Assembly: GCF_022271405.1 (NCBI RefSeq)
Contig: NZ_JAJNAL010000001.1
Coordinates: forward strand, 1-64,000
Reading direction: 5' to 3'
DNA: 64,000 nt
Origin: Rhodopseudomonas infernalis
GTDB taxonomy: Bacteria; Pseudomonadota; Alphaproteobacteria; Rhizobiales; Xanthobacteraceae
Positions 1 to 64,000 of the stretch are shown one piece after another (within the stretch, counting starts at the first letter, position 1; each line of letters opens with the position of its first letter). Under the pieces are notes generated by a model, which made no database searches, was not told the origin of the DNA, and saw only the letters and a list, made by a program, of their open reading frames with translations. Position numbers and translations under genes: made by a program.

Positions 1-88
1 CGAGTCGCGGACTCTCGGCCTCGCCGAGGCGCCCCCTCACCCGGATTGCTACGCAATCCGACCTCTCCCCGCCCGCGGGGAGAGGTGA
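1..88. repeat. Palindromic intergenic repeat, family A, copy 1
   Basis: A near-identical block occurs at 2362-2449 in the same orientation. Each copy holds two hairpins: CGGATTG/CAATCCG around a 5-nt loop (42-60 here), then ACCTCTCCCCGC/GCGGGGAGAGGT around a 2-nt loop (61-86). Both copies end within 20 nt of the stop codon of a minus-strand gene, so they may act as 3'-end hairpins. The left end may be cut by the window edge. Confidence 0.8.
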
Positions 89-106
89 AGCGGTGCCTAC
101 CGCTGA

Positions 107-1339
107 TTACCGGCCCGCCGCCGCGACCTCGCCCTTGATGACGTCGCCGAAGCGCTGCCAGCGTTCGCCCTTGAAGCTCATCATCTGGAACTGATCGATC
201 GGTGCGAAGTCGGTCGGCGAGGTGTTGACGGTGACGCCCGGCAGCAGGCCGTCGAGCTTGACGTCCTTCAGGTTCGCCGCCTGCTTCATCAGGTTCTCGC
301 GGGTCAGCTCGTCGCCGCACATCCTGAGCGCTTCGGCCATGGTCTGGGCGATGCTGTAGCCGGACATGGCGGTGCTCGCCATCGTCTTGCCTTCAGGGAG
401 ATACTTGTCGAGGAAGGCATGAAATTTCTTCATGCCCGGATCGTCGTTCCACTGCGGATCGACCGGGTCCTTGGCGAAGGTCGCCGACACCAGATCCTGC
501 GCGTTATCGAGGCCGGCCGGCTTCAGCACAGTGCCGAGCGAGGACGACGCGTTCGGCACGATATGCAGCGGCTTCCAGCCGAGTTCGGCCAGCTTCTTGA
601 TCGTCTGCGCGGCGAACTTGCCGGTGGCGAAGGTCAGCAGCGTGTCGGCGCCGGACGCCTTCAGCTTGACGATGTGCGAGTCGACCGTCGGCTCGGACAC
701 TTCATAGCTCGACTCCGCGACGATCATCGACGCGGCCTTGGCCCCGAGACCTTCCTTCAGGCCGCGGACGTAGTCCTTGCCGAAATCGTCGTTCTGGTAG
801 AACACCGCGATCTTGGCGTCGGGCTTCTCCTTCAACAGATACTTCGCATAGGCGGCGGCTTCGGCCTCGTAGCTCGGCAGCCAGCCCATCGTCCACGGGA
901 ACTGCTTCGGATCGTTCCAGCGCGACGCGCCGGTGGCGAGGAACAGCTGCGGCGTCTTCTTGGCGTTGAGATATTTCTGAATGGCGGCGTTCGCCGCGGT
1001 GCCGACATTGCCGAACACCGCCATCACCTCGTCGCTCTCGACCAGCTTGCGGGTCTGCTCGACCGTCTTCGGCGGCGAGTAGGCGTCGTCGTAGGAGATC
1101 ACGGCGACCTTGCGGCCGTTGATGCCGCCTTCCTCGTTGATCATGGTGAAATAGGCCGTGTAGGTCTTGCCGAGAATGCCGTAGGCGGACGCCGGGCCGC
1201 TGTAGGGCACGGTGTTGCCGAGCTTGATCTCGGTGTCGCTGGCGCCGGGGCCGTACTTCTTCTGCGCCAGTGCGGGGTTTGCGGCCAGCATCGCGATCGC
1301 AGCCGCGACCGCTGCCACGGACGTCGTTGTCTTACGCAT
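107..1339 (-). CDS. ABC transporter substrate-binding protein, branched-chain amino acid type (Peripla_BP_6)
   Basis: Periplasmic ligand-binding protein of 410 residues. Residues 1-25 form a signal peptide ending NPALA before Q. The mature start (SDTEIKLGNTVPYSGPASAYG region, about 35-55) is typical of the LivJ-like Peripla_BP_6 fold, which fills the rest. ATG at 1339 is preceded by AAGGA at good spacing. No permease or ATPase gene of the same transporter is in the window, so it is either orphan or continues beyond the left edge. A FadR-type regulator gene lies 98 nt upstream on the same strand and may control it. In this genus such proteins bind amino acids, fatty acids or aromatic acids; the ligand cannot be read from the sequence. 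Confidence 0.9.
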   Translation of the reverse strand: MRKTTTSVAAVAAAIAMLAANPALAQKKYGPGASDTEIKLGNTVPYSGPASAYGILGKTYTAYFTMINEEGGINGRKVAVISYDDAYSPPKTVEQTRKLVESDEVMAVFGNVGTAANAAIQKYLNAKKTPQLFLATGASRWNDPKQFPWTMGWLPSYEAEAAAYAKYLLKEKPDAKIAVFYQNDDFGKDYVRGLKEGLGAKAASMIVAESSYEVSEPTVDSHIVKLKASGADTLLTFATGKFAAQTIKKLAELGWKPLHIVPNASSSLGTVLKPAGLDNAQDLVSATFAKDPVDPQWNDDPGMKKFHAFLDKYLPEGKTMASTAMSGYSIAQTMAEALRMCGDELTRENLMKQAANLKDVKLDGLLPGVTVNTSPTDFAPIDQFQMMSFKGERWQRFGDVIKGEVAAAGR

Positions 1340-1437
1340 TTTTGATCCTTCTTCTTGCGTTTCCTCGATGCGGCTGGTGCCGCGCGAAGCTGTCCCGTTG
1401 ACCGGGGTTGTGTCGGCGCGTCAGAGGCGCGCGTCGT

Positions 1438-2166
1438 TCATGTCGTGTTGGTCGCGGTCGCGCTGCCCTGCTCCGCAAGCGCCCTTACGTCGGCGGCGGC
1501 AGTCTGGACGTGACGCTTCACCAGCGCCGCGGCGGCCGCTTCGTCACGCGCCTCGACGGCGTCGACGAAGGCGCGGTGATCGTCGAGCGAACGACGGCGG
1601 ATCGCGGCGGAATCGAAGTAGCGCCGCCGCCAGGTCGTGCTCATCAGCATCAGCGGCGTCAGCGTGCGCACCAGAATGCGGTTCTGGCTGGCGGCGACGA
1701 GGGCAAGATGGAACTCGACATCGGCGTCGGACGGATTGCCGTCCGCGTCGATAATCGCCGCATAGGCATCGAGCAGCCGGCGCAGCTTCGTCAGGTCGGC
1801 CTCGGTGCGCCGCTGGCAGGCAAGCCGCAACGCCTGCTCCTCGCAGATGATCCGCGCCTCGGTGACGTCCCGCGTCACCTGCGGATCGAACGCCAGCCCG
1901 AGATCGGCCTGCAGCACCAGCGTGTCGAGGCCGCCGTCCTCGACCGCATTACGGAGGAAGATACCCGATTTAGGCTTGCGCTCGGTGATGCGCATCGCAT
2001 CCAGCACCGCCAGCGCCTCGCGCACCGAACTGCGTGCGACCCCGAACCGCTCCGACAATTCCCGCTCCGACGGCAGCCGGTCGCCCTTCGCCAGCCGGTG
2101 GTGCTGGACGAATTCGAGTGTCTTGCGGACCGTCGTGGAGGTTTCGGAACTGAGCTGCGAGGCCAT
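1438..2166 (-). CDS. GntR-family transcriptional regulator, FadR/FCD subfamily
   Basis: DNA-binding repressor or activator of about 242 residues. An N-terminal winged helix (about 15-80; LPSERELSERFGVARSSVREAL is the typical GntR recognition region) is followed by a helical FCD ligand domain (about 95-225; DADVEFHLALVAASQNRIL carries the usual Asp/His positions). I chose ATG at 2166 (MASQ); an in-frame TTG at 2181 would add five residues but lies in the operator. The palindrome at 2181-2197, 14 nt before the start, matches the FadR-type operator and suggests autoregulation. The downstream co-directional binding-protein gene is the likely target. Ligand unknown. Confidence 0.9.
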   Translation of the reverse strand: MASQLSSETSTTVRKTLEFVQHHRLAKGDRLPSERELSERFGVARSSVREALAVLDAMRITERKPKSGIFLRNAVEDGGLDTLVLQADLGLAFDPQVTRDVTEARIICEEQALRLACQRRTEADLTKLRRLLDAYAAIIDADGNPSDADVEFHLALVAASQNRILVRTLTPLMLMSTTWRRRYFDSAAIRRRSLDDHRAFVDAVEARDEAAAAALVKRHVQTAAADVRALAEQGSATATNTT

Positions 2167-2180
2167 AATTGACCCTACCA

Positions 2181-2197
2181 ATCTGGTCTGACCAGAT
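2181..2197. promoter_or_regulatory. FadR/GntR-type operator
   Basis: ATCTGGTCTGACCAGAT is a perfect 8-bp inverted repeat around one base. Its core TGGTCnGACCA matches the established consensus bound by FadR-subfamily regulators. It lies just upstream of a gene for such a regulator, so autoregulation is the simple reading. Confidence 0.75.
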
Positions 2198-2305
2198 CAA
2201 GGCGCGCGCCTGCGGCGGATTGCACCGGAGCCCAAACGAAGAACGGGACCGCGTTGCCACGGTCCCGTTGTTATCTCTATGCGTATCGATACTTCGCCCC
2301 GAGCT

Positions 2306-2449
2306 CGGCGCGCTCCCTCGCCCCGCTCTTCGCGGGGAGAGGGCTGGGGTGAGGGGCGACACGAGTGGCTGACTCTCGGCTTTACCGAGGCGCCCCCTCA
2401 CCCGGATTGCTGCGCAATCCGACCTCTCCCCGCATGCGGGGAGAGGTGA
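2306..2449. repeat. Palindromic intergenic repeat, family A, copy 2 (full element)
   Basis: The right half (2362-2449) repeats 1-88. The left half (about 2318-2355) holds a hairpin with CCCCGC/GCGGGG arms and the GGTGAGGGGC edge in inverted orientation, so this copy looks like a complete element with inverted ends. It ends 10 nt from the ilvC stop codon. Confidence 0.75.
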
Positions 2450-2458
2450 CTAACACGC

Positions 2459-3622
<1,164 letters not shown>

Positions 3623-3672
3623 TCATGGCTGCCGCGGCGCAAAACGGCGGCTTACGACTTTGGGGTGAAGCG

Positions 3673-4548
3673 TCAGGCGGTTTCGGGCAGCCCCGGCTTG
3701 GCGCGGCCGAACAGCAGCATGATCGCCAGCCCGGCGACCACGATCAGCATCCCGGCCAGCCGCAGCGGCCCGAAGGTCTCACCGAACACCAGGCTCGACG
3801 CCCCCGCCCCGATGAACGGCACCAGCAGCGCGAACGGCACCACCTGAGCGGCGCTGTAGGCGTGCAGCAGCCGGCCCCAGATCCAGTAGCCGACCGTGGT
3901 CGAGCCGATCGACAGCGACAGCATCGCCGCTATCACGCCGGGCGACAGATGCGTCAGCTCGTGCCAGATCGCCGTGCCGCCGTCGGCGACCCAGGCGGCG
4001 AGCGCCAGCGGCGGCAGCGACGCCGCACTGATCCAGGCGAACAGATCGAGCATCGGCACGCCCTGCGCGCGGCGCAGCAACAGATTGGAGAACGCGAACG
4101 CGATCGGCGCCGTCATGGTGACGCCGAAGGCCAGCAGCGTGAAATCGTAGCCGACGGTGAAGCAGATCATCAGCAGGCCGCAGGCGGCAACGCCGATGCC
4201 GATCAGCTGCACCCGTGTCGGCCGCTCGTTCAGCAACACCGCGGCGAACGCGATGGTGAACAGCGCCTGGCTCTGCACGATCACCGCGGTGAGTCCCGCC
4301 GGCACGCCCTGCGAAAGGCCCCAGCTCTGGGTGAGATACTGCCACACCAACAGCAGGCTGATGCCGATCCACACCGGCAGCGCCAGCTTCGGCCGCGGCA
4401 GCACCAGGCACGGCAGCGCGGTGATGGCGAAGCGCAGCAGATTGAGCACCGTCGGCGACATTTCGGTCAGCGCATAGCGCGTGAACACGAAGCCGAGGCC
4501 CCAGATCAAGGCGACTAGGAATGCGAGCGCCGTGTCGGCAGGCTTCAT
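3673..4548 (-). CDS. DMT-superfamily transporter (EamA type)
   Basis: Inner-membrane protein of 291 residues with two tandem EamA repeats and about ten hydrophobic segments, the normal size for drug/metabolite exporters. The N terminus (ALAFLVALIWGLGFVFTRYAL) is a typical first helix. ATG at 4548 has GGAG upstream; a GTG at 4575 would add nine residues with no support. Substrate cannot be assigned; relatives export amino acids or metabolites. It stands alone on the minus strand between ilvC and the divergent gene at 4764. Confidence 0.88.
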   Translation of the reverse strand: MKPADTALAFLVALIWGLGFVFTRYALTEMSPTVLNLLRFAITALPCLVLPRPKLALPVWIGISLLLVWQYLTQSWGLSQGVPAGLTAVIVQSQALFTIAFAAVLLNERPTRVQLIGIGVAACGLLMICFTVGYDFTLLAFGVTMTAPIAFAFSNLLLRRAQGVPMLDLFAWISAASLPPLALAAWVADGGTAIWHELTHLSPGVIAAMLSLSIGSTTVGYWIWGRLLHAYSAAQVVPFALLVPFIGAGASSLVFGETFGPLRLAGMLIVVAGLAIMLLFGRAKPGLPETA

Positions 4549-4675
4549 GCGGTCTCCGCCCTGGATCGGCCGCACCTATGCGCCGTTCCGCGGTTCGTAG
4601 CCGATCGCACCACGCCGCGTCACCCATCACCGTTGCGGGCCTGCATCCCGCGCAACGATGACGCATCGCGATCAC

Positions 4676-4701
4676 GGAACGAAACCCGGCAAACGTCCGT
4701 T
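4676..4701 (+). promoter_or_regulatory. EcfG-type (general stress sigma) promoter
   Basis: GGAAC (4676-4680), a 17-nt spacer and CGTT (4698-4701) match the alphaproteobacterial EcfG consensus GGAAC-N16/17-CGTT. It lies 62 nt before the start codon at 4764. Confidence 0.6.
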
Positions 4702-4763
4702 GGCCCCATAACGCCGGCTCGACCGCAACGGCCGCCGGCCGAATAACAAGAGGATTCCCCCCG

Positions 4764-5162
4764 ATGACGCTCATTCCGCACAACGCCCTCATCGTCGTGG
4801 CCGACGGCGGCGGCGCCAAGCTGCTGCGCAACGCCGGCAAACCCGGCGCCGTCTCGCTCCGCGAAGAGCGTCAGCTGACGCCTACGAACCTCGACGATGA
4901 CGGCCCGTCGGGGTCCCGTCCGGAAGACCAGACCCAGAGCCAGACCGACGAAGCGACCTTCGCCAAACAGCTCAGCCTGCTGATCAACAAAATGAAACTG
5001 AACGGCGAGTTCGAACACCTGGTGCTGATCGCCGACCCGCAGACACTCGGCCAGATCCGCCCGATCCTGCACAAGACCGTGGAAGCCGCGATGATACGCT
5101 CGCTGGCGAAGGACTACACCAACAGCTCGTTCGAAGACATCGCCGAGGCGCTCGCGGCGTAG
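4764..5162 (+). CDS. Host-attachment family protein (baeRF/Host_attach type)
   Basis: Small soluble protein of 132 residues, resembling the family annotated as protein required for attachment to host cells. The N-terminal NALIVVADGGGAKLLRNAG segment and the C-terminal VLIADPQTLGQIRPIL segment are typical. There is no signal peptide or membrane segment, so the family name should not be taken as proof of a surface role; relatives have an eRF1-like domain. ATG follows a plausible AAGAGGA site. The EcfG-type promoter upstream suggests general-stress control. Monocistronic; the next gene is convergent. Confidence 0.85.
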   Translation: MTLIPHNALIVVADGGGAKLLRNAGKPGAVSLREERQLTPTNLDDDGPSGSRPEDQTQSQTDEATFAKQLSLLINKMKLNGEFEHLVLIADPQTLGQIRPILHKTVEAAMIRSLAKDYTNSSFEDIAEALAA

Positions 5163-5216
5163 CGGCCGCGAAACTTCTGCGTCAGCGCCAAGACCGGCAC
5201 TTTGCGTCCGGAAAGG

Positions 5217-5759
5217 CTACATCCCCTCCGCGCCGCGGCTAATCGCTGCGACGCCGGTGCGGACGACTTCGACGAGGCCGAGCGGGCGCATCAGTTCGAC
5301 GAACTGATTGATCTTCGAACTGTTGCCGGTGATCTCGAACACGAAGCTCTCGGTCGAAGCGTCGATCACCCGGGCGCGAAACGCTTCGGCGAGGCGCAGC
5401 GACTCGACGCGGTGGTCGCCGGTGCCGCGCAGTTTGACCATCGCCAGTTCGCGCTCGATCGAGCGGCCGGTCAGCGTCATGTCGACGACGCGATACACCG
5501 GCACCATGCGGTCGAGCTGATGCTTGATCTGCTGGATCACCATCGGCGTGCCGGTGGTGACGATGGTGACGCGCGACAAATGTTTCTGGTTTTCGGTTTC
5601 CGAGACGGTGAGGCTCTCGATATTGTAGCCCCGCCCGGAGAACAGTCCGATCACCCGCGCCAGCACGCCGGGCTCGTTCTGCACCAGCACAGATAGCGTA
5701 TGCGTCTCGTTCGGGTCCTGGCGCTCTTCCATGAAGTAAGCGGATGCGGGCTGGGTCAT
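5217..5759 (-). CDS. ilvN: Acetolactate synthase small (regulatory) subunit
   Basis: Regulatory subunit that gives valine feedback inhibition to acetolactate synthase. Product is 180 residues: an ACT domain at about 20-95 (TLSVLVQNEPGVLARVIGLFSGRGYNIESL region) and the ALS small-subunit C-terminal domain after about 100. It follows ilvB on the same strand after a 224-nt gap filled by a palindromic repeat, and is probably in the same operon behind the attenuator at 7839-7957. Also called ilvH in some genomes. Confidence 0.96.
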   Translation of the reverse strand: MTQPASAYFMEERQDPNETHTLSVLVQNEPGVLARVIGLFSGRGYNIESLTVSETENQKHLSRVTIVTTGTPMVIQQIKHQLDRMVPVYRVVDMTLTGRSIERELAMVKLRGTGDHRVESLRLAEAFRARVIDASTESFVFEITGNSSKINQFVELMRPLGLVEVVRTGVAAISRGAEGM

Positions 5760-5832
5760 CTCAATTCCCTGTCAATCTCGGGTCCGGTTGCGTCGGACAA
5801 TTTCGGTTGCGCGCAGCGCCGCCCCACCCTTT

Positions 5833-5934
5833 GCCGTCATCCCCGCGAAAGCGGGGATCCAGTATTCCAGAGCCTCGGCTTAACAACACGCGCTCTGGAA
5901 TACTGGGTCGCCCGGTCGAGCCGGGCGATGACGG
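5833..5934. repeat. Nested palindromic repeat between ilvB and ilvN
   Basis: A 14-bp inverted repeat (CCAGTATTCCAGAG 5859-5872 with CTCTGGAATACTGG 5893-5906) sits inside outer inverted ends (CCGTCATC... and ...GATGACGG) with further small hairpins. The same ends and the CAATACTGG motif recur near 11123-11236. This form is common in genomes of this family. Confidence 0.75.
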
Positions 5935-5983
5935 CGGAGCAAGGAGCACCGCCGTTGGTAACAATCACCTCAGACCGATCACC

Positions 5984-7762
5984 TCACACCAGCGCCTTGC
6001 CGCCGGCGAAGGCGGCGGCGGTGGCTTCGTCGGTGGCTTCGGCGGGCAGCAGCATCTCGTTGTGCGCCTTGCCCGACGGGATCATCGGGAAGCAGTTCTC
6101 CAGCGCCGCGACGCGGCAGTCGAACAGCACCGGCTTCTTCACCTTGATCATGTCCATGATCGCGCCGTCGAGATCGGCCGGCTTGAACACCTGCATGCCG
6201 ACGCCGCCATAGGCCTCGGCGAGCTTGACGAAGTCCGGCATCGCCTCGGTGTAGGAATGCGACAACCGGTTGCCGTGCAGCAGTTGCTGCCACTGCCGGA
6301 CCATGCCCATGTACTGATTGTTGAGGATGAAGATCTTGATCGGCAGTTCGTACTGCACCGCCGTCGCCATCTCCTGCATCGTCATCTGCACCGAGGCATC
6401 GCCGGCGATGTCGATCACCAGGCTGTCGCGATGCGCGACCTGGACGCCGAGCGCCGCCGGCAGGCCGTAGCCCATGGTGCCGAGGCCGCCCGAGGTCATC
6501 CAGCGCTTGGGCTGTTCGAAGCCGTAGAACTGCGCCGCCCACATCTGATGCTGGCCCACTTCGGTGGTGATGTAAGTGTCGCGGCCTCGCGTCGCTTCAT
6601 ACAGCCGCTGGATCGCGTATTGCGGCATGATCACGTCGCTGTTCTTCTTGTAGGCCAGCGAATTGCGCGCGCGCCAGGTCGCGACCTGGTGCCACCACGC
6701 CTTGATGTCGGGCTTCTTCACTTCGGCCTTGAACAGCGCCAACAAATCCGTGAGCACGCTGGCGACGTCGCCGATGATCGGGACGTCGACGCGGATGTTC
6801 TTGTTGATCGACGACGGGTCGATGTCGATGTGGATCTTCTTGGCATTCGGCGCGAATGCGTCGGTGCGGCCGGTGATGCGGTCGTCGAAGCGCGCGCCGA
6901 TGCACAGCATGACGTCGCAACCGTGCATCGTCATGTTGGCCTCGTACGTGCCGTGCATGCCCAGCATGCCGAGCCAGTTTTTGCCGGATGCCGGATACGC
7001 GCCGAGCCCCATCAGCGTCGAGGTGATCGGGAAATCGGTGACCTCGACCAGTTCGCGCAGCAGCCGGCAGGCCTCGTCGCCGGAATTGACCACGCCGCCG
7101 CCCGAATAGATCACCGGCCGCTGTGCGCCCGCGAGCAATGCCAGCGCCTTGCGGATCTGGTTCGGGTCACCCTTGGTGATCGGCTTGTAGGAGACGTGGA
7201 CGTCGTCCTTGCGCGGCGGATGATAGGTGCCGGTGGCGAACTGCACGTCCTTCGGCACGTCGACCACGACCGGTCCCGGACGGCCCGAAGTCGCGACGTA
7301 GAACGCCTCGTGCAGCACGCGCGCCAGATCCTTGATGTCGCGCACCAGCCAATTGTGCTTGGTGCACGGCCGGGTGATGCCGACGGTGTCGCATTCCTGG
7401 AACGCGTCGTTGCCGATCAGATGCGTCGGCACCTGCCCCGTGATGCAGACGATCGGGATCGAATCCATCAGCGCGTCGGCGAGCGGCGTCACCATGTTGG
7501 TGGCGCCCGGCCCCGAGGTCACCAGCACGACGCCCGGCTTGCCGGTCGAGCGCGCATAGCCCTCGGCGGCGTGGCCGGCGCCCTGCTCGTGGCGAACCAG
7601 GATGTGCTGCACGTCGGACTGCTGGAAGATCTCGTCATAGATCGGAAGCACCGCGCCGCCGGGATAGCCGAAGATGTGTTCGACGCCGTGATCCTTCATC
7701 GCGCGGACGATCATCGCGGCGCCGGTCATCTGGTTCGGATCGTGGCTGGTGCTATCGCTCAT
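5984..7762 (-). CDS. ilvB: Acetolactate synthase large (catalytic) subunit
   Basis: ThDP-, FAD- and Mg-dependent enzyme condensing two pyruvates, or pyruvate with 2-oxobutyrate: first common step of branched-chain amino acid synthesis. Product is 592 residues from ATG at 7762 (MSDSTSHD); the frame extends upstream over the attenuator but is not coding there. ThDP PYR domain about 20-180 (FGYPGGAVLPIYDE), central domain about 215-350, ThDP PP domain about 390-560 with GDASVQMTMQEM and NNQYMGMV as the ThDP/Mg motif. Expression is probably set by the leader peptide and terminator 77-195 nt upstream. Confidence 0.97.
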   Translation of the reverse strand: MSDSTSHDPNQMTGAAMIVRAMKDHGVEHIFGYPGGAVLPIYDEIFQQSDVQHILVRHEQGAGHAAEGYARSTGKPGVVLVTSGPGATNMVTPLADALMDSIPIVCITGQVPTHLIGNDAFQECDTVGITRPCTKHNWLVRDIKDLARVLHEAFYVATSGRPGPVVVDVPKDVQFATGTYHPPRKDDVHVSYKPITKGDPNQIRKALALLAGAQRPVIYSGGGVVNSGDEACRLLRELVEVTDFPITSTLMGLGAYPASGKNWLGMLGMHGTYEANMTMHGCDVMLCIGARFDDRITGRTDAFAPNAKKIHIDIDPSSINKNIRVDVPIIGDVASVLTDLLALFKAEVKKPDIKAWWHQVATWRARNSLAYKKNSDVIMPQYAIQRLYEATRGRDTYITTEVGQHQMWAAQFYGFEQPKRWMTSGGLGTMGYGLPAALGVQVAHRDSLVIDIAGDASVQMTMQEMATAVQYELPIKIFILNNQYMGMVRQWQQLLHGNRLSHSYTEAMPDFVKLAEAYGGVGMQVFKPADLDGAIMDMIKVKKPVLFDCRVAALENCFPMIPSGKAHNEMLLPAEATDEATAAAFAGGKALV

Positions 7763-7838
7763 GGTGGGCTCCGGAGGCGCTGTGTGGCGCTGACGTTCGG
7801 GTGGTTCGGACAAGCTGAAGTCGAAGCGTACGGACAAT

Positions 7839-7862
7839 AAAAAAGGGCCCTTCAAAGGCCCT
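7839..7862 (-). terminator. Attenuator terminator upstream of ilvB
   Basis: On the minus strand AGGGCC, a 7-nt loop, and GGCCCT are followed directly by six T residues, an intrinsic terminator. It lies between the leader peptide (7892-7957) and the ilvB start (7762), the position of an amino-acid attenuator. Confidence 0.85.
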
Positions 7863-7864
7863 CA

Positions 7865-7913
7865 GCGCACCGTCCGTTCGCGGGGTGGAGTTTATCCACC
7901 CCCGGCGGTGCGC
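7865..7913 (-). promoter_or_regulatory. Alternative hairpins of the ilv leader (pause / antiterminator region)
   Basis: Two nested inverted repeats: an outer GCGCACCG (7913-7906) with CGGTGCGC (7872-7865), and an inner GGGGTGGA with TCCACCCC (7902-7895 with 7889-7882). The leader-peptide stop codon lies in the inner loop, so ribosome position could decide which structure forms before the terminator. Which pairing is the antiterminator was not worked out. Confidence 0.65.
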
Positions 7914-7957
7914 CTGGGTACGATAACGAGAAGCAGATCGGAAATTTTGTGTCGCAT
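7892..7957 (-). CDS. ilvL: ilv operon leader peptide (21 residues)
   Basis: ATG at 7957 to TAA at 7892 encodes 21 residues containing DLLLVIV: three Leu, two Val and one Ile codon in seven, with another Ile near the N terminus. This density of the three pathway end products, followed by competing hairpins and a U-tract terminator before ilvB, is the standard build of ribosome-mediated attenuation. Low charged Leu, Val or Ile tRNA would stall translation and favour read-through into ilvB. It is shorter than usual gene-finder cutoffs. The symbol is used by analogy. Confidence 0.85.
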   Translation of the reverse strand: MRHKISDLLLVIVPRRTAGGG

Positions 7958-7989
7958 GTGTCGGCTCAGCTTCCCAAAGGTTGCGCGGG

Positions 7990-8017
7990 ACCATACCCCC
8001 GAAACCTCGAATGTCAA
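7990..8017 (-). promoter_or_regulatory. Sigma-70-type promoter of the ilvB leader
   Basis: TTGACA (8017-8012), a 16-nt spacer and TATGGT (7995-7990) on the minus strand. Transcription would begin near 7983, about 25 nt before the leader-peptide start codon, as expected for an attenuated operon. Confidence 0.65.
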
Positions 8018-8125
8018 GGCGTGTGACCGCCGTAAGGATCACACCTTAGCCGGATCTCGGCACTGTCTTGAGATATAGGTCAATCTATCGCACCTTCGTG
8101 AACGGTACCGACTATTGATCTTTGA

Positions 8126-8977
8126 TTATCCCGACTTCCGTATTGTAGCAGTTCGAAAGGCTGCTGAGATCGCCGTCTCGTGAGTTTCGATTTCAACTAC
8201 TGTTTCCGAAATTAGTGGTTGCGAAACCGTCGTTGCCTTCTTTCTTGGACGCTCAAGTACGGTACTATGAGTGGCAAGGGAGTGAATGCGCGTCCAAAAA
8301 TAATCATCGTACGGCCTCAAGTCGGTCCACTCTTTCCCGCCAAGCCGATATGTCCAAAGCTTACCAATAATCGCCGCGATCCAATCGGCAGCCTGGATAT
8401 TTTGATTGAGGTGACTTTCCACTTCGAAGGGTGGGCTAGCAAGATGTCGTGCGGGATCACGGCCATACATTGTCTTCACCGCCGTTTCCAAGAGCTCTCG
8501 CCGAGCGGAGTGCTCATCAACGACAATTACAAAGTTCTTGTTCTGCTCAGCGCAATAAGCCTCCAGTTTACGGATCGCATCTGAAAAAACAGTCTTGTAC
8601 AAACCGTTTGGGTTCACATCTTCAGTTGCCGTGATCTTCTCTCGACCATGATAGAAGATCTTCCCGCCACACTTCCTTACTCTATTTAGAATACGGAAGG
8701 TTGTCTGCCTGATTTCGGGATAGAGTACTATGGACTTCGCGGTATACAGATTCGAGCCATGCTTTTCCCATTCGTACGCTGGCTTCTTTGATTTCTTGAT
8801 CTCGAAGTTGAGGAGTTCTTCTTTTCTTTGAAGAAAGAATGATGCGAATGGGCGGATTGCCTCTTCGGGGAAAATGATTCCCCCAATCCCAAAGATAGGG
8901 CTACTGTTGAACTTGGGATGAGCCCTACTAAAATAAGGCCCTACGTGTCCAAACTCGTCGAGATAAACGAACAGCAT
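8126..8977 (-). CDS. DUF3800 domain protein
   Basis: Protein of 283 residues, function unknown. Family hallmarks are visible: YLDEFG at residues 5-10, VIVVDEHS near 150, and QAADWIAAIIGKLW near 200. The acidic residues resemble an RNase H-like metal site, and family members often sit in mobile or defence neighbourhoods, but no activity can be claimed. The gene is clearly richer in A and T than its neighbours and splits the housekeeping run ilvB-miaA, which suggests recent arrival. A 210-nt leader with two strong hairpins and an EcfG-like promoter lies upstream. Expression could read through toward the ilv promoter. Confidence 0.8.
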   Translation of the reverse strand: MLFVYLDEFGHVGPYFSRAHPKFNSSPIFGIGGIIFPEEAIRPFASFFLQRKEELLNFEIKKSKKPAYEWEKHGSNLYTAKSIVLYPEIRQTTFRILNRVRKCGGKIFYHGREKITATEDVNPNGLYKTVFSDAIRKLEAYCAEQNKNFVIVVDEHSARRELLETAVKTMYGRDPARHLASPPFEVESHLNQNIQAADWIAAIIGKLWTYRLGGKEWTDLRPYDDYFWTRIHSLATHSTVLERPRKKATTVSQPLISETVVEIETHETAISAAFRTATIRKSG

Positions 8978-9013
8978 CCGAGTTGTGTATCACAACACGT
9001 TAGAAACGCGGAA

Positions 9014-9075
9014 GCCCGCGCTTGGGTTGTGCGCGGGCCCCGGAACGGACGCGAGTCGGTAAACCAATCGCGTCC
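9014..9075. promoter_or_regulatory. Two tandem GC-rich hairpins upstream of DUF3800
   Basis: GCCCGCGC/GCGCGGGC (9014-9021 with 9031-9038) and GGACGCGA/TCGCGTCC (9047-9054 with 9068-9075) are perfect 8-bp stems in an otherwise A/T-richer 209-nt gap between miaA and DUF3800. They would lie in the 5' leader of the DUF3800 transcript or at the 3' end of miaA. Role unknown; they could be terminators or part of a small RNA. Confidence 0.5.
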
Positions 9076-9129
9076 CGAAGCTTTTATAATTGCTCCTTAG
9101 TCCCTTCGCAAGGGGCCTTACAGCTTTGC

Positions 9130-9154
9130 AACGAAATGGTTAGGGGTCCGTTCC
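9130..9154 (-). promoter_or_regulatory. EcfG-like promoter upstream of DUF3800
   Basis: On the minus strand GGAAC (9154-9150), a 16-nt spacer and CGTT (9133-9130) match the EcfG consensus. The first gene downstream is DUF3800, about 150 nt away, with an AAGGAG sequence and two hairpins between. A chance match is possible. Confidence 0.4.
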
Positions 9155-9186
9155 GTACTTGTAAGCACATGAATATTAATGGAAAA

Positions 9187-10134
9187 TCATTCCATCATTC
9201 GTAGCGCGTCAGCAGCCTCCGCCGGCTCCACCCAACGAAACTCCGGCAACTGATGCCGAAACCAGGTGAATTGCCGCTTGGCGTAGTGCCGCGTGTCGGC
9301 CGCGCCGATCACCGCCGCTTCCTGCAGCGACAGCTCGCCGCGCAGATGCCGGATCAATGCCGGCACGCCATGGGCCTTCATCGCCGGCAGCAGCGGATCG
9401 AGTTGGCGATCGGCCAGCGCCGCGACCTCGTCCAGCGCGCCCGCCTGCAGCATCGCGGCGAATCGGGCGTCGATTCGCGCGTAGAGCGCCTCCCGGTCCG
9501 GCGCCAGAAACAAAGCCGCCACGCCGTCCGGCGGCAGCAGCGGCGGGGACGTCTCGCCGTGCCAGTCCGCCAACGGCCGACCGGTCGCCAGCACCACTTC
9601 CAGCGCGCGGGCGATCCGCGAGCGATCCGCCGGCGCCAGCCGTTCGGCCGCGGCCATGTCATGCCGGGCGAGTTCGGCATGCAGCGCCACCACGCCGTCG
9701 CGGTCGAGCCGCAGCCGTACCGCGTCGCGCACCTCTGCGGGAACCGGCGGCACCGCCGACAGCCCGTGCGTCAACGCTTTGAAATAAAGCCCCGTCCCGC
9801 CGATGAAGATCGGCAGTCGCCCGGCCGCGCGGGCCTCGGCCAGCGGCCCGGCCGCGGCCTCGACGAAGGCCCCGGCAGAGAAGTTCACCGAGGCATCCAC
9901 AGTGCCGTAGAGGCGGTGCGGAACCACCTCCTCCTCGTCGGGCGTCGGGCGGGCGGTGATAATGCGCAGGTCGCGATAGATCTGCATCGAATCGGTGTTG
10001 ATAATGATGCCGTTCCGAGCCTGCGCCAGCCGCAGCGCGAGCGCCGACTTGCCGCTGGCGGTCGGCCCTGCGATAAGCACGGCCGCCGGCCGGCCGCCGG
10101 TCTGCCCCGGATGTCGCCCTTCCATGTCGCTCAT
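9187..10134 (-). CDS. miaA: tRNA dimethylallyltransferase
   Basis: Adds a dimethylallyl group to A37 of tRNAs reading UNN codons. About 315 residues: P-loop [16 protein letters not shown] near residue 20, [11 protein letters not shown], and the C-terminal [12 protein letters not shown] typical of the family. Three starts are possible: 10146, 10134 (chosen) and 10125. With 10125 the start codon would overlap that of divergent serB (10124). An extended open frame further upstream is only the shadow of serB. There is no free intergenic DNA, so its promoter must lie inside serB. Confidence 0.94.
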
Positions 10135-11017
10135 CGCCACGCTCATCTGCAATCCGAACAATCCCGCGCTCGATTCGACCGTGATCGAGGGCGCGCGCGC
10201 CGTGCTGCCGCAGCCGAATGCGGCGCGCTGGCTGCACGACGAAGTCGCCGCCGACATATCCTTCGCCAGTGACGAAGACGCGCTGACGATCGCCGAGCGC
10301 CTGCGCGCCGCGCGCGAAGACCTGCCGATCGACATCGTCGTGCAGCCGGAAGCAACGCGGCGCAAGAAGCTTTTTCTCGCCGACATGGATTCGACCATGA
10401 TCGGCCAGGAGTGCATCGATGAGCTCGCCGATTTCGCCGGGCTGAAAGACCACGTCGCTGCGATCACCGAACGCGCGATGCGCGGCGAGATCGAATTCGA
10501 GCCGGCGCTGCGCGAGCGCGTCGCGCTGCTCAAGGGCCTGCCGCTGGACGTGATCGACAAGGTGCTCGACACCAGGATCACGCTGACACCGGGCGGCCGC
10601 GCGTTGGTGCAGACGATGCGCGCGAACGGCGCCTACACCTGCCTCGTCTCCGGCGGCTTCACGCAGTTCACCCGCGTCGTCGCGGAGCGCCTCGGCTTCG
10701 CCGAGCATCGCGCCAACGAACTTCTCAGCGAAGACGGCAAGCTCGCCGGCCTGGTCGCCGAGCCGATCCTCGGCCGCGAAGCCAAGCTGGCGACGCTGCT
10801 GGCGCTGCGCGAATCTGACGATCTCGACGCCATCGACACGCTCGTCGTCGGCGACGGCGCCAACGATCTCGGCATGATCCAGGCCGCCGGCCTCGGCATC
10901 GCCTACCACGCCAAGCCCGCCGTCGCCGCCGCCGCCCACGGCCGCATCGACTTCGGGGACCTGACCGCGCTGCTGTACGCGCAGGGCTACAAGCGCGACG
11001 AATTCGTCAGCGATTAG
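10124..11017 (+). CDS. serB: Phosphoserine phosphatase
   Basis: Last step of serine synthesis, hydrolysing O-phosphoserine. HAD-superfamily protein of 297 residues: an N-terminal ACT-like region (1-75), then [20 protein letters not shown] with the nucleophile motif DMDST near residue 90, the SGGFTQF motif, and [23 protein letters not shown] as motif IV. ATG at 10124 (MSLIATL); the frame upstream overlaps miaA and is not coding. It is back to back with miaA, starts abutting. Confidence 0.95.
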
Positions 11018-11504
11018 TTCGCACGCGGAACAGTATCGTCGCTTCGATGAAGCGAAGCCTGCCTGCTCTCCATCGTGCCGAAGCGGCAGCGTAGCGCACG
11101 ACCCCTCGCCCTCACGCCTCGTCATTCCGGGTTCACGCTACGCGCGCCCCGGAATGACCCGGTATTGCAGAGCGCTCGTTGCCGTGCCGTGCGCTCTCCG
11201 CGAACGCGCTTCAATACTGGCCCCTCCGCTTTCGCGAAGGATCACGGCTGCGCTGTTTGGAACCGCATAGGTCGAGCGGCGACACCTCGGCTCGTCCCAA
11301 CTGGTACGTCTCGCATGGTCAATGCGTTGTTAACGGCGATCGCTCACCGCGCGCCGGATTTGCAGGAAAAGCGAACCTGAACCCTATGTTCACACCACTC
11401 GCGGCCACTCGCAAGAGGTAGTGACTGCGCCACACTTAACAGTTTCTCAGCATCGGCTGATCATAGTCGCGGCAACGAAGAAAGAATTCAACGAGTCACA
11501 GAAA
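11018..11504. other. Gap between serB and the HerA-like gene
   Basis: No gene seen. It holds a short hairpin just after serB (TCGCTTC/GAAGCGA, 11039-11055, no T-run), the palindromic repeat at 11123-11236, and the possible GTG start at 11421 of the next gene. Confidence 0.6.
11123..11236. repeat. Palindromic intergenic repeat (GTCATTCCGG family)
   Basis: GTCATTCCGGG... and ...CCCCGGAATGAC form inverted ends around 11123-11159. They are followed by a degraded arm containing GGTATTGCAGAGCG and CAATACTGG, related to the element at 5833-5934. The same CATTCCGG ends occur at 37503-37639. Confidence 0.65.
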
Positions 11505-13253
11505 ATGGCAGAAGCTGTTTCAATGCCGCTGTTCGGCAAGATCATTTCGGTGCGCGGCTCGATGGCCCGCGCGGGCATCCTACCCGAAAGTCGGCTGTCG
11601 CAGGCCGCGATGCGCGCCACCGTCGGCCGCTTCATCAGCATCCGCGCGGCGACGTCGACGATCATCGCGATGATCACCGAAGTATCGTGTGAGGACGTCG
11701 TCGGCGACAGCTACATCGCCAGCGCGTCGGTCGATCTGCTCGGCGAGATTCTGCCCGGCCCGGTGCGACCGAAGTTTCAGCGCGGCGTCACCAGCTATCC
11801 GACGATCGGCGACGCGGTCCAGCCGATCAGCAGCGACGATCTGCGTATCGTCTACGCACCCTCCGGTTCCGACCAGATCGATGTCGGCACGCTGCAGCAG
11901 GACCCATCGGTGATCGCTTATGTCGACATCGAGGAGATGCTTTCGAAGCACTTCGCCGTCCTCGGCTCGACAGGCGTCGGCAAATCGACCGGCGTGTCGC
12001 TGCTGCTCAACGAGATTCTGAAATCGCGGCCCACGCTGCGCCTCTTCCTGCTCGACGTGCACAACGAATACGGTCGCTGCTTCGGCGACAAGGCGCTGGT
12101 GCTCAATCCGCGCAACCTCAAGCTGCCGTTCTGGCTGTTCAATTTCGACGAGATCGTCGACGTGCTGTTCGCCGGACGGCCCGGCGTGCCGGAAGAGCTC
12201 GACGTGCTGGCCGAAGTGATCCCGATCGCCAAGGGCCTCTACGTACAATACACCAGCTCCGACCGCATCGGTCTGAAGCGCCTTGATCCCAAGTCGATCG
12301 GCTACACAGCCGATACGCCGGTGCCGTATCGGCTGGTCGACCTGATCTCGCTGATCGACGAGCGCATGGGCAAGCTCGAGAACCGCTCGTCGCGCATCGT
12401 CTATCACAAGCTGATCTCTCGCATCGAAACCGTGCGCAACGATCCGCGCTACGCCTTCATGTTCGACAACGCCAATGTCGGCGGCGACACCATGGCCGAA
12501 GTGATCAGCCATCTGTTCCGCCTGCCCGCCAATGGCAGGCCGATGACCATCATGCAACTCGCCGGCTTCCCCGCCGAAGTCGTCGACTCCGTGGTTTCCG
12601 TGCTGGCCCGGATGGCGTTCGATTTCGGGCTGTGGAGCGATGGCGTCTCGCCGCTGCTGTTCGTCTGCGAGGAAGCGCATCGCTACGCGAGCGCCGACCG
12701 CACCATCGGCTTCGGCCCGACCCGCAAGGCGGTGTCGCGTATCGCCAAGGAAGGCCGCAAATACGGCGTGTATCTCGGCCTGGTCACGCAACGCCCCGCC
12801 GAACTCGACGCCACTATCTTGTCGCAGTGCAACACACTGTTCGCGATGCGGCTCGCCAACGACCGCGATCAGTCGCTGCTGCGCTCGGCGGTTTCGGACG
12901 CAGCCGCCAACCTGTTGTCGTTCGTGCCGTCACTCGGCACCCGCGAAGTGCTGGCGTTCGGCGAAGGTGTTGCGCTGCCGACGCGGCTGCGCTTCAAGGA
13001 AGTTCCGTCGCAGCAAGTACCCCGCTCGGAAGCGGCGATCTCGACAGCGCCGTCCGCCGCCGCCGGTTACGACATACATTTCGTCGGCGCCGTGCTCGAA
13101 CGCTGGCGCGGCGCGACCTCGCATCGCGACGTGCCCAACGATCAGGGCTTCACCGAGCGCCCACTGGCCCGCACCCTCGATGCACCGATGCTGCAGCCGT
13201 CGCTCGGCCTCGACCCGGATCGCTTCTCGCTGCTGAAAAAACCGTTGCGCTGA
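11505..13253 (+). CDS. HerA-like / DUF87 ATP-binding protein
   Basis: Putative hexameric DNA-translocase ATPase of the HerA-FtsK class, 582 residues. An N-terminal HAS-barrel-like region (GKIISVRGSMARAGIL, about 9-25) precedes the ATPase: Walker A GSTGVGKST near 155, Walker B LLFVCEEAHRY near 390, and VTQRPAELDATILSQCNTLFAMRL near 425, a typical sensor/arginine region. I chose ATG at 11505 (MAEAVS); a GTG at 11421 preceded by AGAGG would add 28 residues. No NurA nuclease, Sir2 or DUF4297 partner is adjacent, so it is not one of the known HerA defence pairs. Function unassigned. Confidence 0.85.
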   Translation: MAEAVSMPLFGKIISVRGSMARAGILPESRLSQAAMRATVGRFISIRAATSTIIAMITEVSCEDVVGDSYIASASVDLLGEILPGPVRPKFQRGVTSYPTIGDAVQPISSDDLRIVYAPSGSDQIDVGTLQQDPSVIAYVDIEEMLSKHFAVLGSTGVGKSTGVSLLLNEILKSRPTLRLFLLDVHNEYGRCFGDKALVLNPRNLKLPFWLFNFDEIVDVLFAGRPGVPEELDVLAEVIPIAKGLYVQYTSSDRIGLKRLDPKSIGYTADTPVPYRLVDLISLIDERMGKLENRSSRIVYHKLISRIETVRNDPRYAFMFDNANVGGDTMAEVISHLFRLPANGRPMTIMQLAGFPAEVVDSVVSVLARMAFDFGLWSDGVSPLLFVCEEAHRYASADRTIGFGPTRKAVSRIAKEGRKYGVYLGLVTQRPAELDATILSQCNTLFAMRLANDRDQSLLRSAVSDAAANLLSFVPSLGTREVLAFGEGVALPTRLRFKEVPSQQVPRSEAAISTAPSAAAGYDIHFVGAVLERWRGATSHRDVPNDQGFTERPLARTLDAPMLQPSLGLDPDRFSLLKKPLR

Positions 13254-13267
13254 ACCTTTCCACTTTC

Positions 13268-13388
13268 GTCATTGCGAGCCAACGGGTCGGCGCGAAGCGC
13301 CGCCCGATGACAGGCTCCGCGAAGCAATCCAGCTCGGTGCACGGAGCTGGATTGCTTCGTCGCTGCGCTCCTCGCAAACACCGGGTGA
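13268..13388. repeat. Palindromic intergenic repeat (GTCATTGCGAG family), copy 1
   Basis: Inverted element with GTCATTGCGAG and CTCGCAA...GTGAC ends and internal arms GCAATCCAGCT / AGCTGGATTGC. Related copies occur at 35072-35155 and 55669-55825. It lies between the HerA-like gene and the peroxidase gene. Confidence 0.8.
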
Positions 13389-13490
13389 CGGCGTTTCACG
13401 CTGGCACGCACTTTTCATCGATGTGATTGACTGCAATAGACTTGCCTCTAATGTTTCGCTGCGCATCCTTCAGCCCAGCGGATCTCATCA

Positions 13491-14072
13491 ATGACCTCGC
13501 CTGCCGTCTCCCGCTTTCCCGTCCCTGCCCTCGCGGACATGCCCGAGGACATTCGCAGCCGGATCGTCGGCGTGCAGGAGAAGTCCGGCTTCGTCCCCAA
13601 CGTCTTCCTGGCGCTCGCTGCGCGTCCGGACGAGTTCAGGGCGTTCTTCGCCTATCACGATGCGCTGATGGAAAAGGACAGCGGGCTCAGCAAGGCCGAG
13701 CGCGAGATGATCGTCGTGGCGACCTCGGCGGCCAATCAGTGCCAATATTGCGTGGTGGCGCACGGCGCGATCCTGCGCATCCGCGCCAAGAACCCGCTGA
13801 TCGCCGATCAGATCGCCACCAACTATCGCAAGGCCGACATCACGCCGCGGCAGAAGGCGATGCTCGACTTCGCCATGAAGGTGAGCCGAGAGGCCGAGAC
13901 CGTCGGCGAACCAGACTTCGAAGCGCTGAAGGCGCACGGCTTCGATGACGACGACATCTGGGACATCACCGCGGTCGCGGCGTTCTTCGCGCTGTCGAAC
14001 CGGATGGCCAACGTCACCGCGATGCGGCCGAACGACGAATTCTATCTGATGGGCCGGCTGCCAAAGGCGTGA
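13491..14072 (+). CDS. Peroxidase-related protein (AhpD/carboxymuconolactone decarboxylase fold)
   Basis: Cytosolic protein of 193 residues. The core is a CMD/AhpD domain (about 45-140) with the redox motif QCQYCVVAHG, a CxxC plus following His as in AhpD-like peroxidases. Length and the N-terminal ADMPEDIRSRI and GFVPNVFLALA segments fit the uncharacterised peroxidase-related enzyme family. Likely role is peroxide or alkyl-hydroperoxide reduction; the electron donor is unknown. Followed 26 nt later by the mgtC-like gene, possibly co-transcribed. Confidence 0.88.
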   Translation: MTSPAVSRFPVPALADMPEDIRSRIVGVQEKSGFVPNVFLALAARPDEFRAFFAYHDALMEKDSGLSKAEREMIVVATSAANQCQYCVVAHGAILRIRAKNPLIADQIATNYRKADITPRQKAMLDFAMKVSREAETVGEPDFEALKAHGFDDDDIWDITAVAAFFALSNRMANVTAMRPNDEFYLMGRLPKA

Positions 14073-14098
14073 CGCTCCGGCGCGCGGGAGATTGAGGT

Positions 14099-14575
14099 TT
14101 GCTGCCGTTCTCAGACATCGTGTTGCGGCTCGGCGTGGCGGCCCTTGCGGGCGGGCTGATCGGGCTCAATCGCGACCTGAAGGGCAAGCCGATCGGGATG
14201 CGGACGCTGTCCCTGGTCGGCCTCGCTTCGGCGCTGCTGGTGGCCGTCGCGGAGCAGTCGCTCGGGCAGGAGCGGATCGGCGATCCGACCTCGCGGGTGA
14301 TCCAGGGCATTCTCACCGGGATCGGCTTTCTCGGCGCCGGCGTGATCGTGCACACCGGCCGACGCTCTCACGTGCATGGGCTGACCACCGCCGCCTGCGT
14401 CTGGCTCGCCGCCTGCATCGGCATCGCCTGCGGGTCGGGCCATTGGCTGATCGTCGGTGTCGCTCTGGTGATCGCCTTCGCGGTGCTGCTCGGCGGCCAC
14501 GCCGTCGAAACCCGGTTGCATCGCCTGCTTGGCGGCAAAAGCGACGAGAAAGACTCGATCGCGCCGGAAGACTGA
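14099..14575 (+). CDS. MgtC/SapB family membrane protein
   Basis: Inner-membrane protein of 158 residues with about five hydrophobic segments. The start region (VAALAGGLIGLNRDLKGKPIGMRT) and GILTGIGFLGAGVI are hallmark MgtC motifs, including the conserved RxxR-like charged loop. Relatives affect magnesium limitation, acid survival and F-ATPase. The only available start is TTG at 14099, close behind a GAGG sequence. It lacks the C-terminal ACT-like domain of Salmonella MgtC, so it is the short SapB-like form. Confidence 0.88.
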   Translation: MLPFSDIVLRLGVAALAGGLIGLNRDLKGKPIGMRTLSLVGLASALLVAVAEQSLGQERIGDPTSRVIQGILTGIGFLGAGVIVHTGRRSHVHGLTTAACVWLAACIGIACGSGHWLIVGVALVIAFAVLLGGHAVETRLHRLLGGKSDEKDSIAPED

Positions 14576-14603
14576 GCCCGGACCGCGACCGGTCGAGCCG
14601 AGC

Positions 14604-15233
14604 TCAATCGTCGAATGCTGGACCGCACCATCCGGGCAGATAGATCGCGTCCTTGCTCTTGGCCATCGCCAGAGATCGTTCGGTCGCCTTGGCGAAGTCG
14701 GAATCGACCGATTTGCTCGACATCCGCCGGCGCAGGAAATCCGCCCACAGGAATTCGCTGAACGGCGTGGTGTCCTTCGCATAGCCGCCGATCCGGCGCA
14801 GTTCGCCGGCGAGCGACCGGAACGGATCGTCCTTCAGCCCGGCGACGGTCTTCGGCAGATCCTTGTAATGATGCCGCTCGCCCTTGGCGTCGTAGGGATA
14901 GACCCAGCGCCGGCTGTCCAACACCACCCAGAACGCGTCGCGGTCGACCATGCTGAGGTCGGCTATCACCGTGATGGCCACGTCCTTGATGCCCTCTTCA
15001 TGCAGCGCGCGCGCCAGATGATGGTGGTCGATCACGTAATGGCGCTTGCTGGGGCCAAGCACGACCGGGATCATATGCTCGGCCAGCCGCTGCTCTTCCT
15101 TCTTCTTGCTCGACGCATGCGCACGCCATCGCTGACGCTTCTCCTCGACTTCGCGCAGACCGACGGTCATCTGCGTCGGCCGCAGCGACAGGATCGGGAT
15201 TGGATGCAGCACGGGTTCGCGCGGATTCGCCAT
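14604..15233 (-). CDS. ParB-like nuclease-domain protein (ParBc_2 type)
   Basis: Protein of 209 residues. The N-terminal half (NPREPVLHPIPILSLRPTQMTVG, then IPVVLGPSKRHYVIDHHHLARAL) matches the ParB/sulfiredoxin-like fold in which an H-rich loop faces the nucleotide. No helix-turn-helix of chromosome-partition ParB is present, and parA is not nearby, so partitioning is unlikely. Start ATG at 15233 with AGGAG 8 nt upstream; the longer open frame upstream has no support. Convergent with mgtC-like gene. Biological role unknown. Confidence 0.82.
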   Translation of the reverse strand: MANPREPVLHPIPILSLRPTQMTVGLREVEEKRQRWRAHASSKKKEEQRLAEHMIPVVLGPSKRHYVIDHHHLARALHEEGIKDVAITVIADLSMVDRDAFWVVLDSRRWVYPYDAKGERHHYKDLPKTVAGLKDDPFRSLAGELRRIGGYAKDTTPFSEFLWADFLRRRMSSKSVDSDFAKATERSLAMAKSKDAIYLPGWCGPAFDD

Positions 15234-15424
15234 GGTTGAACTCCTGATCTCCCAGCGACGCAGGCAATATGGCACGCCGGAACCCGTCCGTAACGCGTCA
15301 TCCCCGCTGCGGATGCATGCGATCCGGCAACAGCGCTCCGGCAAGTTGCGGAGTTTGCGCGGCGCCTTACATCGACTAGGGTAACTAACAGGCTTCGCAT
15401 CTGCCGCCGCAAGGGCCGGCCACC

Positions 15425-15757
15425 ATGAAAAACCATCGCCTCAGCGTTCCCGACGACGACGAGCATCGCGTGCTGCAGTTTCGGCCGCGTACCCCGGCGG
15501 CAGGCAAGCCGGCCTCCCCGGCCGTGAAAGCCGCGCCGCTGCAGAACGATCTGTCACGGTACGAACAGCCGCACGATTCGGCGCAGGACGACTTTCGCCA
15601 CCGTATGCTGACCAATCTCGCGGCATTGGCGTTTACAGTGGCGCTAGTGGTGGTCGGGTTTTGGCTCGCCACCAGCATTGCCGACCTGCGCAAGACGCAG
15701 GATTGTGTGTTGATGGGCCGGCGGGATTGCGCGACCCTGCCGTCGCCGCAGGGGTGA
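15425..15757 (+). CDS. Hypothetical single-pass membrane protein
   Basis: Product of 110 residues, not recognised beyond a general resemblance to conserved small proteins of this order. A hydrophilic N terminus (1-60, Pro/Ala rich) is followed by one membrane helix (about 62-86, LTNLAALAFTVALVVVGFWLA) and a short tail with two Cys residues in DCVLMGRRDCATL, likely periplasmic. ATG at 15425. It sits before the lipid A cluster on the same strand, with a 177-nt gap. Confidence 0.7.
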   Translation: MKNHRLSVPDDDEHRVLQFRPRTPAAGKPASPAVKAAPLQNDLSRYEQPHDSAQDDFRHRMLTNLAALAFTVALVVVGFWLATSIADLRKTQDCVLMGRRDCATLPSPQG

Positions 15758-15934
15758 TTCCCTGTCCTGCCTGACCGCAGGCCCCCGGCCGCTCTCCTGG
15801 GCGCTCCCATAGGCTGTGGCCCGCGTGCCATTGAACTCAGGGCAGCGCTCCGATATACGGGCTTCAACCTGTCGTTCCGAGCATGGCCGCGGCCGTTGCG
15901 CGCCTGCCATTTCCGGCACAATTTCAAAGGCTTA

Positions 15935-16219
15935 ATGATGACTTCCACATTCGATCGGGTGGCTACCATCATCGCGGAAACCTGCGATATTCCGCGCGAT
16001 ACGATCACCCCGGAGAGCCATGCGATCGATGACCTGGGAATCGACAGCCTGGATTTCCTCGATATCGCGTTCGCGATCGACAAGGCATTCGGTATCAAAC
16101 TGCCGCTCGAAAAATGGACCCAAGAGGTCAATGACGGCAAGGCGACGACCGAACAGTACTTCGTGCTGAAGAACCTCGCCGCGCGCATCGACGAGTTGGT
16201 CGCCGCCAAGGGCGCGTAG
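15935..16219 (+). CDS. acpXL: Acyl carrier protein for very-long-chain fatty acid of lipid A
   Basis: Carries the growing C28-type acyl chain later placed on lipid A. Product is 94 residues (93 from the second ATG at 15938), longer than the usual 78-residue AcpP and typical of AcpXL. The phosphopantetheine site is the Ser in [11 protein letters not shown] near residue 37. First gene of the six-gene cluster acpXL-fabZ-fabF2-fabF1-adh-lpxXL known from rhizobia, which supports the call. Confidence 0.94.
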
Positions 16220-16243
16220 TGGCGGTCGAGAAGCCGCCACACC

Positions 16244-16714
16244 ATGAACCTCGAATACTTCCATCTCATCGACCGGATCGCCGATCTTCATCTCGAAGAG
16301 CGCCGCATCACGGTCGAGGCGCGGGTGCCTGAGACGAGCACGATCTTCGAAGGCCACTTCCCCGGCTATCCGCTGATGCCGGGCGTGCTGCTGATCGAGA
16401 CGATGGCGCAGAGTTCGGGCTGGCTGCTGATCGCGCTGATGCAGTTTCAGCGCATGCCGTTTTTGGCCGCCGTGAAGGAAGCCAAGATGCGCAGCTTCGT
16501 GACGCCGGGCGAGATGCTGACGATCGACGTCAGCGTGATCCACGAAGGCTCGGGCTACACCATGACCGAAGCGAACATCAAAGCCGGCGGCAAGCTCGCC
16601 TGTAACGCGACGCTGACCTTTCGCCATGTGTCCTTCCCGCATACGGATTTGCGCGGGCATATGGAGACCATGGCCAGGCAAATCGGATTTCCGGAGCAGA
16701 TGATCCATGGCTGA
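16244..16714 (+). CDS. fabZXL: 3-hydroxyacyl-ACP dehydratase (FabZ-like) of the VLCFA cluster
   Basis: Dehydrates 3-hydroxyacyl-AcpXL during elongation. Hot-dog fold protein of 156 residues; the catalytic His lies in FEGHFPGYPLMPGVL (about 45-59) and the Glu in LLIETMAQSSGW. ATG 25 nt after acpXL; its last bases overlap the next gene start (16707), so translation is probably coupled. Confidence 0.92.
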   Translation: MNLEYFHLIDRIADLHLEERRITVEARVPETSTIFEGHFPGYPLMPGVLLIETMAQSSGWLLIALMQFQRMPFLAAVKEAKMRSFVTPGEMLTIDVSVIHEGSGYTMTEANIKAGGKLACNATLTFRHVSFPHTDLRGHMETMARQIGFPEQMIHG

Positions 16715-17906
16715 GACATCGCATAAGCAACCGGCGGAAGCCTGGATCACCGGCATCGGCCTCGCCACCTCGCTGGCCGAAGGCCCCGACGCACATTGGG
16801 ACGCGCTCAATCAGCGCCGCGTCAATGTCGATACCACCAGCTTCGCGCCCTACATCGTGCATCCGCTGGCGCCGCTGAGCTTCGACAAGCAGATCCCCAA
16901 AAAGGGCGATCAGCGCCAGATGGAAGCGTGGCAGCGGATCGGCACCTATGCGGCCGGCCTTGCGCTCGACTCCGCCGGCATCAAGGGCAACACCGAAATC
17001 CTGTCGCGGACCGACATGATCGTCGCGGCGGGCGGCGGCGAGCGCGATCTCTCGGTCGACTCGGCGGTGCTGAATTCCGACGCGCAGGGCGAGACGCCCG
17101 GCGTGCTCAACGAGCGACTGATGAACGATCTGCGCCCGACGCTGTTTCTGGCGCAGCTGTCGAACCTGCTCGCCGGCAACATCGCGATCGTGCACGGCGT
17201 CACCGGCTCGTCGCGCACCTTCATGGGCGAAGAGGAATCCGGCGTGGACGCCGCGCGGATCGCGCTGGCACGCATCGCTGCCGGGCAAAGCGACATCGCA
17301 CTGATCGGCGCCGCCCAGAACGGCGAGCGCAAAGACCTGCTGATGCTTTACGAGTTCGGCGACTTCAACCTGAAGGACGCCTACGCGCCGGTGTTTGCAC
17401 GCGGCCCCAAGGGCGGCTTCGCGCTCGGCTCCGGCAGCGCCTTCCTGGTGATCGAATCCAAAGCGCATGCGGAAGCACGCGGCGCCAAGCCGTATGCGCG
17501 GCTGACCAACGTCGTGGCCGACATGTCGCGCCGTCGCAACGCAGGCGACGTCACCGCCTCGATGCAGCAGCTGTGGGGCCAGCTCGGTACCATCCACGAC
17601 GATGCCGCGATCATCACTGGCGCTACCGGTGCGAACGCGGTGACCGACGAGGAAGTCGCATTCTTGCGCGCGCAGAGCGGCCATCCGGTGCGCGCGACCG
17701 GCACAGCGTTCGGCCATGTCATGGAAGCGCAGTTCCCACTGGGCATTGCGCTGGCGGCGCTGTCGCTGTCGCGCGGCGGCCTGTTCGCCGCGAACGACCC
17801 GAGCGGCTTGGAGATTGAAACCACCAAGGCACCGGACCAGATTGTGGTGGTCGGCGCTGGCCATTGGCGCGGCGAAGGCATGGCGCTGGTCGAGGCGATC
17901 CGGTGA
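16707..17906 (+). CDS. fabF2XL: Ketosynthase-like protein without catalytic cysteine (VLCFA cluster)
   Basis: Thiolase-fold 3-oxoacyl-ACP synthase homologue of 399 residues, overlapping fabZXL by 8 nt. The translated protein contains no Cys. Where FabF has TACxSG, this has TGSSRTF (166-172), and the first active-site His motif HGTGT is ATGAN (306-310); the second, GH at 336-337, is kept. This pattern resembles the chain-length-factor subunit of type II polyketide synthases. I infer that it pairs with the intact FabF1XL encoded next and helps set chain length. Conventional annotation would call it an active synthase. Confidence 0.88.
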   Translation: MAETSHKQPAEAWITGIGLATSLAEGPDAHWDALNQRRVNVDTTSFAPYIVHPLAPLSFDKQIPKKGDQRQMEAWQRIGTYAAGLALDSAGIKGNTEILSRTDMIVAAGGGERDLSVDSAVLNSDAQGETPGVLNERLMNDLRPTLFLAQLSNLLAGNIAIVHGVTGSSRTFMGEEESGVDAARIALARIAAGQSDIALIGAAQNGERKDLLMLYEFGDFNLKDAYAPVFARGPKGGFALGSGSAFLVIESKAHAEARGAKPYARLTNVVADMSRRRNAGDVTASMQQLWGQLGTIHDDAAIITGATGANAVTDEEVAFLRAQSGHPVRATGTAFGHVMEAQFPLGIALAALSLSRGGLFAANDPSGLEIETTKAPDQIVVVGAGHWRGEGMALVEAIR

Positions 17907-17934
17907 GCCTGATCGACCGAGCGAGGGGGATGCA

Positions 17935-19215
17935 ATGACCGTCACGCACGACAAATTCGGAAGGCCGATCGTGGTCGTCACCGGCATGGGCGTCGTCACG
18001 TCGCTCGGCGCTGGCAAGACCGACAATTGGGCCAAGCTGACCGCCGGAGAATCCGGCATCCGCACCATCACCCGGTTTCCGATCGACGGGCTGAAGACCA
18101 CGATGGCCGGGACCGTCGACTTCGTCCCGGTCGAGCCGTTCTCCTCCACCGTGCTCGGCGAGAAGCTCGCCGATCTCGCCACCGAGGAAGCGATCGCCCA
18201 GGCCGGCATCGGCCGCAAGGGTGACTTCCCCGGCCCGCTGTTCCTTGCGGTCGCGCCGGTCGAGCTGGAATGGCAGCCGCGCCAGGAGCTGGCGCGCGCC
18301 ATCGGCGCCAACACGGCGATCGATTACGACGCCTTGCTCCGCGTGTCGGGCGGCGGCCGCTTTTCGCAGTATCACCACCGCTTTCTGTTCGGCTCGGTCG
18401 CCGATCACCTCGCCGACACCTTCGGCACCAAGGGTTCGCCGATCTCGCTGTCGACCGCCTGTGCGTCGGGCGCGAGCGCGATCCAGCTCGGCGTCGAGGC
18501 GATCCGGCGCGGCGAAGCCGACGCCGCGCTGTGCGTGGCGACGGATGGCTCGGTCAACGCCGAAGCGCTGATCCGCTTCTCGCTGCTGTCGGCGCTGTCG
18601 ACCCAGAACGACGCGCCGCAAACCGCCTCCAAGCCGTTCGCCAAAAACCGCGACGGCTTCGTCATGGCGGAAGGCGCCGGCGCCCTGGTGCTGGAGAGCC
18701 TGGAAGCAGCCACGGCCCGCGGCGCCACGATCCTCGGCGTCATCGCCGGCTGCGGCGAGCTCGCCGACAACTTTCACCGCACCCGCTCGAGCCCGGATGG
18801 CAAACCGATTATCGGCTGCATCAACAAGACGCTGGCCGATGCCGGCATCGGTGTCGAGCAGATCGACTACATCAACGCTCACGGCACCGGCACGCCCGAG
18901 AACGACAAGATGGAGTATCTCGGCATCTCCAGCATGTTCGGCGAACGCGCGTCGACGATTCCGGTCTCCTCGAACAAGTCGATGGTCGGCCACACGTTGT
19001 CCGCCGCTGGCGCCGTCGAGGCGATCTTCTCGCTGCTGACGCTGGAGCATCAGCGGATCCCGCCGACCATCAACTACGACGTGCCCGACCCGGCGATCCC
19101 ACTCGACGTGGTGCCGAACAAGGCGCGCGACGCTCGCGTCACCGCTGTGATGTCGAATTCGTTCGGCTTCGGCGGCCAGAACGCTTCCCTGATCCTGACG
19201 CGCGAACCGGTGTAG
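17935..19215 (+). CDS. fabF1XL: 3-oxoacyl-ACP synthase II-type (VLCFA cluster, catalytic)
   Basis: Condensing enzyme that elongates acyl-AcpXL with malonyl units. Product is 426 residues with a full active site: Cys176 in SLSTACASGAS, His316 in NAHGTGTPEND, Lys348 and His353 in SNKSMVGHTLSAAG. Start ATG at 17935 (MTVTHDK), with GAGGGGG upstream; the frame is open earlier but overlaps fabF2XL. Immediately downstream of its cysteine-free paralogue, which suggests a heterodimer. Confidence 0.94.
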   Translation: MTVTHDKFGRPIVVVTGMGVVTSLGAGKTDNWAKLTAGESGIRTITRFPIDGLKTTMAGTVDFVPVEPFSSTVLGEKLADLATEEAIAQAGIGRKGDFPGPLFLAVAPVELEWQPRQELARAIGANTAIDYDALLRVSGGGRFSQYHHRFLFGSVADHLADTFGTKGSPISLSTACASGASAIQLGVEAIRRGEADAALCVATDGSVNAEALIRFSLLSALSTQNDAPQTASKPFAKNRDGFVMAEGAGALVLESLEAATARGATILGVIAGCGELADNFHRTRSSPDGKPIIGCINKTLADAGIGVEQIDYINAHGTGTPENDKMEYLGISSMFGERASTIPVSSNKSMVGHTLSAAGAVEAIFSLLTLEHQRIPPTINYDVPDPAIPLDVVPNKARDARVTAVMSNSFGFGGQNASLILTREPV

Positions 19216-19242
19216 TCCGCGCTCCACTTCCGGAACACGACC

Positions 19243-20265
19243 ATGCGCGCGCTCACTCTTGTTGCCGACCGCGACCTCGCGGTCGCAGATCTGCCGCCGC
19301 CCCCGCCCCCGGGCACTGGCGAAGTGCAGGTCCGCATCGCCGCGGTCGCGCTGAACCACATCGACGTCTGGGGCTATCGCGGCATGGCCTTCGTCAAGCG
19401 CAAGCTGCCGATCGTGGTCGGTGCCGAAGCGTCGGGCACGATCGAAGCGGTCGGCGAAGGCGTCAGCCGCTTCAAGCCCGGGCAGAAGGTCGTGATGTAT
19501 GGCGCGCTGACCTGCGGGCACTGCAAGGCCTGCCAGGAAGGCCGCGACAATCTCTGCGAGAACGTCGGCGGACTGATCGGCTTCCACGTCGACGGCTTCG
19601 CCCGCGAGCTGATGAACATCGCCGATCGGCTGGTGATCCCGGTGCCGGACAGCGTCGAGCTGCGCGACGCCGCCTGCGCGCCGATCGCGTTCTCGACCGT
19701 CCAGCACATGCTGTTCGACAATGCCAAGCTGCAGCCCGGCGAAACCGTGCTGGTGCACGCCGGCGGCTCCGGCATCGGCACCGTCGCGATCATGATGGCG
19801 AAGGCGATCGGCTGCACGGTGATCACCACCGTCGGCGACGACAGCAAGATCGAGGGCGTCAAGAAGCTCGGCGCGGACCATGTGATCAACTATCGCAAGG
19901 ATCGCTTCGAGCACGAGACCCGCAAGATCACCAAGAAGAAGGGCGTCGACGTCGTGTTCGAACACGTCGGTGCTGATACTTTCAACGGCTCGCTGCTGGT
20001 GATGAAGCGCGGCGGTCGTCTGGTAACGTGCGGCTCGACCTCCGGTCCGACCGCGACGATCAATCTGATGCAGCTATTCCAGCAGCAGTACCGCATCTTC
20101 GGCTCGTTCGGCGCGACGATGAAGAATATCGCCGAAAGCCTCGACAAGATGGCGGGCGGGATGCTGCCGGTGATCGACACCGAAGTGCCGCTCGACGACG
20201 TCGGTGCCGCGCTCAAGCGGATGGAAAGCCGCCAGGTGTTCGGCAAGATCATCGTCCGGTTCTGA
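19243..20265 (+). CDS. adh2XL: Zinc-type dehydrogenase/reductase of the VLCFA cluster
   Basis: MDR-superfamily oxidoreductase of 340 residues. GroES-like domain 1-130 with a structural zinc loop (TCGHCKACQEGRDNLCEN, about 87-104) but no catalytic-zinc Cys at the usual position (NHIDVWGYRG instead), then a Rossmann domain with AGGSGIGTVAIMMAKAIG near 168. It probably acts as enoyl- or ketoacyl reductase in very-long-chain synthesis, as proposed for the rhizobial homologue. Its stop codon overlaps the lpxXL start (TGATG). Confidence 0.9.
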   Translation: MRALTLVADRDLAVADLPPPPPPGTGEVQVRIAAVALNHIDVWGYRGMAFVKRKLPIVVGAEASGTIEAVGEGVSRFKPGQKVVMYGALTCGHCKACQEGRDNLCENVGGLIGFHVDGFARELMNIADRLVIPVPDSVELRDAACAPIAFSTVQHMLFDNAKLQPGETVLVHAGGSGIGTVAIMMAKAIGCTVITTVGDDSKIEGVKKLGADHVINYRKDRFEHETRKITKKKGVDVVFEHVGADTFNGSLLVMKRGGRLVTCGSTSGPTATINLMQLFQQQYRIFGSFGATMKNIAESLDKMAGGMLPVIDTEVPLDDVGAALKRMESRQVFGKIIVRF

Positions 20266-21197
20266 TGAAACTCGCCCTCTACCGCGCCAAGCTGCGTGCC
20301 CAACGCGCAGCCAAGACGGTGGTCGGCAAGGCCGCCGGCTCGGTGGCGATCGGCGCACTGCATCTGGCGCGAAAGTTCGATCCGGCCAAGACCGCCGACT
20401 TCTTCGGCGCGCTGGTCCGCAAGCTCGGCCCGCTGCTGCCGGAACAGCGCATCGGCCGCGACAATCTCACGGCCGCGTTCCCGGAGAAATCCGTTGACGA
20501 GATCGAGACGATCCTCGCCGGCGTCTGGGACAATCTCGGCCGCTCGGGCGCGGAGTTCGCCCACCTCGACTCCGTCTGGGACTACGACCCTGATCATCCC
20601 GAGCGCAGCCGCATCGAGGTGACGCCGCGCTCGCTCGAACTGTTCGAGCAGCTCCGCAGCGACGGCAAGCCGGCGCTGATCTTCGCCAGCCACCTCGGCA
20701 ATTGGGAACTCCCCGCCGTTGCCGCGGTCGCGCACGGCCTCGACACCGCCGTGCTGTATCGCCGCCCCAACATCGAAGCTGCCGATCGCATCGTCGAGGA
20801 AATCCGGTCGGTCAAGATGGGGCAACTCATCGCGGCCGGCCGCACCGCGCCGTTCAAGCTGGCGCAGGCCCTGCAGGAGGGCAAGCACGTCGGGATGCTG
20901 ATCGATCAGCATTTCTCCAACGGCGTCGACGTCACCTTCTTCGGTCGGACCTGTAAGGCCAACCCGATGCTGGCGCGGCTGCTGCGACAGATCGACTGCC
21001 CCGTGCACGGGGCGCGCGTGATCCGCATGCCGGACGGCAAGTTCCGCGCTGAACTTACTGAAGAAATTCAGCCCGTCCGCGACGCCACCGGCCAGATCGA
21101 CATCCAGGGCACGATGCAAACCGTGACCGCGGTCATCGAAGGCTGGATCCGCGAAACGCCGGAACAATGGCTGTGGCTGCACCGCAGGTGGCGGTGA
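20265..21197 (+). CDS. lpxXL: Lipid A very-long-chain acyltransferase
   Basis: Transfers the C28-type acyl chain from AcpXL to lipid A; inner-membrane-associated LpxL/HtrB family. Product is 310 residues with the catalytic HxxxxD/E motif in FASHLGNWELPAVAA (about 140) and IDQHFSNGVDVTFFG near 212. The gene closes the operon; a hairpin 26 nt after the stop probably terminates it. Confidence 0.94.
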   Translation: MKLALYRAKLRAQRAAKTVVGKAAGSVAIGALHLARKFDPAKTADFFGALVRKLGPLLPEQRIGRDNLTAAFPEKSVDEIETILAGVWDNLGRSGAEFAHLDSVWDYDPDHPERSRIEVTPRSLELFEQLRSDGKPALIFASHLGNWELPAVAAVAHGLDTAVLYRRPNIEAADRIVEEIRSVKMGQLIAAGRTAPFKLAQALQEGKHVGMLIDQHFSNGVDVTFFGRTCKANPMLARLLRQIDCPVHGARVIRMPDGKFRAELTEEIQPVRDATGQIDIQGTMQTVTAVIEGWIRETPEQWLWLHRRWR

Positions 21198-21222
21198 GCC
21201 GGACGTAGTTGGCACGCAGCAG

Positions 21223-21241
21223 GCCGCCACTAATTGGCGGC
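21223..21241 (+). terminator. Hairpin terminator after lpxXL
   Basis: GCCGCCA, a 5-nt loop, TGGCGGC, then TTCGTT, 26 nt beyond the lpxXL stop. The tail is only weakly T-rich. It implies that the next gene is transcribed separately. Confidence 0.6.
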
Positions 21242-21447
21242 TTCGTTATCGGAATTTCGGACCAGTCCGCCGGGCTCATGGAGTTCCAGGACTAGTGAGC
21301 GAAATAGCTCTCGGCCATCACGTTGCCCCACTGCAACTGTAACTAGCATCCGACCATCAAGGTCTCCCCGTCAGCTTGACCGACATCGGGATTAACCTCA
21401 CAGTGCCCGCAACGCTTCGCGGACATCCGGCTAGTATCGAGGCCAAT

Positions 21448-23409
21448 ATGGAACTTCCAAGGCGTGCCCGTGGCGATGAGCTTCTCGTTCCCGGCAAGAT
21501 GGCGGCCTTGCGGGAGCGCCTGCGCGGCCTTTCCGCTCGGCATGATCTGACCAGCGTTGTCGTCAACGCATTCGACCATCGCACCCGGGTCCTCCCCTTC
21601 GTCCTCGCCGATACGCGTCTGGCTCCTGGCGGTGTGCGCGCGATCGGTTCGGCGCTGGCCGACGTCGGCTTCCACAAGACGCGGATCGTGCTGCAGCAGT
21701 GGAATAGGAATTTCAGCCCACTTCAAATGCGCCTCGACGGCCGCATCCCGGATCTGTTCCTGGTCTCCAGCATGCATCTGCATTCGGCCGAATGCGATCG
21801 GCTGATCCGCGAAGCCTGCCTGATCGAACCCGACAAGCGGCCGCTGATCATGGTCGGCGGCCCGCGCATCCGTTTCGAGCCCTGGCACGTCTTCGGCGGC
21901 GATCGTCACGCCGACTGGTCCGCCGACGTCGCCGTCACGGGTGAGGAATACGTCTTCCTCGATCTGCTCAACGTGTTGCTGTCGATGCGCGCCGATGGCG
22001 AGTCGATGCGGTCGGTGTTTCATCGCGCGCGAGCCAGTGGCGCGCTGGATGAGGTGCCGGGCATCGTCTATGCGAACCGAGCCTCGCCCAACGGACCGAT
22101 CGACGAACTGGTCGACACCGGGGTGCAGCGCCTGCTCGGCGATCTCGATGAACTGCCCAGCCCGATGTACGGCTACACGATGCTGGAGGCGCCCAGCAAT
22201 GCGGCAACGCTGGCGAGCCAGGCGCTGCCGGCCAATCGCGTCAAGCGGCACAGCCCGATCGCCGGCATCGTCATGACCGCCGGCTGCAAATTCCGCTGCT
22301 CGTACTGTCCGATCCCGGCCTACAACCAGTCGCAGTTTCGCGCCAAAAGCGGCGAGCGGATCGCCGAGGAAATCGAGCAGATCGCCAACACGTTCGGGAT
22401 CTATCACTTCTTCGGCGCCGACGATAACTTCTTCAACAGCACCCAGCGCACGCTCGACATCGCCGGGACGCTCGCGAAGAAAGCGCGCACCGGCCGACCG
22501 TTCTGCAAGGTGCGGATCGGCACTGAAGTCACCGTACACGACACTGTCGGCATGCGCGATCACCTGCCGCTGATTCGCGAAGCCGGTTTTGCCGCGGTGT
22601 GGCTCGGCGTCGAGGATATGACCGCAACGCTGGTGAAGAAGGCGCAGGACAAGGACAAGACCGAACTCGCCTTCCGTCTGCTGCGCGAAAACAACATCCT
22701 GCCGATGCCGATGATGATGCACCACGACAGCCAGCCGCTGGTGACGTGGAAGTCGAATTACGGCCTGATCAATCAGATCCGCCTGCTGCGCAAGGCCGGC
22801 TCGATCACTACGCAGGTGATGATGCTGACGCCGGCGCCGGGATCGAAGTGGTACGAGAACGTGTTCGAGTCCGGCTCCGCCTTCAGCAAGGCCGGCGACG
22901 TCACCGTCGAGCCGCATATCATGGACGGCAACTACGTCGTCGCGTCGAAGCACGCGCGGCCGTGGCTGAAACAGATCAATCTGTTGCTCGCCTACACCTA
23001 TTTCTTCAATCCGGTGCGCTTTGCGTCGGCGCTGGTGTTTTCGAAATCGGCGAACGTCTTTTCAAGCGCCGAGACGCGGCCCGAAGAAGAAGTCCGGAAC
23101 TACTCGGCGGTCAAGAAGATGCGCCGCCGTTTCCAGCTCAAGCTGCGCGCGCATCTAATTGATGCCGGCGCACAGATCTACGGCATGATCGGCCTGGCGC
23201 ACACCTATCGGCGCACGGCGGGATGGGCCTGGCGGCTGTTCAGCAGCAAGATCGAGCGGCACGAGCGCGCGCCGGTGAGCAACATCCCGATGCGCGGCGT
23301 CGGCGACAAGCCGTCCGATCATGCCCTCCCCGGGACGATCAATCTGAGGTCGCTCGAACCGGCGCCGGTTTCCAGGCCGACCGAACGCAAGCTGGCCGCG
23401 AGCGCGTGA
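21448..23409 (+). CDS. B12-binding-domain radical SAM protein
   Basis: Product is 653 residues. An N-terminal cobalamin-binding-like Rossmann region (about 35-235) is followed by a radical SAM barrel with the cluster motif CxxxCxxC at Cys280, Cys284 and Cys287 (AGCKFRCSYCPIP), and a long C-terminal helical, basic region (about 510-653). The layout matches class B methylases and lipid-modifying relatives such as the hopanoid methylases, but it is longer, and I cannot assign a substrate. ATG at 21448 has GAGG upstream; a TTG at 21376 would add 24 residues. Its place after the very-long-chain lipid A cluster suggests a lipid role, which is inference only. Confidence 0.85.
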   Translation: MELPRRARGDELLVPGKMAALRERLRGLSARHDLTSVVVNAFDHRTRVLPFVLADTRLAPGGVRAIGSALADVGFHKTRIVLQQWNRNFSPLQMRLDGRIPDLFLVSSMHLHSAECDRLIREACLIEPDKRPLIMVGGPRIRFEPWHVFGGDRHADWSADVAVTGEEYVFLDLLNVLLSMRADGESMRSVFHRARASGALDEVPGIVYANRASPNGPIDELVDTGVQRLLGDLDELPSPMYGYTMLEAPSNAATLASQALPANRVKRHSPIAGIVMTAGCKFRCSYCPIPAYNQSQFRAKSGERIAEEIEQIANTFGIYHFFGADDNFFNSTQRTLDIAGTLAKKARTGRPFCKVRIGTEVTVHDTVGMRDHLPLIREAGFAAVWLGVEDMTATLVKKAQDKDKTELAFRLLRENNILPMPMMMHHDSQPLVTWKSNYGLINQIRLLRKAGSITTQVMMLTPAPGSKWYENVFESGSAFSKAGDVTVEPHIMDGNYVVASKHARPWLKQINLLLAYTYFFNPVRFASALVFSKSANVFSSAETRPEEEVRNYSAVKKMRRRFQLKLRAHLIDAGAQIYGMIGLAHTYRRTAGWAWRLFSSKIERHERAPVSNIPMRGVGDKPSDHALPGTINLRSLEPAPVSRPTERKLAASA

Positions 23410-23424
23410 TCCGGCGGGGCGCCG

Positions 23425-24537
23425 TCAGCGCCCCGTTTTGACCCGCGTCCACAGCCGGTTGATCACGCGCTGTGTAGCGGGATCGCGTGCGGTGATCACG
23501 AACAGCCGCGCCTGCATCGCTTCGTCCGGATAGATCGTCTTGTCGTTCAGGACCCGCGGATTGACGAATTCCTGGCTCGCTTTGTTGCCGTTCGCATAGG
23601 AGAGGAAGTCGGAGTTGCGCGCTGCGATTTCCGGTCGGTACAGGAAGTTGATCAGTTCGTGGGCCTCGGCGACGTTCCTGGAGTCGGCTGGAATCGCCAG
23701 ATTGTCGAAGAACATCTGCGCGCCCTCCTTGGGGATCGCGTAGCCGATCTCGACGCCGTTGTTCGACTCGCCGGCGCGCGACTGCGCCTGCTTGATGTCG
23801 CCGGACCAGCCGACCACCAGGCAGATTTCGCCGGTGGCCAGCGCATTCAGATACTCCGACGAGTGAAATTTGCGTACCGAGGACCGCACCTGCGCGACCA
23901 CGTCGGCGGCTTTCTCGAGATCCGCCTGTTTGGTCGAATTCGGATCGAGGCCGAGATAAGTCAGCGCCGCCGGCAGGATGTCGTCCGCCGAATCCAGCAT
24001 TTGCACGCCGCAATCCTTGAACTTGGCAAGGTTCTCCGGCTTGAACACCAGGCTCCAGCTGTCGATCGCAGCGTCCCCGCCGAGTATCTTCTTCACAGCC
24101 GCGACGTTGTAGCCGATGCCGGTGGTGCCCCACATGTAGTTGGCGGCGTAGTGATTGCCGGGGTCGTAAAGCGCCAGCTTCCTGGTGACGACGTCCCAGG
24201 AATTCTTCAGATTCGGCAGCTTGGATGTGTCGAGCTTCTGGAACACCTTGGCGCCGATCTGGCGCTGCAGGAAGTAAGCGGTCGGCACCACGACGTCATA
24301 GCCGGACTTGCCGGCCAGCAGCTTGGTCTCCAGCGTCTCGTTGCCATCGAAGGTGTCGTAGACAACTTTAATGCCGGTCTCGCGGGTGAATTCCTCGATC
24401 ACGCCCGGCGCGACGTAATTCGACCAGTTGTAGAAATTGACGGTGCGATCCTGCGCCGGGGCGGACGCGGCAGTCCCCAGAACGAGCGCGGTGGCCGTGC
24501 TCAGCATCAGCAGCGGCCGAGAAAGAGAATGACTCAT
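23425..24537 (-). CDS. Polyamine-type ABC transporter substrate-binding protein
   Basis: Periplasmic PotD/PotF-like binding protein, 370 residues. Signal peptide 1-28 (hydrophobic stretch, cleavage near SAPAQ). [26 protein letters not shown] and [29 protein letters not shown]-like segments are typical of putrescine/spermidine receptors. It lies 9 nt downstream of an aminotransferase gene on the same strand and probably belongs to that operon. No permease or ATPase genes are in the window. Confidence 0.92.
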   Translation of the reverse strand: [370 protein letters not shown]

Positions 24538-24546
24538 TTAGGGATC

Positions 24547-25701
24547 CTACCGCCCGTGCACCGCATCCGACAGACGCTCCAGGGCAGTGTCCAGCGTCTG
24601 ATCGTTTTTGGCGAAACAGAACCGCACCACCGACGTGACCGGCTCCTCCTCGTAGAATGCCGACACCGGGATCGCAGCGACCTTGTAGTCGTTGACGATC
24701 CGCTTGCAGAATGCTTCGTCGGATTCGTTGAGACCGAGCGGCGCGAGGTCGACGGTGAGGAAATACGTGCCCTGCGACCGGATCACCGGCAGGCCGATCC
24801 GCGCGAGGCCGTCCGCCAGCCGATCACGGCTGCGCGCCAGATCTTTTCGCATCTGCAGAAAGTAATCGTCGCTCTTGCCAAGCCCGTAGGCCACCGCGAC
24901 TTGCAGGTTCGGCGCCGTGGTGAAAGCGAGAAATTGATGCACCTTGGCGGCGACCCGCAGCAGCGGCGGCGCCGCGCAGACGAAGCCGATCTTCCAGCCG
25001 GTCAGCGAGAAGATCTTCCCCGCCGAGCCGATCTTGATACAGCGGTCGCGCATGCCTTCGATCGCGATCAGCGGAATGTGGCTGAGGCCGTCGAAGGTGA
25101 CGTGCTCCCAGACCTCGTCGCAGATCGCCACCGCATCGAACTCCTGGCAGAACCGCGCCAGCAGTTCGAGATCCTCGCGCGGATACACCACCGCGGCGGG
25201 ATTCAGCGGATTGTTGAAGAGGATCGCCTTGGTCTTCGGGGTGAAGACGGCGCGCAGCGCCTCCTCGGTGATCCGCCAGTGCGGCGGCTCGAGCCGCACC
25301 AGCTTCGGAATGCCGCCAGCCTGCCGGATGATCGGCAGATAGGAATCGTACACCGGCTGAAAGACGATGACTTCGTCGCCGGGCGAGACCACCGACAGGA
25401 TGGCGCTGGCGAGCGCCTCGGTGGCGCCGGACGTGACCATCACCTCGGTCATCGGATCGAGCGTCACGCCGTGCCAATGCGCGTAGTGCGTGGCGATCGC
25501 CTGCCGCAGCTCGGGTATCCCCATCATCGACGGGTATTGATTGTAGCCGTTCAGCACGGCGTCTGCGGCGGCGCGGCGGATGTCTTCGGGCCCCGGATCG
25601 TCCGGAAACCCCTGCCCGAGGTTGATCGCGTTGTTGTCGCGGGCGAGCTGCGACATCGCCTCGAACACCGTGACGGGCAGATCAGCAAAGACCTTGTTCA
25701 T
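24547..25701 (-). CDS. Class I/II PLP-dependent aminotransferase
   Basis: Fold-type I aminotransferase of 384 residues, PLP Lys in SAGKIFSLTGWKIGF (about 235). Other motifs: NLGQGFPDDPGPEDI near the N terminus, FNNPLNPAAVVYPRE, and the C-terminal Arg in SVVRFCFAKND. It resembles methionine/kynurenine-type aminotransferases; substrate not certain. Start ATG at 25701 (MNKVFADLP), 7 nt after the rhodanese stop. With the downstream binding protein it forms rhodanese-aminotransferase-potD. Confidence 0.9.
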   Translation of the reverse strand: MNKVFADLPVTVFEAMSQLARDNNAINLGQGFPDDPGPEDIRRAAADAVLNGYNQYPSMMGIPELRQAIATHYAHWHGVTLDPMTEVMVTSGATEALASAILSVVSPGDEVIVFQPVYDSYLPIIRQAGGIPKLVRLEPPHWRITEEALRAVFTPKTKAILFNNPLNPAAVVYPREDLELLARFCQEFDAVAICDEVWEHVTFDGLSHIPLIAIEGMRDRCIKIGSAGKIFSLTGWKIGFVCAAPPLLRVAAKVHQFLAFTTAPNLQVAVAYGLGKSDDYFLQMRKDLARSRDRLADGLARIGLPVIRSQGTYFLTVDLAPLGLNESDEAFCKRIVNDYKVAAIPVSAFYEEEPVTSVVRFCFAKNDQTLDTALERLSDAVHGR

Positions 25702-25708
25702 CGCGCCG

Positions 25709-26164
25709 TCAGCGGCCCGGCTTGGTGGGCAAGCCCGCCGCCTTCCAGCCCAGGATGCCGCCGGCCAGATGCTTGTTGTAGGCAAGGCCGGACGCCTGCG
25801 CGGCCTGCGAGGCGGTCACCGAACGCTTACCGGAGCGGCAGGCGAACACGATCTCTTTGCCGGCCGGATCGGGGATCAGCTTCGGGTCGAAGGTCGAGAG
25901 CGGAACCACCACTGCATCCGGATAGGCCTCCGCGTCCACCTCGTTGGGTTCGCGCACATCCACCAGCAGGTAGCGCCCTTCGCTGATGCCCTTCGAGACT
26001 TCCTCGGGCGTCAAATCCTCAACCTGGCCAGCCACTCTTTTCTCTCCCGCGATCGCACTGTTCGGACCAAATAGCGCAACAACGCGAACCAAAGCCGGCC
26101 ATTGCGCCGCCAAGGTCGCGCCAAGTGCGAGGAAAATCAAGCGTCGGGACAGAGTTGCTGTCAT
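25709..26164 (-). CDS. Rhodanese-like domain protein, exported or anchored
   Basis: Product is 151 residues. An N-terminal hydrophobic segment (about 5-32) serves as signal or anchor, followed by a single rhodanese domain (about 50-145) with active-site loop FACRSGKRS (Cys near 109) and LLVDVREPNEVDAE. Likely a periplasmic sulfur-carrier or thiosulfate:thiol sulfurtransferase. First gene of the rhodanese-aminotransferase-binding protein run on the minus strand. Confidence 0.88.
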   Translation of the reverse strand: MTATLSRRLIFLALGATLAAQWPALVRVVALFGPNSAIAGEKRVAGQVEDLTPEEVSKGISEGRYLLVDVREPNEVDAEAYPDAVVVPLSTFDPKLIPDPAGKEIVFACRSGKRSVTASQAAQASGLAYNKHLAGGILGWKAAGLPTKPGR

Positions 26165-26235
26165 GTTTGCTGGATAGCCGCTCTCGCCCCGAAATGCATC
26201 GCCCCTTTGGTCGCAGGGGCTCGGAAGCGGGCTCG

Positions 26236-28185
26236 TCAGATCGTGACCTGCGTGCCGACCTCGACCACCCGTCCGGTGGGAATATGGAAATAATCCGTCG
26301 CGTCATTTGCCGACCGGCTGAGCGCGATGAACACCTTGTTCTGCCAACGCGGCATCGCGGACTTTGCCGCCGGCTTGAGCGAGCGGCGCGACACGAAGAA
26401 CGACGTCGTCATGATATCGAACTGCCAGCCGAGCTTGCGCGCCAGCACCAGCGCCTTAGGCACATTGGGCGACTCCATGAAGCCGAAGCGCAGCCGCACC
26501 TTGCTGAACTTCTCGCTGACCTTCTCCAGCTGCACCCGCTCGGACGGCGGTACACGCGGGGTGTGGGCCGTCTCGATGGTCAGGATCACGTTGTGCTCGT
26601 GCAGAACCTTGTTGTGCTTGAGATTGTGCAGCAGCGCGGTGGGGACGTAGTCCGGGTCCGAGGTCAGGAAGACGGCCGTGCCCTTCACGACGTGCGGCGG
26701 ATGCCGCTCCAGGTTGCCGATCAGATCGTGAAAAGGAACTTCGGAGCGACGCGTCTTGATGATCAGCAGCGCGGCGCCCTTGCGCCACGTCCAGATCAGC
26801 GCCGCCATCGACAGGCCGAACAGTAGCGGGACCCACGCGCCATCGAACAATTTCAGCAGGTTGGCGCTGAAGAACATCGCGTCCACCGCCACGAACGGCA
26901 CGATCAGCAATGCCGCCGTCGCCGGTCGCCAGCCCCACAGCTTCCACACCACGACGAAGCCCATGATGCCGTCGGCCACCATGGTGGTCGACACAGCGAT
27001 GCCGTAGGCCGAGGCAAGCCGGCTGGAGCTCTGGAACACCAGAACCAGGATCAGAACGCCGATCAAAAGCAGCGTGTTGACCCGAGGCAGAAAGATCTGC
27101 CCGGCATGGCTTTCCGACGTGTAGCGGACCTCGAAGCGCGGCAGCAGGCCGAGCTGCACCGCCTGGCTAACCAGCGAGTAGGCGCCGGTGATAACCGCCT
27201 GGCTGGCGATCACCGTGGCGAGCGTCGCCATTCCGACCAGCGGCAACACGAAGCTGTCCGGCACCATTCGATAGAACGGGTTCTCCAGCGCTGCCGGATT
27301 GGACAGCACGAGGGCGCCCTGCCCGAAATAATTGAGCAGCAACGCCGGCAGCACGAAGCCGAGCCAGCCTGCCTGGATCGGCCGCCGGCCGAAATGGCCG
27401 AGGTCCGCATACAGCGCCTCGCCGCCGGTGACGGCAAGAAACACCGCGCCGAGGGTCACCAACCCGATGGTGCCGTGCGTCAGAAGGAAATGCGCCGCAT
27501 ACCACGGGTTGATCGCCGCCAGCACGGTCGGATCGTCGTTGATATGCGCCAGTCCCATGGCGGCGAGGATACCGAACCACACGAACATGACCGGGCCGAA
27601 CGCCCGCGCAACCTTCGCGGTGCCACTGCTCTGCACCCCGAACAGCATGACCAGTATGAGGATAGTGAGCGGCACGACGTAATGCTCGAGTCCCGGCGCC
27701 GCGATCTTGAGCCCCTCCACCGCCGACAGTACGGAAATGGCCGGCGTGATCATGGAATCGCCGATGAACATCGAGGCCCCGACGACGCCGAGCGTCAGCA
27801 GCAGCAGGCTGCGCCGACGCAGCGCGCGCTGCCCGAGCGCCATCAAAGACAGCGTCCCGCCTTCACCATTGTTGTCGGCGCGCAGCAACAGCAGCACGTA
27901 TTTCGCCGTGACGACGATCAGCAGCGCCCAGAGAATCAAGGACAGAACGCCAAGCACCATGGCCCGGGTGGCGGGCTCGCCACCGGCGGCGCCTGCCACC
28001 GCTTCGCGGAAGGCATACAGCGGCGACGTCCCGATGTCGCCGAACACCACGCCCATGCCACCCACTGTGAGCGTCCAGAATCCGGCCGCCGCGGGAGCTT
28101 CTGGCGTCTGCTTGGATGCCTCGGTGAGGGCCATGGTCGCCGTAGAACGCTGGACCACCGGAATTGATCCAGCCGGGGCCGCCAT
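26236..28185 (-). CDS. kup: Low-affinity K+ uptake transporter Kup
   Basis: Proton-coupled potassium uptake system in the inner membrane. Product is 649 residues: about twelve membrane segments in residues 35-460, with the family signature [21 protein letters not shown] at about 42-62, and a cytosolic C-terminal domain. ATG at 28185 chosen; an internal ATG at 28134 is possible. Downstream of motB on the same strand, 59 nt away, though functional coupling is not expected. Confidence 0.95.
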
Positions 28186-28244
28186 GCATCGCTAGGATAA
28201 GTGTGCAGGCGGCTGCCGGACGCCGTCAAGATCGCGGTGTCAGC

Positions 28245-29066
28245 CTACGGCTTCAGTCCCGGCGGCAGGGTCGGGTTTTCGCGCATCAGCGTGATGGTTA
28301 CCCGACGGTTGGCGGCAATGGACGGGTCTTCCGGAAACAGCGGCTGGGAATCCGCCCGGCCGGTCACCGCGAAGATGTGCGAGGTCGGCACGCCTTCCCG
28401 CTCGAGGATCTGCCGCACCGCGTTGGCACGATCGGCCGAAAGATCGAATCCGTTATACTCGCCACGCTGCGGCATCAGGCCCGCGGAGGTGTGGCCCGAG
28501 ATCGTGAGCCGCAGCGGCGTGGCGCGCAGCGGTCCAGCCAATCGCTGCAGCAGGCGCCGGGTGCGTTCGAACGGAGCCTTGGCGCCGTCGGCGAACATGG
28601 CGCGGCCGTCCTGGTCCATGATCTCGAGGTTGAGCCCCTGCTTGGTCTCCTCGAACATCACGTTCTTGGACAGTTCGGCGATCTCCGGCATGTCCTGCAG
28701 CGCCTGGCGAAGCGAGGCGGAGGCCAGCGCGAATTCGCGATCCTCCTTGGTGAGAACGCCCTCATCCTTGCTGACATCGCCCGGCGCTGGCTTGCTGCTC
28801 GACAGCTCCGGATTGACGTGCTCGGTGTTCTTGACCTTGCCGCGGGTGGGAAGGCCGTCGTTCTCGATGATGCCGGAGTAGCGCGCGTCGGACTGCACGC
28901 CGAACGCCTCACGCATCGATCCGGCGACGATCTTGAGCTTGTCCTTGTCCTGCGTGGAGAACGCCGTCAGCATCACGAAGAACGCGAGTAGCAGCGCCAT
29001 CAGGTCGGCAAAGGTCACAAACCAGCCGTGACCACCGTGTGCCTCCTCGCGCTTCTTCTTGGCCAT
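28245..29066 (-). CDS. motB: MotB-type motor stator protein (OmpA domain)
   Basis: Stator subunit anchoring the proton channel to peptidoglycan. Product is 273 residues: a basic N terminus, one membrane helix (about 17-37) with the proton-binding Asp21 in TFADLMALLLAFFVML, a linker, and an OmpA-like peptidoglycan-binding domain (about 150-265; ISGHTSAG, RANAVRQILEREG, NRRVTITL). It follows motA after a 30-nt gap. No other flagellar genes are in the window, so a non-flagellar paralogue is possible. Confidence 0.92.
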   Translation of the reverse strand: MAKKKREEAHGGHGWFVTFADLMALLLAFFVMLTAFSTQDKDKLKIVAGSMREAFGVQSDARYSGIIENDGLPTRGKVKNTEHVNPELSSSKPAPGDVSKDEGVLTKEDREFALASASLRQALQDMPEIAELSKNVMFEETKQGLNLEIMDQDGRAMFADGAKAPFERTRRLLQRLAGPLRATPLRLTISGHTSAGLMPQRGEYNGFDLSADRANAVRQILEREGVPTSHIFAVTGRADSQPLFPEDPSIAANRRVTITLMRENPTLPPGLKP

Positions 29067-29096
29067 GGCTCGCTTTCCGGGTTGCTCTCGACCCGA

Positions 29097-29870
29097 CTAA
29101 GCGGGAACGCCCTCGTCCTCGGTGTGGCGATGCTTCTCCGGCAGATAAGCAAGAAGCATTTCCCGAACCAATGTCGGGCTCTTGGAATCGCGGATCATCA
29201 GGATGCCGTCGATGATCAGCGTCCGATTGGTCTCCTCGTCCACCAGCTTGGTGTGCAGCTTGTCGGCGATCGGAAGACAGATCAGGTTCGCTACCACGGC
29301 GCCGTACAGTGTTGCGAGCAGCGCCACCGCCATGAACGGACCGAGCTTGGAGGGGTCCGACATGTTGGAGAACATCTGGACCATGCCAAGCAACGTACCG
29401 ATCATGCCGAACGCCGGCGCGCAGTCGCCGATCGCGCGATAGATCTTCGAACCTTCGTTGAGGTGCAGCAGAAAGTTGTCGCGATCGCGCTCGAGATTGT
29501 CGCGAATGAATTCGATGTCGTAGCCGTCGGCCACGTAGCGGACGCCCTTGGCCAGAAACGGATCGTCCGCCTCGACCTTTTCGAGGCCGACCGGCCCCGA
29601 CTTGCGGGCGATTTCGGCGATGCGGGCGAGTTCGTCGACCAGATCGCGTGCGGAAAGATTGCTGAGCGTGAAAGCGAATTTGGCACCGAGAGGCAGGCCG
29701 TGCAGCATCGCCGACAGCGGGAAGCGGATCAGAGTGGCCGCGAAGGATCCGCCGAAGATCACGATGACAGCATGGATGTCGTAGAACATCCCGAAGTTGC
29801 CGCCCATCAGGATGAGCGAAGACACGACAGCGGCGCCCGCGACCAGGCCGAGAAGTGTGGCGATATCCAT
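29097..29870 (-). CDS. motA: MotA-type motor stator protein
   Basis: Inner-membrane proton-channel subunit, 257 residues from ATG at 29870 (MDIATLLG). Four membrane segments: two near the N terminus (about 4-48) and two after residue 150 (PAFGMIGTLLGMVQMF, then LLATLYGAVVANLICLPI), with a cytosolic loop rich in charged residues between. It is closer to the PomA/MotA short form of about 255 residues. A perfect CtrA box lies about 125 nt upstream, consistent with cell-cycle control of motility. Confidence 0.92.
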   Translation of the reverse strand: MDIATLLGLVAGAAVVSSLILMGGNFGMFYDIHAVIVIFGGSFAATLIRFPLSAMLHGLPLGAKFAFTLSNLSARDLVDELARIAEIARKSGPVGLEKVEADDPFLAKGVRYVADGYDIEFIRDNLERDRDNFLLHLNEGSKIYRAIGDCAPAFGMIGTLLGMVQMFSNMSDPSKLGPFMAVALLATLYGAVVANLICLPIADKLHTKLVDEETNRTLIIDGILMIRDSKSPTLVREMLLAYLPEKHRHTEDEGVPA

Positions 29871-29992
29871 CTTGTACTCCGACACGCGCACACGCACATC
29901 GGCCTCGGCCGAAGGCGGCGCAGCACATTCTGCGCTGCGCGGCCTCAACTTAGGCGGCCGCCATTAAAGACGAGTTACTCAATTTGTAAGCC

Positions 29993-30007
29993 TTAACGAG
30001 GCGTTAA
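29993..30007. promoter_or_regulatory. CtrA box upstream of motA
   Basis: TTAA-CGAGGCG-TTAA is a perfect match to the CtrA consensus TTAA-N7-TTAA, 123 nt before the motA start codon. CtrA control of motility genes is established in alphaproteobacteria. Confidence 0.65.
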
Positions 30008-30174
30008 ATTGCCAATGGCAACAGACCCCAGCGTGCGACGCACCGGACCCCGTAATGCGGTCTTGAACCACCGTTGTCGCGGCTCGCCTGTGACCGAGAC
30101 TGGCGGGATGTCGGAGACCAGGGCATTCGTGATGCCCGGTCATCCTCAGTCACCTTGAAAGCAGCCGAGACGAA

Positions 30175-30203
30175 CCAACCGACCTTGAAATCAGGTCGGT
30201 TGG
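30175..30203 (-). terminator. Inverted repeat downstream of pssA
   Basis: CCAACCGACC, a 9-nt loop and GGTCGGTTGG form a perfect 10-bp stem about 100 nt after the pssA stop. There is no T-run on either side, so it may be an mRNA-stabilising or Rho-assisted end rather than an intrinsic terminator. Confidence 0.45.
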
Positions 30204-30305
30204 ACGGTCACATTCCGTCGATGCCGCACGTCGGCATCAATGTCAGCCATGCAAGCGGCGTCGGCGAGCGGCAATCTCGGCAATCGTCTGCAAGCCTGCT
30301 GGATA

Positions 30306-31175
30306 TCAGTTCAGCCGGTTCGGCCGATCTTCCGGCGAGGCTTGCTCGGGAACCACCAGGGTCGGCTTCTTGGAAGGTGAAGCTGCCGGCTGCGGCACCT
30401 GCGCGGCCGCATCGCGCTTGTGATCGCGGTAAGACCGCCAGCCGAGCGGCAGGCTGAGCAGATACAACAGCGAACAGGCCGAGAGGATGTGCCAGGGATA
30501 GCCGATCAGCAGCGCGATGAACAACACCACCGAGACGAACAGCGGCAGCACCATTTCGGGCGCGACTCTCATCTTCACCGTCTTGCCGGAAAACACCGGC
30601 AGCCGCGACACCATCAGGAATGCGATCAACATCGTGTACAGCGCCGTCAGAACCGCAGGCGGCGTCGGCGCGCCGAGGAACGCCATATAGACCGGCAGCA
30701 GCACACAGATCGCGCCGGCCGGTGCCGGCACACCGGTGAAGAAATTTGCAGCGAACGCCGGCTTGTTGGGATCGTCCATGGTCGCGTTGAAGCGCGCCAG
30801 ACGCAGGCCGCCGCTGATCGCGAAGATCATCGCGGCGATCCAGCCCACATTGCTCAGGAAGTGGAGTTGCCAGAAATACAGGATCAGGCCAGGCGCGACG
30901 CCGAAATTGACGAAGTCGGCGAGGCTGTCGAGCTCGGCGCCGAATTTGGACTGGCCCTTGATCATCCGGGCAACCCGGCCGTCGATACCGTCGAGTACCG
31001 CAGCGAACACGATCGCCGCCACCGCGAGCTCCATCCGGCCTTCGGTCGCCAGCCGGATCGCGGTGAGGCCGGCGCAGATCGCCAGCAGCGTGATGACGTT
31101 CGGCACCAGCATCCGAACCGGAATCGGGCCGAATCGGCGCCGCGGCGTCTCGGGTGGGGTCTGGTCGTAGTGCAT
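30306..31175 (-). CDS. pssA: CDP-diacylglycerol-serine O-phosphatidyltransferase
   Basis: Makes phosphatidylserine in the inner membrane. Product is 289 residues with about eight hydrophobic segments; the CDP-alcohol phosphotransferase signature DG-x2-AR-x8-G-x3-D-x3-D is present in DGIDGRVARMIKGQ and FGAELDSLAD (about 65-90). Start ATG at 31175 (MHYDQTPP). The extended frame upstream lacks homology. It follows psd by 74 nt, the usual psd-pssA operon. Confidence 0.95.
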   Translation of the reverse strand: MHYDQTPPETPRRRFGPIPVRMLVPNVITLLAICAGLTAIRLATEGRMELAVAAIVFAAVLDGIDGRVARMIKGQSKFGAELDSLADFVNFGVAPGLILYFWQLHFLSNVGWIAAMIFAISGGLRLARFNATMDDPNKPAFAANFFTGVPAPAGAICVLLPVYMAFLGAPTPPAVLTALYTMLIAFLMVSRLPVFSGKTVKMRVAPEMVLPLFVSVVLFIALLIGYPWHILSACSLLYLLSLPLGWRSYRDHKRDAAAQVPQPAASPSKKPTLVVPEQASPEDRPNRLN

Positions 31176-31249
31176 CACGGTCGCCTCGCTCGGGAGCCCG
31201 CAGGCTGGGCCGCCATCATGGCAGCCGTTGGGCCGACGCTTTGCGCGCC

Positions 31250-31948
31250 TCAATCAGCCCGGAACGTCCGGCCGCCATCGCCGAGGCTGATATCCGCCAG
31301 CACGGTCTCGCCGGCGATCGCGGTCTGCCCTTCGGACACTAGGGGCTTGGTGCCTTCCGGCAGGTAAACGTCGAGCCGCGAGCCGAACCGGATCAGGCCG
31401 AATCGTTCGCCCGCCGCCAGCGGCTGCCCCTCGCGGACGAACGCCACGATCCTGCGCGCCACCAGCCCGGCGATCTGCACCACGCCGATCTGGCCGGTCG
31501 GGGTCGAGATCACCAGCGAATTGCGCTCGTTGTCCTCGCTGGCCTTGTCGAGCTCGGCGTTGATGAACTTACCCGGCGAATAGATGATGCGCTCGACCCG
31601 GCCGGCGACCGGGCTGCGGTTCACATGGCAGTTGAACACACTCATGAAGATCGAGACCCGCGGCAGCGGCTTGTCGCCGAGCCCGAGCGCCGGCGGCGGG
31701 ATGATCTGCACCACCATCGACACCCGCCCGTCGGCCGGCGCCACCACCAGCCCCTCACGGACAGGGGTGACCCGAACCGGGTCGCGGAAGAACAACGCGC
31801 ACCAGATCGTGAGCACGACGCCGATCCAGCCGAGCGGTGCCCAGATCAAGAACAGAACCAGCGTCGCCAGCGCAAAGGCGGCGATGAATGGATAGCCTTC
31901 CCGATGGACCGGCGGGATCTGGGCGCGGACAGAATTGACGATCGACAT
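31250..31948 (-). CDS. psd: Phosphatidylserine decarboxylase (short type)
   Basis: Converts phosphatidylserine to phosphatidylethanolamine. Product is 232 residues, the short alphaproteobacterial form. Self-cleavage to the pyruvoyl form is expected between Gly and Ser in [14 protein letters not shown] (about 193). An N-terminal pair of hydrophobic segments (about 22-50) anchors it. AGGGGA precedes ATG at 31948. Forms an operon with pssA, and the Atm1-type gene ends 48 nt upstream. Confidence 0.95.
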
Positions 31949-31996
31949 GGAAGATCCCCTAGCTGCGAAGACGACGGGCCGGATGCTGCGACACGA

Positions 31997-33952
31997 TTAC
32001 TCCGCCGCGGCCGAACTTGCCAGATCGTCGTCGAGCGCCGTTGGTCGCGCCTGCGACTCCTCGTCGCCGATCAACGCCAGCCGCTCGCGCGCCTCCTCGG
32101 CCTCGCGCTGCCGATTCCACATGCTGGCGTAGAGCCCGCCGTGGTCGAGCAGCTGGGCGTGGGTGCCGCGCTCGGCAATGCGGCCCTGATCCAGCACGAT
32201 GATTTCGTCGGCACCGACAATGGTCGACAGCCGATGAGCGATCACCAGCGAGGTGCGGTTCTGCGACACGCGCTCGAGCGCGCCCTGGATTTCGTGCTCG
32301 GTGTGGCTGTCGAGCGCCGACGTGGCTTCGTCCAGCACCAGGATCGGCGGCGACTTGAGAACCGTTCGCGCAATTGCGACGCGCTGCTTCTCGCCGCCCG
32401 ACAGCTTCAACCCGCGTTCGCCGACCTCGGTCTCGTAGCCTTTCGGCGACGCCTTGATGAAGGAGTCGATCTGGGCGGTGCGCGCGGCCTCCTCCACCTC
32501 GGCGTCGGTCGCGTCCCAGCGACCATAGCGGATGTTGTAGCGGATGGTGTCGTTGAACAGCACGGTGTCCTGCGGCACCATACCGATCGCCGAGCGCAGC
32601 GACGTCTGCGTGACGTCGCGGATGTCCTGGCCGTCGATCCGGATCGCGCCGCTGGAGATGTCGTACAGCCGGAACAGCAGCCGCGAGATCGTCGACTTGC
32701 CCGCGCCCGACGGGCCGACGATCGCCACCGTCTTGCCGGCCGGCACCTCGAAGCTCAGCCCCTTAAGGATCGGCCGCGCCGGATCATAAGAGAAGCGCAC
32801 ATCGTCGAACTGCAAGGTGCCGCTCGCGACGAGCAGCGGCTTGGCGCCCGGCTTGTCCTTGACCTCGGGATTGCGCGACAGCACCGCGAACATCTTCTCG
32901 ATGTCGATGATCGCCTGCTTGATCTCGCGATACACCATGCCCATGAAATTCAGCGGCTGATACAGCTGGATCATCATCGCATTGATCATCACGAAATCGC
33001 CGACCGTATTGGTGCCGTTGCGCACGCCCGCGGCGCACATCAGCATCGTGCCGGTCAGCCCGAACGTGAAGATCACCGCCTGCCCGGCGTTGAGGACGGC
33101 GAGCGACGTATAGGTCGACACGCTCGCATCCTCGTAACGCCGCATCGATTTGTCGTAGCGCTGCGCCTCGCGCTCTTCGGCGCCGAAATACTTAACCGTC
33201 TCGTAGTTCAGCAGCGAGTCGATCGCCTTTTGGTTTGCGTCGCTGTCGGAATCGTTCATCCGCCGGCGGATCGCGATCCGCCATTCAGTCGCCTTGTAGG
33301 TGTAGAACATATAGACCACGACGGTGGCCATGATCACCGCGACGTAGCGCCAGTCGAACTGCCACAGCAGCACGGCCATCACCAGCGTCAGCTCGATGAT
33401 GGTCGGCACCAGTTGCAGGATCACCATCCGCACGATGACTTCGATTCCGAGCCGGCCGCGCTCCAGTACGCGCGTGAGGCCGCCGGTCTTGCGCTCGAGG
33501 TGAAACCGCAGCGACAATTCGTGCATGTGCACGAAAGTACGATAAGCGAGCTTGCGCACTGCATGCATCGCCACCTGGGCGAACATACCGTCACGCCACT
33601 GCGTCAGCACCGCCATCAGGACCCGCGTCAGGCCGTAGCTCAGCGTCAGCGCGAGCGGCGACGCCAGCAGCCACAGCGTCCAGTTCGAGGGCGCCACCGG
33701 CGCGGTGTCGGCGCCGGTCAGCGCGTCGGTCGCCCATTTGAAGGTGAACGGCACAACCAGGGTGGCCGCCTTGGCGATCAGCAGCAACACCACCGACCAC
33801 ATCACCCGCATTTTCAGGTCGGCCCGGTCTCCGGGCCAGATATACGGCCAGAGATGAACCAGCGTTCCGCCGAGCGTCGCCTTCTGGGCGACGGCGTCCT
33901 CCGGGGTTGCGACCGAAGGACCGCTCGGCGAGTGAGAATGTGGGTGCGCCAT
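31997..33952 (-). CDS. Atm1/HMT-type ABC exporter (fused permease and ATPase)
   Basis: Homodimeric half-transporter of 651 residues. N-terminal membrane domain about 40-340 with six helices; ATPase domain about 380-620 with Walker A GPSGAGKST, signature LSGGEKQRVAIA and Walker B ILVLDEATSALD. FFGAEEREAQRYDKSM and the ISSGAIRIDGQDI region match the Atm1 subfamily that exports glutathione-linked sulfur or metal conjugates. Start ATG at 33952 (MAHPHSHS, a His-rich tip); an open frame runs 66 codons upstream but into the divergent promoter region. First gene of a run Atm1-psd-pssA. Confidence 0.93.
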   Translation of the reverse strand: MAHPHSHSPSGPSVATPEDAVAQKATLGGTLVHLWPYIWPGDRADLKMRVMWSVVLLLIAKAATLVVPFTFKWATDALTGADTAPVAPSNWTLWLLASPLALTLSYGLTRVLMAVLTQWRDGMFAQVAMHAVRKLAYRTFVHMHELSLRFHLERKTGGLTRVLERGRLGIEVIVRMVILQLVPTIIELTLVMAVLLWQFDWRYVAVIMATVVVYMFYTYKATEWRIAIRRRMNDSDSDANQKAIDSLLNYETVKYFGAEEREAQRYDKSMRRYEDASVSTYTSLAVLNAGQAVIFTFGLTGTMLMCAAGVRNGTNTVGDFVMINAMMIQLYQPLNFMGMVYREIKQAIIDIEKMFAVLSRNPEVKDKPGAKPLLVASGTLQFDDVRFSYDPARPILKGLSFEVPAGKTVAIVGPSGAGKSTISRLLFRLYDISSGAIRIDGQDIRDVTQTSLRSAIGMVPQDTVLFNDTIRYNIRYGRWDATDAEVEEAARTAQIDSFIKASPKGYETEVGERGLKLSGGEKQRVAIARTVLKSPPILVLDEATSALDSHTEHEIQGALERVSQNRTSLVIAHRLSTIVGADEIIVLDQGRIAERGTHAQLLDHGGLYASMWNRQREAEEARERLALIGDEESQARPTALDDDLASSAAAE

Positions 33953-34073
33953 CAAGACTGCCTGAAAGGGTCCGCCCGGACGGGCGAACAGAAATGCATC
34001 GGATGTGATCTCATATAATGTTTCGCCCGCCGCGTGCACCCTGATGGCGGAATTGTTTGTGTCATAACAGACT

Positions 34074-34088
34074 GTTGCGCTGCGCAAC
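34074..34088. promoter_or_regulatory. Palindrome between divergent Atm1-type and LOG genes
   Basis: GTTGCGC-T-GCGCAAC, a perfect 7-bp inverted repeat around one base, 49 nt before the plus-strand start and 122 nt from the minus-strand start. Looks like an operator; the regulator is unknown. Confidence 0.4.
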
Positions 34089-34136
34089 GCAGGCGCTGTC
34101 TTGACGCTGTGATGGTCCGGTGCCACATCGCCCACC

Positions 34137-34736
34137 ATGAGCGAAATCAAGACTGTCTGCGTCTATTGCGGCTCCGGCCCCGGCACGAACCCGCTTTTCA
34201 TGGAAGCCGCCGAAGCTTTCGGCAAGGAACTGGCACAAGCCGGGATCACGCTGGTCTATGGCGGCGGCGCGATCGGGCTGATGGGCGCAGTCGCGAAGGC
34301 TGTGCTCGATCACGGCGGCGCCGTCACCGGCATCATACCCGGCTTCCTCCGCACCAAGGAAATCGCGCTCGAGCGCGTCCAGGACCTGATCGTCACCGAC
34401 GACATGCACGAGCGTAAGCGCCTGATGTTCGAGCGCTCCGACGCCTTCGTGGCGCTGCCGGGCGGCATCGGCACGCTCGAGGAACTGGTCGAGCAGATGA
34501 CCTGGCAGCAGCTCGGCCGCCATCGCAAGCCGATCCTAATCGCCAATATCGACGGCTTCTGGAACCCCCTGCTCGGCCTGCTGACGCACATGACCGACAC
34601 AGCCTTCATCCGGGCCTCGATGTCGGTCAAGGTGCTCACCGCGGACCGCGTACCGGACATCCTCCCGAAGCTGCGCGCAGCCGCTGCGCCGGATCAGGCC
34701 AGGGAGATGGCCCCCGAGGTCGCGAGCAAACTCTAA
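34137..34736 (+). CDS. LOG-family nucleoside monophosphate phosphoribohydrolase
   Basis: Rossmann-fold protein of 199 residues (TIGR00730 family). The signature pair is present: ERKRLMFERSDAFVALPGGIGTLEEL, containing PGGxGTxxE near residue 105. Family members cleave cytokinin nucleotides to free cytokinin, or act on other nucleotides such as AMP. Neighbouring genes give no hint of the substrate. ATG at 34137; no strong Shine-Dalgarno is visible. Confidence 0.92.
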   Translation: MSEIKTVCVYCGSGPGTNPLFMEAAEAFGKELAQAGITLVYGGGAIGLMGAVAKAVLDHGGAVTGIIPGFLRTKEIALERVQDLIVTDDMHERKRLMFERSDAFVALPGGIGTLEELVEQMTWQQLGRHRKPILIANIDGFWNPLLGLLTHMTDTAFIRASMSVKVLTADRVPDILPKLRAAAAPDQAREMAPEVASKL

Positions 34737-34742
34737 GCCGGT

Positions 34743-35068
34743 TCAGATCATCGCCTCGATCAGAAGCGGGCCGCGCTGGCTCATCGCCGAACCGTACTGC
34801 GCCGCGAATTCCTCGGCGGTCGTCGCGCGGCTGGCCTCGACGCCGAGGCCCTCGGCGATCTTCGTCCAGTTCATTTCCGGATTGTGCAGGTCGAGCATCG
34901 ACAGCGCATTCGCGCCAGCGCCTGACGCGCCGACCCGCTGCAGCTCGACATTGAGGATCGCGTAGGAGCGGTTGGCGTAGATCACCACCGTGACGTCGAG
35001 CTTCTCCCGCGCCATCGTCCACAATGCCTGCATGGTGTAGGCGCCGCCGAGTCGAGCACCGCGATGCG
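34743..35068 (-). pseudogene. Remnant of a ThDP-dependent acetolactate synthase-like enzyme (C-terminal end)
   Basis: Only the last 96 or so residues survive: TMQALWTMAREKLDVTVVIYANRSYAILNVEL is the ThDP/Mg-binding end of the PP domain of a benzoylformate decarboxylase or acetolactate synthase-like protein, where a complete enzyme has about 520-550 residues. The GDG motif just upstream is broken, and homology stops against the palindromic repeat at 35072, which seems to mark the deletion end. ATG at 35033 could in principle start a short peptide, but function is very unlikely. Confidence 0.78.
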
Positions 35069-35071
35069 GCC

Positions 35072-35155
35072 GTCATTGCGAGCAGACGAAACCGACGAAG
35101 CAATCCAGCTCGATGCACGGGGCTGGATTGCGTCGCCTTCGGCTCGCAAAGACGG
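35072..35155. repeat. Palindromic intergenic repeat (GTCATTGCGAG family), copy 2
   Basis: CGTCATTGCGAG start, GCAATCCAGCTC / GGCTGGATTGC inner arms and CTCGCAAAGACGG end match the copies at 13268-13388 and 55669-55825. It abuts the truncated ThDP gene. Confidence 0.8.
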
Positions 35156-35172
35156 GATAGGCCTTGGCGAGA

Positions 35173-36771
35173 CTACATCGGTGCGTTGCTCTTGATCAGT
35201 TTGTAGACCACCGAGTCCATCAGGGCTTCGAACGAGGCGTCGATGATGTTCGGCGACACGCCGATCGTGGTCCAGCGCTCGCCGAGTTCGTCCTCGCTCT
35301 CGATCAGCACCCGAGTCACGGCCTCGGTGCCGCCATTGAGGATACGGACGCGGTAATCGACCAGCTTCAATCCCTCGATGTACTTCTGGTACTTGCCGAG
35401 GTCCTTGCGCAGCGCGACGTCGAGCGCGTTGACGGGGCCGTTGCCCTCGGCAGCCGAGATCAGCGTTTCACCGTCGACCACGACCTTGACCACCGCCATC
35501 GCCACGGTGACGCGGTTGCCGTGCGAATTGTAGCGCTGCTCGACATTCACGTCGAACTGCTCGACGTGGAAGAACTCCGGCACCTTGCCGAGGACGCCGC
35601 GCGCCAGCAGATCGAACGAGGCGTTGGCCGTCTCGTAGGCGTAGCCGGCCGCCTCGCGCTCCTTCATCTTCTCGATCAGACGGCCGAGCTTGGGATCGTT
35701 GCGGTCGAACTGGATGGTGGTGCGCTCCAGTTCCGCCACCACGTTGGAACGACCGGCCTGATCGGACACCAGCACCTTGCGATGATTGCCGACCGTCTCC
35801 GGCGCGACATGCTCGTAAGTGTGAGGGTCTTTCATCACGGCCGAGGCGTGGATGCCGGTCTTGGTGACGAAGGCGCTGCCGCCGACATAGGGCGCATGCG
35901 GATTGGGGGCGCGGTCGAGGATGTTGTCGAGCGCGCGCGACACCTGCACAAGCGTCGACAGCTTCTCGTCCGAGACGCCGATCTCGAATTTGTCGGCGAA
36001 CTCCTTCTTCAGCTTCAGCGTCGGGATCATCGACACCAGGTTGGCGTTGCCGCAGCGCTCGCCGAGACCGTTCAGCGTGCCCTGGATCTGCCGCGCGCCG
36101 GCCCGCACGGCGGCGAACGAATTCGCCACCGCCTGCTCGGTGTCGTTGTGGGCATGGATGCCGACATGGCTGCCGGGGATGCGCTTGACCACCTCGCCGA
36201 CGATGGCTTCGATCTCATCCGGCATCGAGCCGCCATTGGTGTCGCACAGCACCACCCAGCGCGCGCCGGACTGGTAAGCCGCCTCGGCGCATTGCAGCGC
36301 GAAATCCGGATTTTCCTTGTAGCCGTCGAAGAAGTGTTCGCAGTCGACCAGCACTTCGCGACCTCTGTCCTTCGCCAGCGCCACGCTGTCGCGGATCGAG
36401 GCGATGTTCTCCTCGTTGGTGGTTTCGAGCGCGACGCGGACCTGATACTCGCTGGACTTCGCCACGTAGCAGATCGCGCCCGCCTTGGCCTCGAGCAGCA
36501 GCGCGACGCCCGGATCGTTGGATGCCGAGCGGCCCGGCCGCCGCGTCATACCGAACGCCGCGAACGTCGCATGACTGAGCTTCTGATCCTCAGCGAAGAA
36601 CTCGGTGTCGAGCGGATTGGCGCCCGGATAGCCGCCTTCGACATAGTCGAGGCCGAGATCGTCCAGCAGACCGGCGATCAGCTTCTTGTCATGCAGCGTG
36701 AAGTCGACGCCGTTGGTCTGTGCGCCATCGCGCAGCGTGGTGTCGTAGAGATACAGTCGTTCGCGACTCAT
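35173..36771 (-). CDS. cimA: (R)-citramalate synthase
   Basis: Condenses pyruvate with acetyl-CoA, giving a threonine-independent route to 2-oxobutyrate for isoleucine. Product is 532 residues: HMGL-like TIM barrel with YLYDTTLRDGAQTNGVDFT at the start and HAHNDTEQAVANS near 215, then the LeuA-type regulatory domain after about 390. DTTLRDG and the overall length fit the CimA branch rather than LeuA. Start ATG at 36771 overlaps the GNAT stop (ATGA), so the two are translationally coupled. It complements ilvC and ilvNB in the same window. Confidence 0.93.
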   Translation of the reverse strand: MSRERLYLYDTTLRDGAQTNGVDFTLHDKKLIAGLLDDLGLDYVEGGYPGANPLDTEFFAEDQKLSHATFAAFGMTRRPGRSASNDPGVALLLEAKAGAICYVAKSSEYQVRVALETTNEENIASIRDSVALAKDRGREVLVDCEHFFDGYKENPDFALQCAEAAYQSGARWVVLCDTNGGSMPDEIEAIVGEVVKRIPGSHVGIHAHNDTEQAVANSFAAVRAGARQIQGTLNGLGERCGNANLVSMIPTLKLKKEFADKFEIGVSDEKLSTLVQVSRALDNILDRAPNPHAPYVGGSAFVTKTGIHASAVMKDPHTYEHVAPETVGNHRKVLVSDQAGRSNVVAELERTTIQFDRNDPKLGRLIEKMKEREAAGYAYETANASFDLLARGVLGKVPEFFHVEQFDVNVEQRYNSHGNRVTVAMAVVKVVVDGETLISAAEGNGPVNALDVALRKDLGKYQKYIEGLKLVDYRVRILNGGTEAVTRVLIESEDELGERWTTIGVSPNIIDASFEALMDSVVYKLIKSNAPM

Positions 36772-37277
36772 TGATCCGCTCCCGGCGCTGCGGGGTCCGC
36801 GAGCGTCTTTTTCATCGAAGTATTGGCGAGCCATTCGCCGTTGATGGTGACCGTGTTACGCCGCGTCGCCACATAGGCGCGGCGCGTGAAGAACTCGGCG
36901 GCGTTGTCGCTAGCGTCGACCGTCAGCGCCTGCACGCCGCGGGCGCCGACGATCTTTTCGAGCGCGTCGATCAGCGAAGTCGCAACGCCCATCCGGGTGA
37001 AATCCGGATGGACATAGAGCATGTCGATGTGATCGGCGCCCTTCAGCGAGGCGAACCCGACCGGCGCGCCGCCCAGCGTCGCAATCAGTGTAAGCTGCGA
37101 GGCGAGCCGCGCGGCGAATTTTGCGTCGTCGTCGGCGACCGCGGACCACGCCTCCTGCTGCGCCTCGCTGTAATCGTCGTCAGTCAGTTGCTCGATCGCC
37201 GCCACAAAGATCGCCGCTGCGATCTGGGCGTCCTCGGGCAGGTACGGCCGCAGACCGGGCTTTTCACTCGCACCCAT
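36768..37277 (-). CDS. GNAT-family N-acetyltransferase
   Basis: Acetyl-CoA-dependent acetyltransferase of 169 residues. The GNAT core covers about 15-145, with the acetyl-CoA loop in YVHPDFTRMGVATSLIDALEKIVG (about 90-112), and FTRRAYVATRRNTVTINGEWL at the C terminus. Substrate unknown. It overlaps cimA by 4 nt downstream, and a 43-residue membrane protein gene ends 3 nt upstream, so three genes appear to form one unit. Confidence 0.87.
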   Translation of the reverse strand: MGASEKPGLRPYLPEDAQIAAAIFVAAIEQLTDDDYSEAQQEAWSAVADDDAKFAARLASQLTLIATLGGAPVGFASLKGADHIDMLYVHPDFTRMGVATSLIDALEKIVGARGVQALTVDASDNAAEFFTRRAYVATRRNTVTINGEWLANTSMKKTLADPAAPGADQ

Positions 37278-37280
37278 GAC

Positions 37281-37412
37281 TCACCAGAACCCGTAAAGCT
37301 TGAGCACCAGCGCCGTCGCGCCGCCGAGCAGCGCGATCTTGATAGCGATGTAGTACAGCCAGTGCTTCGGAAAAGGCGTGTCCGGCCGCGACGTCGGCTT
37401 CGGGTTGGTCAT
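37281..37412 (-). CDS. Small single-pass membrane protein (43 residues)
   Basis: ATG at 37412 to TGA at 37281. A Pro-rich polar N terminus (KPTSRPDTPFPKHW) is followed by one hydrophobic helix (about 17-38, YYIAIKIALLGGATALVLKLYGF). The spacing is tight: its stop is 3 nt before the GNAT start. Codon use looks like that of its neighbours. It is below usual length cutoffs and I do not recognise a named family. Confidence 0.72.
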   Translation of the reverse strand: MTNPKPTSRPDTPFPKHWLYYIAIKIALLGGATALVLKLYGFW

Positions 37413-37502
37413 CGAGCGAGCTCCCGCTGCGCAGTTGATTTCAATCCGAGGGCGATGCGCTGGATCTGTGCAGCGCCGATCGCGCCCCGTTTCCTCTCGG
37501 TT

Positions 37503-37639
37503 GTCATTCCGGGATGCGCCCGCAGGGCGCAGACCCGGAATCCATACCCCCTGGCCTCGCGATTGAAGTCCGTGCGCCTGCCGTGATTCCAGGGGGTATG
37601 GATTCCGGGTTCGCGCGAAGGCGCGCGCCCCGGAATGAC
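37503..37639. repeat. Large palindromic repeat (GTCATTCCGG family)
   Basis: A perfect 21-bp inverted repeat (37534-37554 with 37589-37609, centred on the GGAATCCATACCCCC motif) with a 34-nt loop lies inside outer ends GTCATTCCGG (37503-37512) and CCGGAATGAC (37630-37639), plus GC-rich arms. It sits between cysS and the small membrane protein gene. Confidence 0.85.
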
Positions 37640-37656
37640 TGCGCGGAGGTGGACGC

Positions 37657-39048
37657 TCATCGCGCGATCTCCCAGGTCGTCACCGGCTTGCCGTCGGAAT
37701 CCTTGCCGTCTTTGATGGTGATGCCCATCGCGGCAAGCTCGTCGCGGATGCGGTCGGATTCCTTGAAGTCCTTGCGCGCGCGGGCAGCGGTGCGAGCATC
37801 GATCAACGACGTTGCGGTCGCGTCGAGATCGACGGGGGCACGCACCACCGGCGCAATGCCGAGCAGCTGCATCGCGCCGCGTAGTTCTTCGGCCTTCCCC
37901 GCGCGGCGCAGCGCGTGCAACTCCGCGATCATCTTCGGCGTATTGAGATCGTCGGTGAGCGGAGCGATCACCTCGTCGCAGTTCGCCGGCGTTGCGTCCT
38001 TCGTGAAGTCCGACCAGTCGAGAACAGCTTTCTCCACCTCGTGCAGCGACTCGACCGTCCAATCGATCGGCTGCCGGTAGTGAGTCTTCAGCATCGCCAG
38101 ACGCAGCGTGGCGCCGTCCCAGGACCTGCCGCCGAACTTGTCGGTCGCCAGCAACTCCCGGATGGTGATGAAGTTGCCGAGGCTCTTCGACATCTTCTCG
38201 CCTTCGACCTGCAGGAAGCCGTTGTGCATCCAGGTCTGGGCCATGCGTTCGGTGTGGAAGGCGCAGCAGGTTTGGGCGACTTCGTTTTCGTGGTGCGGGA
38301 AGACGAGATCGATGCCGCCGCCGTGGATATCGAAGGTTTCGCCGAGATGCTTCCACGACATCGCCGAGCACTCGATGTGCCAGCCCGGCCGGCCTTCGGT
38401 GGTGATACCAGCCGGCGACGGCCACGACGGCTCGCCGGGCTTCGACGGCTTCCACAGCACGAAGTCGGTGGCGTCGCGCTTGTTGGGCGCGACGTCGACG
38501 CGGGCGCCGGCGATCATCTCGTCGAGCGACCGGTTGGCGAGCGCGCCGTAGCGCGGCAGTACGCCGTTGGCCGCATTCATCGCCGCCGGCGAGAACAGCA
38601 CGTGGTCCTGCTCGACATAGGCGAAGCCGCCGGCGACCAGCTTCTCGATGATCGCCCGCATCTCGGCGATGTGCTCGGTCGCGCGCGGCTCGACGGACGG
38701 CCGCAGGCAGCCGAGCGCATCGACGTCGTCGTGGAATTGCTGCTCGGTCTTCTCGGTGACCTTGCGGATCGCCTCGTTCAGCGGCAGGCCGGGATAGTCA
38801 CGCGCAGCGCGGTCGTTGATCTTGTCGTCGACGTCGGTGATGTTGCGGACGTATTTGACTTGGTCGGCGCCGTAGAGGTGCCGCAGCAGTCGGAACAGCA
38901 CGTCGAACACGATCACCGGCCGGGCATTGCCGATATGGGCGAAGTCGTAGACCGTTGGCCCGCAGACATACATCCGCACGTTGTGCGGATCGAGCGGCGC
39001 GAAGTCGCGCTTCTCCTTGGTCAGCGTATCGTAAAGGCGCAAAGCCAT
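37657..39048 (-). CDS. cysS: Cysteinyl-tRNA synthetase
   Basis: Class I aminoacyl-tRNA synthetase, 463 residues, the normal monomeric size. HIGH-type motif in [16 protein letters not shown] (about 29-44, with the zinc Cys), zinc ligands including [22 protein letters not shown] and [11 protein letters not shown], and KMSKS in [13 protein letters not shown]. Start ATG at 39048 (MALRLYDTL). It precedes the small-protein/GNAT/cimA group but a repeat separates them. Confidence 0.97.
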
Positions 39049-39357
39049 GGATTCCCGTCCCCTGCGGCCGGGCGTCCAGTGATCTCATGAGAGAAAAGAC
39101 GGCCTCAGCCAGCGTTGAGCTAGCTCGTAATCTCGCGGCAAATGCCACAAATCGAGAAAAGACCGTTCATTCCCGCACCATGGCCAGCCGGCCGGGGCGC
39201 GTCAAGCCCGGCAAACGCCCTAGGTCGTGCTGCTGACCGATTTTCGCCATGATCGGCGCCTAGCGCACCGTCGCGTGGTTCCACGCCATGGTTAACGAAT
39301 CTTTACGTCTTCTCGTCTAATGGTCGTGGGTACGTTGCCCCCGTCATTTGGTGCCCC
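39049..39357. other. Divergent promoter region between cysS and the secreted protein at 39358
   Basis: No gene seen. It contains the CtrA-like site at 39292-39306 near the plus-strand gene; no clear cysS promoter was picked out. Confidence 0.55.
39292..39306. promoter_or_regulatory. CtrA-like box (one mismatch)
   Basis: TTAA-CGAATCT-TTAC, one base off TTAA-N7-TTAA, 52 nt before the start codon at 39358. Confidence 0.4.
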
Positions 39358-39666
39358 ATGAAATTGATTTCAGCCTTCGTCGCCTGCGCGGCGCTGCTGG
39401 CGGCCTCCAGCGCGTCGGCGGACAGTCGCGTCTTCATCATCGCCAATCAGCCGGACGGCTACGGCATCGACCAGTGCCTGGCGAAAAGCGAGCGCTGCGG
39501 CGCGCATGCCGCCCTCGCCTACTGCCAGTCGCGCGAGTTCGCCCAGGCCGTGTCGTATCGCCGGGTCGATCCCGACGAGATCACCGGCGCGGTGCCCAAA
39601 ACCGCCGGCGTTTCCTGCCGCCGCGGCGGCTGCGACGAATACGTCGCCATCACTTGCCAGCGCTGA
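39358..39666 (+). CDS. Small secreted cysteine-containing protein
   Basis: Product is 102 residues, family not recognised. A signal peptide (1-20, ending SASA before D) is followed by a mature part with six Cys residues (in DQCLAKSERCG, AYCQSRE, VSCRRGGCDEY and ITCQR), an arrangement suggesting disulfides in the periplasm. A CtrA-like site lies just upstream. The next gene, also secreted and Cys-containing, starts 186 nt later on the same strand. Confidence 0.78.
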   Translation: MKLISAFVACAALLAASSASADSRVFIIANQPDGYGIDQCLAKSERCGAHAALAYCQSREFAQAVSYRRVDPDEITGAVPKTAGVSCRRGGCDEYVAITCQR

Positions 39667-39852
39667 GTCGGCGCGTTTTCCCCTGTGGCTCGCCACAGAG
39701 ACGCCCCGGAAACGACGTGACGATGCCGTGAGAAGCCGGTATGAGGTGCGGCGCCGTCTCGGTTTAACGGATTGCCCGATGGCCTTGCTCCCGCGGGTTT
39801 GCTGAGACTGGTCGGCGCCTCGCCGATGTCCCATCCGCTCGGAATTCCCTGA

Positions 39853-41001
39853 ATGCCGGACTTGTTCGAGACCGCCGATCGCTTCCGTCGCAGCCTGCTG
39901 GCGGGGGCCGTGCTGGCCGCCATGGCGGCTTGCGGCTCCGCAGCCAACGCCCAGCAAGGCTACCCGCCGCAGGGCGGTGCGCCGCAGGGCGCGGTCAATC
40001 CGGTCTGCCCCCGGCTCGAGGCCCAGCTCGCCAGCATCGATCGCGGTGGCGGCGGCGATCCGGCGCGGGCCGATCAGATCCGGCGCTACGAGGATTCGGT
40101 CAACCGGCAGCAGGGCGAACTCGACCGTGTCACCATGCAGGCCAAGCGGATGGGCTGCGACAGTTCGGGATTCTTCTCGCTGTTCAACGGCCAGTCGGCG
40201 CAGTGCGGACCGGTGAACAACCAGATCCAGCAGATGCGCGGCAACCTCGACCAGATGACGTCGAGCCTGGAGCGTCTGCGTTCCGGCGGTCCCGGCGGCG
40301 GCGATCGTGATAATCAGCGCCGCTCCGTGCTGATAGCGCTGGCGCAGAACAATTGCGGCCCGCAATACGCGGCCGCCGTACAGCAACAGGGCGGCGGATT
40401 CCTCGACAATCTGTTCCGCGGCAATCAGCCCGCCGCCCCCGGCGCCGGCGCGCCGCTGCCCGACTTCAACACCGACACCGGCACGTTCCGCACGGTGTGC
40501 GTGCGCACCTGCGACGGCTATTACTTCCCGATCTCCTTCGCCACCGTGCCGGGCCGCTTCGCCGACGACGAGAAGACCTGCAAGAGCCTGTGCCCGGCGT
40601 CCGACGCCGCGCTCTACGCCTACCGCAATCCCGGTCAGGACATGAACCAGGCGGTGTCGATCGCCGGCCAGCCCTACACCTCGCTGCCCGCGGCCTTCCG
40701 CTATCGGCAGGCGTTCGACCCGGCCTGCACCTGCAAGGCGGCGAACCAGAGCTGGGCGGACGCGCTGAAAGGCGTCGATGATACGTCTGCGCGCGAGCAT
40801 GGGGACATCATCGTCACCGAAGAGAGCGCCAAGCGCATGGCGCTGCCGCCAGCGCAGCGCGCCAACGCCCGCAAGGGCAATGCCACCGCGCCTGCCGCAG
40901 CCAATGGCGCAGCAGCGGCACAGCCCGATCCCGGCGCGCCGGCGACCGATCCCAACAAGATCCGCACTGTCGGCCCGACCTTCCTGCCCAAGGCGCAGTA
41001 A
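39853..41001 (+). CDS. DUF2865 domain protein, exported
   Basis: Product is 382 residues of unknown function. N-terminal hydrophobic signal region (about 12-35, AGAVLAAMAACGSAANAQ). The mature part has a coiled-coil-like Gln-rich stretch (about 70-145) and a conserved core (about 205-320; TFRTVCVRTCDGYYFPISFATVPGRF, CKSLCPASDAALYAYRNPG) with paired Cys, typical of DUF2865. The C terminus is Ala/Pro-rich. Possibly an envelope-associated protein; found mostly in Rhizobiales. Confidence 0.85.
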   Translation: MPDLFETADRFRRSLLAGAVLAAMAACGSAANAQQGYPPQGGAPQGAVNPVCPRLEAQLASIDRGGGGDPARADQIRRYEDSVNRQQGELDRVTMQAKRMGCDSSGFFSLFNGQSAQCGPVNNQIQQMRGNLDQMTSSLERLRSGGPGGGDRDNQRRSVLIALAQNNCGPQYAAAVQQQGGGFLDNLFRGNQPAAPGAGAPLPDFNTDTGTFRTVCVRTCDGYYFPISFATVPGRFADDEKTCKSLCPASDAALYAYRNPGQDMNQAVSIAGQPYTSLPAAFRYRQAFDPACTCKAANQSWADALKGVDDTSAREHGDIIVTEESAKRMALPPAQRANARKGNATAPAAANGAAAAQPDPGAPATDPNKIRTVGPTFLPKAQ

Positions 41002-41107
41002 CACCGCGCCATCGCCCGAGCGCGCGGCATAGCCCATCCGGGCTATGGCCCGCGCGTTGCGCCTGATCCAGCTTGCAGCCTCTCGCGATTGTCAGAGGAG
41101 TTGCAGC

Positions 41108-42445
41108 ATGCGGGTCATCGTTGTCGGCGGCGGCATCGCCGGATTGGGCGCGGCCGATCGGCTACGCGACGACGGCCATGAGGTCGTGCTGCTCGAACAG
41201 GACACCGAACCCGGCGGGCGCTGCCGCTCGGTGCTGTGGCATGGGGTGTGGGCGGTCACCGGCGCGTTCGCGTTTCTCGGCGCCGAGAGCAACCTGCGCG
41301 ACCTCGCCGGCAAGCTCGGCATCGATCAGCCGGGCGACATCGCGGACCTGACGGCGGCGCATCGCTGGAACGTACTGGTGAAGCGCCAGCACAATGTCGG
41401 GTTCGGCGCCTTCGACCTGATCAGCGCCGCAAAACACCCGTTCATTCCCTTCGCGGAGAAGGCGCGGCTGCTCGCCACGCTGCCGAAGCTCGGCCAGATC
41501 GCCGTCACCGGCGATCCGCGCGATATCACCAGCGCGGCGGCGCTCGACGACGTCAACGCCTGCGAGTATTTCCGCCGCTTCTCGCCGACCTTCGTCGATT
41601 ACTTCCTGGAGCCCTGCGTGGCGATGTTCTGCGGCTATGGCGAGGACGATTTCTCGCTAGCCTGGACGGCGTGGAGTACGGCCGGACGATTGTCGTGGTC
41701 GGGCGACAAGATCTGGAGCTTCAAGGAACGCGGCGCCGGCCGGCTGACCTGGGAGCTCGGCCGCAGCCTAGCCGCCGATCCCCGGGTCGATCTTCGACTC
41801 GCGACGAGCGTGGCCGAGGTCCGCACCCACGCTGACGGCGTGGAGGTCGACGCAGCGAGCGATGGGCGTCGTGAGACCCTTCGGGGTGACGCGGTAATCA
41901 TGGCGGTCCCGGGCAACAAGGTGCCGGCGCTGATGCCGCAGCTCGATGCGGAGCGACGGCGCTTCTTCGACGGCGTCGACTACGCCGGCCACCACATTGT
42001 CTACTACCTGCTCGACCGCCCCAAGGACGACCTGCTCGACACCTACGTGCTCCCGGCCGCCGACGGCTTCCGCCGCACCGGCAATCTGCGCTTCACCGAC
42101 ATGGGCGACGGCACCACCTTCGCGCATTCGCAGTGGAAGGATTGGGGGTGCCGGCAGCATGCCGACGCAAGTGACGCCGACCTGCTCACCATCGCCTGGA
42201 GCGATGTGGTCGACGCCCTGCCCCAGCTCGCCGAGACGCGGCTGATCGACAGCTTCATCTCGCGCCAGCCCGATGCGATCTGCAAGCGGCCCAAGGGCTA
42301 TATCCGCGGCCTGCGCCGCTTTCTCGATCTCGGGCCGATGCCGCGCGTCGCGTTCTGCGGCGACTATCTCACCAACAGCACGGTCGGTCAGTCGCATTGG
42401 TCGGGGCTGAAGGCCGCGGAGGATCTGATCGCACGCGGCGATTAG
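41108..42445 (+). CDS. FAD-dependent oxidoreductase (amine oxidase / protoporphyrinogen oxidase-like)
   Basis: Flavoprotein of 445 residues. The dinucleotide-binding motif VVGGGIAGLGAADRL opens the protein, followed by HEVVLLEQDTEPGGRC, the GG motif of the amine-oxidase family; the C-terminal CGDYLTNSTVGQSHWSGLKAAE closes the FAD site. Substrate unknown. Start ATG at 41108, AGGAG eight nt upstream; the earlier open frame is unsupported. It ends 4 nt into the convergent LuxR gene. Confidence 0.88.
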   Translation: MRVIVVGGGIAGLGAADRLRDDGHEVVLLEQDTEPGGRCRSVLWHGVWAVTGAFAFLGAESNLRDLAGKLGIDQPGDIADLTAAHRWNVLVKRQHNVGFGAFDLISAAKHPFIPFAEKARLLATLPKLGQIAVTGDPRDITSAAALDDVNACEYFRRFSPTFVDYFLEPCVAMFCGYGEDDFSLAWTAWSTAGRLSWSGDKIWSFKERGAGRLTWELGRSLAADPRVDLRLATSVAEVRTHADGVEVDAASDGRRETLRGDAVIMAVPGNKVPALMPQLDAERRRFFDGVDYAGHHIVYYLLDRPKDDLLDTYVLPAADGFRRTGNLRFTDMGDGTTFAHSQWKDWGCRQHADASDADLLTIAWSDVVDALPQLAETRLIDSFISRQPDAICKRPKGYIRGLRRFLDLGPMPRVAFCGDYLTNSTVGQSHWSGLKAAEDLIARGD

Positions 42446-43182
42446 TTGCCGTCATTGGCGCGGCGGCCAGATCCCAGCAGCGCGCTCAGCTCGGTGCGAT
42501 TGCGGGTGCCGGTTTTATCCAGCACCGCGCGCATCTGGTTCTTGATCGTCCACGGACTGCTGCCCAGCATCCGGGCGATCGATTTGTTGGAATGCCCCGC
42601 CGCGGCGAGCGTCGCGACTTCGCTCTCGCGCCGCGTCAGCGCGTGCTGCCGGCCGTCGTCGGCCAGCCGCTGCGCCGGGTCGATGCGAGCGGCCAAGCCG
42701 CCATACGCCATTTCCAGCAGCGGCAGCAGCGACAACGCCAGCCCTCGATCGCGCTCGTCGAAGTCGCCACGCTGGGCATCGCGTACCAGGCTCAGCGCGC
42801 CGACGATCCGGCGGCGGTCGCGTAGCGCCAGCGTCAGCACGAAGGCGGCACCGCAATCGGTCAGCAACGGCTCATCGGGCGGTGCGGCCGGCGTCAGCTC
42901 GGACAGCCGCGCGACGCCGTTATCATGGGATGCGGCAACGCGGTCCAGCCAGGTCCGGATCGGATCGCGGGCGCGTACTTCGGCGCAATAATGCGCCTCG
43001 CACCAGGACGGCCAGTTGATGAAGTACATCCTGCCGGGCCCGCCGCCGTGTCGGTCGGAGAACACCGCGCGGCTCGCTCCGAACACAGGCCGCAGCGACA
43101 CCATCGCCGCCTCGGCGAACCCTGCGGGCGTGGCGGGTCGGGACAGATCGGGAGCCAGGTCGGCAGGATCGTGGATCGGCAT
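42442..43182 (-). CDS. LuxR-family transcriptional regulator
   Basis: Product is 246 residues. An N-terminal sensory region (about 10-165) resembles a GAF/autoinducer-like domain, with no clear acyl-homoserine-lactone signature. The C-terminal LuxR helix-turn-helix (about 175-235) has LTRRESEVATLAAAGHSNKSIARMLGSSPWTIKNQM. No luxI or rpaI gene is near. Start ATG at 43182 (MPIHDPAD). Signal and targets unknown; convergent with the oxidoreductase. Confidence 0.85.
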   Translation of the reverse strand: MPIHDPADLAPDLSRPATPAGFAEAAMVSLRPVFGASRAVFSDRHGGGPGRMYFINWPSWCEAHYCAEVRARDPIRTWLDRVAASHDNGVARLSELTPAAPPDEPLLTDCGAAFVLTLALRDRRRIVGALSLVRDAQRGDFDERDRGLALSLLPLLEMAYGGLAARIDPAQRLADDGRQHALTRRESEVATLAAAGHSNKSIARMLGSSPWTIKNQMRAVLDKTGTRNRTELSALLGSGRRANDGN

Positions 43183-43800
43183 TCGCGGCTCGCTGTGACT
43201 TGTCCGTTTCCAGGATGAGGAGACGGCACGCTGTCGGGCGCTGCGACCATCAAACCGAGTTGCGGCGAACTGCGCAAGACCGCGGCCGGTGGTCGACCGC
43301 CAGCCGGGCCAAAAACGGACTTGTGGGAGGTGCCGCTGCCCCCCGGCCGCCGCCCGAAAAACCTTGCGGCAAACCTGTGGCACGCCATTTCAGCCCGAAG
43401 AATCCGTTGCGGCGAAACGGTGTCCTCCGCCACAATTCGAACCAGCGGTAATCCCACGAAATTGCCGCCGGGCCGCCGACCAAGCGCCGCATTCGGCGGC
43501 GGCAGGCCGGACCGCCTCCGCCACGCGTTCGCACTCGCGATGCGCCGATTACCGGAAGCGGTCGATCTCACTCGAAACGGCATACGCCTGTCATGCGCAT
43601 CCGCGGTGAAGCCTTCGCGAAGGTGTGGATGGCCGGGCCCTCGCCGCGCGGCTTCGGCCGCGCAGGCGGGACGAGCCCGGTCCTGACGAACAGCGAGTCG
43701 TACTCGGCCGCTAACCCGCGATGAGGCGACAGCACCAGGCAAGCCAGTCCGCGTCCTCGAACGAGGACGCGCTTGGCGATTGGCTTCCTTCGCCGGCCGC
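43183..43800. other. Gap between LuxR and cupin genes
   Basis: About 620 bases without a gene I can support. Several short open frames exist in both directions but have no start signal, domain or family resemblance. It includes a GGATGGCCGGGCC piece resembling the small repeats at 48712 and 62391. Confidence 0.5.
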
Positions 43801-44226
43801 TTACACCGGGCTGGCCAGCGGCTTGCCCTTTTCGACGATGTAGTTGATCATCAGCCTTGTCTTGCCCGACGACGGCTTGCCGCCGGCGTGCGGCGTGGCG
43901 GGCGGGACCTGAAACGCTTCGCCGGCCTTGATGGTCTGTGTCGGCTTCCCCTCGATCGGCAGTTCGATCTCGCCTTCCATCACGTAGGTCGACTCGATCC
44001 CCGGGTGGGTATGGCGCCCAACGACCGCTCCGGGATCGAGCGTCACGTCCATGATAATCGTCTCGTACCCCGCCGCGGGGCCATCCGTCCGGCTCAACAC
44101 CTTGCGCGTGACGCCGTTCGCCGTCGTCGCGGCCGCGCCCTGCGCGAACGCCTCCGTCGCCCCGAACCCGGCGATGGTGCAGATCGCACAGCCGGCGACC
44201 GCCGCAAATCCTCGTCGTGTCAGCAT
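43801..44226 (-). CDS. Exported cupin-domain protein
   Basis: Product is 141 residues. N terminus TRRGFAAVAGCAICTIAGFG resembles a twin-arginine signal peptide, cleaved near AFAQ. The rest is a single cupin barrel (about 45-135) with the metal motif in VVGRHTHPGIESTYVMEGE and FQVPPATPHAGG. Likely a periplasmic metal-binding cupin; substrate unknown. It stands alone. Confidence 0.88.
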   Translation of the reverse strand: MLTRRGFAAVAGCAICTIAGFGATEAFAQGAAATTANGVTRKVLSRTDGPAAGYETIIMDVTLDPGAVVGRHTHPGIESTYVMEGEIELPIEGKPTQTIKAGEAFQVPPATPHAGGKPSSGKTRLMINYIVEKGKPLASPV

Positions 44227-44370
44227 GACGTCCTCCCAATCCTTAAAGCCCGTCTGCGCGGGCGTGGGGGAAGTCTGGCAGAGCTGACGATCCTTGGGAA
44301 GGAAGTTCTATCAAGATGGTAGTAGCCTCGGCTTCCGAGCTTCCTGATATCCCCGATAGACGATATATTC

Positions 44371-44384
44371 GTGATAATCATCAC
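44371..44384. promoter_or_regulatory. Operator-like palindrome upstream of vapB
   Basis: GTGAT-AATC-ATCAC is a perfect 5-bp inverted repeat, 16 nt before the vapB start. VapBC complexes commonly repress their own promoter at such sites. Confidence 0.5.
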
Positions 44385-44400
44385 GCGCTGGAGGCTGCCG

Positions 44401-44664
44401 GTGACATCCCGAACCGCCAAGATTTTCACGATCGGCAGCAGTCAGGCCGTCCAACTGCCAGCAGAGTTTTGCTTCGAAGGCAGCGAAGTTTTCGTACGCC
44501 GCAATCCGAGGACCGGCGACGTCATCCTGTCGCGAAAGCCGGACTTGTGGGATGGGCTGCTCGCGCTTCACCAGTCGGCAGACGTCCCTGACGACTTCAT
44601 GGGACCGTCCGACCGCAACCAGCCCCCGCAGGATCGCGATCCGTTCGAAGGATGGAGCGAATGA
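44401..44664 (+). CDS. vapB: VapB-type antitoxin (AbrB/SpoVT fold)
   Basis: Antitoxin that neutralises VapC and represses the operon. Product is 87 residues from GTG at 44401, preceded by GGAGG at ideal spacing; the ATG at 44371 overlaps the operator and is less likely. N-terminal swapped-hairpin DNA-binding domain (about 3-48: [35 protein letters not shown]), then a tail that should wrap VapC. Its stop overlaps the vapC start (ATGA). Confidence 0.9.
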
Positions 44665-45071
44665 GCGGCTGGATATTCGATACAAACGTCGCCAGCCGCG
44701 TCATCCGAGGCGATCGGCGTGAGATCGTCGAGCGGCTGGTCGCTCTGCCGATCTCGGACATCGTTATCTCGTCGATCACCGAAGGCGAGTTGCTTTACGG
44801 TCTGGCCAAGCGCGGCTACCCAGCAACCCTATCCAAACGCGTTCAGGAATTTCTACTCCGCGTCGACGTCCTGCCTTGGGATGACGACGTCACCAAGATC
44901 TACGCCGATCTGCGCGCCGCATGCAAAGCCAAAGGCGTCACGCTCGCGCCGCTCGACTTGATGATTGCCGCCCACGCCGCCGCGATCGACGCAACGCTGG
45001 CGACGCGGGAAAAGGCGTTTGCGCGGGTACCTCATGCGCTGAGGATCGAGGATTGGGCAGAGCGGGCCTGA
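44661..45071 (+). CDS. vapC: VapC-type PIN-domain toxin
   Basis: RNase toxin, in known cases cleaving tRNA or rRNA. Product is 136 residues with PIN acidic residues in [12 protein letters not shown] (Asp near 7), [12 protein letters not shown] (Glu near 39) and [12 protein letters not shown] (Asp near 96). Start ATG at 44661 overlapping the vapB stop, with GGAG upstream. The pair lies in DNA visibly richer in A and T at the edge of an accessory patch. Confidence 0.92.
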
Positions 45072-45160
45072 ATAGGTGGTAGCAAGGCTGCAGAGGAAGG
45101 AAATTCTGAGCGAAATGAAAACCAACACCCCAGATTTCAATTTCATCCGAATGACAATTG

Positions 45161-46189
45161 CTAGGTGTGTCGGGTTCGCTCCCAGTCATCTGAGCCACGC
45201 TCTCGGAAGAATACGTCAACCAACCCGGCCAACTTTGCTGCACCGTCCTCGAATGGGAAGTTGTCAATGCCAACAAACATCGGTGCATCCGATGAATGGC
45301 GGAGGTTGTAGCCGATTGATCTAGCGGTCAGCATCTTGTTCAAGATTTCGGGCGTCATCTGATAAACGAAATTTATGAGTCCGTTACAATCAACCCGCGA
45401 CACACGGAGCGCATTCAACGGAATGGTCTCGCGATCAATCAAAAGCTCATCCATTTCCATTAGGAGGATGGTTTCGGATTCTCTGCCTCCAGCGAAAATG
45501 ACGTAAAAAAACATGTTTCCTCTCGAAGGAAACACAACCATGAATTTTTGCTCTCCATAAATGGTATCCCGTGCGCCTTTCAAATAGAGCATTCCCTCGT
45601 AACTCTCGATAGTCCACCTGGCGTTTTTGATACCGTTGTTAACGATGCCAAGGCGCTTTTGAGTTGCAGGGGGCACCTCGAAGATATCGTCCGACGGACA
45701 GTCTGAGGCAAGCGAGAATAGCTCAATGTCGACATCCATCGATCGGATATACTCGATCACAGATGCAGACAAAACTTGAGCCTTCTCAGCCGCGCGCGGA
45801 GACGCATCATTGAAAGTAAACCGGTGCACGCCATACCGCGAACGACCGGACACGAAACGAAACTCGCCGCCAAGGAAAGCAAGCGCAGCAGCGCTCAGAC
45901 ATTGTCCGTGCAGTGTTTTCTGAAAGTTGCATTCGCGCGGTCCCTTCTTACCGACATGCGTTGTGAGTCCGTGCGCGCGAATAACGCGCCCAAGATCCAT
46001 TCCGCCGACAAGGCTCCCGCCTGGTGAATCGATAAACAGATCGGATCCGTCAGGGATACGTTCTTCAGCTAAAAGACGCCGGAGGGTCTGGCCATCCTCC
46101 AAATCCACTTCGCCCGTCGCATATATATCCCAGCTCAAACCACCTGTCAGTATCGTCACCATATCCGGTCGGAGCGCTTCAAAGAACAT
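45161..46189 (-). CDS. ClpP/crotonase-fold protein with unknown C-terminal domain
   Basis: Product is 342 residues, family not recognised by name. Residues 10-165 look like a ClpP/SppA-type serine protease fold: LFIDSPGGSLVGGMDLG (51-67), CLSAAALAFLGG with the likely nucleophile Ser99, and YGVHRF with His122; Asp164 or Asp167 could complete a triad. The C-terminal 150 residues match no fold I know. There is no signal peptide or membrane helix. A/T-richer than the surrounding genes and next to VapBC, so probably acquired. Activity unproven. Confidence 0.7.
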   Translation of the reverse strand: MFFEALRPDMVTILTGGLSWDIYATGEVDLEDGQTLRRLLAEERIPDGSDLFIDSPGGSLVGGMDLGRVIRAHGLTTHVGKKGPRECNFQKTLHGQCLSAAALAFLGGEFRFVSGRSRYGVHRFTFNDASPRAAEKAQVLSASVIEYIRSMDVDIELFSLASDCPSDDIFEVPPATQKRLGIVNNGIKNARWTIESYEGMLYLKGARDTIYGEQKFMVVFPSRGNMFFYVIFAGGRESETILLMEMDELLIDRETIPLNALRVSRVDCNGLINFVYQMTPEILNKMLTARSIGYNLRHSSDAPMFVGIDNFPFEDGAAKLAGLVDVFFRERGSDDWERTRHT

Positions 46190-46419
46190 AGATGCGACAC
46201 CAATGCTAAAGTACTCTGCGAATTGATAATAGAAGCGCGCGGCTACGCGCAGCGTTCGACCTCAGGTCCTCCATTTTCTTATTAGGCGAGCGCAAGATCA
46301 GCGCGGCGATATTCTCTTGTCGCCAACAACGACGGTGCTGCAGGAGCCCCCACTTGGACCGGGTAGGAGAACGGAGCGACCGAGGCCGATGTTGTGAGTA
46401 ATTTTTCCTCTCATCCATC

Positions 46420-48174
46420 TCACCCCTCGAACGCCTCGCTCGAAGCCCTACCCGCCCGCACCACCAGCGCCTCGTCCGGCCTCGCCAACGCTTCCGCCTT
46501 GTCGCGGAACCGATTAGTGATCGGATAGCGGCGGTCGCGGCCGAAGTTCTTTCTTGTCACCTTCACGCCCGGCGCGGCCTGGCGGCGTTTGTATTCGGCG
46601 ATGTTCAACAGCCGATCTATCCGCACCACCGTGTCCTTGTCGAAGCCTTCAGCGACGATGCTGGCCAGCGGCTCCTCGCGCTCGACCAGTCGCTCCAGGA
46701 TGCCGTCGAGCACGTCGTAGGGCGGCAGCGAGTCCTGATCGGTCTGATCCTCGCGTAGCTCCGCGGTCGGCGGACGGACGATGATGCTCTCCGGAATCAC
46801 CTCGCCGTCGGGGCCGAGCGCGCCGTCGGGCTTCCAGCGGTTGCGCAAGGTGCACATCCGGAATACCTGCGTTTTATAGATGTCCTTGATCGGGTTGAAG
46901 CCGCCGTTCATGTCGCCGTACAGCGTCGCGTAGCCGACGCTCATTTCCGACTTGTTGCCGGTGGTCACCACCATGGCGCCGGTCTTGTTGGAGATCGCCA
47001 TTAGCAGCGTGCCGCGGGTGCGCGCTTGCAAATTCTCTTCGGTGATGTCGCGCGCAAGCCCTTCGAACGGCTTGGCGAGGATCGCCTCAAAACCTTCGAC
47101 CGCCTGGGCGATCGGCAGCACCTCGTAGCGGATGCCGAGCAGCGTCGTCAGTTGTGCGGCGTCGTCGAGCGAGATCTGTGCGGTGTAGCGGAACGGCAGC
47201 ATCACGCCGCGGACCTTGTCGGCGCCGAGCGCGTCGACCGCGATCGCCGCGCACAGCGCCGAGTCGATGCCGCCGGAAATGCCGAGCAGCACGCCGGGAA
47301 AGCCGTTCTTGCGGACGTAGTCGCGCAGGCCGAGTACGCAGGCCGCGTAGTCGGCCTCGTCGCCCTCAAGCAACGGCGCCACCGGGCCGTCGCAGCGCCA
47401 GCCGGCGGCGCCCTTCTCGAACGACAGCGTGGTGATGGTCTCGGCGAATGCCGGCAGTTGCGCGCCCAGCGTGCGGTCGGCGTTGAGCACGAAGGACGCG
47501 CCGTCGAACACCAGCTCGTCCTGCCCGCTGACCTGATTGAGATAGACCAGCGGCAGGTCGCTTTCGGTGACGCGCGCCACCGACACCGACATCCGCAGAT
47601 CCTGCTTGCCGCGCGCATAGGGCGAGCCGTTCGGCACGATCAGCAGTTCGGCGCCGGTCTCGGCGAGGCATTCGACGACGTTCTCGTAGTCCTCGGACTC
47701 TTCCAGCCAGGTGTCCTCGCAGATCGGCACGCCGACCCGCAGGCCGCGGATCGTCACCGGGCCCGACACCGGCCCGCGTGCGAACACGCGCTTCTCGTCG
47801 AACACGCCGTAGTTCGGCAGATTGACCTTGAAGCGGAGCGCCGCGATGCGGCCGCCGTCGAGCAGCGCGCAGGCGTTGTACAGCTTGCCGCCCTCGACCC
47901 AGGGCGAGCCGATCAGCATCGCCGGCCCGCCATCCGCGGTCTCGCGCGCCAGCTCCTCGATCGCCGAGCGGCACGCCGCCTGGAACGCGGGCTTCAGCAC
48001 CAGATCCTCCGGCGGATAGCCGGCGATGAACAGTTCAGGGAAAACGATCAGCGCGGCGCCGTCAGCCGCCGCCTGCTTGCGCGCGGCGCGGGCCTTGTCG
48101 GCGTTGCCGGCGACATCGCCGACGGTCGGGTTGATCTGGGCGAGCGTGAGGATGAAGCGGGCTGTGTCGGTCAT
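46420..48174 (-). CDS. nadE: Glutamine-dependent NAD+ synthetase
   Basis: Amidates nicotinate adenine dinucleotide to NAD. Product is 584 residues: an N-terminal nitrilase-type glutaminase (about 5-265; Glu in FPELFIAGYPPEDL, Lys in RFKVNLPNYGVF, Cys in VGVPICEDTW) and a C-terminal ATP-pyrophosphatase domain with GISGGIDSALCAAIAVDALG (about 298-317). This is the long two-domain form that makes its own ammonia. ATG at 48174. Confidence 0.96.
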   Translation of the reverse strand: MTDTARFILTLAQINPTVGDVAGNADKARAARKQAAADGAALIVFPELFIAGYPPEDLVLKPAFQAACRSAIEELARETADGGPAMLIGSPWVEGGKLYNACALLDGGRIAALRFKVNLPNYGVFDEKRVFARGPVSGPVTIRGLRVGVPICEDTWLEESEDYENVVECLAETGAELLIVPNGSPYARGKQDLRMSVSVARVTESDLPLVYLNQVSGQDELVFDGASFVLNADRTLGAQLPAFAETITTLSFEKGAAGWRCDGPVAPLLEGDEADYAACVLGLRDYVRKNGFPGVLLGISGGIDSALCAAIAVDALGADKVRGVMLPFRYTAQISLDDAAQLTTLLGIRYEVLPIAQAVEGFEAILAKPFEGLARDITEENLQARTRGTLLMAISNKTGAMVVTTGNKSEMSVGYATLYGDMNGGFNPIKDIYKTQVFRMCTLRNRWKPDGALGPDGEVIPESIIVRPPTAELREDQTDQDSLPPYDVLDGILERLVEREEPLASIVAEGFDKDTVVRIDRLLNIAEYKRRQAAPGVKVTRKNFGRDRRYPITNRFRDKAEALARPDEALVVRAGRASSEAFEG

Positions 48175-48282
48175 AGACGAGATTTAACGGGCCCCTGCCC
48201 GCTCCGCAATCGTGGGGCCTCACTCAGGATGGCTGATCTTCGAATCGTCATCTCCGGCCTGCTGGCGCGGCCGGCTCCCGCT

Positions 48283-48633
48283 CTAAAACAGGCCGACGCG
48301 CTCGCCGAGCGCGAACAGCCAGAGCAGCCCCGCAATTGCCAGCGCGACGCCGACCGCCGCCGAACCCATGTCCTTGACCCGGCCGATCTGCGGATCGTGT
48401 TCCGTGGTCAGGCGGTCCGCCAGCTTCTCGATCGCGGTGTTGAGCAGCTCGACCACGATCACCAGCGCCACGACCGCGACGAGCTCGACCCGGCGCGCTG
48501 GCGTGGCTCCGATCAGCCAGGCGGCCGGCACCGCGAGGACGAGCGCGGCGAGCTCCTCGCGGACCGCCTGCTCCGAGCGGATCGCGAATTTCAGCCCATG
48601 CCACGTGTTGATCGTCGCCCGCCAAACTCTCAT
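48283..48633 (-). CDS. dgkA: Diacylglycerol kinase (DgkA family)
   Basis: Small inner-membrane lipid kinase, 116 residues with three membrane helices. Hallmark sequence EELAALVLAVPAAWL, then VELLNTAIEKLADRLTTEHDPQIGRVKDMGSAAV, carries the catalytic Glu and Asn-Glu-Lys residues. Start ATG at 48633 (MRVWRATI); an upstream in-frame extension is not supported. Recycles diacylglycerol produced by phospholipid head-group transfer. Confidence 0.93.
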   Translation of the reverse strand: MRVWRATINTWHGLKFAIRSEQAVREELAALVLAVPAAWLIGATPARRVELVAVVALVIVVELLNTAIEKLADRLTTEHDPQIGRVKDMGSAAVGVALAIAGLLWLFALGERVGLF

Positions 48634-48711
48634 CAACGGTTCACGCCTCTGATCCGGGTCGTCACGCCCGCGCCGGCCGCCGGCAGCCTCGTTCCGCATA
48701 GGTCAAACATG

Positions 48712-48743
48712 CGAATGGCCGGGACAGGCCCGGCCATTTGCGA
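48712..48743. repeat. Small palindromic repeat
   Basis: GCGAATGGCCGGGACAGGCC continues to CGGCCATTTGCGA: AATGGCCGGG and CCCGGCCATT arms around a short loop. Related to 62391-62432. Confidence 0.6.
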
Positions 48744-48769
48744 AGCGCGTCGTGATCGCGGCGCCGAAC

Positions 48770-50158
48770 TCACAGCCCCGCCGCCACCGGCAGCGGGTGC
48801 GCCTTGCCGACGCGGCCCTGCTTCAACTGGTCCGCGATCAGGAACGCCATGTCGATCGACTGCTCGGCGTTGAGCCGCGGATCGCAGGCGGTGTGATAGC
48901 GGTTGTTGAGGTCCTCGTCGGTGATGGCGCGGGCGCCGCCGAGGCACTCGGTGACGTTCTGCCCGGTCATCTCCAGATGCACGCCGCCGGCATGCGTCCC
49001 TTCCGCGGCGTGGACCGCGAAGAACGAGCGCACTTCGGACAGGATGCGGTCGAACGGCCGGGTCTTGTAGCCGGAGTTCGACGTGATGGTGTTGCCGTGC
49101 ATCGGATCGCACGACCACACCACCGTGCGGCCCTCGCGCTGCACGGCGCGGACCATCGCCGGCAGATGCTCGCCGATCTTCTCATGGCCGAACCGGCCGA
49201 TCAGCGTCAGCCGGCCCGGCTCGTTGTCCGGGTTCAGCACGTCGATCAGCTTGAGCAGTTCGTCGGTCTTCAGCGACGGGCCGCATTTCAGGCCGATCGG
49301 ATTCTTGATGCCGCGGAAGTACTCGACATGGGCGTGGTCGAGCTGGCGGGTGCGGTCGCCGATCCACAGCATGTGGCCGGAGGTCGCGTACCAATCGCCG
49401 GTCGTGGAGTCGACGCGGGTCATCGCCTGCTCGTAGCCGAGCAGCAGCGCTTCGTGGCTGGTGTAGAAATCCGTCGTGCCGAGCGAACTATCGACCGCGA
49501 AAGTCAGGCCGCAGGCGCGCATGAAGTCGAGCGCGCCGGAGACGCGATCGGCCAGATCCGCATAGGCCTTCGACTGCGGGCTATCGCTGACCGACTGCAG
49601 CATCCAGCGATGCACGTTCTCGACGCTGGCGTAGCCGCCCTTGGCGAAGGCGCGCAGCAGGTTCAGCGTCGCGGCAGACTGCCGATAAGCTTCGAGCTGG
49701 CGCCGCGGATCGGGCACGCGGGCCTCTTCGGTGAACGCCACGTCGTTGATGATGTCGCCGCGATAGCTCGGCAGCTCGACGCCGTCACGCTTCTCGACCG
49801 GCGCCGAGCGCGGCTTGGCGAACTGACCGGCGATGCGGCCGACCTTCACCACCGGCGACGCGCCGGCGTAAGTCAGCACGATCGCCATCTGCAGGAAGAC
49901 GCGGAACAGGTCGCGGATGTTGTTGGCACCATGCTCGGCGAAGCTTTCGGCGCAGTCGCCGCCCTGAAGCAGGAAAGCCTCGCCGGCGGCAACGCTGGCC
50001 AGCTGCTTCTTCAGGTTGCGTGCCTCACCTGCAAAAACCAGCGGCGGAAACGTCGCGAGCTGCGCCTCGACATCCGCGAGCGCTTTCGCGTCGGGATAGC
50101 CCGGCATCTGCTGCACGGGCTTGTTGCGCCAACTATCGGGTGTCCACCGCTCGGACAT
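48770..50158 (-). CDS. 3-deoxy-7-phosphoheptulonate synthase, class II
   Basis: First step of the shikimate pathway: joins phosphoenolpyruvate and erythrose 4-phosphate. Product is 462 residues of the plant-like class II family. Typical blocks are [65 protein letters not shown] and DPMHGNT. Often named aroF or aroG in annotations. Metal dependent, and probably regulated by aromatic amino acids. Confidence 0.95.
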
Positions 50159-50762
50159 GAGACCAACTCCTGCGGACCTGCCGCCATATATAGGTGTTCG
50201 CGAAGGCCGCGTTATACACAGGCCCGCCCGCCACCGCTAGTTGGAAATCGGCTTCCGGGCACAACCCCTTGAGCGGACGGTCAAATTCACCCCATCGGTG
50301 CGATTTCATCCATGCCCGCCGACCGTCTCGGACAAGCCGACCGCCGAGGATGCGACCGGCGGACACAACGGCGCGACCCTACCGGCGAGGCCAAAGGCCG
50401 CGAGTGACTGCTGCGATCCTGTGGCTCGCTTCAGGCGGCCCGCGGCCGGCCCCCACTGTCCGGACCGACCACCATCCGAAGCGCTGCCACGCTCGTCGAC
50501 GAACTCCGGCTCCCCGTGGAGTCGACGTGGTCGTCCGGCTGACCAGAATGATCAAGTCGCCGGCTCAGCTCGCACACCAGCAGCAGCCGCAAACAGATAT
50601 TCGCCCGAACTATCCAACTACCATTCTGTTCGGCCAACAACTAATCACCGCGGTGACGACTACTCAATTGCTGCGCCTGCTGCACACCGCCTTAAGACTC
50701 TTCGATTACGTGTCGACCATTGGACTGACGCATGCATTTGATTTCAGACTGTTGGTGCATCG
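50159..50762. other. Gap between DAHP synthase and M50 protease genes
   Basis: About 600 bases with no gene I can support. Long open frames cross it but lack family resemblance and good start signals. TATATA at about 50187-50192 and a TTCGCGAA palindrome at 50197-50204 lie close to the DAHP synthase start and may be promoter elements. Confidence 0.5.
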
Positions 50763-51389
50763 ATGTATTCGGACATCGCGTTTTCGCTTGGTGCGATCTA
50801 CGGGCTACTTCTCATCCATGAGCTTGGCCATCTTGCCGCCGCGCGCGCTGTCGGCCTTCGCGTTCACCGACTGACGCTCGGCGTCGGGCCTCAGCTATTC
50901 GGATTTCATGGACCGGCGGGGCTTTACTGTACGATCGCTCTGCTACCGATCGGCAGCGCGTGCGTGCTCGGCGATTCCGGCGCGGTGCCGCGACGTTCCG
51001 CGAATCAAACCTCTGCAGCGACTTCGATCGGCAAACGCGCCATCATCTATGCGGCGGGGCCGGTCTGCAATCTGGGCCTAGCTGCCGTGCTGGTGTTGGG
51101 GGCGAGTTGGACCCACGACGATTTCTCGCTGTCCTGGGCGCTGCAGGCGGATGCAGCAGCAATCACTCTCATTGCCGGCACGTCCCTATTGATCGGTCTG
51201 TTCAATCTTCTGCCGATCCCGCCGCTCGACGGCGGATGGCTGGCACTGCTCGTCCTTGAAGCCTGTCGTGGCGCCCCGCTCGACAGCTCCAGCGCAGCGC
51301 GTCTTCAGCGCGTCGGCAGCGGCCTGATCGCCGGCGCGAGCGTTCTGCTCATCGGCAGCTTCGCCCTCCGCTATTGGCATCTCCTCTAG
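50763..51389 (+). CDS. M50-family membrane metalloprotease, minimal form
   Basis: Product is 208 residues with about five hydrophobic segments. Zinc motif HExxH in LLIHELGHLAAARAVGLRV (His19, Glu20, His23) and the third-ligand region LLPIPPLDGGWLAL (about 155-168) define a site-2-protease-like enzyme. It lacks the PDZ domain of RseP, so it is a short SpoIVFB/FtsH-independent type. Substrate unknown. It ends 4 nt into the convergent pseudopilin gene. The start may be this ATG; no strong ribosome site is seen. Confidence 0.8.
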   Translation: MYSDIAFSLGAIYGLLLIHELGHLAAARAVGLRVHRLTLGVGPQLFGFHGPAGLYCTIALLPIGSACVLGDSGAVPRRSANQTSAATSIGKRAIIYAAGPVCNLGLAAVLVLGASWTHDDFSLSWALQADAAAITLIAGTSLLIGLFNLLPIPPLDGGWLALLVLEACRGAPLDSSSAARLQRVGSGLIAGASVLLIGSFALRYWHLL

Positions 51390-52003
51390 CACGTCGCCGT
51401 CCCGTACTGGACGCAATCCCGCACATTGGTCTGTCGAGGCTTGGTGTAGGCTTCGTTCGTCAGATCGATGCCGGCTTTGGCCATGACGTAGCCGAACATC
51501 GGCACGTATTTGTAAGTCGTCTCGCTCTTCACGAGATAGAACGGATAATGCGGAGCGACCTGCAGCGCATCCGGCACGGTCACCGAATCCCCGTCTTTAA
51601 GACTGGACGCCGCCAACGACTCCTTCCCCGAACTGTCGAAGATCACCGCCCTGCTCCAATGGATCGTCGTGGTGATCTTGTTATTGGCATCCTTGGCGAC
51701 CTTGATTTGCGAAATCGTCGCCTTCAACGGATCGATCGCCTGCGGCGACATCACTTGGCCGCCGATCGCGAAGATCACCTTCAATCCGGCATCGTCGATG
51801 GAGTCGCCACGTGAGACCAGATCGGAAAAGGTGCGGGTCGCCATTGTCAGACGACGCTTGGCCACAAATCCCGAGGTGACCTCGATGACACCGAACAGCA
51901 GCACCAGCATGATCGGCAGCGCCATCGCGAATTCGACCGCGGCGATGCCGCAGGCGTCGACGGCGAACCGCCGAAACGACCGATCAGAGCTTGACCTCGC
52001 CAT
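51386..52003 (-). CDS. TadE-like pseudopilin, third gene of the set
   Basis: Product is 205 residues from ATG at 52003 (MARSSSDR). The N-terminal hydrophobic helix (about 12-38: AVDACGIAAVEFAMALPIMLVLLFGVIE) is the TadE signature, with the conserved Glu in AVEFA, required for prepilin-type processing and assembly. The C-terminal part is variable and ends in a Cys pair. Last of three co-directional Tad-type genes. Confidence 0.88.
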   Translation of the reverse strand: MARSSSDRSFRRFAVDACGIAAVEFAMALPIMLVLLFGVIEVTSGFVAKRRLTMATRTFSDLVSRGDSIDDAGLKVIFAIGGQVMSPQAIDPLKATISQIKVAKDANNKITTTIHWSRAVIFDSSGKESLAASSLKDGDSVTVPDALQVAPHYPFYLVKSETTYKYVPMFGYVMAKAGIDLTNEAYTKPRQTNVRDCVQYGTATC

Positions 52004-52020
52004 ATCTTTCACGACCAACC

Positions 52021-52563
52021 TCAAAACGGCTCGTTGCGGAATGCGAGCGTCGTCGAAAGCAGGCGTTTGCTGCCCGAGAGGTTGGCGATGTTGTAGCCCA
52101 GGCCGGTCACGACCAGCGGCCACTGATAGAACAACCGAACAACCACGACGTCGCCTGCATTACCGGTCGTGAAGCCGAAGTCTTTCGTCACGAGCTTGCC
52201 GTCGACGATCGGGCTGGTTGGCGTCGGAGGGCTGCCGAGCCCGTAACTTTTGACGTCGATCGCGAGTCCGCCGCAGTCGAACAGCGGTGGTATGCGTTTG
52301 CACACATCCGATTTGAAAGATTCGGCGGTGATGGCCGGAGATTTCCTCTGGCCGGTGAGGACCAGACGTGCCGCATCCTCCGTCGCATTGTCCAGCACCT
52401 GCCCGGCCAAAAACACCAGTCCGGTTTCCAGAATGGCGAACAGCAACGCGAAGAACGGCGGCGCAACCAGAGCGAACTCGACCGCGGCGGAGCCGGTGCG
52501 ATTGCTGAAAAAACAGGCGAGACTCCGGCCTCGAGGGCATCGCATCAACAAGTGTCGGACCAT
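52021..52563 (-). CDS. TadE-like pseudopilin
   Basis: Product is 180 residues. TadE-type N terminus, FFSNRTGSAAVEFALVAPPFFALLFAILETGLVF (about 18-51), with the Gly/Ala-Ala-Val-Glu-Phe prepilin-like site. It is 17 nt upstream of the next TadE gene. ATG at 52563; a second ATG at 52545 is possible. Confidence 0.88.
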   Translation of the reverse strand: MVRHLLMRCPRGRSLACFFSNRTGSAAVEFALVAPPFFALLFAILETGLVFLAGQVLDNATEDAARLVLTGQRKSPAITAESFKSDVCKRIPPLFDCGGLAIDVKSYGLGSPPTPTSPIVDGKLVTKDFGFTTGNAGDVVVVRLFYQWPLVVTGLGYNIANLSGSKRLLSTTLAFRNEPF

Positions 52564-52638
52564 GCCTGAACTCTCTCTTCCTAGGGGATCTCGCGTTGCG
52601 ATCCAAATCGCCGAACGCGGTAGTGCCGATTCGCCCAG

Positions 52639-53979
52639 CTACTGCGCCACCCGCAGCTTTCGCATCGACGCCGCAATTTCCTCGAATGCGCCAGTCATCT
52701 GCTCAGCGTTGGTCAACGCGAAGAACTTGCTTTCCCCGCTGGCGCAGGTTTTCAGCACCGGCCGGCTCGGACCGTTATCGGTGTTGACGTCGACCGTGTA
52801 GATCAAGGTGCCGTTGTCGGCCTTGATGGCGTCGCAGAGGTACTGCTGCCGAGTATCGACCTCGGAACAGAGGGACGTCCCGTTGCACTTCTTTCCTTTG
52901 TTCTTGTCGTCGTAGTAGGAGTTTCCGGTATTCTCGCCGTCGGTCAGCAGGACGATCGCGGTCAGGTACTGTGAGTTGGGGTCCTTGGGCGGCGCGGCGA
53001 ACGGCGCCGCGGACCGCAACGTCCACCAGGCCCAGAATAGCCCGACCGGCTGATTGGTGCCGCCGAGGGCGACCATCGAGTCGATTCCGGTATTGATCGC
53101 ATCGAAATCATAGGTCAGCGGCAGCAATGGCTGCAGCGTCGTGCAGGCATCTACATTCTTCTTGCCGTTGCTCGTGATGTAGAGCTCCGGCGGAAAATTG
53201 CCGGAGGCCGCTGCGGAAATATCGTCCGGTTCTGCGCGGTCCTTGACGCAGCCAGTCCAGCTCGCGTGCGACTTGCCCTGAGTCTCGCTACCTGCCCGGT
53301 CCCACCACGACCAGTCGAGATAGGGACTCGTCGTTGCGGAGTTGCCGATATTGACGACCCAGTGGAACGGCACCAGCGAGATGTACACATCGCCATTCGC
53401 CACCACGGTTTCTCTCAACCGCGCGACCAGGATCTTCGCGGCCTTCTTCAACTCGACCAGCTTCTTCGATTTATCCATCGAGCCAGTATTGTCGAGTGCG
53501 AGCGCGACTCGCAGCTTCATGCTGGCCCATGTGGTGGTGGAAGATGTCCCGATATCCATTTTGTTGAAACCCACCACCTTCATGAAGGTGGTCGGCAACT
53601 GACCGGCCCCGGTGATGACCAGCTTGCCGGGCGTCGTGCCGCTCTGCGCCGTGTAGGCCGTGGCGATGGTGACGCCGGTGACCTCGTCGTGCTTGTACAA
53701 CGCCGCGAAGACCGCGGCGGCGCGCGCGTTCAGGTCGGAGGACGTTGCAGCCTCTTTCGCAATCATCAGGCTGGTCGAATCGAGCGCCGCCTGCATCGCG
53801 CTGCGCGCGCTGCTGGCGCGCGAAAAATCGACGGCCACACCGACAAAGGACAGCATCGGCAGCGCCATGATGGCGAAGATCACCGCGATATTCCCGCGGT
53901 CGTCGCAGGCGAGATGGCGCCATGCCTGGGAAACACGGTCAAGAAGATCAACACGCATCACGCGCATCTCCGCCCACAT
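52639..53979 (-). CDS. TadG-like pilus assembly protein with VWA domain
   Basis: About 446 residues; the exact start is uncertain (53979, 53967 or 53958 are all reasonable; 53958 has GGAG at good spacing). An N-terminal TadE-type helix in GNIAVIFAIMALPMLSFVGVAVDFSR is followed by a von Willebrand A domain with MIDAS motif ALDNTGSMDKSKK (DxTxS variant) near residue 165, and IVLLTDGENTGNS. It heads the three-gene tad-like unit. No tadA/B/C or flp genes are in the window. Confidence 0.85.
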   Translation of the reverse strand: MWAEMRVMRVDLLDRVSQAWRHLACDDRGNIAVIFAIMALPMLSFVGVAVDFSRASSARSAMQAALDSTSLMIAKEAATSSDLNARAAAVFAALYKHDEVTGVTIATAYTAQSGTTPGKLVITGAGQLPTTFMKVVGFNKMDIGTSSTTTWASMKLRVALALDNTGSMDKSKKLVELKKAAKILVARLRETVVANGDVYISLVPFHWVVNIGNSATTSPYLDWSWWDRAGSETQGKSHASWTGCVKDRAEPDDISAAASGNFPPELYITSNGKKNVDACTTLQPLLPLTYDFDAINTGIDSMVALGGTNQPVGLFWAWWTLRSAAPFAAPPKDPNSQYLTAIVLLTDGENTGNSYYDDKNKGKKCNGTSLCSEVDTRQQYLCDAIKADNGTLIYTVDVNTDNGPSRPVLKTCASGESKFFALTNAEQMTGAFEEIAASMRKLRVAQ

Positions 53980-54235
53980 TCCCTTCCACGGGTACATCGG
54001 ACGAGTAAATGCCGCTTGAATCGGATCGCCTAAACGGGAAACATTTGGCCGAACTAATCGAAAGACCAAGTCCTACGCACTACTGAGGTAGTGCAGCTTA
54101 ACTACATACCGGTGCAGGTAGTTCTGCGAGTGAAACGCCTCGGGATATTACCGTCAACGGCACGTGCCGCGTGGGTACGATCGGTGCGAACGGGGCGTCA
54201 GATCAGCGAGGTGAACGCGGACGCGTGAGACCGAC

Positions 54236-55621
54236 TCACTCCGCGGCTTCGAGGCCGTAGCGGGCGGTCGGGGTCCGCATCGTCACCAGCTCTTCGGCGG
54301 CCGTCGGATGCAGCGCCATGGTGGCGTCGAAGTCGGCCTTGGTGGCCTTCATCTTCACGGCGATCGCCAGCACCTGCACCATCTCGCCCGCCTCCGGGCC
54401 GACGATGTGGCAGCCCACGACCCGGTCGGTGGCGCCATCGACCACCAGCTTCATCAGCGTGCGGATCTGGCTGCCCGATACCGTCGCTTTCAGCGGCCGG
54501 AAGTCGGTCTTGTAGATATCGACGCGGGGGTACAGCGCGCGGGCCTGGGACTCGCTCAGGCCGACGGTGCCGACCTCCGGCTGCGAGAACACCGCGGTCG
54601 GGATGTTGGTGTAATCGACCTGTGCCGGCCGATTGCCGAACACGGTGTCGGCGAAGGCATGGCCTTCTCGGATCGCCACCGGCGTCAGGTTGATCCGATG
54701 GGTGACGTCGCCGATCGCATAGATGTGCGGGATGCTGGTCTGGCAGAATTCGTTGACGGCGATGCCGCCGTTGTCCGGATTGATCGCCACGCCGGCCTTC
54801 TCGAGCCCGAGATTGGCGACGTTGGGATGGCGGCCGATCGCGAACAGCACCTGATCGGATGCGACGCTGGAGCCGCTCGACAGATGCGAGACGTACTCCT
54901 CGCCCGGCTTCTCGACCCGCGCCACGGTGCAGCCGGTCAGGATGGTGATCCCGGCCCGCTCCATCTCGGCGCGGACGTGAGCGCGGACATCCTCGTCGAA
55001 CCCGCGCAGGATATTGTCGCCGCGATACACCACCGTGACGTCGCTGCCGAGGCCGGCAAAGATGCAGGCGAATTCCAGCGCGATGTAGCCGCCGCCCTGG
55101 ATCAGGATGCGCTTCGGCTGCTGCTTGAGATGGAAAACTTCGTTCGACGAGATGACGTGCTCGATACCCGGGATCATCGTGCCGTGATTGGGCGCGCCGC
55201 CGGTCGCGATCAGCACGTGCTGAGCCCGGATAAACTCGCCGGTCGACAGCCGCAGGGTGTGCGGGTCCTCGAAAACAGCGCGCGCCTTGATGGTCCGCGC
55301 GCCGGTTTTCTCGACATTGGTGGCGTAGATATTTTCGAGCCGCGCGATCTCCGTGTCGATATTTTTGATCAGCGTCGGCCAGTCGAAACGTGCTTCGGGA
55401 ATCGTCCAGCCGAAACCCGCGGCATCGCGGATTTCGTCGTGTATGTGCGAGGCGTGGACCATCAGTTTCTTCGGCACACAGCCGCGGATCACGCAGGTGC
55501 CGCCGAAGCGATACTCCTCGGCGACCATCACGCGAGCGCCGTGGCCGGCCGCGATCCGGGCAGCGCGCACGCCGCCGGAGCCACCGCCGATGACGAACAG
55601 ATCTGTGTCGAAGTCGGTCAT
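54236..55621 (-). CDS. gor: Glutathione-disulfide reductase
   Basis: NADPH-dependent flavoenzyme reducing oxidised glutathione. Product is 461 residues: FAD motif FVIGGGSGGVRAARIAA at about 9-25, redox-active Cys pair in GGTCVIRGCVPKKL (about 44-57), NAD(P)-binding GGGYIALEFACIFAGLG near 178, and the interface His in ALHPTAAEEL near the C terminus. ATG at 55621. Confidence 0.95.
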   Translation of the reverse strand: MTDFDTDLFVIGGGSGGVRAARIAAGHGARVMVAEEYRFGGTCVIRGCVPKKLMVHASHIHDEIRDAAGFGWTIPEARFDWPTLIKNIDTEIARLENIYATNVEKTGARTIKARAVFEDPHTLRLSTGEFIRAQHVLIATGGAPNHGTMIPGIEHVISSNEVFHLKQQPKRILIQGGGYIALEFACIFAGLGSDVTVVYRGDNILRGFDEDVRAHVRAEMERAGITILTGCTVARVEKPGEEYVSHLSSGSSVASDQVLFAIGRHPNVANLGLEKAGVAINPDNGGIAVNEFCQTSIPHIYAIGDVTHRINLTPVAIREGHAFADTVFGNRPAQVDYTNIPTAVFSQPEVGTVGLSESQARALYPRVDIYKTDFRPLKATVSGSQIRTLMKLVVDGATDRVVGCHIVGPEAGEMVQVLAIAVKMKATKADFDATMALHPTAAEELVTMRTPTARYGLEAAE

Positions 55622-55668
55622 GACATGTTCGCCCAGACGCCTGATAAGGGGTAGCTCGAAATTTAGTG

Positions 55669-55825
55669 CCCGTCTTTGCGAGGAGCACCCGGATCGACGC
55701 TTCGCGTCGTCCGAGTGCAGGCTCCGCGACGAAGCAATCCAGCGCAGCGCGCGGCGCCTCTGGATTGCTTCGCGGAGCCTGTCATCGGGCCGGCCGAAGG
55801 CCGGACCCGCTCGCTCGCAATGACG
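55669..55825. repeat. Palindromic intergenic repeat (GTCATTGCGAG family), copy 3
   Basis: Begins CCCGTCTTTGCGAGG and ends CTCGCAATGACGAG, with inner arms GAAGCAATCCAG / CTGGATTGCTTC. The largest of the three copies, with an extra GC-rich arm. It lies between gor and the DUF2059 gene. Confidence 0.8.
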
Positions 55826-55852
55826 AGAGAAGCCGGCGGCTTCAGCCGTGCA

Positions 55853-56362
55853 TCAGATAGCCTTGCCACGCTTGCGCATTTCGGTGCGGAACTGGCCGTT
55901 GACTTCCTCGGCGAAGGTCTGCGCCCACTGGTTCATGTACTGCATGCTCGCGGAGATCGCCTTGGGCTCCTCGTTCAGCAGCTTCTGGCCGAGCGGCGTC
56001 TTGTAGAACGCCACCAGATCCTTCAGCTCCTGCTCGGTGAAGTCCTGCGCGTAGATCTTGGCCATGCCGTCGCCGATTTCCTTCTCGCGGCCCGCCAGAT
56101 TCTTCACCACCACCTCGGCGACTTCCTTGAGATCCTTCTGGTAGTTCAGATTGGACTGCATCAGGGAGTCCATGGTGCGCTGGACGATGTTCGGCACCGC
56201 GCTGGCATAGATGGTGTTGGCACGCTTCAGCTCCAGGATCTCCTTGGCAGCAGCGATGGCGGCCGGGGTCGGCGGCTTGGCCTGCGCCATCGCCTGCCCC
56301 GCGGACAGCGCGAGGCCGAGCGACAGGCCGGCGGCCAGCAACGCTTTCGACAGATACTTCAT
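55853..56362 (-). CDS. DUF2059 domain protein, exported
   Basis: Product is 169 residues from ATG at 56362 (MKYLSKALL) with TGGAG eight nt upstream; the TTG at 56368 is less likely. Signal peptide about 1-26 ending AMAQA. The mature part is helical (about 35-165) with DFTEQELKDLVAFYKTPLGQKLL, the conserved DUF2059 core. Probably a periplasmic protein of unknown role. A gap of 24 nt separates it from rpiA upstream, so co-transcription is likely. Confidence 0.86.
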   Translation of the reverse strand: MKYLSKALLAAGLSLGLALSAGQAMAQAKPPTPAAIAAAKEILELKRANTIYASAVPNIVQRTMDSLMQSNLNYQKDLKEVAEVVVKNLAGREKEIGDGMAKIYAQDFTEQELKDLVAFYKTPLGQKLLNEEPKAISASMQYMNQWAQTFAEEVNGQFRTEMRKRGKAI

Positions 56363-56386
56363 GTGCAAGTCTCCAGGATTTGGGCG

Positions 56387-57085
56387 CTACGCCCGTTCGA
56401 CGGTTCGAATTCCTTCGGCGCCCGCGAGCACCACGGTGCTGGCGATGCCGATAAACAATCCATGCTCGACTACGCCTGGAATCGCGGCCAACAAACGGGC
56501 CAGGCGAGGAGCATCAGGGATTCGCCCGAGATGGGCGTCGACGATCCAGTGGCCACCATCGGTGACGAAAGCATGGCCGTCCTTGCCACGCCGAAGCTTT
56601 AATTCGCCGGAAGCGCCCACTTGGGTGCAGGCATTGTCGATCGCCCGGCGGGTCGCCGCGAGACCGAAGGGGATCACCTCCACCGGCAACGGGAAACGGC
56701 CGAGCTGCTCGACCCACTTCGATTCATCGGCAATCACGATCATGCGATCGGACGCGGCGGCGACGATCTTCTCGCGCAGCAGGGCGCCGCCGCCGCCCTT
56801 GATCAGATCGAGCCGGACATCCACCTCGTCGGCGCCATCGACCGTCAGGTCGAGGTGGTCGATTTCGTCCAGCGTGGTCAGCCGGATGCCGCATCGCTCG
56901 GCATCGGCGCGCGTCGCTTCCGACGTCGGCACCCCGATGACGTCGAGCCCGCCGCGCACCTTCTCGCCCAGCAATTCGACGAAATGCTTGGCAGTCGAGC
57001 CGGTGCCGAGACCAAGCTTCATACCGCTGCGCACCTCTTCCAGAGCCCGCGCGGCCGCTTGCCGCTTCAGATCTTCTCTATCCAT
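56387..57085 (-). CDS. rpiA: Ribose-5-phosphate isomerase A
   Basis: Interconverts ribose 5-phosphate and ribulose 5-phosphate in the pentose phosphate and Calvin pathways. Product is 232 residues: [15 protein letters not shown] near residue 27, [27 protein letters not shown] with catalytic Asp/Glu residues (about 80-107), and VDAHLGRI near the end. It precedes DUF2059 on the same strand and is divergent from gph. Confidence 0.96.
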
Positions 57086-57224
57086 CGGAAATCACCCCGC
57101 TCCGCGCGTCCCCCGCGGCGCGGCATATCTAGCGGCGTTTTGGGGAGAACAACAGGGTGGATTCCAGTCGCTGACCGGCAGCAGCAGGTTGCAGAAATCT
57201 GCCGGGAACTGTAGCGCTGGTCTC

Positions 57225-57899
57225 ATGAGCACAGTTCGCACCGTTGTCTTCGACCTGGACGGCACGCTGATCGACACCGCGCCGGACCTGATCAACGCCC
57301 TCAATTTCATCCTGGTCCGCGAAGGCATGCCCGCGGTGCCGCTGGCCAAAGCGCGCAACATGATCGGTCAAGGCGCCCGGCGCCTGCTCGAACGCGGGCT
57401 CGAGCTCGATGGCCGGGTCATCAGTCCGGACGACGTCAACCGGCTGGCGGTGGATTTCATCGACTATTATGCCGCCAACATCGCGGTCGAATCACGCCCC
57501 TTCGAGGGGCTGGAAGCCACGCTGGATCAACTGGCGGGTCAGGGCTACCAATTCGCGGTCTGCACCAACAAGCTGGAATGGCTGTCCAAGCTGCTGCTCG
57601 ACCAGCTCGGCCTCAGCTCCCGTTTCGCCGCCATCTGCGGTGCCGACACCTTCGGCACCGCCAAGCCGGACCCCACCATTCTGCGCGAGACGGTGGCGAA
57701 GGCCGGCGGCACCCTGGCGTCGACGGTCATGGTCGGTGACGCGGGTCCCGACGTGGGCGTCGCGCGCCGAGCCGGTGTGCCGGTGATCGGGGTCGAGTTC
57801 GGCTACACCGAAGTGCCGATTGCCGAGCTCAACCCCGACATCGTGGTGGGCCATATGCGTGACCTGCCGCAGGCGGTGAGCCGGCTGTTGCCGGGCTGA
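57225..57899 (+). CDS. gph: Phosphoglycolate phosphatase
   Basis: HAD-superfamily enzyme removing phosphoglycolate, relevant to a Calvin-cycle organism. Product is 224 residues: nucleophile motif VVFDLDGTLIDTAPDL (Asp at about 10 and 12), FAVCTNKLEWLSKLLLD (motif II) and VMVGDAGPDVGVARRAGVPVIGVEFGY (motif IV). Start ATG at 57225 (MSTVRTVV). Divergent from rpiA, 139 nt apart. Confidence 0.92.
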   Translation: MSTVRTVVFDLDGTLIDTAPDLINALNFILVREGMPAVPLAKARNMIGQGARRLLERGLELDGRVISPDDVNRLAVDFIDYYAANIAVESRPFEGLEATLDQLAGQGYQFAVCTNKLEWLSKLLLDQLGLSSRFAAICGADTFGTAKPDPTILRETVAKAGGTLASTVMVGDAGPDVGVARRAGVPVIGVEFGYTEVPIAELNPDIVVGHMRDLPQAVSRLLPG

Positions 57900-57928
57900 C
57901 AAGGACAAGCTTCACGTCGCGAACCGTG

Positions 57929-57943
57929 TTAACCAATACTTAA
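57929..57943. promoter_or_regulatory. CtrA box upstream of the lipoprotein gene
   Basis: TTAA-CCAATAC-TTAA is a perfect match to TTAA-N7-TTAA, 90 nt before the lipoprotein start at 58034. Confidence 0.55.
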
Positions 57944-58033
57944 GATTGCAGCTCGGGCAGTTGCGCGCGCACGCCGAGCCTTTTATGGTCCGCCGGGGGC
58001 TGTGGCTGTTAGCCGCACCAAGGGTGGGTATTC

Positions 58034-58489
58034 ATGCGTCGTCTCGTCGTCATCGCTGCCGCAGGCCTGAGCCTGGCCGGCTGTTCGTCCATGTCATTCG
58101 ACGCGTTCAAGTCGGCGCCGCCGACCACGACCGTTCAGCTCGAATCGGTGCCGCCCGGCGCCGAAGCGCTCGCCTCGTCCGGCCAGAGCTGCAAGACGCC
58201 GTGCTCGATCACGGTGCCCGGTAACGATTTCAGCGTGACCTTCACCCTCGACAAGTTCCAGCCGGCGACGGTTCCAGTCCAGGTGGTGGTCAATCCGGGC
58301 GACTTCACCACCTCCGCCACCGTCACGGCGACGCCGAATCCCGTGGTCGCAGAACTGCAGTCGCTCAAGCCTGCGCGTAAGCAGAAGCCGGTCAAGCGCG
58401 TGCGAAAGCCCAAGCCGGCCGCCGCGGCAGCTGCTCCTGCAGCGGCTGAGTCGCCGTTCCCTGCCCCCGCAGCCGCACCGGCGCAGTAA
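58034..58489 (+). CDS. Lipoprotein with PEGA-like domain
   Basis: Product is 151 residues. Lipobox LAGC (SLAGCSS) at about 14-17 after a short signal peptide, so it is probably lipid-anchored. The following domain (about 30-110: TTVQLESVPPGAEALASSGQSCKTPCSITVPG) resembles the PEGA repeat, with two Cys flanking a T. The tail is Lys/Ala/Pro-rich, suiting an envelope contact. Perfect CtrA box upstream. Function unknown. Confidence 0.82.
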   Translation: MRRLVVIAAAGLSLAGCSSMSFDAFKSAPPTTTVQLESVPPGAEALASSGQSCKTPCSITVPGNDFSVTFTLDKFQPATVPVQVVVNPGDFTTSATVTATPNPVVAELQSLKPARKQKPVKRVRKPKPAAAAAAPAAAESPFPAPAAAPAQ

Positions 58490-58592
58490 CTCTGTCGCGA
58501 TGCGAAACGCTTCGCAATTGTGATCTGCACGGACTTGCTTACATAATGGCGGACTTCATGCCGCCGCAGCGGCTTTCTGACGGGGCCGCCGA

Positions 58593-59621
58593 ATGATCCC
58601 TGCCGACACCCTCACGCGCGCCGGATCGGCGATGACCGATCCGTTTGGCCGCACGATCAGCTATTTGCGGGTGTCGATCACCGATCGCTGTGATTTCCGC
58701 TGCGTATACTGCATGTCGGAAGACATGACCTTTCTGCCGCGCGCGGATCTGCTGACGCTCGAAGAGCTCGACCGGCTGTGCTCCGCCTTCATCGCCCGCG
58801 GCGTCCGTAAGCTGCGCTTGACCGGCGGCGAGCCGCTGGTGCGGCGAAACATGATGTCGTTGGTCCGCGCGCTATCGCGCCACCTCGACAGCGGGGCTTT
58901 GGACGAGCTGACCCTGACCACCAACGGCTCCCAGCTCGCCCGCTTCGCCGCGGAACTGCACGACTGCGGCGTGCGCCGGGTCAACGTCTCGCTGGATACG
59001 CTCGATCCCGACAAATTTCGCGCCATCACCCGGTGGGGTGACCTCGGCCGGGTGCTCGAAGGCATCGACGCGGCGCGCGCGGCGGGGCTCGCCGTCAAGA
59101 TCAACGCCGTGGTGCTGAAGGGCGAGAACGAGGACGAGATCCCGTCGCTGATGCGGTGGGCCCACGGCCTCGGCATGGGACTGACGCTGATCGAAGTGAT
59201 GCCGCTGGGCGAAGTCGGCGAAGGCCGGATCGACCAGTACGTGCCGCTGTCGCTGGTCCGGGCCCGCCTCGCCAACAACTACACGTTGACCGATCTCACC
59301 GACTCGACCGGCGGTCCCGCGCGCTACGTGCGTGTCGAAGAGACCGGCGGCAAGCTCGGCTTCATCACGCCTCTCACCCATAATTTCTGCGAATCCTGCA
59401 ATCGGGTTCGGATCACCTGCACGGGCACGATCCACACCTGCCTCGGTCAGGAGGATGCGTCCGACCTGCGACGGCCGCTGCGGGCGTCGGCCGACGATGC
59501 GCTGCTCAACGAAGCGATCGATCGGGCGATCGGCCAGAAGCCGAAGGGTCACGACTTCATCATCGACCGCAAGCACAACCGCCCCAGCGTCAGCCGGCAT
59601 ATGAGTGTGACCGGCGGTTGA
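58593..59621 (+). CDS. moaA: GTP 3',8-cyclase (molybdopterin synthesis)
   Basis: Radical SAM enzyme starting molybdenum-cofactor synthesis from GTP. Product is 342 residues: first [4Fe-4S] motif CxxxCxxC in [14 protein letters not shown] (about 31-44), second cluster Cys in [22 protein letters not shown] (about 265-286), and a C-terminal Gly-Gly needed by the family. ATG at 58593 used; ATG at 58632 (MTDPFGR) is an equally good start. No other moa gene is adjacent. Confidence 0.95.
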
Positions 59622-59798
59622 GCGGCCTATGGCTGCGACGTCCTGCCTGCCCTTTTCGAACCAACCTTTTGATACGTCATCGTAATGCCAAATTCCGATT
59701 GACGGCATGCCGATGCGCTGAAATGGTGCCCCCGCTTTACGCCGAGTTGTAGTGCCGGTTCAATGCGCTGCGCGGGCGGATACGGGAGGACTCGACCG

Positions 59799-60389
59799 TT
59801 GCAGGCTTTGCTGGGACTGAGCCGGAAGATCGACGCGTTCAATACGCTGGTCGGGCGCTGGTTGTCGTGGCTGATCGTGGTCGCCGTGGTGATCTCAGCG
59901 GCGAATGCCGTCATCCGCAAGGTGTTCGACATGTCGTCGAACTCGTTCCTCGAGCTGCAGTGGGTGCTGTTCAGCATCGTGTTCCTGCTCTGCTCGCCAT
60001 GGACGCTACTGAGCAACGAGCACATCCGGATCGACATCATCAATCACAGCCTGCCGCTCAAGGTGCGCGGCTGGATCGACATGATCGGTCACGTCTTCTT
60101 CCTGATGCCGTTCGCGATCATCCTGCTGTGGTGGTCGATCCCGTTCTTCCTGGTGTCCTACAAGCAGAACGAGCAGTCGTTCAGCGCCGGTGGCCTGCCG
60201 CAATGGCCGGCGAAGTCGCTGATCATGATCGCGTGCGTGCTGCTGATCGTTCAGGGCATCTCTGAAATCATCAAACGCGCCGCGATGCTGGCCGGGACGA
60301 TTCCTGACAGCAACGCCAAGAGCTCGGCGCACGCGGCCGAACTCGAAGCCGAGCGGCTGGTGATGAACATCAGCGGCGACAAGCCGTAA
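59799..60389 (+). CDS. TRAP transporter small permease (DctQ type)
   Basis: Inner-membrane subunit of a tripartite ATP-independent periplasmic transporter, 196 residues with four membrane helices (about 22-48, 58-80, 95-118, 142-165). SSNSFLELQWVLFSIVFLLCSPWTLLSNEHIRIDI is typical. I chose the TTG at 59799 because GGGAGGA lies nine nt upstream; ATG at 59763 has no ribosome site. It is followed by dctM after 37 nt. No DctP-type binding protein gene is in the window. Confidence 0.88.
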   Translation: MQALLGLSRKIDAFNTLVGRWLSWLIVVAVVISAANAVIRKVFDMSSNSFLELQWVLFSIVFLLCSPWTLLSNEHIRIDIINHSLPLKVRGWIDMIGHVFFLMPFAIILLWWSIPFFLVSYKQNEQSFSAGGLPQWPAKSLIMIACVLLIVQGISEIIKRAAMLAGTIPDSNAKSSAHAAELEAERLVMNISGDKP

Positions 60390-60426
60390 CTCGAACTGTG
60401 GTCATTGTCTTAGGGGGCTGGGTCGA

Positions 60427-62268
60427 ATGACCGCGATGTTCATCCACTACATGGCGCCGATCATGTTCGGCTCCCTGGTGATCTTCCTGCTGCTGGGCTA
60501 CCCGGTCGCGTTCTCTCTGGCCGCCAACGGCCTGCTGTTCGCCTTCATCGGCATCGAACTCGGGCTGTTCCGTCCCGACTTCATGCAGGCGCTGCCGGAT
60601 CGCGTCTACGGGGTGATGAACAACGACACCCTGCTTGCCATTCCATTCTTCACCTTCATGGGGCTCGTGCTGGAGAGATCCGGCATGGCCGAGGATCTGC
60701 TCGAGACCATAGGACAGCTGTTCGGCTCGATCCGCGGCGGCATCGCCTATGCGGTGGTGTTCGTCGGCGCCCTGCTGGCCGCCACCACCGGCGTGGTCGC
60801 CGCCTCGGTGATCTCGATGGGCCTGATCTCGCTGCCGATCATGCTGCGCTACGGCTACGACCGCCGCGTCGCCACCGGCGTGATCGCCGCGTCGGGCACG
60901 CTGGCGCAGATCATCCCGCCGTCGCTGGTGCTGATCGTGATGGCCGACCAGCTCGGCCGCTCGGTCGGCGACATGTACGAAGGCGCGTTCATTCCCGGCA
61001 TCGTGCTGTCGCTGCTGTATGCGTTCTACATCTTCCTGGTGACGGTGTTCGCGCCGAAGGCGGCGCCGGGCCTGCCGCTGGAAGCTCAGACCCTGCGCGA
61101 AATCGAAACCTTGCGCAATCCACTGCTGATCCCGCTCGCCGGGATCTCGGCGGCCGCAACCGCCTATTTCTTCGCCGTGCATCTCGGCGCCTTCCAATGG
61201 AGCATGCCGGCGTTCGACAAGGTCGGGCTGCCGACCCTGGCGATGCAGGGCTTCTGGTTTCTCGTCCTGCTCGCGGTGCTGTTCCGGCCGTTCATAGGCG
61301 TGATCCGCACCATGACCGTGTCGCTGTATCTTGTCGTGGTGCTATCGACCACGATCGGCATCATCGCGATGCGCTACACCGAGGTGAAGAGCGGCGCGGA
61401 CTACGTCGTGCTGACGATGTCGGTGACCGTCGCGCTGTCCTTCGTGATCGCTGTCCTCAACCGCATGCTCCGCCTGAAGTTGCTGTCCAAGCTCGCCGAA
61501 CAGGTCGTGTTCGTGATGGTGCCGCCGCTCGGGCTGATCTTCCTGGTGCTCGGCACCATCTTCATCGGCGTCGCGACCCCGACCGAGGGCGGCGCGATGG
61601 GCGCGGCGGGCGCGGTGATCCTGGCGCTGATGAAAGGACGGCTGACTTTCGATCTGACCCGTCAGGCGACCGAGGCGACCGCCAAGCTGTCGGCCTTCGT
61701 GGTGATGATCCTGGTCGGCGCCCGGGTGTTCTCGCTGACCTTCTACGGCGTCGACGGCCATCGCTGGGTCGAGGAATTGCTGGTCGGCCTGCCCGGCGGA
61801 CAGCTCGGCTTCCTGATCTTCGTCAACGCCTTCGTGTTCGTCCTGGCGTTCTTCCTCGACTTCTTCGAGCTCGCCTTCATCGTCATCCCGCTGCTCGGAC
61901 CCGCGGCGGAGAAGCTCGGCATCGACTTGATCTGGTTCGGCGTGATCATGGCGGTCAACATGCAGACCTCGTTCATGCATCCGCCGTTCGGCTTCGCGCT
62001 GTTCTATCTACGCTCGGTGGCGCCGAAGGAATCCTATCTCGACCGGGTCAGCGGCAAACGCATGGCGCCGGTCACCACCGGGCAGATCTATTGGGGCGCC
62101 GTGCCGTTCGTGGTGATCCAGCTGGTCATGGTCGCGCTGGTGATCACCTTCCCGGGAATGGTGATGCACTACAAGGGCATCGCCAGCACGGTCGATCCGT
62201 CGAAGATCGAATTCAACATCCCGCAGATGGAAACACCGCAACTCGACTTCGGTCCACCGAAGTTCTGA
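60427..62268 (+). CDS. TRAP transporter large permease (DctM type, long form)
   Basis: Product is 613 residues, about 180 longer than classical DctM. It has the usual helices with FLLLGYPVAFSLAANGL, LLAATTGVVAASVISMGLISLPIML and IIPPSLVLIVMADQLGRSVGDMYEGAFIPG, then an extra block of about four helices around 215-330 before the second half (PTEGGAMGAAGAVILAL). The C-terminal part contains the conserved LFLDFFELAFIVIPLLGP segment. The long form is known for transporters of mannitol/chloroaromatic-type substrates; the ligand here is unknown. Confidence 0.9.
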   Translation: MTAMFIHYMAPIMFGSLVIFLLLGYPVAFSLAANGLLFAFIGIELGLFRPDFMQALPDRVYGVMNNDTLLAIPFFTFMGLVLERSGMAEDLLETIGQLFGSIRGGIAYAVVFVGALLAATTGVVAASVISMGLISLPIMLRYGYDRRVATGVIAASGTLAQIIPPSLVLIVMADQLGRSVGDMYEGAFIPGIVLSLLYAFYIFLVTVFAPKAAPGLPLEAQTLREIETLRNPLLIPLAGISAAATAYFFAVHLGAFQWSMPAFDKVGLPTLAMQGFWFLVLLAVLFRPFIGVIRTMTVSLYLVVVLSTTIGIIAMRYTEVKSGADYVVLTMSVTVALSFVIAVLNRMLRLKLLSKLAEQVVFVMVPPLGLIFLVLGTIFIGVATPTEGGAMGAAGAVILALMKGRLTFDLTRQATEATAKLSAFVVMILVGARVFSLTFYGVDGHRWVEELLVGLPGGQLGFLIFVNAFVFVLAFFLDFFELAFIVIPLLGPAAEKLGIDLIWFGVIMAVNMQTSFMHPPFGFALFYLRSVAPKESYLDRVSGKRMAPVTTGQIYWGAVPFVVIQLVMVALVITFPGMVMHYKGIASTVDPSKIEFNIPQMETPQLDFGPPKF

Positions 62269-62276
62269 TCGGGTCA

Positions 62277-62312
62277 CGCCATTGGCTGGCTCTCCGCAGC
62301 CAGCCAATGGCG
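62277..62312 (+). terminator. Hairpin terminator after dctM
   Basis: A perfect 15-bp stem (CGCCATTGGCTGGCT paired with AGCCAGCCAATGGCG) with a 6-nt loop begins 9 nt after the dctM stop. No T-run follows, so Rho or an RNA-end role is possible. Confidence 0.6.
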
Positions 62313-62390
62313 CGCACCACCAACGGGCGCGTCGCGATCAGCCAATCAACCTCGTCCCGGCCATCTACGTTATAGGTTGCGACTTCTGCC

Positions 62391-62432
62391 CGCAGACGTG
62401 GATGGCCGGCACAAGGCCGGCCATGACGCGGG
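62391..62432. repeat. Small palindromic repeat
   Basis: GGATGGCCGGC and GCCGGCCATGACG arms around ACAAG, related to 48712-48743. GC-rich and followed by A/T-richer DNA. Confidence 0.55.
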
Positions 62433-62580
62433 AAGTTAGTCCCCCAGCTTCGTTGTTCGAGCTGCAGCGGATTCATGTAGCGCGGCCTGAGAGAATATGT
62501 CCTATATTTCCACTTTTGATTGAGTCTCATTTCTAGCGGACTCGTGTGTACAGTTGCGCCTTTGCCCCAGGTAATTGCAT

Positions 62581-64000
62581 ATGAGTGAAAATACGACACC
62601 GCAGAAGCCTGCAGACCGATTCATCTATCGCACCGAGACCGACCCGGCCGTTCTGCTGCAGTATCTCGCGGCTATTCGTGCGCTTGCCGATAGCGAGAGG
62701 GAGGCGCTTGGGTTCTTACCAGAGGCGGCTTATCGCGATTCCATCATGCAGAAGCGACTCCGGGCGATGTTGGCCCGCGAGAAGGGCACGTCCTATCTGG
62801 CCGGATTCATTTTGTTCAGCGGCGTCTTCCCTAATGCGCGTATACAAGCAGTAGCAGTCAGCCCCGAACACCGCCGCAGCGGCGTTGCATCGGCGCTCGT
62901 AAGCGGGCTTGTCTCGTACTTAGAAAGCCGCGGATACATCGCTGTAACGGCGGCGGTGGCATCAGACCTCGCGACCGCACAAGCCTTTTACGAGAACCAC
63001 GGCTTCATCGCCAGGCGTGTTCGCGACGGCGGCCAGGCACGGCAACGCCGAATTGTATTGCGCTCGCGGGAGCTGGATACAGCTAATTTCTTCACGTTGA
63101 TGGCGCCACCCACCGTGTCCGGGCAAGGCGTCGTAAATCTGGGTCTTCGCCCGCGCAGCGCTTTCGAGGCGCCTTTGTACCTCATCGATCTCAATGTCTT
63201 GTTCGACTTGGTAAAAGAGCGCGCGAGATCTGCAACAGCCAACCGAGTGTTCGGCGCTGGCCTTGCACATTTGGTTCGTCTAGCTGTCGCGCCCGAATTC
63301 ATCGTCGAACTCGAACGCACCTCGAAAGACCCTGCCAACGACACTCCTCTCAAACTAGCGCGGCAACTGCCGAAACTGCCGGCATTCCCTAGAGAAGATG
63401 TGGAGCCGCTGGCGGCGGCGATTCACAAAACTGTGTTTGTCGACACTAGTCACGCGCAAGTCGGTTCGCGCCAGGCGTTAAGCGACGCGCGGCACCTTGC
63501 TGAAGCGGCACTGATCCGAGCATCAGGCTATATCACCAGTGACAGTGCTCTCCTGAACGCACGCGACGATCTGCTGAAGCTGATCGGCGTGGACATTGCA
63601 AGCCTTGATGAATTCGTCGAGCTGTTACCCACGGAGGAGCTGAACCGCGAGAGTAGCCAACTCAAGGGAACGAAATGCGAGACAAAGACGGCGACGATCA
63701 GTGAAGCCAAAGGCTACCTTACCTCTCAAAATGTCAGCGAAGGCCTAATCGCTGAGTATCTGCCATCGGCGGCCGCGTTCCAGCGCGCAAGCACGCACGG
63801 AATTTCTGAGGATGGGGAACTCGTGGCGGTTGGGATTTGGAGAATGCCGACAAGGGTCGATGCACCCGCCCGCATGCTTGTACACGTCCGGCCCGATCAC
63901 GTGTCCTCCGAGACGTTTGCTGAGCATCTCCTCGACGAAGCCATCCGGGAAGCTTGTCATTCGGGGCCCGTCACCATCGAGCTCAGGTCCATTCCGGGAC
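62581..64000 (+). CDS. Partial gene: GNAT acetyltransferase - PIN nuclease - GNAT-like fusion (3' end cut off)
   Basis: One frame runs open from ATG at 62581 through the window edge: 473 codons, no stop. Residues 15-160 form a GNAT domain with acetyl-CoA loop VSPEHRRSGVASALVSGL (93-110) and FYENHGF at 136-142. Residues 198-350 form a PIN domain: Asp203 in LIDLNVLFD, Glu243 in VELERT, Asp302 in SDARHLAEA and Asp321 in TSDSALLNA. Residues 375-473 may be a second, degenerate GNAT half (ELVAVGIWRMP, RMLVHVRPDH, TFAEHLLDEAIREA). A weak AGG precedes the start. A/T-richer than the core genes. Function unknown; the PIN part suggests RNA cleavage. Confidence 0.72.
   Translation, partial: MSENTTPQKPADRFIYRTETDPAVLLQYLAAIRALADSEREALGFLPEAAYRDSIMQKRLRAMLAREKGTSYLAGFILFSGVFPNARIQAVAVSPEHRRSGVASALVSGLVSYLESRGYIAVTAAVASDLATAQAFYENHGFIARRVRDGGQARQRRIVLRSRELDTANFFTLMAPPTVSGQGVVNLGLRPRSAFEAPLYLIDLNVLFDLVKERARSATANRVFGAGLAHLVRLAVAPEFIVELERTSKDPANDTPLKLARQLPKLPAFPREDVEPLAAAIHKTVFVDTSHAQVGSRQALSDARHLAEAALIRASGYITSDSALLNARDDLLKLIGVDIASLDEFVELLPTEELNRESSQLKGTKCETKTATISEAKGYLTSQNVSEGLIAEYLPSAAAFQRASTHGISEDGELVAVGIWRMPTRVDAPARMLVHVRPDHVSSETFAEHLLDEAIREACHSGPVTIELRSIPG

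Follow-up and report, generated by a model that had tools for sequence, protein, structure and literature searches.

A probable branched-chain amino acid attenuator upstream of ilvBN in Rhodopseudomonas infernalis and its apparent relation to the Atu_C8 RNA family (RF02502)

The window, i.e., the whole 64,000-nt stretch of Rhodopseudomonas infernalis DNA analysed here (assembly GCF_022271405.1, contig NZ_JAJNAL010000001.1, positions 1 to 64,000), carries on its minus strand the acetolactate synthase genes ilvB (large subunit, 5984-7762; NCBIfam NF006581, 1193.8 bits) and ilvN (small subunit, 5217-5759; NCBIfam NF008864, 227.2 bits), which follow each other in this order, with ilvC located farther downstream. 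Situated upstream of ilvB on the same strand is a leader peptide ORF of 21 residues, MRHKISDLLLVIVPRRTAGGG, which extends from an ATG to a TAA stop codon (7957-7892, stop codon at 7894-7892) and is supported by the sequence as well as by relatives. The stop codon is located in the loop of an inner hairpin formed by GGGGTGGA (7895-7902) and TCCACCCC (7882-7889). This hairpin is enclosed by an outer hairpin with the 5' strand at 7904-7914 (core GCGCACCG, 7913-7906) and the 3' strand at 7864-7875 (core CGGTGCGC, 7872-7865), and all four strands were assigned by fold prediction and covariation. Sequence, fold, and site search agree on a subsequent intrinsic terminator, GAGGGCCTT-TGA-AGGGCCCTT with a T run (7839-7863), whose stem covers 7863-7843 and whose six T residues lie at 7844-7839; ilvB starts at 7762, about 80 nt past this terminator. 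Leader peptide, hairpins, and U-tract terminator had been placed before ilvB by the original prediction, and a sequence check on the minus strand found its coordinates and sequences to be right. Elsewhere in the window (11421-13253, plus strand) a HerA-type ATPase is encoded, for which the top NCBIfam match is the anti-phage-associated HerA model with 212 bits, far below the cut-off of 850.

The sequence TTGACA-N16-TATGGT (8017-7990, minus strand, 10/12 matches) is the sole promoter-like site in 7500-8400, where 0.3 are expected, and no such site was found between the terminator and ilvB in the scan of this region. It had been predicted as a promoter ending about 25 nt before the peptide. The site is indeed present, but 32 nt separate the end of its -10 hexamer from the ATG; a 5' UTR of 25 nt would result if transcription started about 7 nt past the -10. 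A conserved CGCGCAACCTTTGGGAAG (7970-7987, minus strand), near-invariant in 14 close relatives, lies at what is presumed to be the 5' end of the transcript. Among these 14 relatives its distance to the ATG is not frame-preserving, and the R. infernalis genome contains one exact copy, along with four places with two to three mismatches compared to three for a reversed control pattern. A longer peptide, extended in frame on the upstream side by AQPLGS or RATFGK residues, was rejected, due to the fact that the same nucleotides occur in differing frames among relatives. In the clade of the window the -10 is mostly separated from the ATG by 30-34 nt. Considering the 46 other Hyphomicrobiales loci (among L015-L081), this distance is only 7-12 nt in 43/45 cases, so that transcription of the leader would begin at the start codon or close to it. 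Farther upstream, a 283-residue ORF without NCBIfam match at E 1e-10 is located on the same strand as the leader (8126-8977, minus). On its own the terminator-like site is unremarkable, with one found in 7500-8400 and 0.9 expected in shuffles. The fold of the whole leader reaches -61.2 kcal/mol (z -3.96), and none of 200 shuffles was equally stable.

Conservation of the hairpins was assessed in alignment A2, which comprises 40 close-clade leaders, 39 of them distinct; the count covers the inner and the outer hairpin, the terminator stem being left out. In total, 90.2% of the cells are paired, and changes on both sides were observed in 9 out of 19 pairs, amounting to 45 cells versus 8.4 expected. 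Among 500 shuffles none reached the observed value of the covariation measures, except for the number of pair types, which was reached by four. When the pairing was slid by 1-3 columns, at most 7 cells with changes on both sides were counted. Judged from the aligned sequences, the hairpins are conserved by covariation, and both of them exhibit the compensatory changes sought by the conservation check suggested along with the original prediction; a translating ribosome would presumably disrupt them.

The codons CTG CTT CTC GTT ATC GTA (7919-7936, minus strand), which occupy positions -14 to -9 counted from the stop codon, are the putative control codons according to codon conservation and codon usage. 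They were counted in 40 of 43 close-clade candidates (L011, L099, and L110 were dropped, as they gave no strict call). The counted leaders were preselected for a Leu/Ile/Val-rich stretch and the residue identities are thus partly given by construction: in the close clade Leu, Ile, or Val is found at codons -9, -10, and -12 in 40/40, at codon -14 in 38, at codon -13 in 34, and at codon -11 in 30 leaders (Ala in 9), and in the 46 other Hyphomicrobiales leaders at codons -9 and -10 in 46/46 and at codons -11 and -12 in 45. That the block sits at a fixed position with regard to stop codon and hairpins is not forced by this selection; the block holds its place, and the proposed check on leader-codon conservation did not refute the claim. 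Compared to five ORFs of the window, the block is enriched in codons that are rare elsewhere: CTT accounts for 38 of 74 Leu codons versus 4 of 205, and GTA for 44 of 98 Val codons versus 3 of 173, counts that are not independent events because the leaders are related to each other.

Three features recommend attenuation, namely a cluster of Leu/Val/Ile codons in a short ORF that precedes a branched-chain amino acid operon, an intrinsic terminator between this ORF and the structural gene, and hairpins conserved by covariation that a translating ribosome would be expected to disrupt. With high confidence we regard the leader as a ribosome-mediated transcription attenuator of ilvBN, at which the ribosome, as far as sequence comparison can tell, very probably senses Val, Leu, and Ile and switches the genes on or off. 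Transcription would start just past the promoter. As long as the tRNAs for Leu, Val, and Ile are charged, translation would proceed to the stop codon located within the inner hairpin, where the ribosome would cover the hairpin strands; with the ribosome at this position the terminator would form and RNA polymerase would stop, resulting in a leader RNA of roughly 145 nt. If one of these tRNAs were short, the ribosome would halt in the CTG-CTT-CTC-GTT-ATC-GTA block, the downstream RNA would refold, the terminator would be disfavoured, and ilvBN would be transcribed. For the close clade, fold prediction offers a candidate for the antiterminating fold, i.e., the outer hairpin extended by pairing of CCC (codon -8; 7916-7918, minus strand) with GGG (7861-7859) in the 5' arm of the terminator.

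The ribosome-mediated attenuation by Leu, Val, and Ile that had been proposed for this leader is hence supported, but the antiterminator needed by the established design was absent from the predicted anatomy, and no classical antiterminator was established by masked folding, arm complementarity, covariation, or front folding. The leader resembles those of E. coli ilvBN (ivbL), ilvGMEDA, leu, thr, trp, and his with respect to the control-codon leader peptide, the hairpins, and the U-tract terminator. E. coli thr, ilvG, trp, and leu hold a strand that is more complementary to the 5' arm of the terminator than shuffles are, whereas the window leader and its relatives do not. This complementarity, computed with a leader region that begins 45 nt ahead of the stop codon, is below that of shuffles in 35/40, 45/46, and 15/24 leaders, and above it in E. 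coli thr, ilvG, leu, and trp (z -5.0, -2.8, -1.7, and -1.7); E. coli his (z -0.7) and ilvB (0.2) are not clearly above shuffles. The contrast diminishes when shorter regions are taken, and starting from 12 nt before the stop codon E. coli ilvG and leu yield z values of 0.7 and 0.6, so that the outcome depends on the region chosen.

An alternative type of attenuation would know only two states and have no separate 2:3 strand: the outer hairpin extended by CCC:GGG would serve as antiterminator unless the ribosome has passed the control codons, and, unlike in the trp paradigm, a leader without start codon would be ON. The otherwise poor upstream complementarity to the terminator arm is in line with it, and so is the predicted pairing of CCC with this arm before the 3' arm is made, which occurs in 39/40 close leaders with a mean probability of 0.95 (front at -36) but only in 14/46 and 4/24 of the other leaders. 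A covariation of codon -8 with the terminator arm across clades (CCC with GGG, GGA with UCC) was rejected, since own pairs scored -3.69 versus -3.65 for permuted ones and 110 out of 300 permutations were as good. Masked folding, i.e., the equilibrium fold with the RNA masked from the 5' side and the minimum probability of the terminator, points in both directions. The close clade has a median minimum of 0.60, with the terminator least dominant when CCC is free and below 0.5 in 11/40 leaders, and the other two groups have medians of 0.92 and 0.88; in the window itself the terminator never falls below 0.91. Minima for E. coli trp, thr, his, leu, ilvG, and ilvB are 0.96, 0.99, 1.00, 0.98, 0.83, and 0.63, and as these proven attenuators also keep the terminator dominant, masked folding is not decisive for an antiterminator. 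Codons -9 and -10, the most conserved ones, are too near to CCC, and a ribosome halted there would cover it, which is a difficulty for the extended helix. We consider the two-state switch possible, yet rather doubtful, and keep the extended helix as a model-based antiterminator candidate in the close clade. The ilvB copies may work without a classical antiterminator.

At the gathering cut-off no Rfam match was found in the window. Below it, the leader region 7829-7949 (minus strand) matches RF02502 (Atu_C8) over its full length (model positions 1-122, 42 bits, E 2e-07). The gathering cut-off of 50 bits is not reached and by the Rfam rule the window is not a member, but homology is supported by the match over the full length and by the common location before ilvB. 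This match is the only one in the R. infernalis genome. Seven of 11 scanned loci exceed the RF02502 cut-off, the leaders of Rhizobium, Agrobacterium, Sinorhizobium, and the Brucella group with 119-124 bits and three others with 50-99 bits; L002, L003, L008, and L073 do not exceed it. Among 150 genomes of the order, in 144 of which ilvB was located, RF02502 was detected in 77 (22 over the cut-off), and with strict filters 73 gave no match; none of 14 control genomes had one. Except for a single case (see below), all RF02502 matches in these genomes (78/79) share the strand of ilvB and precede this gene by 26-167 nt. Genome G122 possesses two ilvB genes (contigs C1559 and C1049), each with its own upstream RF02502 match. 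Model R1, which was built from A2, yielded 60 matches in 59/150 genomes, 58 of them before ilvB; of the remaining two, one is the transporter copy described below and one is situated at a contig end in a genome in which ilvB was not found. Given the 78/79 matches just upstream of ilvB, the "Rhizobiales sRNA" RF02502 is the ilvB leader in nearly all matches examined. This RF02502 model, made by others, likewise detects the element upstream of ilvB across the order, irrespective of the preselection of our leaders. In the portions of the literature covered by our search, no link of Atu_C8 or RF02502 to ilvB was found: one paper, in the part consulted, uses RF02502 as a benchmark family, and "ilv" does not appear in the accessible texts on Agrobacterium RNAs (three papers) and Rhizobiales sRNAs (one paper).

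The filing as Atu_C8 "sRNA" suggests a different reading, in which a separate trans-acting small RNA gene with its own promoter and terminator is located before ilvB by coincidence. Promoter and terminator indeed form a self-contained unit, the full-length match is to a family typed as sRNA, and the trp attenuator RNA of S. meliloti (rnTrpL) does act in trans, according to the part of the source consulted. Nevertheless, such a gene is highly improbable, because nearly all RF02502 matches in the order adjoin ilvB on its upstream side and on its strand, the Leu/Ile/Val-rich ORF is retained, and no promoter-like site was found between the terminator and ilvB. By analogy, an additional role in trans beside attenuation is possible.

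Regions upstream of ilvB in other genomes were searched for the arrangement of an attenuator. The leader ORF had to span 8-60 codons and to contain, within 7 residues, no fewer than 5 (strict) or 4 (relaxed) Leu/Ile/Val; a stem with T run had to lie 5-90 nt downstream of it. As regards relatives of the same family with an ilvB identity of at least 84%, this arrangement was found in 27/29 (strict) and 28/29 (relaxed) cases. The 91 upstream regions of the family, which correspond to 93 out of 100 genomes with an ilvB match minus the genome of the window itself and one partial match, contain it in 51 (strict) and 73 (relaxed) cases, and the best 80 other loci among the matches listed in 58 (strict) and 75 (relaxed). 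Thus, even by the relaxed rule no leader was detected in 18/91 family regions and 5/80 of these best loci among the matches listed. Dinucleotide shuffles contained it in 0/855 (strict) and 1/855 (relaxed) cases, and a separate set in 0/513 (strict). By a lenient rule applied without shuffle control, a promoter-like site precedes 40/40 close leaders. One could imagine that the upstream gene (ORF 8977-8126) has an ordinary terminator here, next to an ORF without role, as the upstream ORF is on the same strand and a lone terminator-like site is expected here, but this chance reading has practically no probability left and, on sequence grounds, appears already contradicted by conservation: the promoter-like site separates the upstream ORF from the leader here and also precedes the close leaders, the hairpins covary, and shuffles hardly ever produce the layout seen in 73/91 family regions. 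The observation is confirmed and not due to chance.

Attenuators of this kind are known. Vitreschak et al. (2004) are said to have predicted, for the alphaproteobacterial ilvB/ilvIH leader, an attenuation that depends on branched-chain amino acids. In alphaproteobacteria, a leader peptide of ilvB was described by a 2004 comparative study, cited in PMC1273637; as far as the consulted part of the source tells, the Vitreschak leader is alike in having a leader peptide before ilvB, with no known difference from the one reported here. In case of the Caulobacter crescentus ilv operon, attenuation through a leader coding sequence is mentioned in the consulted part of PMC4117421, which cites a 1994 study by Tarleton. 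Going by this description, it comes from the same class of bacteria as the window leader and shares with it Ile/Val codons (in tandem in Caulobacter), a Rho-independent terminator, and an acetolactate synthase operon. Attenuation of such operons in Gram-negative bacteria is reviewed in PMC6123439, again to judge from the part consulted. RF02502 Atu_C8 shares the full-length match and the place before ilvB, and differs in being filed as an sRNA gene. Due to the alphaproteobacterial and Caulobacter precedents, the kind of element is known and the locus of the window is a further member; what goes beyond the known kind is the reassignment of RF02502 and a copy before a transporter gene.

This copy is the single RF02502 match in the 150 genomes of the order that does not precede ilvB. 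It is located in another family, where the gene downstream of it encodes a member of the Bcr/CflA transporter family (TIGR00710, 217.1 bits at a cut-off of 200.9). In that family, RF02502 was detected in 89 out of 101 genomes, 14 of which have two matches. Twenty regions were examined: for 13 further two-match genomes the stronger match was taken, to which three single and four second matches were added. Each of the 13 stronger matches, as well as one single match, lies before a transporter ortholog (67-85% identity), and the other two single matches as well as the four second matches precede ilvB. The transporter copy is represented by L204 (140-257, plus strand), and also occurs in L206-L218 and L220. 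At a threshold of E 1e-120, transporter matches exist in 17/101 genomes; the 15 with at least 70% identity are the 15 with the leader, and next to the two distant transporters (61% and 54% identity) no adjoining RF02502 match was found. Transporter leaders mostly read [FML]VVVG followed by RMG, with the exceptions of L215 (LAVVG), L218 (IIVG), and L209 (MIVVG), and GTA at codon -9 is invariant in 15/15. By its sequence, the transporter leader is probably paralogous to the ilv-type attenuator, with Val-Val-Val in most cases in place of the mixed block. It is tempting to speculate, and somewhat favoured by these data, that the ilv attenuator is a reusable cassette that was copied before a Bcr/CflA-type transporter and that, in its ilvB copies, perhaps works without a classical antiterminator.

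The locus of the window itself would be an ordinary regulator. For the Hyphomicrobiales, expression data filed under Atu_C8 could serve to indicate the supply of branched-chain amino acids. If the cassette reading is true, a gene of an efflux family would be switched on through valine-tRNA charging or through a ribosome-stalling drug.
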